35,207 nt of DNA from contig CANRPV010000002.1 in the NCBI GenBank assembly GCA_947632575.1, positions 1-35,207 on the forward strand. The letters are read 5' to 3'. Every line of letters begins with the position of its first letter. Positions within the stretch are counted from its first letter, which is position 1. The notes below the pieces were generated by a model, which did not search any database, was not told the origin of the DNA, and saw only the letters and a program-made list of their open reading frames with translations. The translations under genes were made by a program, and so were the position numbers. The stretch comes from an uncultured Eggerthellaceae bacterium (GTDB lineage Bacteria > Actinomycetota > Coriobacteriia > Coriobacteriales > Eggerthellaceae). This document shows, piece after piece, positions 1-35,207 of the stretch.

Positions 1-1
1 C

Positions 2-1738
2 TTGGAAGCGCGCGGCTATACCGCTTGGGATCCGACCAGCTACGCCTTTATCAAAGACGAGGTGCTCTGCATCCCGACCGCGTTCTGCTCCTACACCGGT
101 GAGGCGCTGGACAAAAAGACGCCGTTGCTGCGTTCCATGAAGGTTATCGAGGAGCAGGCCAATCGCGTGCTTGCCCTCTTTGGCGAGGAGAAGCAACGCG
201 TGGTGACCACCGTCGGCGCCGAGCAGGAGTACTTCCTCGTCTCCGAGAAAGATTACGAGAAGCGTCTCGACCTGGTACTGACCGGTCGTACGCTCTTTGG
301 CTATCCCGCCTGCAAGGGCCAAGAACTAGACGAACACTACTTCGGTGCAATCCGTCCGACCGTCAATAACTTCATGAAGGAATTGGACGACGTGCTCTGG
401 TCCCTGGGCATTCCCGCCAAGACCAAGCACAACGAGGTGGCTCCGGCCCAGCATGAGTTGGCGCCGATTTTCGCCAATGCCAATCGTGGCATCGACCAGA
501 ACCTCCTCACCATGGAGGAGATGCGTCTCATCGCATCCCACTACGGTCTGGTCTGCCTGCAGCATGAAAAGCCCTTCGATAACATCAATGGCTCGGGCAA
601 GCACAACAACTGGTCCATTTCCGCCGGCTCTAAGAATCTTTTGGATCCGGGCGCCAACCCGATGGAAAACCTTCGCTTCCTCGTGTTCTTGGCTGGCGTT
701 GTCCAAGCGGTCGATGACTATCAGGAGCTTTTGCGCGCATCGGTCGCCTCAGCCGGTAACGATCACCGCCTCGGGGCTAACGAGGCGCCTCCCGCCATCG
801 TCTCCATCTTCCTGGGCGATGAGCTGGGTTCAGTCGTAGATGCCCTGATCAGCAATCAGGACTACAGCTCGAGCGAGCGCGTGTCCATGGACCTCGGCGT
901 CGACATCCTGCCGAGCTTCCTCAAGGACAACACCGACCGCAACCGCACGAGCCCCTTCGCCTTTACCGGCAATAAGTTCGAGTTCCGTATGCCGGGTTCC
1001 GCGATGAACCTCTCTGACGCCAACACCATCCTCAACACGGCTATGGCCAAGAGCCTTTGCGATTTCGCCGATGCCATGGAAGGCAAGGAAGGTGAAGAGT
1101 TTAGGGAAGCCGCGTTCGAGTATGTGAGAAAGACGCTTCGCGATCACCAGCGTATCATCTTCAACGGCGACGGCTATTCGAAAGAGTGGCCCATCGAGGC
1201 TGAGAGGCGCGGCTTGGCGAACAACCGCACCACCGCTGACGCCTTGCCTTGCTATCTCGACCAGAAGAACATCGATCTCTTCGGCCGCTTCGGCGTGCTC
1301 TCCGAGACGGAGGTTCGCAGCCGCTATGAGGTGGAGCTCGAAAAGTACAATAAGATCATGAACATCGAGATCCGGACGATGAAGCGTCTGACCCGACGTG
1401 ATTATCTGCCCGCCATCAATAAGTATGCCGCCGAGGTGGCGCGTCATATCACCGAGATCAAGGCCGCGATGCCCGATGCGGATACGACTCCTCAGGAGAA
1501 CCGCCTCAAGGAGCTCACCGACGGTGTCGTCGAGATCAATAAGCAGCTCGAAAAGCTCCACAAGCTCCATTATGCGTCCCTCGAGATCGAGGATCAGCAG
1601 AAGCGCGCCGACATGAACGCCCATGAGATCATTCCGGTTATGGGCGATCTGCGCAAGGCCGTCGACTCCATGGAGATCATCGTCGAGCGTTACTGCTGGC
1701 CGGTGCCCACCTACAACGAGATCCTGTTCTACAGCTAG
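2..1738 (+). CDS. glnN: Glutamine synthetase type III (GlnN), 3' part
   Basis: Catalyses ATP-dependent condensation of ammonia and glutamate to glutamine in the cytoplasm. The frame is open from the window edge, so the 5' end is missing. 578 residues are visible, against roughly 690-730 for the family, so about 120-150 N-terminal residues lie upstream. Recognisable type III segments include EQEYFLV (glutamate/metal site), [39 protein letters not shown] and [17 protein letters not shown]. The C-terminal part is long and helical, as usual for GSIII, and the frame ends at a TAG. The gene stands alone on the + strand, 263 nt before ilvE. The family assignment is secure. How the gene is regulated cannot be judged because the promoter is outside the window. 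Confidence 0.97.
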
Positions 1739-1817
1739 GATTTCGCCGAGGGAAACGGCTTTTGAGAAGAATCGCGATTTTAAAGAAGCTAAAGCCATAG
1801 AGGCTTTCGCCCTGCAC

Positions 1818-1849
1818 AGGAAGACTCTCGGTTTACCGGGGGTCTTCCT
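1818..1849 (+). terminator. Hairpin downstream of glnN, candidate terminator
   Basis: AGGAAGAC (1818-1825) pairs with GTCTTCCT (1842-1849). An inner CGGT/ACCG pair extends the stem. The hairpin sits about 80 nt after the glnN stop. There is no clear U-tract, so intrinsic termination is uncertain. Confidence 0.4.
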
Positions 1850-1887
1850 CGTTCAGCGTGAGGACAATTCGGAAAATTCCTAAGATT

Positions 1888-1917
1888 TTGCCGCAAGCCT
1901 TTGTTTAGCATTACAAT
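1888..1917 (+). promoter_or_regulatory. Candidate sigma-70-type promoter for ilvE
   Basis: TTGCCG (1888-1893) and TACAAT (1912-1917) are separated by 18 nt, about 85 nt before the ilvE start. This is pattern matching only. Confidence 0.35.
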
Positions 1918-2001
1918 ACCAGGCTATGCGTGTTCTTTTATCGCATTCGTGACGATAGCTCATCGATGTGACGATTATCAACCGTGTGAGAAGGGGAGAA
2001 A

Positions 2002-2925
2002 ATGGCTGATATCACCGAAGTCGATTATATCTGGAAAAATGGAGAACTCATTCCTTGGGCAGAGGCTACCACTCATGTTCTGTCCCATTCGCTCCATTAT
2101 GGATCAGGCGTTTTCGAGGGAATTCGCTGCTACCAGGATCCTGATTCGGGGAAAAGCTACGTATTTCGCCTGAGGGATCATATGGAGCGCTTGGAGCGCA
2201 GCTGCAAGATCGCGATGATCGATCTTCCCTACACGGTAGACGAGCTTTGCGACGCAACGGTGGAATTGCTTCGCAAGAACGGGCTCAAGAAGGCCTATAT
2301 CCGTCCGCTTGTCTATCGCGGCTACGGTGTCATGGGCGTCGATCCGACGGGTGCCCCCATCGATGTCATCATCGCGGCTTGGCCGTGGGATGCTTATCTC
2401 GGTCCCGAGGCGCTGGCCAACGGCGTTTCCGTGGGCGTCTCCTCTTGGCGTCAGCGTTCCAACAACGCCATTCCGCCTGCTGTGAAGGCCACCGCATCCT
2501 ATATGAACTCGATCTTGGCCAAGTTGGAGGCTAAGGCTCACGGCTATGCCGAAGCCATTATGCTTAACGAGGCAGGCCTTGTGTGCGAGGGCACGGGCGA
2601 GAACATCTTCGTGGTACGCAACGGAGTGCTCTCCACGCCTCCGCTGTCCGATGGCCTTTTGGAAGGCCTTACCCGCGACACCGTCATGTGCCTCGCCGAT
2701 GATCTCGATATCGACACCATCGAGGAGAGCCTGACTCGTTCGGATCTCTATATCGCCGACGAGGTCTTTATGACGGGCTCTGCGGCTGAGCTGACTCCTA
2801 TCGGATCGGTTGACGATCGCGTCATTGGCAAGCCCGGAGAGATAACTCGCGCTCTGCAGGATCGTTTCTTCGAGGTCGCCTATGGTCACATCGACGACTA
2901 CGCCGATTGGCTGACAGAGGTCTAG
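2002..2925 (+). CDS. ilvE: Branched-chain amino acid aminotransferase (IlvE)
   Basis: PLP-dependent class IV aminotransferase that interconverts valine, leucine or isoleucine with their 2-keto acids, using glutamate/2-oxoglutarate. It is 307 residues, the normal size. The N-terminal SLHYGSGVFEGIR motif, IRPLVYRGYG, and the Schiff-base lysine in PPAVKATASYMNS (about Lys162) are present. The EAIMLNEAGLVCEGTGENIF block and the late MTGSAAELTPI phosphate-binding block are also there. The ATG at 2002 follows a good Shine-Dalgarno (AAGGGGAG). The next gene starts 12 nt after the stop and may be co-transcribed, although its function looks unrelated. Confidence 0.96.
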   Translation: MADITEVDYIWKNGELIPWAEATTHVLSHSLHYGSGVFEGIRCYQDPDSGKSYVFRLRDHMERLERSCKIAMIDLPYTVDELCDATVELLRKNGLKKAYIRPLVYRGYGVMGVDPTGAPIDVIIAAWPWDAYLGPEALANGVSVGVSSWRQRSNNAIPPAVKATASYMNSILAKLEAKAHGYAEAIMLNEAGLVCEGTGENIFVVRNGVLSTPPLSDGLLEGLTRDTVMCLADDLDIDTIEESLTRSDLYIADEVFMTGSAAELTPIGSVDDRVIGKPGEITRALQDRFFEVAYGHIDDYADWLTEV

Positions 2926-2937
2926 TCGCGTTCCGTC

Positions 2938-4530
2938 ATGACGGACGGTTTTAAGGATAATTCACGTCGTTCCCGGCGCTCTACGCGCCGGGAACCCGTT
3001 AAAACAGCCTCTTCACCTGTGCACGGCTCTCCCGGGCATAGTTCTCCTGCTCATGGACCCTCCGGGCATGGATCTTCTGGCCACGGCTCTCCTGGTCATG
3101 GATCTTCTGGCCACGGCTCTCCCGGGCGCGGTCGCAGTTCTTCCTATCGCAGGCACGCGGAGCAGCTTAAGCGTCCAAATCCCATTGTGCGTTTGGTTAA
3201 CGCCTGGTTTGATCGGGTCATGGGCGCTCTCGGCGATGGCGGTCTTTCCGACCAGGATGCTCAATACGCCTCCCATCGCACGACCCGCGACTTCATTTGG
3301 AACACCGTCGGTGTCGGAGCTTGGGGCATCGTTTTTCCCATTCTCACCATGATCGCCACCCAGTTGGTGGGCGTGGAGCAAGCGGGTATGTTCTCGATGG
3401 CTTTTGTCACGGGCACCCTTCTGATGATTCTCGCCAATTTCGGGGTACGCACCTACCAGGTCTCGGATCTCGAGGAACATTTCTCTTTCAAAGATTACCA
3501 GGTAAATCGTTGGATAACCTGCGTGCTTATGGTGGTCATCGGGGCGATGTACTGCCAGATACGTGGCTATGAGACGGAGATGTTTTATATCAGCATCGGA
3601 GTGTTTCTCTACCGTATGGTCGATGGACTGGCCGATGTGTACGAAGGCCGACTTCAGCAGGTGGATAAGCTTTATCTCGCGGGCATCTCTCAAGCGGTTC
3701 GTTCCATCGCCGCCCTTGTCATATTCGCGATTTTCCTGCTCATCACTCGCAGTGTCATTGTGGCGAGCTTCGCGATGGCCATAGCGGCGGCACTCAGTTT
3801 CGTCGTCTTAACCTATCCGCTTACGCTTTTGGAGACTCCCAAGTCACCTCCGGTACGCTGGGCAAGCGTCTGGGAACTTTTCAAATCGACGGCTCCGCTG
3901 TTTTTCGCTCTCTTCCTCTATGCCCTTATCGACAACATGCCCAAGTTCATCATGGAAGGTGCGCTGTCCTACGACAATCAGCTCTACTTCAACGCGCTCT
4001 ATTTCCCCGCTCAGGGAATTTTGATCACAGCTCAGTTGATCTATAAGCCCCTCCTTGTGCGCCTCGCGGGCGTCTGGCAGGACCAGTCAAAACATCGTCA
4101 GTTTGACATCATCATGATCGGCATGCTGGCCATCATTCTTGGTATCACCCTTCTCAACGTCCTCCTGATGGCCTGGATCGGCATTCCTATCATGAGCTTC
4201 CTCTATGGCATCGATTTCGAGCAATTCCGGTCCATGCTCAACATCATGCTTGCGGCAGGCGGCGTCACGGCGGCAATCGATTTCCTCTATCAGGTGATCA
4301 CCATTATGCGCAGGCAGAAAGACGTCATGGCTCTATACTTCGTGACCTTCGGTTTTTCCCTGTTCGTACCTATCATGTTGGTAACGTTTGCGGGATTGTC
4401 CGGCGCGATTATGAGCTATCTGATAGTAATGACTTTGTTATTGGTGCTGCTCGTGTGGGAGTACTTCCGGATTCGGCATAGTCTTGCCGCGAAACGGGTC
4501 TCGCTGGAGGATATAGAGGAGGATCTATGA
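2938..4530 (+). CDS. Polysaccharide flippase / MATE-like multi-pass membrane protein
   Basis: A 530-residue protein. After a hydrophilic N-terminus of about 110 residues it has roughly 12-14 hydrophobic segments, with the layout of Wzx/MurJ-type lipid-linked oligosaccharide flippases (MOP superfamily). The substrate cannot be told from sequence. The N-terminal region, residues about 26-70, is a low-complexity His/Ser/Gly/Pro tract with repeats such as HGSSGHGSPG; it is encoded by a tandem DNA repeat described separately. The ATG at 2938 has only a distant Shine-Dalgarno. A later Met near 3220 would give a conventional flippase N-terminus, so the start is uncertain, but the long stop-free repeat tract favours translation from 2938. 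The stop overlaps the next start (ATGA), suggesting coupling to the DUF4013 gene. Confidence 0.78.
   Translation: MTDGFKDNSRRSRRSTRREPVKTASSPVHGSPGHSSPAHGPSGHGSSGHGSPGHGSSGHGSPGRGRSSSYRRHAEQLKRPNPIVRLVNAWFDRVMGALGDGGLSDQDAQYASHRTTRDFIWNTVGVGAWGIVFPILTMIATQLVGVEQAGMFSMAFVTGTLLMILANFGVRTYQVSDLEEHFSFKDYQVNRWITCVLMVVIGAMYCQIRGYETEMFYISIGVFLYRMVDGLADVYEGRLQQVDKLYLAGISQAVRSIAALVIFAIFLLITRSVIVASFAMAIAAALSFVVLTYPLTLLETPKSPPVRWASVWELFKSTAPLFFALFLYALIDNMPKFIMEGALSYDNQLYFNALYFPAQGILITAQLIYKPLLVRLAGVWQDQSKHRQFDIIMIGMLAIILGITLLNVLLMAWIGIPIMSFLYGIDFEQFRSMLNIMLAAGGVTAAIDFLYQVITIMRRQKDVMALYFVTFGFSLFVPIMLVTFAGLSGAIMSYLIVMTLLLVLLVWEYFRIRHSLAAKRVSLEDIEEDL
3019..3130 (+). repeat. In-frame tandem repeat encoding a His/Ser/Gly/Pro tract
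   Basis: Two nearly identical 30-bp units (3067-3096 and 3097-3126, both starting CATGGATCTTCTGGCCACGG) are flanked by more degenerate copies upstream. The period is 30 bp (10 residues), so the frame is preserved whatever the copy number. Confidence 0.85.
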
Positions 4531-5324
4531 GTAACGAAAATTATTATCCCGTCTACAGCGAGGGGTGCTTGAGCGCCGCATGGCGAGACCTGACCGCAAA
4601 TGGTCCTTGGGTTGGCAAATGTTTTTTCCTCGGTCTCGTACAATGCGTCCCTATCCTCAACTTTGTCGTGTCCGGTTATGCCTACAACTGGTCTCGTGAG
4701 GTGCCTTTCGGGGCTAAGAGCGGTCTGCCTCAGTCGGTGGTGACGGGCCGCAACTTCGAGATCGGCTTTTACCTCTTCGTGATCAATATTGTTTTCGGGC
4801 TTGTGGGCTCATTGATCGCTACGGTGTTTGCCCTTGTTCCGCTTATCGGGTGGATCGCGGCGTTTCTTGTCGAGTTTGTCGTGCTTATGTTCGTCGGCCT
4901 CGCCTCGATGCGCACCGCGCTGCTCGGGCAATTGGGAGAGGGCTTTTCTCTGTCAAAGCTTTGGACGGTATTTCAAAGGAACTGGTCAAACCTGCTCATC
5001 GTTGTGCTTGTTCCGAGTCTGGTGGTGGGCTTTATCGGAACCGTCTTCGCGATGTTGTTCAGCATCATCGGCTTCGGTGGTTTAGCGGCATCGGGTGCTT
5101 TGCTTTCGAGCGCTAATGCGATCGAAGCCGTCTCCTATATGGTAGTCGGCACCGCTGGTATCTTCGTGGTGCTGTTTTGCATCGTGATCTATTGGGTGAT
5201 GTGCTCCCTGTCGGTGGTATCCGTGCTGCTTGTGGCCCGTGGTCTGGGGCATTGGGTGGCGCGTTACGCGTCAGAGTGGGCTGAAGAAGCCGCTAGTCGT
5301 GGCGTTGTTCCCCCTCAATACTAA
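4527..5324 (+). CDS. DUF4013 family membrane protein
   Basis: A 265-residue integral membrane protein with about five to six hydrophobic segments. The N-terminal LSAAWRDLTANGPWVGKCFF region followed by LNFVVSGYAYNWSREV is typical of DUF4013 proteins, whose molecular function is not known. The start overlaps the stop of the flippase-like gene by 4 nt (ATGA), so the two are probably translationally coupled and may act together at the envelope. It converges on the - strand gene ending at 5420. Confidence 0.75.
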   Translation: MSNENYYPVYSEGCLSAAWRDLTANGPWVGKCFFLGLVQCVPILNFVVSGYAYNWSREVPFGAKSGLPQSVVTGRNFEIGFYLFVINIVFGLVGSLIATVFALVPLIGWIAAFLVEFVVLMFVGLASMRTALLGQLGEGFSLSKLWTVFQRNWSNLLIVVLVPSLVVGFIGTVFAMLFSIIGFGGLAASGALLSSANAIEAVSYMVVGTAGIFVVLFCIVIYWVMCSLSVVSVLLVARGLGHWVARYASEWAEEAASRGVVPPQY

Positions 5325-5347
5325 AGCGATTCTCTCATTATCCGGCC

Positions 5348-5447
5348 AGTAACTATCCAACCTGCACTGCCTTTACCTACCTTTGGCGCTTTCAGTCCCA
5401 ACGACCGCCAGGCTAGTAGCTATCCGACCTGCACTGCCTTTACCTGC
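5348..5447 (-). repeat. Duplicated 3' tail of the following - strand gene
   Basis: 5348-5380 and 5415-5447 match at 30 of 33 positions in direct orientation, 67 nt apart. The inner copy encodes the last residues (KAVQVG and stop) of the - strand gene at 5420. The outer copy, past the stop, still encodes the same KAVQVG-stop sequence. Confidence 0.85.
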
Positions 5448-6526
5448 ACGCCAACGGGGAGGTTGTTGCCGGCGGCCTCTGGTCCGAGAACGCCCGTGAT
5501 GATGACATGGGCCCCGATGATGTCGTTCGCTGATATATCGTCGGGCAAGGTAAACGCGATGCTATTGATGTCCCAGGTATTGCCATCCACAATTAGCCGC
5601 AGGTCATCGTCAAAGCGGAGGATGAGATTACCGGCCTGTCCCGAAACAAGCCCACTCAGCTCCACTAAATCACCTACCTTGCAGGTGAGCGTGTAATTCG
5701 GTGTACGCTCATTGATGTGTATATCACTTACGCTGGAAATGGTGGGCACCCAACCGCGGTTCTCTTCCCAGTTTACCAGCAGCGTCACGGTGCAGGTGAG
5801 GAGCCTTCGGCCATCTTCCTTGGAATAATTGGCCGTTATGGTACCTCCCTCGGCGTTTAAGCTGGAGGAGATGCTTGGCGTGATGCCATTGAAGGTGCTC
5901 ACCACCGAACCATAGCTAGTTGAAAGCAGTTCATTGAGGCTTTCGCAGATAGCGGTGGCATTTGGTCCTTGAAGTGGGGTGACCTTCATATCGCCAGTTT
6001 GAATGGGTCCGGGAAGCCAGGTCTCTTGGCCGCTGTCGTAGGTGAAATCGATGCTTACGGGGATCGACGCGGTGAGATCGCCGTTGCGGAAAGTGGCGGT
6101 GGCTGTCGCGGTCTTCGTCTCGGACTGTGCCGCTTGAGCCTCGTCCTCGGCGATCGCGACGTCGGAAAACGTGGGCCCTATGAGATTGGTAGCGTTGACA
6201 TAGCTGTAGGAGGAAAGCTCCGGACGCTCGATGCCGGTTGAATTGAGTACCGATTCCACCCGGTTTGTAGTCAAGGCTACTCGCTGGGTGGGAGCGCCGA
6301 AGCTGGAATGAGTGACTAATGGCACGACCAAAAATACGCCAATGGCAACGAGAGTGCCAAGAAGCACTCCTGCGATAAGGGCTACCGCAATGCCATGACG
6401 GCGATGATGAATTTTTTGGGAACGGGCGGGCGATATAGATCCATAGCCCTCAGTCTGCACTGATTTGACAGGCTTTTTTCTTGGGCCCTGTACCGGGTTG
6501 ACGGTGCGACCGCGTTTCAGATCCAT
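5420..6526 (-). CDS. Single-pass membrane-anchored extracellular protein, function unknown
   Basis: A 368-residue protein. A basic cytoplasmic N-terminus (about 45 residues, ending QKIHHRRHG) is followed by one strong transmembrane segment (about 46-70) and a long Thr/Ser-rich extracellular part. The C-terminal ~90 residues (from VGDLVELSGLV to the end) alternate beta strands and loops and could be an OB-like fold; that is inference. No enzyme motif is seen. The ATG at 6526 follows a good Shine-Dalgarno (GAAGGGA, - strand). It is convergent with the DUF4013 gene and divergent from the cobalamin riboswitch operon. I do not recognise the family. Confidence 0.8.
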   Translation of the reverse strand: MDLKRGRTVNPVQGPRKKPVKSVQTEGYGSISPARSQKIHHRRHGIAVALIAGVLLGTLVAIGVFLVVPLVTHSSFGAPTQRVALTTNRVESVLNSTGIERPELSSYSYVNATNLIGPTFSDVAIAEDEAQAAQSETKTATATATFRNGDLTASIPVSIDFTYDSGQETWLPGPIQTGDMKVTPLQGPNATAICESLNELLSTSYGSVVSTFNGITPSISSSLNAEGGTITANYSKEDGRRLLTCTVTLLVNWEENRGWVPTISSVSDIHINERTPNYTLTCKVGDLVELSGLVSGQAGNLILRFDDDLRLIVDGNTWDINSIAFTLPDDISANDIIGAHVIITGVLGPEAAGNNLPVGVQVKAVQVG

Positions 6527-6659
6527 GGCTGTCCCTTCTGCCGGCTGCGTTTGAAGTGTTGCAGACTGGGAGTACTGACGGATACTCTGCCCATTGTACT
6601 TGGGTTATGGACATTACGCCAGTGAAAGTAGGAACTTCGCGCTACAATAGGCGCGTATT

Positions 6660-6836
6660 GGCATTGATGGTCGTGCGGGCACGCACGAGGCTTAGGCCTT
6701 GGGGAAATGCCGGTGTGAATCCGGCGCAATACCAGTTACCGTAAACGCTGAGAGGCAGTGTAGGGCCAGTGGCCATCCGGGCACGGATGCTGTTTCGGAG
6801 AAGCAAAGTCGGAATACCCGTCCATCGTATCGAGCC
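6660..6836 (+). ncRNA. Cobalamin riboswitch
   Basis: The leader carries the conserved core of the AdoCbl riboswitch class. It has GGGGAAATGCCGGTGTGAA with the CCGGTG/AATCCGG hairpin near 6699-6725 and a GTTACCGTAA segment near 6734. The B12 box is the AGTCGGAATACCCG segment at 6807-6820, close to the family consensus AGYCRGRAUACCUG. The element ends about 20-30 nt before the Shine-Dalgarno of the lipoprotein gene, so translational control by occluding that site is plausible. Exact ends are approximate. It implies that the downstream operon is repressed when cobalamin is plentiful. Confidence 0.9.
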
Positions 6837-6854
6837 CTGGAAAGTGAGGCCCTT

Positions 6855-7346
6855 ATGGCAAATCTTCATTCGTACCCTTCCTCCTCTTCGCTTAATCGCT
6901 GGTTATCGCGGCTTCTGGCTGTGATGCTTTTGGTTGCAAGCTTTGGACTCGCCGCCGGTTGTAGTCCCGAGCAGGGTGGAACTCCTGAGACCGTTGAACA
7001 GTCTGCGGAGACTCAAAGCGCCGTCGATGCTGAAGAGGCACACTCCATTCAGGTATTCGTGGCGGTAAGCTCCGGCGAGAACACCCCGGCAATCGATGTT
7101 CAGAAGGAAGTCTCACTTGAGGAGAACGCCAACGCCTATGACGCTCTCTTGGCGACGGATCTTCAGATCGATGCACAAGAAAGTTCCTATGGGATCTATG
7201 TGACCGCCATCGAGGGACTTGCCGCTGAAGGCTCGTCAGGCTGGACTTACACGGTAAACGGCGAGACGCCCTCTGTGGGAGCTGATAGCTATAGCCTCAA
7301 GGACGGGGATAACGTTCTTTGGTCCTATACCACCTATGAGGGCTAA
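6855..7346 (+). CDS. DUF4430 (transcobalamin-C-terminal-like) lipoprotein
   Basis: A 163-residue secreted lipoprotein. A signal peptide (about residues 12-35) ends in a clear lipobox LAAGC, followed by an acidic/Gln-rich linker and a DUF4430 domain. The recognisable ending is GWTYTVNGETPSVGADSYSL, then DGDNVLWSYTTY. This domain also forms the C-terminal part of intrinsic factor/transcobalamin-type binders, and in bacteria it often accompanies ECF or ABC corrinoid transporters. The ATG at 6855, just after GTGAGG, was chosen over an upstream in-frame start at 6699 that lies inside the riboswitch. As the first gene after the riboswitch it is the likely extracellular corrinoid-binding partner of the ECF transporter encoded next. 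Ligand binding itself is inferred. Confidence 0.88.
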   Translation: MANLHSYPSSSSLNRWLSRLLAVMLLVASFGLAAGCSPEQGGTPETVEQSAETQSAVDAEEAHSIQVFVAVSSGENTPAIDVQKEVSLEENANAYDALLATDLQIDAQESSYGIYVTAIEGLAAEGSSGWTYTVNGETPSVGADSYSLKDGDNVLWSYTTYEG

Positions 7347-7536
7347 GCCGATTTCGGAATCGGCGATCCTCCAACCTTTTTGGTGCTTGCGCTCTAAGGC
7401 CGCTCACGTGCTCTTACGTGGACTCTATCCTCACGTTGCCGGATTGACTTTCCTTGGGTCACGCTCTCAAGCGGTCGATCTGGCCTTCCTTGAGTCATGT
7501 CCTCAAGTTGCCGGATTGGGCGTCTTTGGATCATGA
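7336..7536 (+). CDS. Possible small coupled ORF of 12-residue repeats
   Basis: A 66-codon ORF. Its ATG overlaps the end of the lipoprotein gene and its TGA overlaps the ATG of ecfT (ATGA at 7533-7536). The last 36 codons consist of three 12-residue units, PHVAGLTFLGSR, SQAVDLAFLESC and PQVAGLGVFGS. There is no strong Shine-Dalgarno and no recognisable domain. It could be a translated coupling peptide that carries ribosomes across the gap, or simply an open frame through a degenerate 36-bp repeat. I favour neither. Confidence 0.3.
   Translation: MRAKPISESAILQPFWCLRSKAAHVLLRGLYPHVAGLTFLGSRSQAVDLAFLESCPQVAGLGVFGS
7429..7536 (+). repeat. Three degenerate 36-bp tandem units upstream of ecfT
   Basis: Units 7429-7464, 7465-7500 and 7501-7536 share CTCA(A/C)G near the start and TC(C/T)TTG(G/A)(G/A)TCA(C/T)G near the end. 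The third unit ends in the ecfT start codon. The second also carries an in-frame ATG (7497), an alternative start for ecfT. Confidence 0.75.
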
Positions 7537-8426
7537 GGTATTCCCGTGCTATAAGGCGAAGCTGCGAGCGTCTCCATCCGCTGGTGATACTGATATACGG
7601 GTGTTTGGCGCTCGCGGTCGTTTTGGCGGTTTCAAGCCCGCTTGTTTTGGGTCTGTGCCTTATTGGCGCCCTGATCGTGAGTACAGCGCTCAAGGGCTTT
7701 CGGGTTACCTTGAGTCGCTTGGGTGCCTTTCTCGCATTTGCCTTGGCCATCGCGCTGATTAATGGTCTTTTCTCGTCGAGCGGAGCGACCCTCCTTTGGC
7801 GTTTTGGGCTCTTCTCAGTATCTGTGGAGGGGATCGCCTATGGTTGCTTTGCGGGATTGGTCCTTGTCGCGGTGGCTCTTTGGGGGATGGCGCTCGGGGA
7901 TCTTTTAGATGGTAACCAGATATTTCTGCTCATGGGTTCGCGCTTTCCTCGCATAAGCCTCATGATCGCCCTATCCCTTCGCCTTTTGCCACTTATGGTG
8001 CGCAGGGGAAAACTGATCGGAGAATCGCTTGGCGCCTGCAGTGCCGCCAATCGATCTGCCCAAACGAAAGTTCAAGGACCGTTCCGACAAATCTCTACGC
8101 TTATGGCCTGGTCAATGGAAAACACTCTCATTGCGGGAGAGACGATGCGCGCTCGATCTTGGGGGCGCATCGAGCGAGGGGGACGCCGCACGAATTACCG
8201 TAGCCGCCGTCTCAGCTCTTTTGACTGGATGGCTTTAGGGATCCTGGGCCTGCTTACGGCTTGGTTCATCATTTCTCTTGCGAGCGGTGGCTCCCGGGCG
8301 CTCGCGTTTGGTTTTTATCCTCACATGAGCAGCCTTGAGTTTTCATGGAGTCTTGTTCCTCTCGCACTCTTTTATCTCTTACCTGGCCTTTTGTTCGGAT
8401 GGGAGCTTTGCCATTGTCCGCGCTAG
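7533..8426 (+). CDS. ecfT: ECF transporter transmembrane component EcfT
   Basis: A 297-residue membrane protein of the CbiQ/EcfT family. EcfT is the scaffold that couples the two ATPase domains to the substrate-binding S component. Hydrophobic helices occur at about residues 15-55, 65-110 and near the C-terminus. The cytoplasmic coupling helices carry the expected Arg-rich ends (RKLIGESLGAC..., ETMRARSWGR). The ATG at 7533 was chosen because it overlaps the preceding small ORF stop; an in-frame ATG at 7497 would add 12 residues. The next gene overlaps by 28 nt. Together with the double ATPase and S component it forms a dedicated (group I-like) ECF module. Confidence 0.88.
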   Translation: MRYSRAIRRSCERLHPLVILIYGCLALAVVLAVSSPLVLGLCLIGALIVSTALKGFRVTLSRLGAFLAFALAIALINGLFSSSGATLLWRFGLFSVSVEGIAYGCFAGLVLVAVALWGMALGDLLDGNQIFLLMGSRFPRISLMIALSLRLLPLMVRRGKLIGESLGACSAANRSAQTKVQGPFRQISTLMAWSMENTLIAGETMRARSWGRIERGGRRTNYRSRRLSSFDWMALGILGLLTAWFIISLASGGSRALAFGFYPHMSSLEFSWSLVPLALFYLLPGLLFGWELCHCPR

Positions 8427-9988
8427 CCTATGAACACTTTTGCTTTCGCTATCCGGAGTCACCTTCTTGGGTGCTCGATTCGGTGAGCTTTTCGGTACCG
8501 GAGGGTTCATTTTGCCTTTTGACTGGTGCGACAGGCTCCGGAAAGACGACGCTTTTGCGGTCTGCTTGTCCGCAGCTGGCTCCTCATGGCTCACGGGAGG
8601 GAAAGATCCGACTCTTTAACGATCAGGTGGGCTTAGAGGCGTCGATGGCCTTGGGGACTTCAGTGGGTTTAGAGTCATCGATGGCCTTGGGGACTTCAGT
8701 GGGCTTTGTGGGGCAGGAGATAGAAGGTCAGATTCTGTCAGATGATGTTCAAGCGGAAATGGCATTTGGGATGGAGAATGAGGGTCTTCCTCGGGAGATC
8801 ATGGTTCGTCGTATTGCCGAGCTCTCGCAGTTTTTCGCTATGGAGTCTTGGCTTCATGTCCCTACCGCTGAGCTATCAGGAGGGCAGAAGGCGCTTCTCA
8901 ACCTTGTTTCGGTTCTGGCCATGGCGCCTCGGCTCCTGCTTCTCGATGAGCCTACTGCGGAGCTAGATCCCGTCGCGCGTACCAATTTCGTTCATGGACT
9001 GTTTCGGGTGAAGAACGATTTTGGTATAACCATCGTCGTAGCCACACACGAGCCGGAGGTATTCGCCGACTACGCTGATCTTCTCTTTGAGCTGAGGGAC
9101 CATTCAGTCCAAAGTCGCTCGCTGGAAGAGTTGAGACGGCACGCCCATAAGCCACTTATCCTGGAGACGTTTGAACAAGAGTCACCAAACCGAAGCTTGT
9201 TTGACGAAGAAGTGCATGGCAAAAAGCGGCGCTCTGATGATGCTGTCCCATTGAGCTCGGCACTTTCGCTCAAAGACGTCTTTTTCGCTTATCCCGATGG
9301 GGAAGATGATGTGCTTAAAGGGCTTTCTCTTAACGTCGCTTGTGGGAAGATCCATGCCATTGTGGGAGGTAACGGAGGCGGGAAGACGACGCTTCTGCGG
9401 CTTATGGCTAAAATCGCCAAGCCCGGGCGTGGAAAGGTCGTCAATAACCTGACTGATAACCAGTGTTATCTTCCGCAAGATCCCGAGGCGCTCTTTGTCT
9501 GCGATTCGGTGGAAGAGGAGCTTTTCGAATGGAGCGTCAAACCGCTGTCGGACATTTTGAGGGCGGCATCCCGCGAAGAGTCTTCGTTTCTTGAACCGTG
9601 GCTTGATGGGAACCTGCGGAAACGGCACCCCTTTGACCTCAGCAAAGGCGAGCGGCAAAAACTTGCGCTTGCCAAGCTTCTTACCGCCTCTCCTCAGCTG
9701 CTCTTTATGGATGAGCCGACGAAAAGTCTTGATAGCGTCGGGAAGGCCTTGGTGGGCAGACTGATGCGATCTCTTGCCGATCGAGGCATGACAATCGTGA
9801 TGGCAAGTCATGATTTGTCGTTTGTGGCCTGCGTGGCCGATCGGATTAGCCTCCTTTTCGACGGACAAATCGCCGTGACGCAGGCGCCTGAGGAGTTTTG
9901 TCGTGAGGCTCTCTTCTACCGACCTTATGAAGACGGTTTTACCAAGATTTGGAGCGAAGCTCATGAAGATGGCTTCAAAAAGATCTGA
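8399..9988 (+). CDS. ecfA: Fused double ATPase of the ECF transporter (EcfA-A')
   Basis: A 529-residue protein with two ABC ATPase domains in one chain. Domain 1 has Walker A GATGSGKT (about residue 43), signature LSGGQKALLNL, Walker B LLLLDEPTAELDP and H-loop VVATHEPE. Domain 2 has Walker A GGNGGGKT (about 323), signature LSKGERQKLAL, Walker B LLFMDEPTKSLD and H-loop MASHDLS. Both sites look competent. The start at 8399 overlaps ecfT by 28 nt. A 36-bp tandem duplication sits just before the first Q-loop and a 36-bp tail duplication at the C-terminus; both are listed separately. The ATPase energises uptake through EcfT and the S component encoded downstream. Confidence 0.92.
   Translation: MGALPLSALAYEHFCFRYPESPSWVLDSVSFSVPEGSFCLLTGATGSGKTTLLRSACPQLAPHGSREGKIRLFNDQVGLEASMALGTSVGLESSMALGTSVGFVGQEIEGQILSDDVQAEMAFGMENEGLPREIMVRRIAELSQFFAMESWLHVPTAELSGGQKALLNLVSVLAMAPRLLLLDEPTAELDPVARTNFVHGLFRVKNDFGITIVVATHEPEVFADYADLLFELRDHSVQSRSLEELRRHAHKPLILETFEQESPNRSLFDEEVHGKKRRSDDAVPLSSALSLKDVFFAYPDGEDDVLKGLSLNVACGKIHAIVGGNGGGKTTLLRLMAKIAKPGRGKVVNNLTDNQCYLPQDPEALFVCDSVEEELFEWSVKPLSDILRAASREESSFLEPWLDGNLRKRHPFDLSKGERQKLALAKLLTASPQLLFMDEPTKSLDSVGKALVGRLMRSLADRGMTIVMASHDLSFVACVADRISLLFDGQIAVTQAPEEFCREALFYRPYEDGFTKIWSEAHEDGFKKI
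8627..8698 (+). repeat. 36-bp in-frame tandem duplication inside ecfA
   Basis: 8627-8662 and 8663-8698 match at about 33 of 36 positions and add the repeat VGLEASMALGTS / VGLESSMALGTS between Walker A and the Q-loop (VGFVGQEIEGQ) of ATPase domain 1. A third partial copy (GTGGGCTTTG) follows. Confidence 0.9.
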
Positions 9989-9996
9989 AGCGAATA
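9925..9996 (+). repeat. 36-bp tail duplication spanning the ecfA stop codon
   Basis: 9925-9960 and 9961-9996 match at about 26 of the first 34 positions. They give the C-terminal repeat YEDGFTKIWSEA / HEDGFKKI-stop. The TGG of unit 1 lines up with the TGA stop of unit 2. Confidence 0.8.
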
Positions 9997-10057
9997 GGCG
10001 GTTCGTATAAAGATTGGGAATACGTACGTGCTAGCTTCGTGGTGTTGGGGTGCCTAG

Positions 10058-10759
10058 ATGCCGTTTCGACTAAAATATGAATGGCTTTGGGAGCTGCTGA
10101 TTCTCATCAGCGTGCCCGTCGCATTATGGGCATGCGCGGTCTATCACCTGGCTTCTTCTGCGCTCATCACGCTTTTAGTCTGTATAGCCGCTTTGATCAT
10201 CTTCTTCTTGGGCTACGAGGCTTCTCGACCCGCTTTAGGACAAATGCTTCCTACGGTGGTCCTAGGCACCCTCGCCGCGCTTGGCAGGCTGCTCTTTGCG
10301 GCATTTCCCAGCTTTAAACCAGTGAGCGCGATCTGTCTGATTGCGGGAGCGTTATTTGGACGCCGTAGCGGTTTTATGGTGGGTGCCCTCGGCGCACTTA
10401 TCTCCAATTTCTTTCTCGGACAGGGCCCTTGGACACCATGGCAGATGTATGCATGGGGGCTCATTGGCTATCTTGCCGGTCTGCTCGCTCAGAAAGATCT
10501 CTTTCGTCACCAGTGGGTGCTCTATGGTTACGGTTTCGCGAGTGCGTTTCTGTTCGGTTTCCTTTTAGACTGCTGGACACTGGTAGCCTTCGTGCAGCCG
10601 ATAACGCTGGCTGCTGTGATCACGGTCTTCGGTGGAAGCTTTCTCTTCAACCTCACGCATGGAGTGGCAACCGTTGTCTTTTTGCTCATTCTTTATGGGC
10701 CTTGGAGAAAAAAGCTCCAGCGGATAATCAAGAAATACCAGCTTATTGAGACGTCATAG
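10058..10759 (+). CDS. ECF transporter S component (substrate-binding membrane subunit), probably corrinoid-specific
   Basis: A 233-residue, six-to-seven-helix membrane protein. The central FGRRSGFMVGALGALISNFF segment followed by GQGPWTPWQM is characteristic of ECF S components (CbrT/CblT-like group). The specificity for cobalamin or its precursors is inferred from the riboswitch and the DUF4430 lipoprotein, not from this protein alone. It starts about 70 nt after ecfA and closes the operon. A basic C-terminal tail (RKKLQRIIKKY) follows the last helix. No clear terminator is seen after the gene. Confidence 0.85.
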   Translation: MPFRLKYEWLWELLILISVPVALWACAVYHLASSALITLLVCIAALIIFFLGYEASRPALGQMLPTVVLGTLAALGRLLFAAFPSFKPVSAICLIAGALFGRRSGFMVGALGALISNFFLGQGPWTPWQMYAWGLIGYLAGLLAQKDLFRHQWVLYGYGFASAFLFGFLLDCWTLVAFVQPITLAAVITVFGGSFLFNLTHGVATVVFLLILYGPWRKKLQRIIKKYQLIETS

Positions 10760-11256
10760 GTTTTAACGTCAAGAGTGGTTAATCCGCCGATGCGTTTGAT
10801 GTTCAGTCAGTTTTTGCACTTACTAAAGATGACCTGTTTACCGTCCCAATTCAAATCACGAACCTATTCTAAATGGGGGACACTTCCTTTGATTTTGGGA
10901 GCTATCTTCCTCTGCTATGCATTTATGCCCATGAAAGCCACTTATCGGTGATTTTGCCCGCTGTCAAGCAATAAAAAGAGCTTCAAGAAAGACATATCAC
11001 CTTGTCAGAGCACGTTTTTAATAAGATTTTTGAGGACGTTTTGAGACGGTGCTAATGTAAACGTTTCCGAGTAGTTTTCTTTTATGCTGCATAATTCCAG
11101 GTCAAAGTTTGACCAACAATCAGAATTCTACTGATCCAAAACGTTCATTTCGTAGAAAGCACGGCAGTCTCGACATTACCACTATGCCCACACATCACGT
11201 TTCGTGTCGTGACACCTACACCTAGGGCGTATCCCTAGAGCACGATTTGTGTTCAC
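10760..11256. other. A+T-richer interval without a convincing gene
   Basis: About 500 bp. It contains two consecutive open stretches in one frame separated by a single stop (10783-10869 and 10873-10974, the second starting with ATG and 33 codons long). It also holds the perfect palindrome GGTCAAAGTTTGACC at 11100-11114 and one member of a repeated block (11107-11158). Nothing here matches a family I recognise. Confidence 0.6.
11107..11158. repeat. Repeated block, copy A (partner at 11774-11844)
   Basis: GTTTGA, then TCAGAATT, CTG, TCCAAAA and finally CGTAGAAA occur in the same order here and at 11774-11844, with an extra ~20 nt before CGTAGAAA in the second copy. The two copies lie on either side of the double-glycine peptide gene, in direct orientation. 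Confidence 0.55.
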
Positions 11257-11295
11257 AAAAAACGGAACGAAGATTGTAGCCTCCGCTCCGTTTTT
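11257..11295 (-). terminator. Intrinsic terminator of the double-glycine peptide gene
   Basis: Read on the - strand, AAACGGAGCG and CGTTCCGTTT form a 10-bp stem with one G-U pair and are followed by a run of six T. It lies about 35 nt after the stop at 11328. Confidence 0.8.
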
Positions 11296-11327
11296 GGGCT
11301 TGCGATCTCACACGGTGGAGTTGGCTT

Positions 11328-11642
11328 TTAGAACGGGAAGCCGCGGATATTATAACCACCGTAGGATAATGGGTCTGGTACCGCCGAATACCACATAAAG
11401 TCTGGTGACCCAGATTTGATCCAGAAGTTCCTCGCCGCCATCTGCGCATCGCCTACGCCCCTTGAGCGCAGATAATCATCCATCGACATACCGTTGCCCT
11501 CGGCTGCATAGTCACGCTGGATATCATTTTCCATGGTGATGTCCCAGTCGATGCCCAAGTAGAACCCTCCGCCATTCACGTGAGCGAGTTCGTCATCGGA
11601 GAGCTTCTGCGGCTCGTTGATGTTCTTCTTGCTCTCGGACAC
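11328..11642 (-). CDS. Double-glycine-leader secreted peptide (bacteriocin/RiPP-like precursor), orphan
   Basis: A 104-residue protein. The N-terminal part contains LSDDELAHVNGG, the classic leader ending cleaved by C39-peptidase ABC exporters of bacteriocins and peptide pheromones. Cleavage after the first GG (residue 25) would release about 79 residues rich in Asp, Gly, Tyr, Trp and Met and with no cysteine, so it is not a lanthipeptide or disulfide-bonded bacteriocin. The GTG start at 11642 follows AAAGGAA at good spacing. The gene has its own terminator. No C39 exporter, immunity gene or modification enzyme is visible in this window, so it must use machinery elsewhere or be a relic. The leader is clear; whether the product is a toxin or a signal is unknown. 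Confidence 0.82.
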   Translation of the reverse strand: MSESKKNINEPQKLSDDELAHVNGGGFYLGIDWDITMENDIQRDYAAEGNGMSMDDYLRSRGVGDAQMAARNFWIKSGSPDFMWYSAVPDPLSYGGYNIRGFPF

Positions 11643-12101
11643 TTATAGTTCCTTTCGATTAGTTGTTTTCCTGTCCTTCAGTATCCATTATCCCTAAGAA
11701 TTCTTGTTGCAAGATGAAGACTCTTACGTGGACGTCTTTTTGCTGCGTTCGTTACAACTTACGTAGCATTCATGTTTGATTACCGGTCAGAATTTCGCTG
11801 CTCCAAAAAATGTTTCTCCGACCACCCATATTGTCTCTCGTAGAAACAGCCGGGATTGGGACGAGCGTGTGAAAGCGGTTTCATTGGGCAATTTGCCTAC
11901 GTTCGTATCGAGTTCCAGTGCGTTCATGACAGAGTTGCACATGGATTTGATAGTAAGGACTTTAACTTAGAGCAGAGCAGCGAGGATTAGAGCTCTTGAC
12001 GATTCATGCATGTGCCCTGAGCGTTTTAGAACAGTGTCATTTGCCTAAGCTCTAAAACTAATGATATCGATTATTTATAAATTATGATAGGAGGCACGAA
12101 A
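11643..12101. other. Mostly non-coding interval upstream of the double-glycine gene
   Basis: About 460 bp, A+T-rich. It holds copy B of the repeated block (11774-11844), which lies in a 64-codon TTG-started open frame (11776-11970) with no recognised domain. The promoter of the double-glycine gene must lie near 11660-11720 on the - strand, but I cannot place it with confidence. Near 12070, TATTTATAAATTATGAT resembles a promoter for the small ORF at 12102. Confidence 0.5.
11774..11844. repeat. Repeated block, copy B
   Basis: Partner of 11107-11158. Upstream of both copies TCTTTT(A)TGCTGC is also shared, so the related region is somewhat longer than marked. Copies are degenerate (roughly three quarters identical where aligned by eye). 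Confidence 0.5.
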
Positions 12102-12266
12102 ATGACCTTCCTTTGTGAGTTTGAAGTGTTCAGGGATGAAGATGGTTTTACCTTGCTTTATAGAGCTGAAAAACAGCCTAATCCGCACTCGTTGCGTCCC
12201 TGTTGCGTCCTAGCATTGGGAACGCACCTTAAAACCGAACAGGCTACCGACCAAAACGCAACCTGA
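12102..12266 (+). CDS. Short ORF, possibly the truncated start of a HicB-like antitoxin gene
   Basis: A 54-codon ORF whose ATG follows an ideal Shine-Dalgarno (AGGAGG, 7 nt spacing) and an A+T-rich promoter-like stretch. The first ~20 residues (MTFLCEFEVFRDEDGFTLLY) resemble the opening strand-turn-strand of HicB-type proteins. The remainder changes to low-complexity sequence and stops next to tRNA-Val, with no RNase-H-like core and no DNA-binding domain. This looks like a real 5' end fused to foreign or decayed sequence. The HicB resemblance is weak inference. Confidence 0.35.
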   Translation: MTFLCEFEVFRDEDGFTLLYRAEKQPNPHSLRPCCVLALGTHLKTEQATDQNAT

Positions 12267-12280
12267 ATAGCTCTTTTATA

Positions 12281-12355
12281 TGGTGGTCGGAGAGGGATTT
12301 GAACCCCCGACCTTGTGCTTGTAAGGCACCTGCGCTCCCGCTGCGCCATCCGACC
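12281..12355 (-). tRNA. tRNA-Val (anticodon UAC)
   Basis: On the - strand the acceptor GGTCGGA pairs with TCCGACC, the D arm is GCGC/GCGC, the anticodon loop is CTTACAA (TAC), and the T arm is GGGGG-TTCAAAT-CCCTC. The 3' CCA is encoded. One G-A mismatch closes the anticodon stem. Its 3' end faces the gene-poor 10.8-12.3 kb interval, a typical integration geometry, but no att duplication is seen. Confidence 0.95.
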
Positions 12356-12370
12356 ACTTCAGCATGAAAA

Positions 12371-12393
12371 ACGTACGAGAAGAGAAACGTACG
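12371..12393. repeat. Two ACGTACG repeats 16 nt apart, upstream of tRNA-Val
   Basis: AAACGTACG ends at 12377 and again at 12393. Each contains the CGTACG palindrome. It lies just upstream of the - strand tRNA gene and could be a regulatory site; function unknown. Confidence 0.4.
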
Positions 12394-12489
12394 TGACACG
12401 GCATTTTCCCACAGTTTTTAGGGTTTATCAACCAAAAGCCTTGTGATGTTGGCGACAGCGGGCTATTAGAATTGAATTAACGAATAGGT

Positions 12490-12519
12490 GAAATCAAATA
12501 TGCAATCAAATTTGATTTC
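12490..12519. promoter_or_regulatory. Perfect inverted repeat upstream of the uvrA-like gene, candidate operator
   Basis: GAAATCAAAT (12490-12499) and ATTTGATTTC (12510-12519) are exact inverted copies. The right half is part of a perfect 14-bp palindrome, AATCAAATTTGATT (12504-12517). It sits about 40 nt before the uvrA-like start. A regulator-binding site is likely from symmetry alone; no regulator gene is adjacent. Confidence 0.6.
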
Positions 12520-12556
12520 AACTTGCCGGTCTAACACTTGCAGGAAATGATGAATA

Positions 12557-15139
12557 GTGTCCAAGCTTGAAGCCGATAGTAAAAAACACGCAGAAACGAT
12601 TATGAACGCGGGAGATAAGAATGCACTAGACGTGCCGGACAACATCAAAATTCGAGGCGGTCGCGTGCATAACCTGAAGAACATCGACGTTGACATACCG
12701 CTTCACAAAATTGTGGGAATTGCAGGAGTTTCCGGCTCCGGGAAATCCTCGCTAGCGCTGGGTATTCTGTACGCGGAGGGTTCTCGTCGATATCTGGAGT
12801 CCCTTTCCACTTATACGCGGCGAAGAATGACTCAGGCAGAAAAGGCCCAGGTAGATGAGGTGCTCTATGTTCCGGCCGCTCTTGCGCTTCGCCAAAGACC
12901 CGGTGTCCCCGGCATTCGCAGCACCTTCGGCACGGGGACGGAACTGCTGAACAGTCTGCGTCTGATGTATTCGAGACTCGCCAGCCACCGCTGTCCGAAT
13001 GGCCATTACGTCGAGCCATCTCTCAATGTGGCAGCCGGCCTTCCTTTGCAATGCTCTGTCTGTGGAGAGAGCTTCTTCGCGCCAGGAGCGGAAGAACTGG
13101 CCTTTAACAGCCAAGGTGCTTGCAAAAAATGTGATGGTACGGGCATCGTCCGCATCGTGGACGAATCGACGTTGGTGCCGGATGAATCCCTTTCCATCGA
13201 CGAAGGCGCGGTCGCACCGTGGCAGACGCTGATGTGGTCTTTGATGAAGGATATCGCTCGCGAAATGGGCGTGCGTACCGATGTGCCGTTCCGCGATTTG
13301 ACCGAAAAAGAGCGGGATATCGTGTTTCATGGACCTGCCGTCAAGAAAAACATCATCTATCAGAACAAAACCAGCGGTGCCGCCGGCGATATGGATTTCA
13401 CCTACTTCAACGCCACCTATACCGTGGAAAACGCCCTTTCCAAAGTGAAGGACGAAAAGGGTATGAAGCGAGTGGAGAAATTCCTGCGGCAGGATGTTTG
13501 TCCTGATTGCGGTGGAACACGGCTCAGCGACGCGGCACGTGCTCCGCGGCTTCGGGGCATTTCACTGGCGCGGGCTTGCACCATGACGCTCTCCGATCTT
13601 ATGGAGTGGGTTGCTGGTGTTCCGGACTCTCTTCCTGAAGCGATGCGTCCCATGGCACAAAGCATCTGCGAGTCGTTTCAAAGCGCCGCCAAGCGTCTGA
13701 TTGACCTGGGGCTTTCCTATCTTACTTTGGATCGCGCCGCCTCTACGCTCTCTACGGGTGAGCGACAACGTATGCAACTAGCTCGTGCGGTGCGCAACCG
13801 TACCACTGGCGTTCTCTATGTTCTTGACGAACCTTCCATCGGTCTGCATCCGTCAAATCTCGAGGGACTCACCGGTGTGATGCATGATCTGGTGGCCGAT
13901 GGCAACTCGGTCGTGCTCGTGGATCACGATACTCACGTGCTTTCTGAGGCGGAGTGGCTCATTGAGCTGGGGCCGAAGGCTGGTGCAGATGGAGGCAGGA
14001 TAATCGCGCAAGGGCCAATTGCTCAGGTGGAGAACGATCCGATCTCGCGTATTGGTGATTTCCTGACAGGAAGAGCGACTATCCACAGCGGAAGACATAT
14101 CCCTACTGAGCAGATGTTTTCCCTCGGAACCATTCATCTGTCCACTTCGGAAATCCACACGGTAAAGCCACTGGAGGTGGACTTTCCGAAAGGGAGGCTG
14201 ATCGCGGTGACCGGCGTATCCGGTTCCGGAAAGACGACCATGGTCTTGGAGAGCCTTATCCCGGCCCTAGAAGCCACTATTCGAGGTAGTCAACTTCCAG
14301 ACCACGTAAAAGCCATCTCCGCCGACGGGATAGTACAGGTCAAGCTGATCGATGCCACGCCTATCGGTATTAACGTGCGATCCACGGTCGCCACTTATGC
14401 GGACATTCATGATGAACTGCGCAAAGTTTACGCAAAAACGGCAGATGCGAAGCAGCGAGGCTATAAAGCCGGCGATTTTTCCTACAACACCGGGAAGCTG
14501 AGGTGTCCCACCTGCGATGGCACGGGCACCATCAATCTCGATGTTCAGTTTTTGCCTGACGTGGAGATTCCCTGTCCTGATTGCGGAGGTTCCCGCTACG
14601 CGAAAGAGGCCAGTTTGATCTGGCGTGTGCCAAAAGAGGTAGGTAAGGCGACCACCCTTCCGGAACTCATGGATATGAGCATCGACGAGGCCCTCGTGGC
14701 GTGCGCTGATCTTTCGATCGTGGCGCGGCGACTCAGCGTCTTAAAGGAGCTCGGCCTTGGATATCTGTCGTTGGGAGAGGAGACACCGAGTCTTTCCGGT
14801 GGAGAGGCTCAGCGACTGAAGCTTGCCAGCGAGATGGGGCGTGGGCAAGCCGATACGGTATTCGTATTCGATGAGCCCACCATCGGTCTTCACCCGTTAG
14901 ATGTGGAGTCGCTTCTTCATGTATTCGAGCGCCTGATCGAACATGGGGCAACGGTTATCGTTATCGAACATGATTTGGACGTGATTAAAAACGCCGATTA
15001 TGTGATCGATATGGGTCCGGATGGCGGTATCCAAGGTGGACGAATCGTCGCGGCGGGCACGCCGGAGGAGATTTGCAAATCCAAGCAAAGCAAAACAGGG
15101 GCCTATCTTGCGCGCTCTATTGCAAAAGAGCAAAGATAA
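12557..15139 (+). CDS. UvrA paralogue lacking the UvrB-binding domain (UvrA2-like)
   Basis: An 860-residue twin-ABC ATPase of the UvrA family. Site 1 has Walker A GVSGSGKSS (about residue 57), signature LSTGERQRMQLARA and Walker B VLYVLDEPSIGLHP. Site 2 has Walker A GVSGSGKTT (about 553), signature LSGGEAQRLKLASE and VFVFDEPTIGLHP. Zinc-binding CxxC pairs CSVC/CKKC, CPDC and CPTC/CPDC are present. After RLMYSRLASHRCPNG the sequence goes almost directly to LQCSVCGESFF, so the ~110-residue UvrB-interaction domain of canonical UvrA is absent, as in UvrA2 proteins linked to tolerance of DNA-damaging compounds. The GTG at 12557 with AGGA upstream was chosen; ATG at 12602 is possible. It stands alone between tRNA-Val and the Tad locus. 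Confidence 0.9.
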   Translation: MSKLEADSKKHAETIMNAGDKNALDVPDNIKIRGGRVHNLKNIDVDIPLHKIVGIAGVSGSGKSSLALGILYAEGSRRYLESLSTYTRRRMTQAEKAQVDEVLYVPAALALRQRPGVPGIRSTFGTGTELLNSLRLMYSRLASHRCPNGHYVEPSLNVAAGLPLQCSVCGESFFAPGAEELAFNSQGACKKCDGTGIVRIVDESTLVPDESLSIDEGAVAPWQTLMWSLMKDIAREMGVRTDVPFRDLTEKERDIVFHGPAVKKNIIYQNKTSGAAGDMDFTYFNATYTVENALSKVKDEKGMKRVEKFLRQDVCPDCGGTRLSDAARAPRLRGISLARACTMTLSDLMEWVAGVPDSLPEAMRPMAQSICESFQSAAKRLIDLGLSYLTLDRAASTLSTGERQRMQLARAVRNRTTGVLYVLDEPSIGLHPSNLEGLTGVMHDLVADGNSVVLVDHDTHVLSEAEWLIELGPKAGADGGRIIAQGPIAQVENDPISRIGDFLTGRATIHSGRHIPTEQMFSLGTIHLSTSEIHTVKPLEVDFPKGRLIAVTGVSGSGKTTMVLESLIPALEATIRGSQLPDHVKAISADGIVQVKLIDATPIGINVRSTVATYADIHDELRKVYAKTADAKQRGYKAGDFSYNTGKLRCPTCDGTGTINLDVQFLPDVEIPCPDCGGSRYAKEASLIWRVPKEVGKATTLPELMDMSIDEALVACADLSIVARRLSVLKELGLGYLSLGEETPSLSGGEAQRLKLASEMGRGQADTVFVFDEPTIGLHPLDVESLLHVFERLIEHGATVIVIEHDLDVIKNADYVIDMGPDGGIQGGRIVAAGTPEEICKSKQSKTGAYLARSIAKEQR

Positions 15140-15403
15140 ACTGAGCGGCGAGCCTAGGTAAACTAACAAATCAAGATACCATAGCGAACCCAGATTTAGT
15201 GGGATCGCGCTGAGGTTTGCGCTCACGTCAAGCGTCTGATCCTAGACTCTTCTTCTGATGTTCTTTGATGAAATCACGGAATAATCCGGCAAGAATTTCG
15301 GTGTCTTTTGCAGTCTTTAAGTTGAGAGCAGACTGAACTAAGAAGCACGAATTTGCCTAGGTTCAAGTCCATTATTCGTCGTCAGACGAAGGACGGAGAG
15401 CCG
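15140..15403. other. Intergenic region before the Tad locus, with a possible coding relic
   Basis: About 260 bp. On the - strand, 15228-15356 is open for 42 codons and ends at a TGA. It reads protein-like (for example DTEILAGLFRDFIKEHQKKS) but has no start codon and is closed upstream by a stop. It may be the decayed 3' end of a lost gene. No terminator or promoter is clear. Confidence 0.35.
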
Positions 15404-16072
15404 ATGGGGCAAAAGAAATCAGTCATACTCGGGCTTCTGTGCGCGGTGCTTTGCGCGCTCTTTGTAACACTTTTTCTGGCTGATGTTGGGGCTCAGCAGG
15501 ACAGTCTCAGGGCTGAAGCGCTTGAGCGCTACGGCGGAGACCAGATTGAGGTTTATGTGGCAAAGCGTGATATAGCCGCCGGCGAAGCACTGAATCTTTC
15601 ATCCATTGAGCGACGTCTTTGGGTAGCGGATTTACTGCCTGCTCACCCAGTAACCACTCTTGAGGAAGTGGAAGGCCACACTATCCAATCGAGCATCCTT
15701 AAAGGTGAGGTGATTTCTGGTGATCGCTTGGGCTCTCCCGATTCCGTTCTTGACGTCCCATCGGGGATGAGCGCTGTCAGTGTTCCCGCTCGGGATGTGC
15801 AAGCTCTTGGTGGAGCTCTAAAAAGCGGTATGAAGGCCGATGTTTACGCTACAGGAGCTAGCGGAACAACACTTTTGGTTCAAGGAGCACAGGTGTTAGC
15901 TACGAGCAACGAAAAAGAAGAACTCTGGGGGACAGACAGTGTTTCTTGGATCACCCTCGCGGTTAAACCCGAACGAGTGCAAGAACTGGTGACCGCGGCC
16001 CATAATCTTGAGCTCTATTTTACTCTTCCGGTTGCCAAAGCAACTCCGACGGAAGCAGAGGTCAAATCATGA
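15404..16072 (+). CDS. cpaB: Tad pilus protein CpaB (SAF domain)
   Basis: A 222-residue protein. An N-terminal signal/anchor helix (about 7-28) is followed by a SAF-like domain (EVYVAKRDIAAGEAL, EGHTIQSSILKGEVI) and a CpaB C-terminal region (SAVSVPARDVQALGGALKSG). CpaB proteins assist Flp pilus assembly at the outer face of the membrane. The ATG at 15404 follows GGACGGAGAG and is preferred to an upstream TTG at 15353. It is the first gene of the Tad cluster and overlaps the next start by 4 nt (ATGA). Confidence 0.88.
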   Translation: MGQKKSVILGLLCAVLCALFVTLFLADVGAQQDSLRAEALERYGGDQIEVYVAKRDIAAGEALNLSSIERRLWVADLLPAHPVTTLEEVEGHTIQSSILKGEVISGDRLGSPDSVLDVPSGMSAVSVPARDVQALGGALKSGMKADVYATGASGTTLLVQGAQVLATSNEKEELWGTDSVSWITLAVKPERVQELVTAAHNLELYFTLPVAKATPTEAEVKS

Positions 16073-17340
16073 AAAAAGTGGTGCTTTGCGCGGATCAAGA
16101 ATGCCTCTCTAACCCTGCACTTCTTGGTCTTGAGGGCGAAAAGCTTGATAGTTATCCTTGGCTCGTACTTTTCTCGGATGGGGTCAAAGCTCGTTTCGAA
16201 CTTGCCAGATCAAATGAAGATATTGATGAGGTTTGGGTCGTTTCTAGCGATAATCTTGATGCTCTCAATCTTGCCGCCGGCATCAAAAAAGACAATCCAC
16301 AGCAAAAGATCTACCTTGTTACTGATAACACGTCCGGTTCTTTACTCAGTCGCGCTAAGTCGGCTGGTATCACGGCTGCGCTCTCTCAGGTGGCATTTGT
16401 TAAGCGCTTTGGGCTAGCGAAAAGTCGTACCGCTACATCGCCAGGTGAAAATTCATCTACAGACAGCAAGGCTAAAGCCCAGGCATTCGTTTTGGTAGTC
16501 GCTAGCGGTAGTGGTGGCGCAGGCAAATCAACGATAACTGCGATGAGCGCTCTTCTTGCTGTCAGTCGAGGTCTTAAGACTCTCGTAATTGATGCAGATC
16601 TACAGTTTGGTGATCTGGCAGGATTATTAGGACGGTCAAAACCCTTGACAGCAGAAGCGGCGATAGTCACCGATAAAGAGGGCGAAAATCCTGATCTTTT
16701 TTATGAGCAGCCAAGTCTGATCGTTCCAGGAACGAAACTTTTAGACCAAGAATTCTTCTCCCAAAGACTCTCAAGCCTGATAAAGAAATATCAATCACAG
16801 TTCGACCTGATCATAGTAAACACGGCTTCAGGTTGGAATGAGAGCCATGCGACTCTTATCGAGCTCTGTTCTAAAACTCTTCTTCTGATCGATCAGCGCG
16901 CCTCTTCAATTCATGCGACTGTCCGGGTATTAGAAATATGTGAGCAGTGCGGCATCCCATGCTCATCATTTCTTTTCGTACTTAATCACTGCAGTAAAGC
17001 GGCTCCTCTTAGCTCTATCGATGTCTCCTGCGCCCTTAAGGGCGCTCATGTCATAGAACTTCGCGAAGGAGGCTTTCAAGTTGAGGAGTGTATGGGATGC
17101 GGACGTGCGTCTGAGCTAATTAAAACCGCCCCGGACTTCTGTTTAAGCATTGGTTCAATGCTTGATGAGCTGCTTCCGCCGTCTTTGGCTGAGAATACTC
17201 AATTACCGAAAATGCATCGGTCTTTCCGAAGGTGGTTCCAAGGGTCTAAGACTGAAAAACCCTCGAAGGGCTCATCAAAACTTCTGACTCATGTTTTTGA
17301 AGACAAACAGCCCAGAACTGTCGGTGGTGATGCCCGATGA
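16069..17340 (+). CDS. cpaE: Tad pilus localisation ATPase CpaE/TadZ
   Basis: A 423-residue protein. An N-terminal receiver-like region (about 1-125) lacks an obvious phosphorylation motif. It is followed by a MinD/ParA-like ATPase with the deviant Walker A GSGGAGKST (about residue 147) and LVIDADLQFGDLAGLLG. TadZ/CpaE proteins position the pilus machine at the cell membrane. The C-terminal ~60 residues are basic and variable. Start and stop overlap the neighbouring genes by 4 nt (ATGA), implying tight translational coupling with cpaB and cpaF. Confidence 0.88.
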   Translation: MKKVVLCADQECLSNPALLGLEGEKLDSYPWLVLFSDGVKARFELARSNEDIDEVWVVSSDNLDALNLAAGIKKDNPQQKIYLVTDNTSGSLLSRAKSAGITAALSQVAFVKRFGLAKSRTATSPGENSSTDSKAKAQAFVLVVASGSGGAGKSTITAMSALLAVSRGLKTLVIDADLQFGDLAGLLGRSKPLTAEAAIVTDKEGENPDLFYEQPSLIVPGTKLLDQEFFSQRLSSLIKKYQSQFDLIIVNTASGWNESHATLIELCSKTLLLIDQRASSIHATVRVLEICEQCGIPCSSFLFVLNHCSKAAPLSSIDVSCALKGAHVIELREGGFQVEECMGCGRASELIKTAPDFCLSIGSMLDELLPPSLAENTQLPKMHRSFRRWFQGSKTEKPSKGSSKLLTHVFEDKQPRTVGGDAR

Positions 17341-18785
17341 GCCTGGCCCTGAGAGCTCAACAAGCCGAGTCGAAAGCAAGTTCGTTTGATGAGCCTCTTT
17401 CCCCGATGACGCTTAGCGATTTACGGCGTCTCGTTAAAAAACAGATTGCTTTTGAGGATTTAGCGGTTATCGCACGAGAAAATCCCTTACGTGCGCGTAA
17501 TGAGCTGCGTGCTGCCTGCCGCCAAGTACTGAGTTTCGTGGATAACCGTCAATTCCAATCAGGCGATAAAGAGCGCTTAACTGAGGCGTTAATCGACATC
17601 GTTTTTGGCTGGGGTCCCCTAGACACATTGCTGAAAGACGAAAGCATTACCGAAATCATGGTCAATGGGACCCAAAGTATTTTTTACGAGAGCCATGGTT
17701 GTCTTTACAAGAGTGACCTTTCCTTTGAGAGCGATGATCAGATTCGACTTTTGATAGATCGTATTATCGGGCCACTCGGCCGAAGGATCGACGAGTCATC
17801 ACCAATGGTCAATGCGCGCCTACCTGAAGGACATAGAGTTAACGCTATCATTCCTCCACTCGCCCTTGATGGTCCCATCCTGACTATTCGTCTCTTCCCT
17901 CATCAGAGATTAAGTCTCCAGGATCTTTATGAGAAGGGAACGTGCGATCGAGAGGTGGCTCAGTTTCTTTTCTGGGCAGTGAACACTCGGAAGAATCTCG
18001 CTGTTTCGGGAGCAACGGGTAGCGGGAAAACTACGCTGCTTAACGCGTTATCCGATGGTATTCCTAGAGACGAGCGTTTGATAACCATCGAAGATGCTGC
18101 AGAACTTCGCTTAAGGGATCATCCCCACGTGGTCCGTTTAGAGGCACGGCCTCCAAACGCCGAGGGCAAAGGCGAAGTAACCATTCGAGAGCTTGTCATC
18201 AATGCTCTCCGTATGAGACCCGATCGAATCATTGTGGGCGAGTGCCGTGGAGCTGAGGCGTTCGACATGCTTCAGGCTATGACCACCGGTCATGCGGGAT
18301 CTCTGACAACTCTTCACGCGGATGCTCCTGAAGAGGCAATCGGGCGTTTGGTGTCAATGGTGCGCTATGCCGTCGATTTGCCCCTTGATGCTATTGAGGC
18401 CCAAATTGCGAGTGCTTTCGACTACATCGTTCAAATAGAACGAAGTAAACAAGGTGATCGATTTATCTCAAGAATTGCTGAGCTGCGCTTTGATCAGGAA
18501 AAACGTCGATGTTTAACGGAGATGATCTATAGCAAAGGTCAAGACTGCGAAGCGGGCACATGGCATAAAGATCTTCCGTTTCCTCGTGAACTCCCGAAGG
18601 AACACGTTGAGAAGACAAAGGAGGTTCACCTTTGGACACAAACTTGCTCTGGTCAGGAGCCGCCATCGGATTCGGAGGAATGTCGGGTTATGCCTTTGGG
18701 AAAGCACTGTCACGGATATCAGCAGCCCCCAAGCTCTCGCAAAGTGTTCAAGAACGATTCCATCAAAGTCGTTTCGACTGGTTAA
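17337..18785 (+). CDS. cpaF: Tad pilus assembly ATPase CpaF/TadA
   Basis: A 482-residue type II/IV secretion ATPase that powers Flp pilus extension and retraction. It has Walker [10 protein letters not shown] (about residue 225), the Asp box [11 protein letters not shown], the [14 protein letters not shown] Walker B region and the [13 protein letters not shown] His box. Family-like sequence appears to end near residue 440. The last ~50 residues (from about 432) overlap the start of tadB by 154 nt in another frame and look unlike the family, as if the ancestral stop was lost. The start overlaps cpaE by 4 nt. Confidence 0.92.
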
Positions 18786-19606
18786 TTCGAAATGGCATCC
18801 GGTTTCTTAAAATTCCTGCTCGCTATCTTTTGCGGATTCGCTTTATCCGGAACAGTGTAAACGCTCTTTTGACCATTCTTCGCAATCACAAGGTATTCAG
18901 TTCAGAAGAATCTCTTTTATCTTTATCCCTCGGCCTGCTCTCGATCGTGGCTCTGACCACGTGGTTCTTTTCGTCGTCGCTGATCTGTGCTTTGAGTCTT
19001 TGTCTTCTTCTCGTTTCTGCTGTGGTGGTATCGATACAAAATCTTTCTGAGCGGGAGGGGCGTAAGGTGAAAGAATCTATGCCTGATGCTTTGCGCACTA
19101 TGACTATCTGTTTTCAGGCGGGTCTTTCACTTCAGCAAACAATGGCCATCATCGCGAAAGAAGTATCCGGTGTCATCGGGCGGCGGTTTAGTCAAGCGGC
19201 TATGGCTCTTGAAGCAGGGGCATCGATATCAGAGGGACTAGATTGTCTTAAAAGTACAGAGAGCAATGATGGGTTGTCATTTATTGCTGTTGCCCTGGAT
19301 ATTCAGCACTTAAGCGGAGGAAGTTTAGAAAAGGTATTAAAGGCATCCCAGGAGACGCTTGAGAGTGAAATAAGACTGGAGAGATCGCTTAAAGCGCAAA
19401 CTGCGCAAGCAAAATTCTCCGCTCAAATTGTGACATTGATGCCCTTTATCCTCATCGCCCTTTTTTCGTTACTCAGTCCTCATTTTATCGAGAGTTTTTT
19501 CTCAAGCACTGCGGGGATTCTGTTGCTTGTCTGCGCCTTGGGCCTTCAAGCTTGCGGAGTCTTTTGGATACGTCGCCTTCTCCAAGAGGGAGGCCAAAGA
19601 TTATGA
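18632..19606 (+). CDS. tadB: Tad pilus inner-membrane protein TadB (T2SSF)
   Basis: A 324-residue membrane protein with GspF/T2SSF features: a cytoplasmic block MPDALRTMTICFQAGLSL, FSQAAMALEAGASISEGL and LDIQHLSGGSLEKVL between hydrophobic segments. The TTG at 18632 was chosen because it follows an excellent Shine-Dalgarno (AAAGGAGG), although this places the first 51 codons inside the 3' end of cpaF. The overlapping N-terminal residues ([20 protein letters not shown]) form a plausible membrane segment. It acts with TadC as the platform for pilus assembly. Confidence 0.88.
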   Translation: MDTNLLWSGAAIGFGGMSGYAFGKALSRISAAPKLSQSVQERFHQSRFDWLIRNGIRFLKIPARYLLRIRFIRNSVNALLTILRNHKVFSSEESLLSLSLGLLSIVALTTWFFSSSLICALSLCLLLVSAVVVSIQNLSEREGRKVKESMPDALRTMTICFQAGLSLQQTMAIIAKEVSGVIGRRFSQAAMALEAGASISEGLDCLKSTESNDGLSFIAVALDIQHLSGGSLEKVLKASQETLESEIRLERSLKAQTAQAKFSAQIVTLMPFILIALFSLLSPHFIESFFSSTAGILLLVCALGLQACGVFWIRRLLQEGGQRL

Positions 19607-20571
19607 ATGGGCTTAATCTGTACGCCTATTTGGCGATAACGGCAAGCGGAGGCTTGGGCTATTTTGGGTACAAGCTTGTTTTCGGGGCACTGAACCTTAA
19701 ACGCTACAAACGTGCTGTACTCGCGCAAAATGGGTTTCAAAGTTCACGGTCATCGCAAGATTCAACTTCAAATAATAAATCCTGGGATATCCTTATATCT
19801 TTCCTGAGGCGGGAGACATTACGTTATAGGCAAGCCCACGTCCATCTCGCACTAACTCATGCCGATGACCGTTCTCGTCATTCTAAAGAGATGCCTCTTT
19901 GGCTGCAGACCGCTCTTCAGACAGCAGGTTTGAAGGATCTCATTAGCTATGAAGGTCTCAATCGCCTACGTTGTAAATTGAGCGTCCTCTTTGGCCTGGG
20001 CGGCTTTCTACTGGGCTTTTGCTTTTCTGGAGAGCTGGCATTTCTTTTAGGACTTGTTGCGGCTGTCTTGGGCTTTAGGATGCCCCGTCGAGTACTCAAA
20101 GAGCTAAGTCTTGGAAGAAAACGTGAATTAGAGACTCAACTCCCTGAAATGCTCGACATCGTCGCTCTTGGTCTATCGAGTGGTCTATCCTTTGATCGCA
20201 GCCTGCAGACCTATTGCGATCATTTCGGAAGTTCGTTATCTCAAGACATTCGGAGTTACCTGAACCAATGGGGACGAGGCCTCGTATCAAGAGATGAGGC
20301 TTTGAAGGAATTAGCCGCGAGCTATGATTCGCGCAGTCTGAGCCGCATCGTGGATAACATCATCCGTTCTCTTCAGTTTGGATCATCACTCGCCGAAAGT
20401 CTTTCATGCTCAGCACGCGACGCAAGAGAGGCTCGTCAGATGAGCCAACAGGAGATCATCGCCAAAATTCCCGTAAAGATTATGGTTCCTACGTGCACAT
20501 TGATTTTACCCGCCATGCTCTTACTTGTTCTTGGGCCAATCATGCTCGATCTCGGGGAAGGTTTTTCATGA
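19603..20571 (+). CDS. tadC: Tad pilus inner-membrane protein TadC (T2SSF)
   Basis: A 322-residue T2SSF-family membrane protein: LPEMLDIVALGLSSGLSFDR, SLAESLSCSARDAREAR and a final hydrophobic LPAMLLLVLGPIML segment. The ATG at 19603 overlaps the tadB stop (ATGA) and follows GGGAGG; the longer frame from 19552 lies within tadB and was rejected. It forms the cytoplasmic-membrane platform with TadB. Confidence 0.88.
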   Translation: MNGLNLYAYLAITASGGLGYFGYKLVFGALNLKRYKRAVLAQNGFQSSRSSQDSTSNNKSWDILISFLRRETLRYRQAHVHLALTHADDRSRHSKEMPLWLQTALQTAGLKDLISYEGLNRLRCKLSVLFGLGGFLLGFCFSGELAFLLGLVAAVLGFRMPRRVLKELSLGRKRELETQLPEMLDIVALGLSSGLSFDRSLQTYCDHFGSSLSQDIRSYLNQWGRGLVSRDEALKELAASYDSRSLSRIVDNIIRSLQFGSSLAESLSCSARDAREARQMSQQEIIAKIPVKIMVPTCTLILPAMLLLVLGPIMLDLGEGFS

Positions 20572-20586
20572 TGAAGGAGGTTGGAT

Positions 20587-20820
20587 ATGGGATTTCTCAA
20601 AGTGGCAAAAAGAATCGAAATGCAAGGTTGCGCGCAATGTGTGCAGAGAGCCGTCTCGAAAGCGTCCTTAAAACTTCGCAACAGCAAAGGCCAAGGTACC
20701 ACCGAATACGCCATTTTGGTCGGTGTGCTCGTCGTTATAGCCATCGTTGCCATAACCCTCTTCAAGCCCCGACTTCAAGAGCTCTGGAATGCCATAGCCA
20801 ATGGGATAAACGGTTTATAG
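20587..20820 (+). CDS. flp: Flp-type major pilin precursor
   Basis: A 77-residue prepilin. The cleavage site is probably after Gly35 in SKGQGTTEYAILV, which places Glu at +5 and Tyr at +6 of the mature chain as in Flp pilins. The following ~17 hydrophobic residues form the assembly helix. The mature pilin would be only ~42 residues. The leader is unusually long and holds two cysteines (CAQC). The ATG at 20587 is 6 nt after AAGGAGG; a TTG at 20581 is less likely. It is probably the structural subunit of the pilus built by the surrounding genes. Confidence 0.88.
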   Translation: MGFLKVAKRIEMQGCAQCVQRAVSKASLKLRNSKGQGTTEYAILVGVLVVIAIVAITLFKPRLQELWNAIANGINGL

Positions 20821-20831
20821 CGAGGGATGAT

Positions 20832-21011
20832 ATGGGGCAGGCAAGCGTCGAATACGGAATTGTGACATTTGCTTTTGTTGGAATGCTCCTTGCCCTCGGT
20901 CTCCTTTCTCAAAAGCTACAAGCAGGCCTTTTCATAGACCATGCGATTCAATCGGCAAGTCATGCGCTTGCCGCATCAACTACGTGGTTTTGCGATGTGT
21001 TTCTCTTTTGA
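20832..21011 (+). CDS. Second small pilin-like peptide
   Basis: A 59-residue peptide beginning MGQASVEYGIVTFAFVGML. The G|QxxxEY prepilin signature is present but the leader is just Met-Gly. A Shine-Dalgarno (GAGGG) lies 5-6 nt before the ATG. The frame is open upstream through the flp gene, so a longer leader from a non-standard start cannot be excluded. The hydrophobic stretch is followed by a C-terminal tail that overlaps the next gene by 17 nt. It may be a minor pilin or pseudopilin; a prepilin peptidase might not process so short a leader. Confidence 0.65.
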   Translation: MGQASVEYGIVTFAFVGMLLALGLLSQKLQAGLFIDHAIQSASHALAASTTWFCDVFLF

Positions 21012-21531
21012 TGATAGGGGGCAGTCAAGCATTGAGGCGGCTTTTATGCTTCCGATCTTGTTTCTGCTGCTTCTGTTGCTCATTCAGCCTGGGATCTGGC
21101 TTTACGACCGAATGGTTATGGGCGCTGCCGCAACGGAGGCCTGCCGCCTTTTATGCACATTGTCGGTTCAAGAAGTTGGGGAAGGCTACTGCGAGGACTA
21201 CATACGAAGGCGATTAGGATCCCTGCCTCCGCATGAATGCTTCCATCGTCATGAGCCTGAATGCAGTTGGAAGATCGAACTTAGCGGGAATGAAAGCTCC
21301 GAGGAAGTATCGGTACGCATCGGAAATGAGCTAATGCCGCTTCCCATCCTTGGTTTCGGCGCCAAAGTGCTCGGCATAACCAATGCGCAAGGGAATCTTG
21401 AGATAAGTGTGGAAGCGCGAGCTTTCACTCAACCAGATTGGGCTCGAACAGGATCGATGGGTGTTTCTCCAAGTCAATGGCCTGGTTTGTGGATATCGTC
21501 TCCGGAAGGTGCGGCTGAGGATCACCACTGA
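20995..21531 (+). CDS. TadE-like minor pilin/pseudopilin
   Basis: A 178-residue TadE-family protein. The short leader MCFSFDDRG is followed by QSSIEAAFMLPILFLLLLLL, with Glu at +5 and a single hydrophobic helix. The Cys-containing extracellular part follows (CRLLC, YCEDY, HECFHRHEPECSW), suggesting disulfides. The ATG at 20995 was selected because it gives a normal prepilin leader; an upstream in-frame ATG at 20941 lacks a Shine-Dalgarno. It overlaps the previous gene by 17 nt. Confidence 0.8.
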   Translation: MCFSFDDRGQSSIEAAFMLPILFLLLLLLIQPGIWLYDRMVMGAAATEACRLLCTLSVQEVGEGYCEDYIRRRLGSLPPHECFHRHEPECSWKIELSGNESSEEVSVRIGNELMPLPILGFGAKVLGITNAQGNLEISVEARAFTQPDWARTGSMGVSPSQWPGLWISSPEGAAEDHH

Positions 21532-21571
21532 TCGTGCTTATTACGAAATGATTGTGCGAAAGTGAGGGCAG

Positions 21572-23812
21572 TTGAGACGCTTCTTTGAAGGACAAGGTAG
21601 ACAGGCCTATAAAGCGAAAGAAACGCGGCTTCCCAAAAACGGTTTCTTCTTGCGCAGGACTCGTTCCGCTCTTCGCACGTTTGATGGATTATCGCTGTTT
21701 CGGAACGAAAAAGGCCTTACCACCCTTGCCATGGCTCTCGCCCTTTTGCTTTGCGTCCTGCTCGTGCTTTCCTCCCTCCGTATCTATGGCATACAGAGCC
21801 AGTCCGCTGCCATTCAGGATGTTGCCGATGCCGTTGCTTTGGCGGCGCAAACGGAAGTGGCTGAGTTCATGGTGCTTGTAAGACTCTGTGATGCTTTGAT
21901 ACTGAGTTTTTCTCTCCTCGGCGTTTTCGCCTGTGGCGTTTCCGTTGTGCTGTTTTGCGTTCCAGGATGCCAATTATTGGGTGAAAAAGTATTTGAGCAA
22001 GGAAAAGCCATTTTTGAGGCGCAAGACAAGTTTGCCGAAAGAGCCGTATCGGCCCTCAATCGCCTGGAGCGAGCATTGCCATTTCTTGCTGCTCTCAAAG
22101 GGGCGGAGGTAGCGCAGGCCAACGGAGGGGGAATGGCTGCCTCTAGTAAAGGTGGCGCTTACTATGGGCTTGCCGTACTTTTTCCCTTGTCAGGAGAGCA
22201 TATAACCCGTGGCGATTCATCTCATGCGGATTTTGGCAATGTGGTGGAAGGTCAGAAAGATGCCCTCGAGCAAAATGCCGCAAAAGCAGAGGAGGCGGCG
22301 AATAAAGCCCTCGAAGCGAAAAGGGAGGCCTATCACCACGACTGCGGTCTTGCTCCTGAGTATTGCATGTATGAGCGAGCTTCCACCCTTGCAGCGATGG
22401 ACGGAGAATTAAATCCCTATTTTGCAAGCGTGGATAGCTGGCATTTCTCTGTCGCATTGGATCGTGCCCAAAACTATTATCGAGCCCGTCTCATGCAGGA
22501 GTCACCGGAATCTATGTCATTGGAAGCTCAGAAGCAATCTGCTTTGAGAAGCATCTTTTATCGCTATGCATCGGGAAAGCTTTCGGAAGGGTATGTTCGG
22601 GAAAGCGAGGACCATTTTGAAGCTTATTTTCCGCTTTTACCTCGAAACACCTCCGAGATGAGTCAAACCGAACTCTACCGTCAGCGAGATTACCCTCTGT
22701 CTATCGCAGCTGGCGACATCCTCATCCATGCTTGGAAAGGATGTCCAGCCCTCAATGGGGTAGATGGTTATGGTTCGCTAGAAGAGCTAGATCAGGGAAG
22801 CTACCAAATTTGTGATAGCTGCAATTTCAGGAGTAGCGATTTGGGTAAGGTAGCAGCTGCCTCAAGCTCCATTGAAAATGGTTTCGAGTTTCACTATCGA
22901 CGAGTGGCTGAGGCGGCGGAGCGCTATGAGCTTGCCCAAGAAGAACTTCGCAGCAATGCTCAGCTTGTGAAAGACCAGGTTGGTGGCCTTCTCGACCAAA
23001 TTGGATCCTTGACCCGGAGTCTTTTTAGTAAACGTTTGCAGGCGAAACCCTCGGGCTGGGCAGGAGCCATAGGCATAGTCGTTAGATCTCATGCTGATTC
23101 TGGTTTTGCCGGTTTGGCTCAAAACCTCATCGCATCAAATTCTGAGCTTGGAACCCTTCTAGCTGTTTCGGGAGCCACCCTTTTAGAGGATCAAGGCGAG
23201 GAGGGAACAACAATCATCGATGAGCTGCTGGCTGGGTTTCAGCCGAAAACCGTCCTTGGTGATGCTGGTCAAACCTTGTTAAAGCTCTGGTCTTTCCTTC
23301 TTAAAGGTTATAGTTCTGGGCAGGCGGGCATAGTGCAAGGGTTGCAAAACCTGCTTGATGGCATTCCTTTGCTAAGTACTGCTGGCTTGGGGCAGTGGGC
23401 AGCAAAACAGTGGGTTGCAACTATGGAGGGGCTTGGACTTGAGCCTGCAAAACTTCAGTCTCTCAAACCGGTTTTGATTAACACTGCCCGTGTAGCAGCT
23501 CGCGGGGGAGAGCTGGGTGACTCTTATCTCTCATTAAAGTCCAGAGCGTTGTCGTTGTCTGGTGCGTCTTCTGACCTTTCTCTCACGCTTTTAGAGAAGG
23601 CAGAGCAAAAAGCGATGGATGGGGTACATCAACTGGGCGAACGCATTGAGGTTGCCCGTCTAGAGCTTCCTTTTGCGGACATTGAGATTCCCCTTTACAT
23701 CACGCTCCCGCAGTTTTTGACCGATGCGAGCTCTGATGCCGTGCACAGTCTGTTTTCAAGAGTTAAGGACTGGCGCCAAGAGCTGAGTGGCTCAGTTACG
23801 CCATGGCGTTAG
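21572..23812 (+). CDS. Large TadG-like pilus-associated protein
   Basis: A 746-residue protein. An N-terminal prepilin-like segment (NEKGLTTLAMALALLLCVLLV, about 45-65) is followed by a VADAVALAAQTE motif typical of TadG/TadE-type proteins, and a second hydrophobic region (about 105-130). The rest is extracellular, with long helical/coiled stretches, four clustered cysteines around residues 250 and 410-415, and no vWA domain that I can recognise. The position after the GL bond lacks the usual Glu5, so processing by a prepilin peptidase is doubtful. The TTG at 21572 follows GTGAGGG. It is likely a surface or tip component. Confidence 0.7.
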   Translation: MRRFFEGQGRQAYKAKETRLPKNGFFLRRTRSALRTFDGLSLFRNEKGLTTLAMALALLLCVLLVLSSLRIYGIQSQSAAIQDVADAVALAAQTEVAEFMVLVRLCDALILSFSLLGVFACGVSVVLFCVPGCQLLGEKVFEQGKAIFEAQDKFAERAVSALNRLERALPFLAALKGAEVAQANGGGMAASSKGGAYYGLAVLFPLSGEHITRGDSSHADFGNVVEGQKDALEQNAAKAEEAANKALEAKREAYHHDCGLAPEYCMYERASTLAAMDGELNPYFASVDSWHFSVALDRAQNYYRARLMQESPESMSLEAQKQSALRSIFYRYASGKLSEGYVRESEDHFEAYFPLLPRNTSEMSQTELYRQRDYPLSIAAGDILIHAWKGCPALNGVDGYGSLEELDQGSYQICDSCNFRSSDLGKVAAASSSIENGFEFHYRRVAEAAERYELAQEELRSNAQLVKDQVGGLLDQIGSLTRSLFSKRLQAKPSGWAGAIGIVVRSHADSGFAGLAQNLIASNSELGTLLAVSGATLLEDQGEEGTTIIDELLAGFQPKTVLGDAGQTLLKLWSFLLKGYSSGQAGIVQGLQNLLDGIPLLSTAGLGQWAAKQWVATMEGLGLEPAKLQSLKPVLINTARVAARGGELGDSYLSLKSRALSLSGASSDLSLTLLEKAEQKAMDGVHQLGERIEVARLELPFADIEIPLYITLPQFLTDASSDAVHSLFSRVKDWRQELSGSVTPWR

Positions 23813-23821
23813 GAGGCTCTC

Positions 23822-24286
23822 ATGGGATTACAGCGCATGGTGAGTAGACTCTTGAAACAACGAAGCGGTCAGATGACTGTTGAGCTCGCAGTGGTTTTTC
23901 CTGTGGCAATTCTTCTGGCTTTAATCGCCTTGAACGCTCAGTGCTATTTGTCAGAGGCCGCATCTTTTGATCGCTTGGCCCGACAATGTATTCGAGTTTA
24001 TGGAGCAAGTCCCGATTGCGGACTAAGCGATGCGGCTATAGCGGGACAAATGGAAGCCTATCTCCAGCAATGCTTTTCGAAAGAGAACCTCTCTTGTCAT
24101 GTGGAAGTGGCGAAATCCACAGCAACACTTCGAAACTTTAAGGCCACGTTGGTCTATCGACCTGAGCTATTCGGCTTGTCGATGTCGCGTGAGGTGTTTG
24201 GAGTAGCACTTCCAGAGGTGAGCCACACCACCGAATTGACGTTGGATACCTATCGACCCGGCGCATGGTTTCGCCAGCTCGTTTGA
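23822..24286 (+). CDS. Second TadE-like pseudopilin
   Basis: A 154-residue protein. The leader MGLQRMVSRLLKQRSG precedes QMTVELAVVFPVAILLALIA, which matches the TadE prepilin signature with Glu at +5. Four cysteines in the extracellular part (RQCIRVYG, PDCGL, QQCF, LSCHVE) suggest disulfides. The ATG lies 6 nt after TAGGAGG, 9 nt after the previous stop. It is part of the pilus cluster. Confidence 0.82.
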   Translation: MGLQRMVSRLLKQRSGQMTVELAVVFPVAILLALIALNAQCYLSEAASFDRLARQCIRVYGASPDCGLSDAAIAGQMEAYLQQCFSKENLSCHVEVAKSTATLRNFKATLVYRPELFGLSMSREVFGVALPEVSHTTELTLDTYRPGAWFRQLV

Positions 24287-24300
24287 TTAAGGGCGTAAGT

Positions 24301-24891
24301 ATGGATTTAAAGTCTTTTGCAGGTCCGGTCATGCCCGTGTTTCTCATGACGATAGTCGTGGTGATGGCTTTGGCTTGCAACTCTCAGGACCTTGATGGAG
24401 AGCCTTTTCAGATGAATGTAGGTGCCAAAGAGCCTCTGTGGACGACAACGGATGAGTTCTTAGATCTTGTGGAAGCGAGACTCGACGCTTACGAGAGGCA
24501 AAAGATTGAAGAGCTTCCTCTTTGGTTTAAGGAGGAATTGATCGATCCTGCACCTTTGGGGCCTTGTGATATAGCGCTTTGGGAGGGAGAAAGTGTTGTA
24601 AAGAAACAAGACGACAGAAAAGAAAATGGCACTTCAGAGGGGGATGGTGCAGCGATTGCATATTTCACTTCGAATATAAATGCTCGCCAATTGATCCGGG
24701 AGATAGTGAATCAGATGGAAAGGAAAGGGTGGTCAGGGCTTTGCCAAGAAGATCTCTTGATGGCCACTATGACTAAGAAGGAAGGGAACTGCCAATGGGC
24801 ACTAATTTCATGCACCAGCCTCGACGATACAAGCAGCGTGATGTTCCAAATTCAACGAGCTCCCAGAGGCATATCGAACGAAGAGGAGTAG
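24301..24891 (+). CDS. Putative lipoprotein of the Tad cluster, function unknown
   Basis: A 196-residue protein. The N-terminal hydrophobic segment MPVFLMTIVVVMALAC ends in a plausible lipobox (ALAC), followed by a soluble acidic domain. No family is recognised. The ATG at 24301 follows AAGGG; an earlier in-frame start at 24265 lies within the preceding gene. Its 3' 97 nt overlap the DUF192 gene. Its position suggests a role at the envelope side of the pilus machine. Confidence 0.65.
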   Translation: MDLKSFAGPVMPVFLMTIVVVMALACNSQDLDGEPFQMNVGAKEPLWTTTDEFLDLVEARLDAYERQKIEELPLWFKEELIDPAPLGPCDIALWEGESVVKKQDDRKENGTSEGDGAAIAYFTSNINARQLIREIVNQMERKGWSGLCQEDLLMATMTKKEGNCQWALISCTSLDDTSSVMFQIQRAPRGISNEEE

Positions 24892-25187
24892 TTCGCTTAG
24901 CCGTGACTCCGTTACAGAAATGGAGAGGACTTCTCTTTCAGAAACCCCATAGTGATCTGCTGATCTTAAATCGTTGCAACGACGTTCATACCTTTGGCAT
25001 GCGACACGCTTTGGATATTGCTTTTCTCGATGCATTTGGACAAGTGGTTGAGGTACATAGACGGGTGGCGCCGTCTCGTCGTTTACGCTGCCCAAAAGCA
25101 TTTTTTACTGTTGAGAGGTTTCATAAACCCGGACCGTGGTTTTTTAGGGGCGACAAGGTAATCACTCTGTCGCCTCTTTCTAGATAA
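24795..25187 (+). CDS. DUF192 family protein
   Basis: A 130-residue protein. The DUF192 core is clear: VVRLAVTPLQKWRGLLF, CNDVHTFGMRHALDIAFLD and a terminal GDKVITLSPL. Function is unknown for the family; members often occur near Tad genes in actinobacteria. The ATG at 24795 lies ~9 nt after GGAAGGG, inside the preceding gene (97-nt overlap). A GTG at 24903 would cut into the domain, so the long overlap is probably real. The first ~30 residues are basic and have no signal peptide. Confidence 0.75.
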   Translation: MGTNFMHQPRRYKQRDVPNSTSSQRHIERRGVVRLAVTPLQKWRGLLFQKPHSDLLILNRCNDVHTFGMRHALDIAFLDAFGQVVEVHRRVAPSRRLRCPKAFFTVERFHKPGPWFFRGDKVITLSPLSR

Positions 25188-25234
25188 CGTACTCAAAAGT
25201 CACTCGAGAAAGCATCTGATTGGAGTGAAAAGTC

Positions 25235-25759
25235 ATGAAAACATGCCCCGTATGCTCAGCTCAGCTATTTGATGACATCGACACTTGCTTTGGTTGCATG
25301 TATTCGTTTACCCACGGTGGCGCGCATGGTAGACAGGAGCTGACAGAAAAGCTTCCAACGGTGCAGGCTCAAAGCTTGCATACCCAAGGGTTACATGGCC
25401 AAGAGTTACAGACTCAAAGCTTACATACCCAAGGGTTACATGGCCAAGAGTTACAGACTCAAAGCTTGCATACCCAAGGGTTGCATACCCAAGGGCTACA
25501 GGCTCAAAGGGCACAGACTCAAGGGTCACCAGCGCGGGATCAGGGAAACGATGTTACGGCGCCTTTGGTAGCAAAGGCGCCTTTGGCCACATCAGTCCCA
25601 ATGGCCTCTCTGTCTTCTTTGTCGCCCTTGCCCTATCAGAGTTCTGCGCCGAGAGTCGTGCAATCAAATGCTGAGGAATGTTGGTCACTGCGCCTTGTTC
25701 TGCAAACGGGTCAGCAGCCAAAGCGCGTTTGGGAGATCGACCTCAGCAGGCAGTCGTAG
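25235..25759 (+). CDS. Zinc-ribbon protein with 15-residue Gln/His repeats
   Basis: A 174-residue protein. The N-terminal CPVC...CFGC pair forms a zinc ribbon (residues 4-22). Residues about 45-100 are tandem Gln/His/Leu-rich repeats (QSLHTQGLHGQELQT), followed by a linker and a conserved-looking C-terminus (SLRLVLQTGQQ). Small zinc-ribbon proteins with this head and tail are associated with actinobacterial Tad loci; the role is not known. The repeat tract is a DNA tandem array described next. The gene converges on thrC. Confidence 0.75.
   Translation: MKTCPVCSAQLFDDIDTCFGCMYSFTHGGAHGRQELTEKLPTVQAQSLHTQGLHGQELQTQSLHTQGLHGQELQTQSLHTQGLHTQGLQAQRAQTQGSPARDQGNDVTAPLVAKAPLATSVPMASLSSLSPLPYQSSAPRVVQSNAEECWSLRLVLQTGQQPKRVWEIDLSRQS
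25370..25530 (+). repeat. 45-bp in-frame tandem array in the zinc-ribbon gene
   Basis: Units 25370-25414 and 25415-25459 differ at one position (CAAAGCTTGCATACCC versus CAAAGCTTACATACCC). A third diverged unit is 25460-25504 and a partial one follows. Within units a 15-bp sub-repeat (for example CATACCCAAGGGTT) recurs. The period keeps frame (15 residues). Confidence 0.95.
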
Positions 25760-25779
25760 AGGAAGGTGGAAAGAAGGGA

Positions 25780-25849
25780 GTGATGAGAAAGAGCCGCTTG
25801 AAGCCTCTCTTAAGGAAGTGACGCTTGAGGCCTCCTCTTTCTTTATCAC
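25780..25849. terminator. Bidirectional hairpin between convergent genes
   Basis: GTGATGAGAAAGAG (25780-25793) pairs with CTCTTTCTTTATCAC (25835-25849) with one bulge. An inner GCCTC/GAGGC pair extends it. It ends both the Tad-cluster transcript and, from the other strand, thrC. Confidence 0.55.
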
Positions 25850-25868
25850 TTTTGCTTCTTTGCTTCTA

Positions 25869-27446
25869 CTATGCGAGAAACTCGACGACGGCGTTTTCGA
25901 TATCCGCTACGGTTCCACCAATGACCTGATCGAAGCGACGAGGAAGCTTGTCGAGCAGATCGAGGTTTGGAGGAATGGGACTTGCCTGGGTCTCTTCGGC
26001 CACGAGACGAATGAGCTGATTGCCAGTCAGTTCGCTCAGAGCCGGTGATAAGGGCTCGTCGGTGCCGATGCCATGAAGTGCCTTATAGACGCTGGCGCCG
26101 AATTTAGCCCAATGAGCAGTGGACACGATCAAGAGCGGATTCGTTCCCCGAAGATTCTGGCTAACCCGATAGGCTACGGAGGTATGGGGGTCTATCAGAT
26201 AATGATGATCTTCCCAGACCTCTTTGATGGTGTCCAAGCATTCTTGGTTTGTGGCAAACCCGCCAACAAAGGTGTCGCACATACGGCGATGAGTTTGCTC
26301 ATCGATTTGGAAGAAACGGTCCTTGTTAAGGCCATTCATCCAGTTGCGAATGCACTGGCTATCGCGATCGGTCAATTCGAAAAGCAATCTTTCGAGATTG
26401 GAGGAGACAAGGATGTCCATGGAAGGACTGTGAGTCAGTATGAACTCGCGCTCGCGGATATCATAGATACCCGTATTGATGAAGTCGGTCAGCACATGGT
26501 TATCGTTGCTCGCGCAGATAAGCCTTTCGATGGGTGCGCCCATGGCTTTCGCATACCAGGCAGCAAGGATATTGCCAAAGTTTCCCGTGGGCACGCATAC
26601 ATCCAATGGCGCGCCGGCTTCAAGTTTTCCTTCTGCCACTAGCCTTGAGTAGCTCGACAGATAGTAGACGATCTGAGGCATAAGACGTCCCCAGTTGATG
26701 GAGTTCGCGCTGGAAAGCTTAATGCGATGCTCGTCGAGAAGGCGTTCCGTGAAAGCATCGTCGGTAAATGTCTTTTTGACATTGGTTTGGCAGTCATCGA
26801 AATTGCCCTCTACGGCCCAAACGGAGACATTGTCGCCCTGTTGGGTAGACATTTGCAGGCACTGGATGTCGCTCACTCCATTATGGGGATAGCAAACGCC
26901 GATCTGCACCCCGTCGAGATCCTTGAACCCTTCGAGAGCCGCTTTGCCGGTGTCGCCGGAAGTAGCGACCAAGATGAAGAAGTCGTTTTCGATCTTGCCT
27001 TCTGCCTTAAGCTTTGCCGCGCTTGCGGTGAAGAACTGGGGAAGGCATTGGAGTGCGAGATCTTTAAAAGCGCTGGTGGGACCATGCCATAGTTCGAGCA
27101 CATGAGTGTCGTCATCAAGCGTGGTTATGGGGCAGATAGCAGGCGTGTCGAAGTTTGAACCATAGCTTTTCGCCATCAGGTTTTCTATGGCATCGGCGTC
27201 AAAATCGATGCCGAAGCTCTTATAGACGAAACTTGCCTGTTGGTAATAGGGCATTGACGCGAGTTCGAGGATTTGGCTCAGGCTGTAATGAGGGATTTCT
27301 TGAGGAACAAACAAACCGCCGCCCGAAGCGATGCCTTCAATGATGGCCTCAGAAAAGGGCAGAGGCGCTTCGCATCGACCTCGTGTGTCGAGGTATCTAT
27401 TGGTTCCGCGGTCAAAGAGCTTCGAGTTTGCGTTCAGTTCCGCCAT
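25869..27446 (-). CDS. thrC: Threonine synthase
   Basis: A 525-residue PLP enzyme converting O-phosphohomoserine to threonine. The fungal/long-form type is shown by the N-terminal YLDTRGRCEAPLPFSEAI and the Schiff-base lysine in HGPTSAFKDLALQ (about Lys128). VATSGDTGKAALEGF and a PTGNFGNILA phosphate loop are also present. The ATG at 27446 was chosen because it gives the normal N-terminus and has a GGAGG upstream. The much longer frame continues into the SGNH gene on the other strand and was rejected. It is a single-gene unit on the - strand, divergent from the SGNH hydrolase. Confidence 0.96.
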   Translation of the reverse strand: MAELNANSKLFDRGTNRYLDTRGRCEAPLPFSEAIIEGIASGGGLFVPQEIPHYSLSQILELASMPYYQQASFVYKSFGIDFDADAIENLMAKSYGSNFDTPAICPITTLDDDTHVLELWHGPTSAFKDLALQCLPQFFTASAAKLKAEGKIENDFFILVATSGDTGKAALEGFKDLDGVQIGVCYPHNGVSDIQCLQMSTQQGDNVSVWAVEGNFDDCQTNVKKTFTDDAFTERLLDEHRIKLSSANSINWGRLMPQIVYYLSSYSRLVAEGKLEAGAPLDVCVPTGNFGNILAAWYAKAMGAPIERLICASNDNHVLTDFINTGIYDIREREFILTHSPSMDILVSSNLERLLFELTDRDSQCIRNWMNGLNKDRFFQIDEQTHRRMCDTFVGGFATNQECLDTIKEVWEDHHYLIDPHTSVAYRVSQNLRGTNPLLIVSTAHWAKFGASVYKALHGIGTDEPLSPALSELTGNQLIRLVAEETQASPIPPNLDLLDKLPRRFDQVIGGTVADIENAVVEFLA

Positions 27447-27478
27447 GAGTTTTCGTCCTCCTTCGTACAAGTAAGACC

Positions 27479-27486
27479 AGTATACT
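27479..27486. promoter_or_regulatory. Shared palindromic -10-like box between thrC and the SGNH gene
   Basis: AGTATACT is a perfect palindrome that reads TATACT on both strands. It lies in the 75-bp divergent intergenic region, about 36 nt from each start. No good -35 is seen for either side. Confidence 0.35.
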
Positions 27487-27521
27487 ATGGCTGGCGCGTA
27501 AACCGCTGTTAGGAGATGCTC

Positions 27522-28436
27522 ATGTCCGGGCCTGCAATTTCCATCATGGGGGACTCGATTTCCACGTTCGAGGGCCAAAATCCCGAGGGCTATCGTGTCT
27601 ATTATGCGGAGGAACTTCGCGATTTTACCGGGGTCGTCGAGGTGGAGGATACATGGTGGTCCCAGGTCATTAGTCATTTCGGAGGCCATCTTTGCACCAA
27701 TGCCTCCTTTTCTGGGAGTATGGTCGAAGGTCTTGGTTTTCCCGCGGGAAATAGCGAGCGTCGAGTGGCTGATCTCAAAAATTCCTCTGGCGAAAATCCC
27801 GATGCCATTCTTATTTTCATGGGCATTAACGATTTTGGCTGGGGCGGAGCGAAAAACCAAGCAGCCGGTCGTAGTGAAGCTGTTCCTCCCTGTGTCGATC
27901 TCAGCCTCATACCTGAAGCCGATCCCGGCGAAGCCCATGCGGAGGCGCTTGAGGGATTTGCCCGCGCTTATCGACAAATGCTTGAGCGCTTGAGAAGCCA
28001 TTATCCCGATACGGAAATCTGGCCCATCACGTTGGTTCCTGGAAGAATTGTCGGCAAGGATCATTCGGCGTTTACCTATCAGCTTCGCAGTCTCGAGCTT
28101 GATTCCTATAACGACGCCATACGCCAGGCCGCTAAAGAAACTGGATGTCGGGTAGCCGATATATTCAAGCTGGGGCTTGAATACGAGGCAAAGGATGGAA
28201 CCCATCCAACTGGCAAGGGGATGGCTCAGCTGGCATCAATGATCATTCAGTGCCTTGAAGCTGACGGCTTTCTTTCGCGGTACGCCTCCGTTAGGCACCA
28301 TGAGCCTGAACGGGAAAAGGCGCTTAAAGCAACAAGATATTGTTATCAGCCGAGCTGCGTTCCCTGCTCTTTTGCTCAAAGCACCAGCTCCAAATGGAGT
28401 TGCGTCTGCGAAAAGCCCTGGTTAGAGCAAAGTTAA
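27522..28436 (+). CDS. SGNH/GDSL family hydrolase (esterase/lipase-like)
   Basis: A 304-residue protein. The catalytic Ser lies in block I GDSIS (Ser12). The block III Asn is in MGINDFGWG and the Asp-His pair is in KDGTHPTGKG. This arrangement is typical of SGNH esterases/acyl hydrolases; the substrate is not predictable. There is no signal peptide, so it is cytoplasmic. The ATG at 27522 is 6 nt after AGGAG. After the usual end of the fold (near residue 250) there is a ~45-residue extra tail with three Cys and a Cys-x-Cys, which I do not recognise. The stop overlaps a candidate metal-regulator site. Confidence 0.82.
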   Translation: MSGPAISIMGDSISTFEGQNPEGYRVYYAEELRDFTGVVEVEDTWWSQVISHFGGHLCTNASFSGSMVEGLGFPAGNSERRVADLKNSSGENPDAILIFMGINDFGWGGAKNQAAGRSEAVPPCVDLSLIPEADPGEAHAEALEGFARAYRQMLERLRSHYPDTEIWPITLVPGRIVGKDHSAFTYQLRSLELDSYNDAIRQAAKETGCRVADIFKLGLEYEAKDGTHPTGKGMAQLASMIIQCLEADGFLSRYASVRHHEPEREKALKATRYCYQPSCVPCSFAQSTSSKWSCVCEKPWLEQS

Positions 28437-28529
28437 CTACGGCTAAAAAATTTGAAAAAACGGTGAAGCGACTATTCTCTTTTGAAAAAGTTTGCTATAT
28501 GATACTTTGCGTTAAACGAAGCTAACTTT
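28431..28529 (+). promoter_or_regulatory. Two candidate DtxR-type operator copies upstream of feoA1
   Basis: GTTAACTACGGCTAA at 28432-28446 and GTTAAACGAAGCTAA at 28511-28525 share the spacing GTTAA-N6-CTAA with the site before feoB at 29386-29400. The second is about 40 nt before the feoA1 start, where it could block transcription. The sequence between is A+T-rich with a TATATGATAC -10-like region near 28496. Confidence 0.55.
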
Positions 28530-28566
28530 TTAGCTCACTTTTGGTAGGAATAGTTGAGGAGATACG

Positions 28567-28848
28567 ATGCAAAACGTAATGGCATTACAGGGCGTAGATT
28601 ACGGCACCGCCACTGTAGCTGTCCGGACTCAGCAAATGCCGCTTACGTTTCTCCGCTGTGGAGATTGCGCGCGGGTGGCAAAAGTACGTGGCACTGGCGA
28701 GGTTCATCATCATCTCGAAAACCTCGGGTTTGTGGATGGAGCTCAGCTGCGTGTAGTCAATGAACAAGCTGGCAATATTATTGTTGAGATCAAAGGCACC
28801 CAGGTTGCGCTGGATCGTTCGGTGGCCTCGAAAGTAATTACGGCTTAA
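28567..28848 (+). CDS. feoA: FeoA domain protein 1
   Basis: A 93-residue SH3-like FeoA protein; FeoA partners the ferrous iron transporter FeoB in the cytoplasm. The core VAKVRGTGEVHHHLENLGFVDGAQL...VVNEQAGNIIVEIKGTQVALDRSVASKVIT matches the family, with a longer N-terminus (about 25 residues) than usual. The ATG follows GAGGAG. A strong terminator directly after the gene separates it from the second feoA. Confidence 0.92.
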   Translation: MQNVMALQGVDYGTATVAVRTQQMPLTFLRCGDCARVAKVRGTGEVHHHLENLGFVDGAQLRVVNEQAGNIIVEIKGTQVALDRSVASKVITA

Positions 28849-28866
28849 CGGGCATTGCTTACGCTC

Positions 28867-28893
28867 GAAGCGCCCGCTGGGGCGCTTCTTTTT
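28867..28893 (+). terminator. Strong intrinsic terminator after feoA1
   Basis: GAAGCGCCC (28867-28875) and GGGCGCTTC (28880-28888) form a perfect 9-bp stem around GCTG, followed by five T. It lies inside the feo cluster, so it probably limits read-through to feoA2-feoB. Confidence 0.88.
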
Positions 28894-28919
28894 GAGGCCG
28901 GGAAGGCAAAGGGAACACA

Positions 28920-29075
28920 AACCGTTTACCGGCTCCAGCAACGGGAGAAAAACAACGGTACAAGGGCAACGGTATACAGGTAAGGCACAAGAACAGTAGC
29001 GCAGGCAACCGTACAAGAGAAACGGTAAAAAGGCGACAGTACGCAAGGACAATGGCACAAGAGAAGGAACAAAAG
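28920..29075 (+). repeat. Degenerate short repeats between feoA1 and feoA2
   Basis: The 5-prime leader of feoA2 contains many variants of (A)ACGGTACAAG spaced about 13-25 nt apart, e.g. near 28952, 28969 and 29008. No open frame or known RNA is recognised. Confidence 0.5.
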
Positions 29076-29079
29076 GTAC

Positions 29080-29313
29080 ATGGCTGAAGACCAGAAAACG
29101 TTGAGAGATGTGAAAGTAGGTGAAACGGCAGTCGTCGCGCGCCTCAAGGGAGAAGGCGCGGTCAAACGACGCATCATGGATATGGGTATCACCAAGGGCA
29201 CAAAAGTCTACGTGCGCAAAGTTGCTCCCTTAGGAGATCCCATTGAAGTAACCGTTCGCGGCTTTGAGCTCTCGCTGCGTAAAGACGAGGCGGAAAACGT
29301 CATCGTCGGATGA
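29080..29313 (+). CDS. feoA: FeoA domain protein 2
   Basis: A 77-residue FeoA protein of normal length (VKVGETAVVARLKGEGAVKRRIMDMGITKGTKVYVRKVAPLGDPIEVTVRGFELSLRKDEAENV). It probably binds the FeoB G-domain and modulates transport. The ATG follows AAAGG. Its last codons and stop are tandemly repeated (TCATCGTCGGA at 29302 and 29316). It is separated from feoB by a hairpin and a palindromic operator, so feoB may have its own promoter. Confidence 0.93.
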   Translation: MAEDQKTLRDVKVGETAVVARLKGEGAVKRRIMDMGITKGTKVYVRKVAPLGDPIEVTVRGFELSLRKDEAENVIVG

Positions 29314-29326
29314 TCATCGTCGGACA
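29302..29326 (+). repeat. 14-bp repeat of the feoA2 3' end across its stop
   Basis: TCATCGTCGGA occurs at the codons before the TGA and again immediately after it, with the TGA between them. Confidence 0.8.
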
Positions 29327-29347
29327 GACGCCCTGACTATCAGGATT

Positions 29348-29376
29348 GTCTCGACAGCGCTTCGGCGCATTTTTTA
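29348..29376 (+). terminator. Weak hairpin with T-run before feoB
   Basis: GCGC-TTCG-GCGC followed by six T lies between feoA2 and feoB. The stem is short, so partial termination at best. Confidence 0.4.
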
Positions 29377-29378
29377 CG

Positions 29379-29408
29379 GATAATAGTTAACTAGCACTAA
29401 CTATTATC
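29379..29408. promoter_or_regulatory. Perfect inverted repeat upstream of feoB, candidate iron-regulator operator
   Basis: GATAATAGTTA (29379-29389) and TAACTATTATC (29398-29408) are exact inverted copies with an 8-nt spacer. The centre contains GTTAACTAGCACTAA, the GTTAA-N6-CTAA motif also seen twice before feoA1. It lies 29 nt before the feoB start. A DtxR-family gene is downstream in the same cluster. Confidence 0.7.
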
Positions 29409-29436
29409 GAGGGGATAAAGGAAAGGAATCAAGATC

Positions 29437-31968
29437 ATGGCTATTTCCATTGCTCTTGCTGGCAATCCCAATTGCGGCAAGACGACCATGTTCAATGATT
29501 TGACGGGAGCAAACCAGTACGTGGGCAACTGGCCCGGCGTGACCGTCGAAAAGAAAGAGGGACGTTACGTCCGCGATAAGGAGATCGTCATTACGGACCT
29601 GCCCGGGGTCTACTCTCTATCCCCTTACTCGCCGGAGGAGATCGTCACGCGCGATTACCTGATGAGCGGTCAGCCCAATGTGGTGATCAACCTTATCGAC
29701 GCCACCAATCTTGAGCGAAATCTCTACCTCACAACGCAGATCCTGAATCTGGGACTTCCGGTCGTGGTGGCGCTTAACATGATCGACCTCGTTGAGAAAA
29801 ACGGGGATCATATCGATGTGGCTAAGCTGTCGAAGCGTCTGGGTTGTCCCATCGTGGAGACCTCGGCTTTGCGCGGCCGTGGAATGGATGAGCTCATTCA
29901 AACCGCGATAAAGGAGGCCGAGCGGGGTCAGGCGGCGGCTTCTGAGCTGCGGTTTACCAATGATGTGGAGGAAGCCCTCAACAAGATTATAGATATCCTG
30001 GGCGATCGGGTGAATGCGCGCAATGCTCGTTGGTTCGCCATCAAGCTCTTTGAAGGCGAATCGGTGACCATTGACCAGCTCAATCTGCCTGCTCGCGATC
30101 TAAGCCGCATCGCTGGCATCCGGGAGGCCATTGAAGCTCAGGAAGACGACGATGCTGAGAGCATCATCGCCAATGAACGTTACGACATCATCACCGATGT
30201 ATGTGACGAGTGCTATCGAAAGAACGTCAAGGCGATGACCACCACCGAAAAGATCGATCGGGTGGTCACCAATCGAATCCTGGGTATTCCTATCTTTATC
30301 CTGATTATGACCTTGGTCTACTACATTTCAGTCACGACGGTAGGCACCTATGTCACCGACTGGGCAAACGATGGGCTTTTCGGCGAAGGCTGGCTTTATA
30401 CCGGCACGGAGGAATACGAGCAAGCCGTCGGCGATTATGAGGGCTATCAGGCTGAAATTGACGCCTATCTGGAAGATGCCGAAGCTCGTGGTATCGATAC
30501 GGAAGGTTTCCTTACGGCGCTTGAGTCCGAAGACACGACGCCCGAGGACGAGATCGCGATGGAAAACTTCATGATCGCTGCCGATACGGCGGGGGTTATG
30601 GGTACCGTTGAGGTTGAGGATCCCGAGACGGGGGAGACGACCATCACCACGGTGGACGGTGCTGAATTCGCAGCCGCTCTTGAGGCTGAAGAGCCCGATC
30701 CGTCTCAGTTCGGCTTCTACCATGTGGGTTTGCCGGTGGTCTTAGACGGCTGGTTGGAATCTATCAACTGTGCGCCATGGCTGATCAGCCTCATTCTCGA
30801 CGGCATTGTCGCCGGCGTGGGCGCCGTGTTGGGATTCATTCCGCAGCTGATCGTGCTCTTCCTGATGCTGTCCTTCTTGGAAGGCTGCGGTTACATGGCG
30901 CGTGTCGCCTTCATCATGGATAGGGTTTTCCGACGCTTCGGGCTTTCGGGCAAGTCCTTCATCCCCATGCTGATCGCTTCAGGTTGTGGTGTGCCCGCCA
31001 TCATGGCGACCAAGACCATCGAAAACGAGAAAGATCGTCGCATGACGATCATGACGACAACGATGATTCCCTGCAGCGCGAAACTGCCGATCATCGCACT
31101 CGTGTTTGGCGCATTGGCTGGCGGGGATTTTGAGGCGACCTGGTGGGTGGCGCCGCTGTTTTACTTCTTAGGCCTGGCGGCCATCATCATCTCCTGCATC
31201 ATATTGCGGAAATTCCGCGCGTTCGCTGGAGAGGCCGCGCCCTTTATCATGGAGCTGCCCCAGTACCATCTGCCCACTGTTAAAAACGTGCTGATGGCGA
31301 CTTGGGAACGCGTCCGCAGCTACGCCATTAAGGCCGGCACCATCATCTTCTTGAGCTCGATGGTGATCTGGTTCCTGATGAACTTCGGCGTCTACGAGGG
31401 CCAATTCGGGCTGTTGGACGCGGATGTGGACCACTACATCGATTACAGCATTATGGCTGGTCTGGGTAACCTTTTGGCATGGATCTTCGCACCGCTGGGC
31501 TTTGGCAGCTGGGAGACCACCGTTGCTACGATCACCGGCCTTGTGGCCAAGGAGAACGTCGTGGCTACCGTCGGAATTCTTACCACCTTGGGCGAGGCGG
31601 GTGAGCTCGATCCTTCCATGTGGACGGCGTTTGGCGCTATGTTCGGTGGCACGTCGGTCGCGATTATGGCCTTCTGCGCTTTCAACTTGCTTTGCGCTCC
31701 CTGCTTCGCAGCCATGGGTACCATCTGGCGCCAAATGGGCAACGCGAAATGGACCTGGGCGGCCATCGGCTATCTCTGCGGATTCGCTTGGTGCATCGGC
31801 TTGATGATCTATCAGATCGGTGGCTTTTTCAGTGGCGAGGTGGCCTTCGGACCGTGGACCGTTATCGCTTTTGTCGTAGCGGCCGGATTGCTCTTCCTGC
31901 TGTTCAGGCCTTATCCTCACGATACTGGTAGGAGCTCGGTTGATGTACGGGTAAGTGATGCCGCCTGA
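29437..31968 (+). CDS. feoB: Ferrous iron transporter FeoB
   Basis: An 843-residue GTPase-transporter. The N-terminal G domain has G1 GNPNCGKT (about residue 9), G3 DLPGVYS and G4 NMID, with a following helical GDI-like region. The membrane part has the conserved GCGVPAIMATKTI and CSAKLPI motifs and WERVRSYAIKAGTII. FeoB takes up Fe(II). Between the first transmembrane helix (about 285-305) and the next conserved part (from about 420) there is a ~100-residue acidic, Thr/Asp/Glu-rich extracellular insertion that most FeoBs lack. The ATG follows AAAGGAAAGGAA. The 3' end is repeated downstream. Confidence 0.96.
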   Translation: MAISIALAGNPNCGKTTMFNDLTGANQYVGNWPGVTVEKKEGRYVRDKEIVITDLPGVYSLSPYSPEEIVTRDYLMSGQPNVVINLIDATNLERNLYLTTQILNLGLPVVVALNMIDLVEKNGDHIDVAKLSKRLGCPIVETSALRGRGMDELIQTAIKEAERGQAAASELRFTNDVEEALNKIIDILGDRVNARNARWFAIKLFEGESVTIDQLNLPARDLSRIAGIREAIEAQEDDDAESIIANERYDIITDVCDECYRKNVKAMTTTEKIDRVVTNRILGIPIFILIMTLVYYISVTTVGTYVTDWANDGLFGEGWLYTGTEEYEQAVGDYEGYQAEIDAYLEDAEARGIDTEGFLTALESEDTTPEDEIAMENFMIAADTAGVMGTVEVEDPETGETTITTVDGAEFAAALEAEEPDPSQFGFYHVGLPVVLDGWLESINCAPWLISLILDGIVAGVGAVLGFIPQLIVLFLMLSFLEGCGYMARVAFIMDRVFRRFGLSGKSFIPMLIASGCGVPAIMATKTIENEKDRRMTIMTTTMIPCSAKLPIIALVFGALAGGDFEATWWVAPLFYFLGLAAIIISCIILRKFRAFAGEAAPFIMELPQYHLPTVKNVLMATWERVRSYAIKAGTIIFLSSMVIWFLMNFGVYEGQFGLLDADVDHYIDYSIMAGLGNLLAWIFAPLGFGSWETTVATITGLVAKENVVATVGILTTLGEAGELDPSMWTAFGAMFGGTSVAIMAFCAFNLLCAPCFAAMGTIWRQMGNAKWTWAAIGYLCGFAWCIGLMIYQIGGFFSGEVAFGPWTVIAFVVAAGLLFLLFRPYPHDTGRSSVDVRVSDAA

Positions 31969-32102
31969 GTGATGGATAGGAAAGAAGGCTGGACGTTGTA
32001 AGTACAAGTGGATGTCTGAGCCAGATGCCATAGGGGGTATGTGGATATCCGAGCCATGCTCAGCAAGGGTATGAGAATGTCCGGGCAAGGCGCGGTAGGA
32101 AT
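31939..32102 (+). repeat. Degenerate ~30-33-bp repeats downstream of feoB
   Basis: Units near 31939, 32008, 32041 and 32073 share GTgGATgTccGaG.C followed by ATGcc/atg and a GGTAT-type end. The first lies in the last codons of feoB. They fill most of the 191-bp gap to the Cys-rich gene. No open frame is convincing. Confidence 0.55.
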
Positions 32103-32159
32103 GTGACTATCAAGAGGTTGAGGTAGACACGGAGATAGAGAGATATTGAAAGGTTTGAC

Positions 32160-32372
32160 ATGGAGACGTTAGCGTTTACCCCTGCGACCATAGTTTTGTT
32201 GGTGGTCATAGGCGCTTGGGCCGTTTGGGCCGTCAGACGCTTGACTTGCCGGGGGATGTGCGATTGTCATGATCACTGCGGGCAGGAAGGATGCGGAGGC
32301 GCTTGCAAGGCTTGCGCCAAGGCTGGTGCCTGTCCCGCCTGTAAACCGCTTGAGATCGGCATCAAGAAGTAA
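32160..32372 (+). CDS. FeoB-associated Cys-rich membrane peptide
   Basis: A 70-residue protein. One N-terminal membrane helix (residues about 8-27, LAFTPATIVLLVVIGAWAVW) is followed by a cytoplasmic or extracellular Cys/His-rich tail: CRGMCDCHDHCGQEGCGGACKACAKAGACPAC. Small proteins of this type are encoded next to feoB in many bacteria and are thought to help FeoB or bind iron; the precise function is unsettled. The Shine-Dalgarno is weak (AAAGG). Confidence 0.85.
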   Translation: METLAFTPATIVLLVVIGAWAVWAVRRLTCRGMCDCHDHCGQEGCGGACKACAKAGACPACKPLEIGIKK

Positions 32373-32420
32373 AACTCTCCGGCAGATTAATCGATGCGGA
32401 TTTATCGATGCTCTCCTTCC

Positions 32421-32450
32421 GGGTCGCGCGGCTGCAAGGCTGCGCGACCC
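32421..32450. other. Stable GNRA-loop hairpin upstream of the DtxR gene
   Basis: GGGTCGCGC (32421-32429) and GCGCGACCC (32442-32450) form a perfect 9-bp stem that continues inward through a G-T pair and GC/GC to a GCAA loop. No T-run follows, so it is not a standard terminator; it sits just before the -10-like TAGTAT near 32460 and could affect the transcript's 5' end. Confidence 0.5.
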
Positions 32451-32492
32451 GCTGCTATGGTAGTATAGGGATGTCGGAATAAGGAGGCCGCC

Positions 32493-32873
32493 ATGGAAAA
32501 GATATCCATGTCCCATGAAGATTATCTTGAAGCCATGGTCATGCTGGGTGCAACGCCAGAGCATCCCATACGCTCTGTCGATGTGGCTTCCAAATTGGGC
32601 GTATCAAAAGCCTCGGTCAACAAGGCGCTTTCGATTCTGAAAGAGAAGGGCTTCGCCGAACAGCCCTATTATGGGGATATCACGCTTACCGAAGAAGGCT
32701 TCGAATACGGAAACGCGGTGCTCAACCGCCACAACATGTTGCTCACCTTTTTAACCAAAGCCGTTGGTATACCAGCGGATCGGGCGGAAGTGGAAGCCTG
32801 CCTCATGGAGCATGCCATCAGTGATGAGTCTTTTGAGAAATGGTTCGCCTACGTAGAGGGACTTGGACTCTAA
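32493..32873 (+). CDS. DtxR/MntR-family metal-dependent repressor
   Basis: A 126-residue protein. The N-terminal winged helix (residues about 5-62, MSHEDYLEAMVML...SVDVASKLGVSKASVNKALSILKEKGF) is followed by the dimerisation/metal region (RHNMLLTFL, ACLMEHAISDESFEKW). These metal sites resemble MntR/DtxR. There is no SH3-like third domain. The ATG follows AAGGAGG. Being the last gene of the feo cluster, it is the prime candidate for the regulator that binds the GTTAA-N6-CTAA sites; that link is inference. Confidence 0.88.
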   Translation: MEKISMSHEDYLEAMVMLGATPEHPIRSVDVASKLGVSKASVNKALSILKEKGFAEQPYYGDITLTEEGFEYGNAVLNRHNMLLTFLTKAVGIPADRAEVEACLMEHAISDESFEKWFAYVEGLGL

Positions 32874-32947
32874 GGCCTCTTTCTCGCTGTCTTTCTCGGT
32901 TATATTTTGGTTCATTGGCGATAAGGACTCGATAATCCCAGATAGCT

Positions 32948-32975
32948 TGTGCTATGCTGATACCGCTCTAGCATA
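32948..32975 (+). promoter_or_regulatory. Weak promoter-like pair before the ftsB-like gene
   Basis: TTGTGC (32948-32953) and TAGCAT (32970-32975) with 16-nt spacing, about 45 nt before the start. Poor match. Confidence 0.25.
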
Positions 32976-33018
32976 AACACAACACTCAAACGCAATCGAT
33001 GCTAAAGGAGCGCACTTT

Positions 33019-34071
33019 TTGTCTGGATCAGATCACATGATCTCGTTCGCCGACGTTCGGCGTTCCTCCTCTCGTACAAGAGCTTCTACGCGTGGTGAAA
33101 ATCCCAATCGCTCTGCTTCGAGTTCTGATCTTTGGCGTGATCAGAGAAGAAATGCGACCGCATCGAGGGGAGTTGCTAGACCAAGAGGCGCCTCTTCGTC
33201 TCTCTATGGTGATGCATCCGTAATTGCGCGTTCGCGATCTGCGAGCTCACCGTACCCACAGCCTCGAGGTTCTTCGCGATCCGCGCGGGTTATCTCTCTG
33301 ACTCGGGAGCCAGGGCGTAGCAGCAGGCCTCAGAGAAAACAGAGTTTTGGCGCTCAGGATCCCTCATCTTATGAAGCCTTTGAAGCCGGTTCCCTCGAAC
33401 AATCACGAGAGCGCCTAATTACCGAAGAACGCCCCGAGGGTTCCTTGGCGAAATTACGTAATAAATGGGCCAAACGTCGGCGGGCTCACTCTAAAGCCAA
33501 GGCTGACCGGGAATTTTCCCGTCATTATGCTGACGATAAGCCCTCCGAGGAGTCGGCGGGCCCCAGGGCTGCACTCTATGAGGGTCAGATGGGTCGCAAG
33601 CACCGAAAAGCGGCTCGCCTGCAGAATTCCGCCAGCGGTTTTAAGGGAGCTTCAAAGGCCTCGCATCGCTTTAATGCTCAAGCGATTCTGAGCCGTCCGA
33701 AGCTCATCGTGATGCTTGCCGTCGTCTTAAGCCTCGTGGCGACGGGGGCTTTTCTCTATACGCCAGCGCGACAGTATTATCAGGAAATGCGAGAGCGGGA
33801 TCGTCTGCAGCTTGAAATAGCCGCGGTCTCGGCGCGCAACGACGGACTTCAGCAGGAAGTGAACAGCCTTTCTACTGAGGCGGGCATTGAGGATCGGGCG
33901 CGTAGCGAGCTCGGCTGGGTGAGAGAAGGAGAGCACGCGGTCTCCGTCAACGGCGTCGAGAAGGCCTCAGAGGAATCCCGTTTCAATGCCAATATCGTTT
34001 CTTCAGACATAAAGCCGCCGGAAACCTGGTATTCTCCCCTCCTTGATCCAATATTTGGCGTTTCTTCCTAA
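33019..34071 (+). CDS. FtsB/DivIC-like septum formation initiator with long disordered N-terminus
   Basis: A 350-residue protein. Residues 1-~225 are a basic, Ser/Arg-rich, probably disordered cytoplasmic region. A single transmembrane helix (about 229-247, LIVMLAVVLSLVATGAFLY) precedes a coiled coil (about 250-285) and the signature ERARSELGWVREGE-like motif (EDRARSELGWVREGEHAV). FtsB/DivIC recruits the FtsL-FtsQ complex at the division septum. The TTG at 33019 was selected because it follows AAAGGAG at 8 nt; ATG 33037 is possible. The long N-terminal extension is actinobacterial in style. Next gene starts 69 nt on. Confidence 0.85.
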   Translation: MSGSDHMISFADVRRSSSRTRASTRGENPNRSASSSDLWRDQRRNATASRGVARPRGASSSLYGDASVIARSRSASSPYPQPRGSSRSARVISLTREPGRSSRPQRKQSFGAQDPSSYEAFEAGSLEQSRERLITEERPEGSLAKLRNKWAKRRRAHSKAKADREFSRHYADDKPSEESAGPRAALYEGQMGRKHRKAARLQNSASGFKGASKASHRFNAQAILSRPKLIVMLAVVLSLVATGAFLYTPARQYYQEMRERDRLQLEIAAVSARNDGLQQEVNSLSTEAGIEDRARSELGWVREGEHAVSVNGVEKASEESRFNANIVSSDIKPPETWYSPLLDPIFGVSS

Positions 34072-34108
34072 CAATCAACCTTGAGTTGGGTCTAAGATTG
34101 GCCCACCG

Positions 34109-34127
34109 CTTAAGCTCGCGGCTTAAG
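34109..34127. other. Small inverted repeat in the leader of the Ppx/GppA gene
   Basis: CTTAAGC (34109-34115) and GCTTAAG (34121-34127) pair around TCGCG; just before the Shine-Dalgarno. Possibly a weak terminator or leader hairpin; no T-run. Confidence 0.4.
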
Positions 34128-34140
34128 AGAGGAAGCAAAC

Positions 34141-35112
34141 GTGGAACTTTTAGATGGACGCTATTGCGCCATAGATATCGGTACGGTCACCACGCGTATG
34201 CTGATCGCCGATGTGGATAACAACCAGGTCGTTGACCTTGATCGCGAATACACCATTACCAACCTCGGTGAGGGGGGGGATGCCAGTGGTGTTTTGTCGC
34301 GTGAGGCGATGATTCGCGTCAATAAAGCCCTTGATCACTATCTGAGCATTCGCGATTCGTTTGAACTACCTGATGATTGTATGAAAATGGCGGTCATGGC
34401 CACATCGGCGGCACGCGATGCCGCGAATGCCGATGATTTTTCCGAGCTGCTGCGCCATCAGGGATTAAGCCTGAGTGTCATCTCGGGACAAGAGGAGGCG
34501 GCGCTTGGTTTTCTTGGCGCCTCGAAGGACTTTCTGGGCGAGTCACTTATAGTCGTCGATATTGGCGGAGGATCGACCGAGGTGGTCTGCGGCCGAGCGG
34601 GGTTTAAACCCGATAAAGCCCATTCGTTCAACATTGGTTGTCGTCGGGTCACTGAGCGTTTTCTTTATGAGGATCCTCTGAGCGTCGAGGAGGTCGAGGC
34701 GGCGCGTCATTGGATTCGAGGTGAATTCCAGCCCTACTTCGATGAAATTCATGAGGAATGCCAGCCTATCGATCGTCTGGTGGCGGTAGCGGGCACGGCG
34801 ACGACGGTGGTCAGTGTGCGCGATCAGATGGTGATCTATGACAGCGAACGTGTTCACAAGTCAGAGGTCTGGGAGAGCGAACTGGAGTCGGTGGCTCATG
34901 AGCTGATGAGCGTGCCGCTTGATAAGCGCTCTCAGATCGTTGGTCTTGAGCCAGGTCGTGCGCCGGTGATCTGCGCGGGCATGATAATTCTCGAAGAGGT
35001 GCTCAGAGCCGCTCAAATGGATCGTTTCACCGTAAGCGAAACGGATATTCTTCATGGGATGATCATGGAGACCGCCCGAAAGGCGGCCTTGGAAGTCAAA
35101 GCCGACAAGTAA
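34141..35112 (+). CDS. Ppx/GppA family phosphatase
   Basis: A 323-residue protein with the ASKHA-fold motifs of exopolyphosphatase/guanosine pentaphosphatase: DIGTVTTRMLIAD near the N-terminus (residues 12-24), VISGQEEAALGFLGA, VVDIGGGSTEVV and AVAGTATTVVSV. These proteins hydrolyse polyphosphate or (p)ppGpp; which one is not decidable here. The family has the usual size of the short actinobacterial form. The GTG start follows GAGAGGAAG. It is probably co-transcribed with the ftsB-like gene, as often in actinobacteria. Confidence 0.9.
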   Translation: MELLDGRYCAIDIGTVTTRMLIADVDNNQVVDLDREYTITNLGEGGDASGVLSREAMIRVNKALDHYLSIRDSFELPDDCMKMAVMATSAARDAANADDFSELLRHQGLSLSVISGQEEAALGFLGASKDFLGESLIVVDIGGGSTEVVCGRAGFKPDKAHSFNIGCRRVTERFLYEDPLSVEEVEAARHWIRGEFQPYFDEIHEECQPIDRLVAVAGTATTVVSVRDQMVIYDSERVHKSEVWESELESVAHELMSVPLDKRSQIVGLEPGRAPVICAGMIILEEVLRAAQMDRFTVSETDILHGMIMETARKAALEVKADK

Positions 35113-35130
35113 AGAATGATCTAAAAGAGC

Positions 35131-35207
35131 TGGTAGGGGCGAAGGGACTCGAACCCTTAAGCCTTGCGGCGGCGGATTTTAAGTCCGCTGCGTCTGCCAA
35201 TTCCGCC
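35131..35207 (-). tRNA. tRNA-Leu (anticodon UAA), truncated by the window edge
   Basis: On the - strand, GGCGGAATTGGCAGACGC begins the visible D arm, the anticodon loop is CTTAAAA (TAA), a long variable arm follows, and the T loop GGTTCGAGTCCC and 3' GCCCCTACCA are complete, with encoded CCA. The first ~8 bases (acceptor 5' strand) are outside the window. Confidence 0.93.

Follow-up and report, generated by a model that had tools for sequence, protein, structure and literature searches.

The stretch of DNA analysed here (the window) comprises 35,207 nucleotides from an uncultured Eggerthellaceae bacterium and carries, on its forward strand, a Tad/Flp pilus cluster that ends with a small zinc-ribbon gene. 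The pilus genes (positions 15353–24286, + strand) were assigned with Pfam and encode RcpC/CpaB, a CpaE/TadZ-like ATPase, CpaF, two T2SSF proteins (TadB/TadC-like) and TadE, along with a 746-aa protein and a TadE/F-like protein, in an order that is kept in relatives. These matches bear out the pilus-cluster setting proposed in a preliminary description of this DNA. Downstream of them lies a DUF192 gene (24795–25187, + strand; Pfam DUF192, 31.4 bits against a cut-off of 27), which directly precedes the ribbon gene in nearly all relatives. The ribbon gene itself (25235–25759 including the stop codon, + strand; 174 aa) starts 47 nt past the DUF192 stop and is encoded within or beside the Tad core genes in conserved order. 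Between the TadE/F-like gene and DUF192 there is also a fast-evolving gene for a 208-aa protein (24265–24891), which has a sequence match in 25 of 100 family loci.

Three parts can be distinguished in the zinc-ribbon protein. The N-terminal zinc ribbon (residues 1–27, MKTCPVCSAQLFDDIDTCFGCMYSFTH; 25235–25315, + strand) follows the pattern CPxC...F.D...CxxC, which aligns without gaps in all 97 family proteins, with CP.C, F, D and C..C invariant or nearly so. In a structural model this part folds with a pLDDT of ~96, and the two CxxC knuckles, the four invariant cysteines and the confidently predicted small beta fold all agree with the earlier call of a short zinc-ribbon product. It is followed by a low-complexity linker (25316–25681, + strand), which is disordered in the model and, by comparison of length and composition, unconserved across species. 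The third part is a predicted C-terminal beta-hairpin (WSLRLVLQTGQQPKRVWEIDLS, residues 150–171; 25682–25747, + strand), identified from tail scores against shuffles and from the model, where its strands (residues 152–156 and 166–170) appear at modest confidence from a shallow alignment. The sequence shows no obvious signal or membrane segment.

Searches of Pfam and NCBIfam placed the protein in no family above threshold, the GLTT match being sub-threshold (17 bits against a Pfam cut-off of 21), and solved structures gave chance CxxC matches only. A pentapeptide-repeat protein (A(D/N)LXX beta-helix, PF00805) was also considered and rejected, there being no PF00805 match. The short CPxC...CxxC ribbon is shared with the Pfam families Zn_ribbon_3 (PF13248), DZR_2 (PF18912) and UPF0547 (PF10571), all of which match weakly; unlike these families, the Tad-linked protein has a signature of its own, FDD[MA]xxCYGC[LM][HY]RF.

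Within the linker lies a tandem array (25364–25528, + strand) of eleven 15-bp (five-codon) units, in part grouped into a 45-bp higher-order unit, as defined by TRF, codon register and chance tests. TRF reports a 45-bp period with 3.2 copies and 91% matches at 25364–25509, and a 15-bp period with 8.1 copies at 25379–25500. The array is in frame within the 174-aa ORF, with three five-codon units making up one 45-bp unit, and its codons read QAQSL, HTQGL, HGQEL; QTQSL, HTQGL, HGQEL; QTQSL, HTQGL, HTQGL; and finally QAQRA, QTQGS. Its identity at a lag of 45 is 0.91, whereas 2000 codon shuffles gave at most 0.46, and a 21-base core occurs four times in the window against none expected. The array is therefore real and far above chance level, as the preliminary description of near-identical repeats had implied. 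That description also stated that two units differ at one base, which is true of the first and second 45-mers if the start is set at 25368–25379 but not in codon register, where they differ at two; the third unit has at least six differences, their number being set by the register.

No copy of the array was found in any of the compared loci of relatives, so that it is private to the source genome, and a scan of viral contigs for the repeat core gave no match. The near identity of the units and their absence from relatives uphold the claim of a recent expansion, within a comparison in which the genus of the source bacterium is represented by one genome and a contig scan gave only two Adlercreutzia/Enterorhabdus-type relatives. 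With 189 contigs and 86% completeness, the source genome appears to be a draft or MAG, and since the array is about one short read long its exact copy number may depend on the assembly. An outright artefact of short-read assembly, in the array or in its copy number, as this fragmentation and array length might be taken to indicate, is very unlikely in view of the several differences between units and the preserved reading frame.

The linker that hosts the array varies widely in both length and composition. Among the 97 family orthologues strong conservation is seen in the N-terminal ribbon only, and the protein ranges from 63 to 375 aa, its middle part being nearly absent in some and exceeding 300 residues in others. 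Linkers can differ by 20–40 residues even between relatives whose CpaF proteins are 90–98% identical and whose ribbons are at least 92% identical, and these shifts speak against the proposed length-setting linker. Gln and His make up 19% of the window protein, whereas the linkers of relatives contain 3.3% Gln and 1.3% His and are rich in Ala, Pro, Gly and Glu, which gives no support to the idea of a conserved Gln/His metal-binding spacer. In other species (L041, L065 and L085) the same linker carries unrelated repeats of its own. Compared with the remainder of the cluster, the ribbon gene of relatives is enriched in arrays: it makes up 4.1% of the bases but holds 10 of the 90 arrays (P 0.004). 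The effect is modest, ranging from P 0.004 to 0.04 with the threshold, and nine of these ten arrays have a period divisible by 3. Because length and composition vary, unrelated repeats occur in other species and arrays are over-represented, the Gln/His character comes out of this comparison as a side effect of the repeat unit. The data support a linker that behaves as a repeat-prone, weakly constrained tether. Slipped-strand or unequal-crossover duplications would lengthen such a linker in multiples of 15 bp, and they would be tolerated because the reading frame is kept and the length of a weakly constrained tether matters little.

A functional spacer, selected in the source lineage for Gln/His metal binding or for its length, would account for the six His residues of the array, the Gln/Leu/His-rich linker and the near-perfect five-residue periodicity. 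We nevertheless regard this as improbable, given that composition and length are unconserved in all relatives, that the repeat is not common to them, and that the sampled source genome is generally repeat-rich, with 50.6 arrays per Mb compared with 8.6 per Mb in the Tad loci of relatives (a rough comparison, as the source-genome sample includes non-coding DNA). The array itself is an ordinary repeat, one case of recent duplication in a tolerant linker, and it carries little weight except as an example of that tolerance.

Tandem repeats were also noted outside the ribbon gene. The source-genome sample (L182–L201 and the window) held 20 arrays in 396 kb, a density that looks high, and nine of the 20 have periods not divisible by 3 and so may be intergenic. 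Within the window, a 30-bp tandem repeat at 3022–3127 encodes the His/Gly/Ser/Pro-rich N-terminus of a polysaccharide-flippase-like protein (2938–4530), and a 36-bp in-frame duplication at 8627–8706, with two copies of a VGLEASMALGTS-type unit, sits in a gene for a double ABC ATPase (8345–9988), inside the first of its ATP-binding halves.

The ribbon gene is far more widespread than its repeat. A whole-genome search with the protein gave matches in 133 of the 140 genomes of the family, nearly always limited to the first ~27 residues, and a ribbon profile likewise found 133; CpaF and DUF192 are each present in 133 of the 140. Four of the seven genomes that lack the ribbon (G043 and G091–G093, from two genera) also lack CpaF and DUF192, as would be expected for parts of one system. 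The gene is kept in 46 of 48 genera, and in the 100 family loci examined DUF192 follows the Tad genes and is itself followed by the ribbon gene, with almost no exceptions. Genus g32 (L113–L115; G078–G080) keeps Tad and DUF192 without the ribbon gene, which is therefore dispensable in that genus at least; in the same loci a convergent threonine-synthase gene directly follows DUF192. Genus g7, for its part, has Tad and the ribbon gene with no detectable DUF192. Short zinc ribbons are common across many processes and this one resembles the generic Pfam ribbons weakly, so a protein that works elsewhere, for example in transcription or translation, and merely shares the operon could be imagined. 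Such a role seems improbable for a single-copy gene that lies beside the Tad genes in almost every locus and has been lost together with Tad in four genomes of two genera.

The ribbon profile also matches proteins in other families of the order and in another order of the class. These orthologues occupy the same place behind DUF192 in the Tad cluster and consist of the ribbon, a linker and a full FHA domain, a phosphothreonine-binding module. Of ten orthologues tested from other families, nine scored above the curated cut-off for Pfam FHA (PF00498), and with a local FHA profile the domain was also found in families f3, f9, f11 and f13. Forms that lack the domain or carry it in decayed state occur in f14, in part of f13 and part of f9, in one f7 genome and in two f2 genomes. 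The window protein has no Pfam FHA match and scores -1.1 bits with the local profile, within the range of shuffles, and no FHA domain was detected in any Eggerthellaceae family member examined. A search for a domain relocated to another Tad gene found no FHA ORF in 100 family Tad loci. The source genome has three FHA matches, none of them at the Tad ribbon gene; in G198 and G226 there is one further FHA match, located at the Tad ribbon gene.

To place these states on a phylogeny we used a CpaF tree of 62 rows built with a quick search. The family of the window (f1) forms one clade with a support of 100, FHA-bearing proteins are found in the outgroup order as well as in f2, f8 and f9, and at least five changes of FHA state are required. 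Given this presence in the outgroup and in three further groups of the family's own order, the tree favours an ancestral FHA domain that was lost in the window's family as the simplest reading, with a polarity that depends on a single gene tree, a short search and the chosen root. We infer a single loss at the root of the family, with independent losses in other lineages. Among the f9 proteins, decay is graded (L140–L142, L146, L154 and L165–L167), with truncated domains and with the usual Arg of the GR motif replaced (GS); these GS forms suggest that phosphopeptide binding may have been lost before the domain itself. In L136 (G153) the FHA domain is out of frame with the ribbon ORF because of a frameshift that is either real or assembly-derived.

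Where other families have the FHA domain, the window protein ends in the putative hairpin. Its last ~25 residues are similar to the tails found in g9, g19 and g23; nine family tails similar to that of the window score 8.2–11.5 bits, compared with 7.1 for the best of 4800 shuffled tails. Perfect strand-like alternation occurs in 43 of 97 family tails against a shuffled mean of 11. In g3 and g30 (L037, L048, L049, L059 and L068) an end resembling an amphipathic helix, for example LLGDFLVQLHRFLGDFLVDAGVKL, replaces the hairpin. The hairpin could conceivably represent the first strands of the old FHA domain, a possibility without statistical support, or it may be unrelated; it cannot be claimed as an FHA remnant, since the FHA profile gave no signal above shuffles on family tails. 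The family-wide absence of FHA, its independent losses elsewhere, the missing ribbon gene of g32 and the variable linker might also describe a protein that has been drifting towards a pseudogene since FHA loss, with the repeat as a symptom. We consider such decay unlikely, because all 97 proteins, from dozens of genera, keep an intact and almost unchanged ribbon and the C-terminal strand pattern is retained well above its shuffled mean.

Taken together, the gene is probably the version, found in Eggerthellaceae, of a Tad-pilus accessory gene that ancestrally coded for a ribbon, a linker and an FHA domain, with the linker serving as a weakly constrained tether. Judged from sequence, its product is most likely a cytoplasmic Tad accessory adaptor that has lost its phospho-reading half. 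The role, which the preliminary description left as unknown, is narrowed to that of a Tad-linked accessory gene with FHA-bearing orthologues outside the family; its function and partner are what we infer. In such a scheme the ribbon would dock on one of the cytoplasmic Tad components, either CpaF or the CpaE-like ATPase or the DUF192 protein, and the C-terminal part would contact another partner. In FHA-bearing relatives, the FHA domain would recruit a phosphothreonine partner, making the contact phosphothreonine-dependent, and in the window's family the beta-hairpin would stand in its place.

In the papers searched we found no description of the Tad-linked ribbon protein, nothing relevant on Tad with zinc ribbons or on DUF192 with pili, and nothing specific on Tad/Flp pili of Eggerthella or Eggerthellaceae. 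The Tad pili of gut Coriobacteriia have been little studied, and a small gene that is kept in 46 genera and lost together with its cluster makes a good candidate for an accessory part that has so far been missing. The host gene is of more interest than the repeat, as a class-wide Tad-linked ribbon protein from which one family has lost the FHA domain. Relatives with and without the domain offer a direct way to ask whether Ser/Thr phosphorylation controls the pili of Coriobacteriia.

Two known systems serve as precedents and invite comparison. The Tad-like Kil system of Myxococcus has FHA proteins of unknown role in its cluster, and an FHA protein in a Tad-like cluster is the feature that it shares with Coriobacteriia; the two differ in phylum and function, and the portion of the report consulted mentions no matching zinc ribbon for Kil (PMC8460266). 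Class III CpaF proteins of other phyla combine an N-terminal FHA domain, a disordered linker and the ATPase in one chain (PMC12019362), and thus likewise tie an FHA domain and a disordered tether to the Tad system. In Coriobacteriia, by contrast, it is a ribbon protein apart from CpaF that carries the FHA domain, and the proteins of the window's family lack that domain. The FHA domain on the ribbon protein might then be the in-trans counterpart of the one fused to CpaF. As a tentative extension, the ribbon-tether-FHA adaptor could be a class-wide Tad component of Coriobacteriia that links phosphothreonine signals in trans to the base of the pilus, and that Eggerthellaceae would have rewired by losing the FHA domain altogether and keeping the ribbon and the hairpin.
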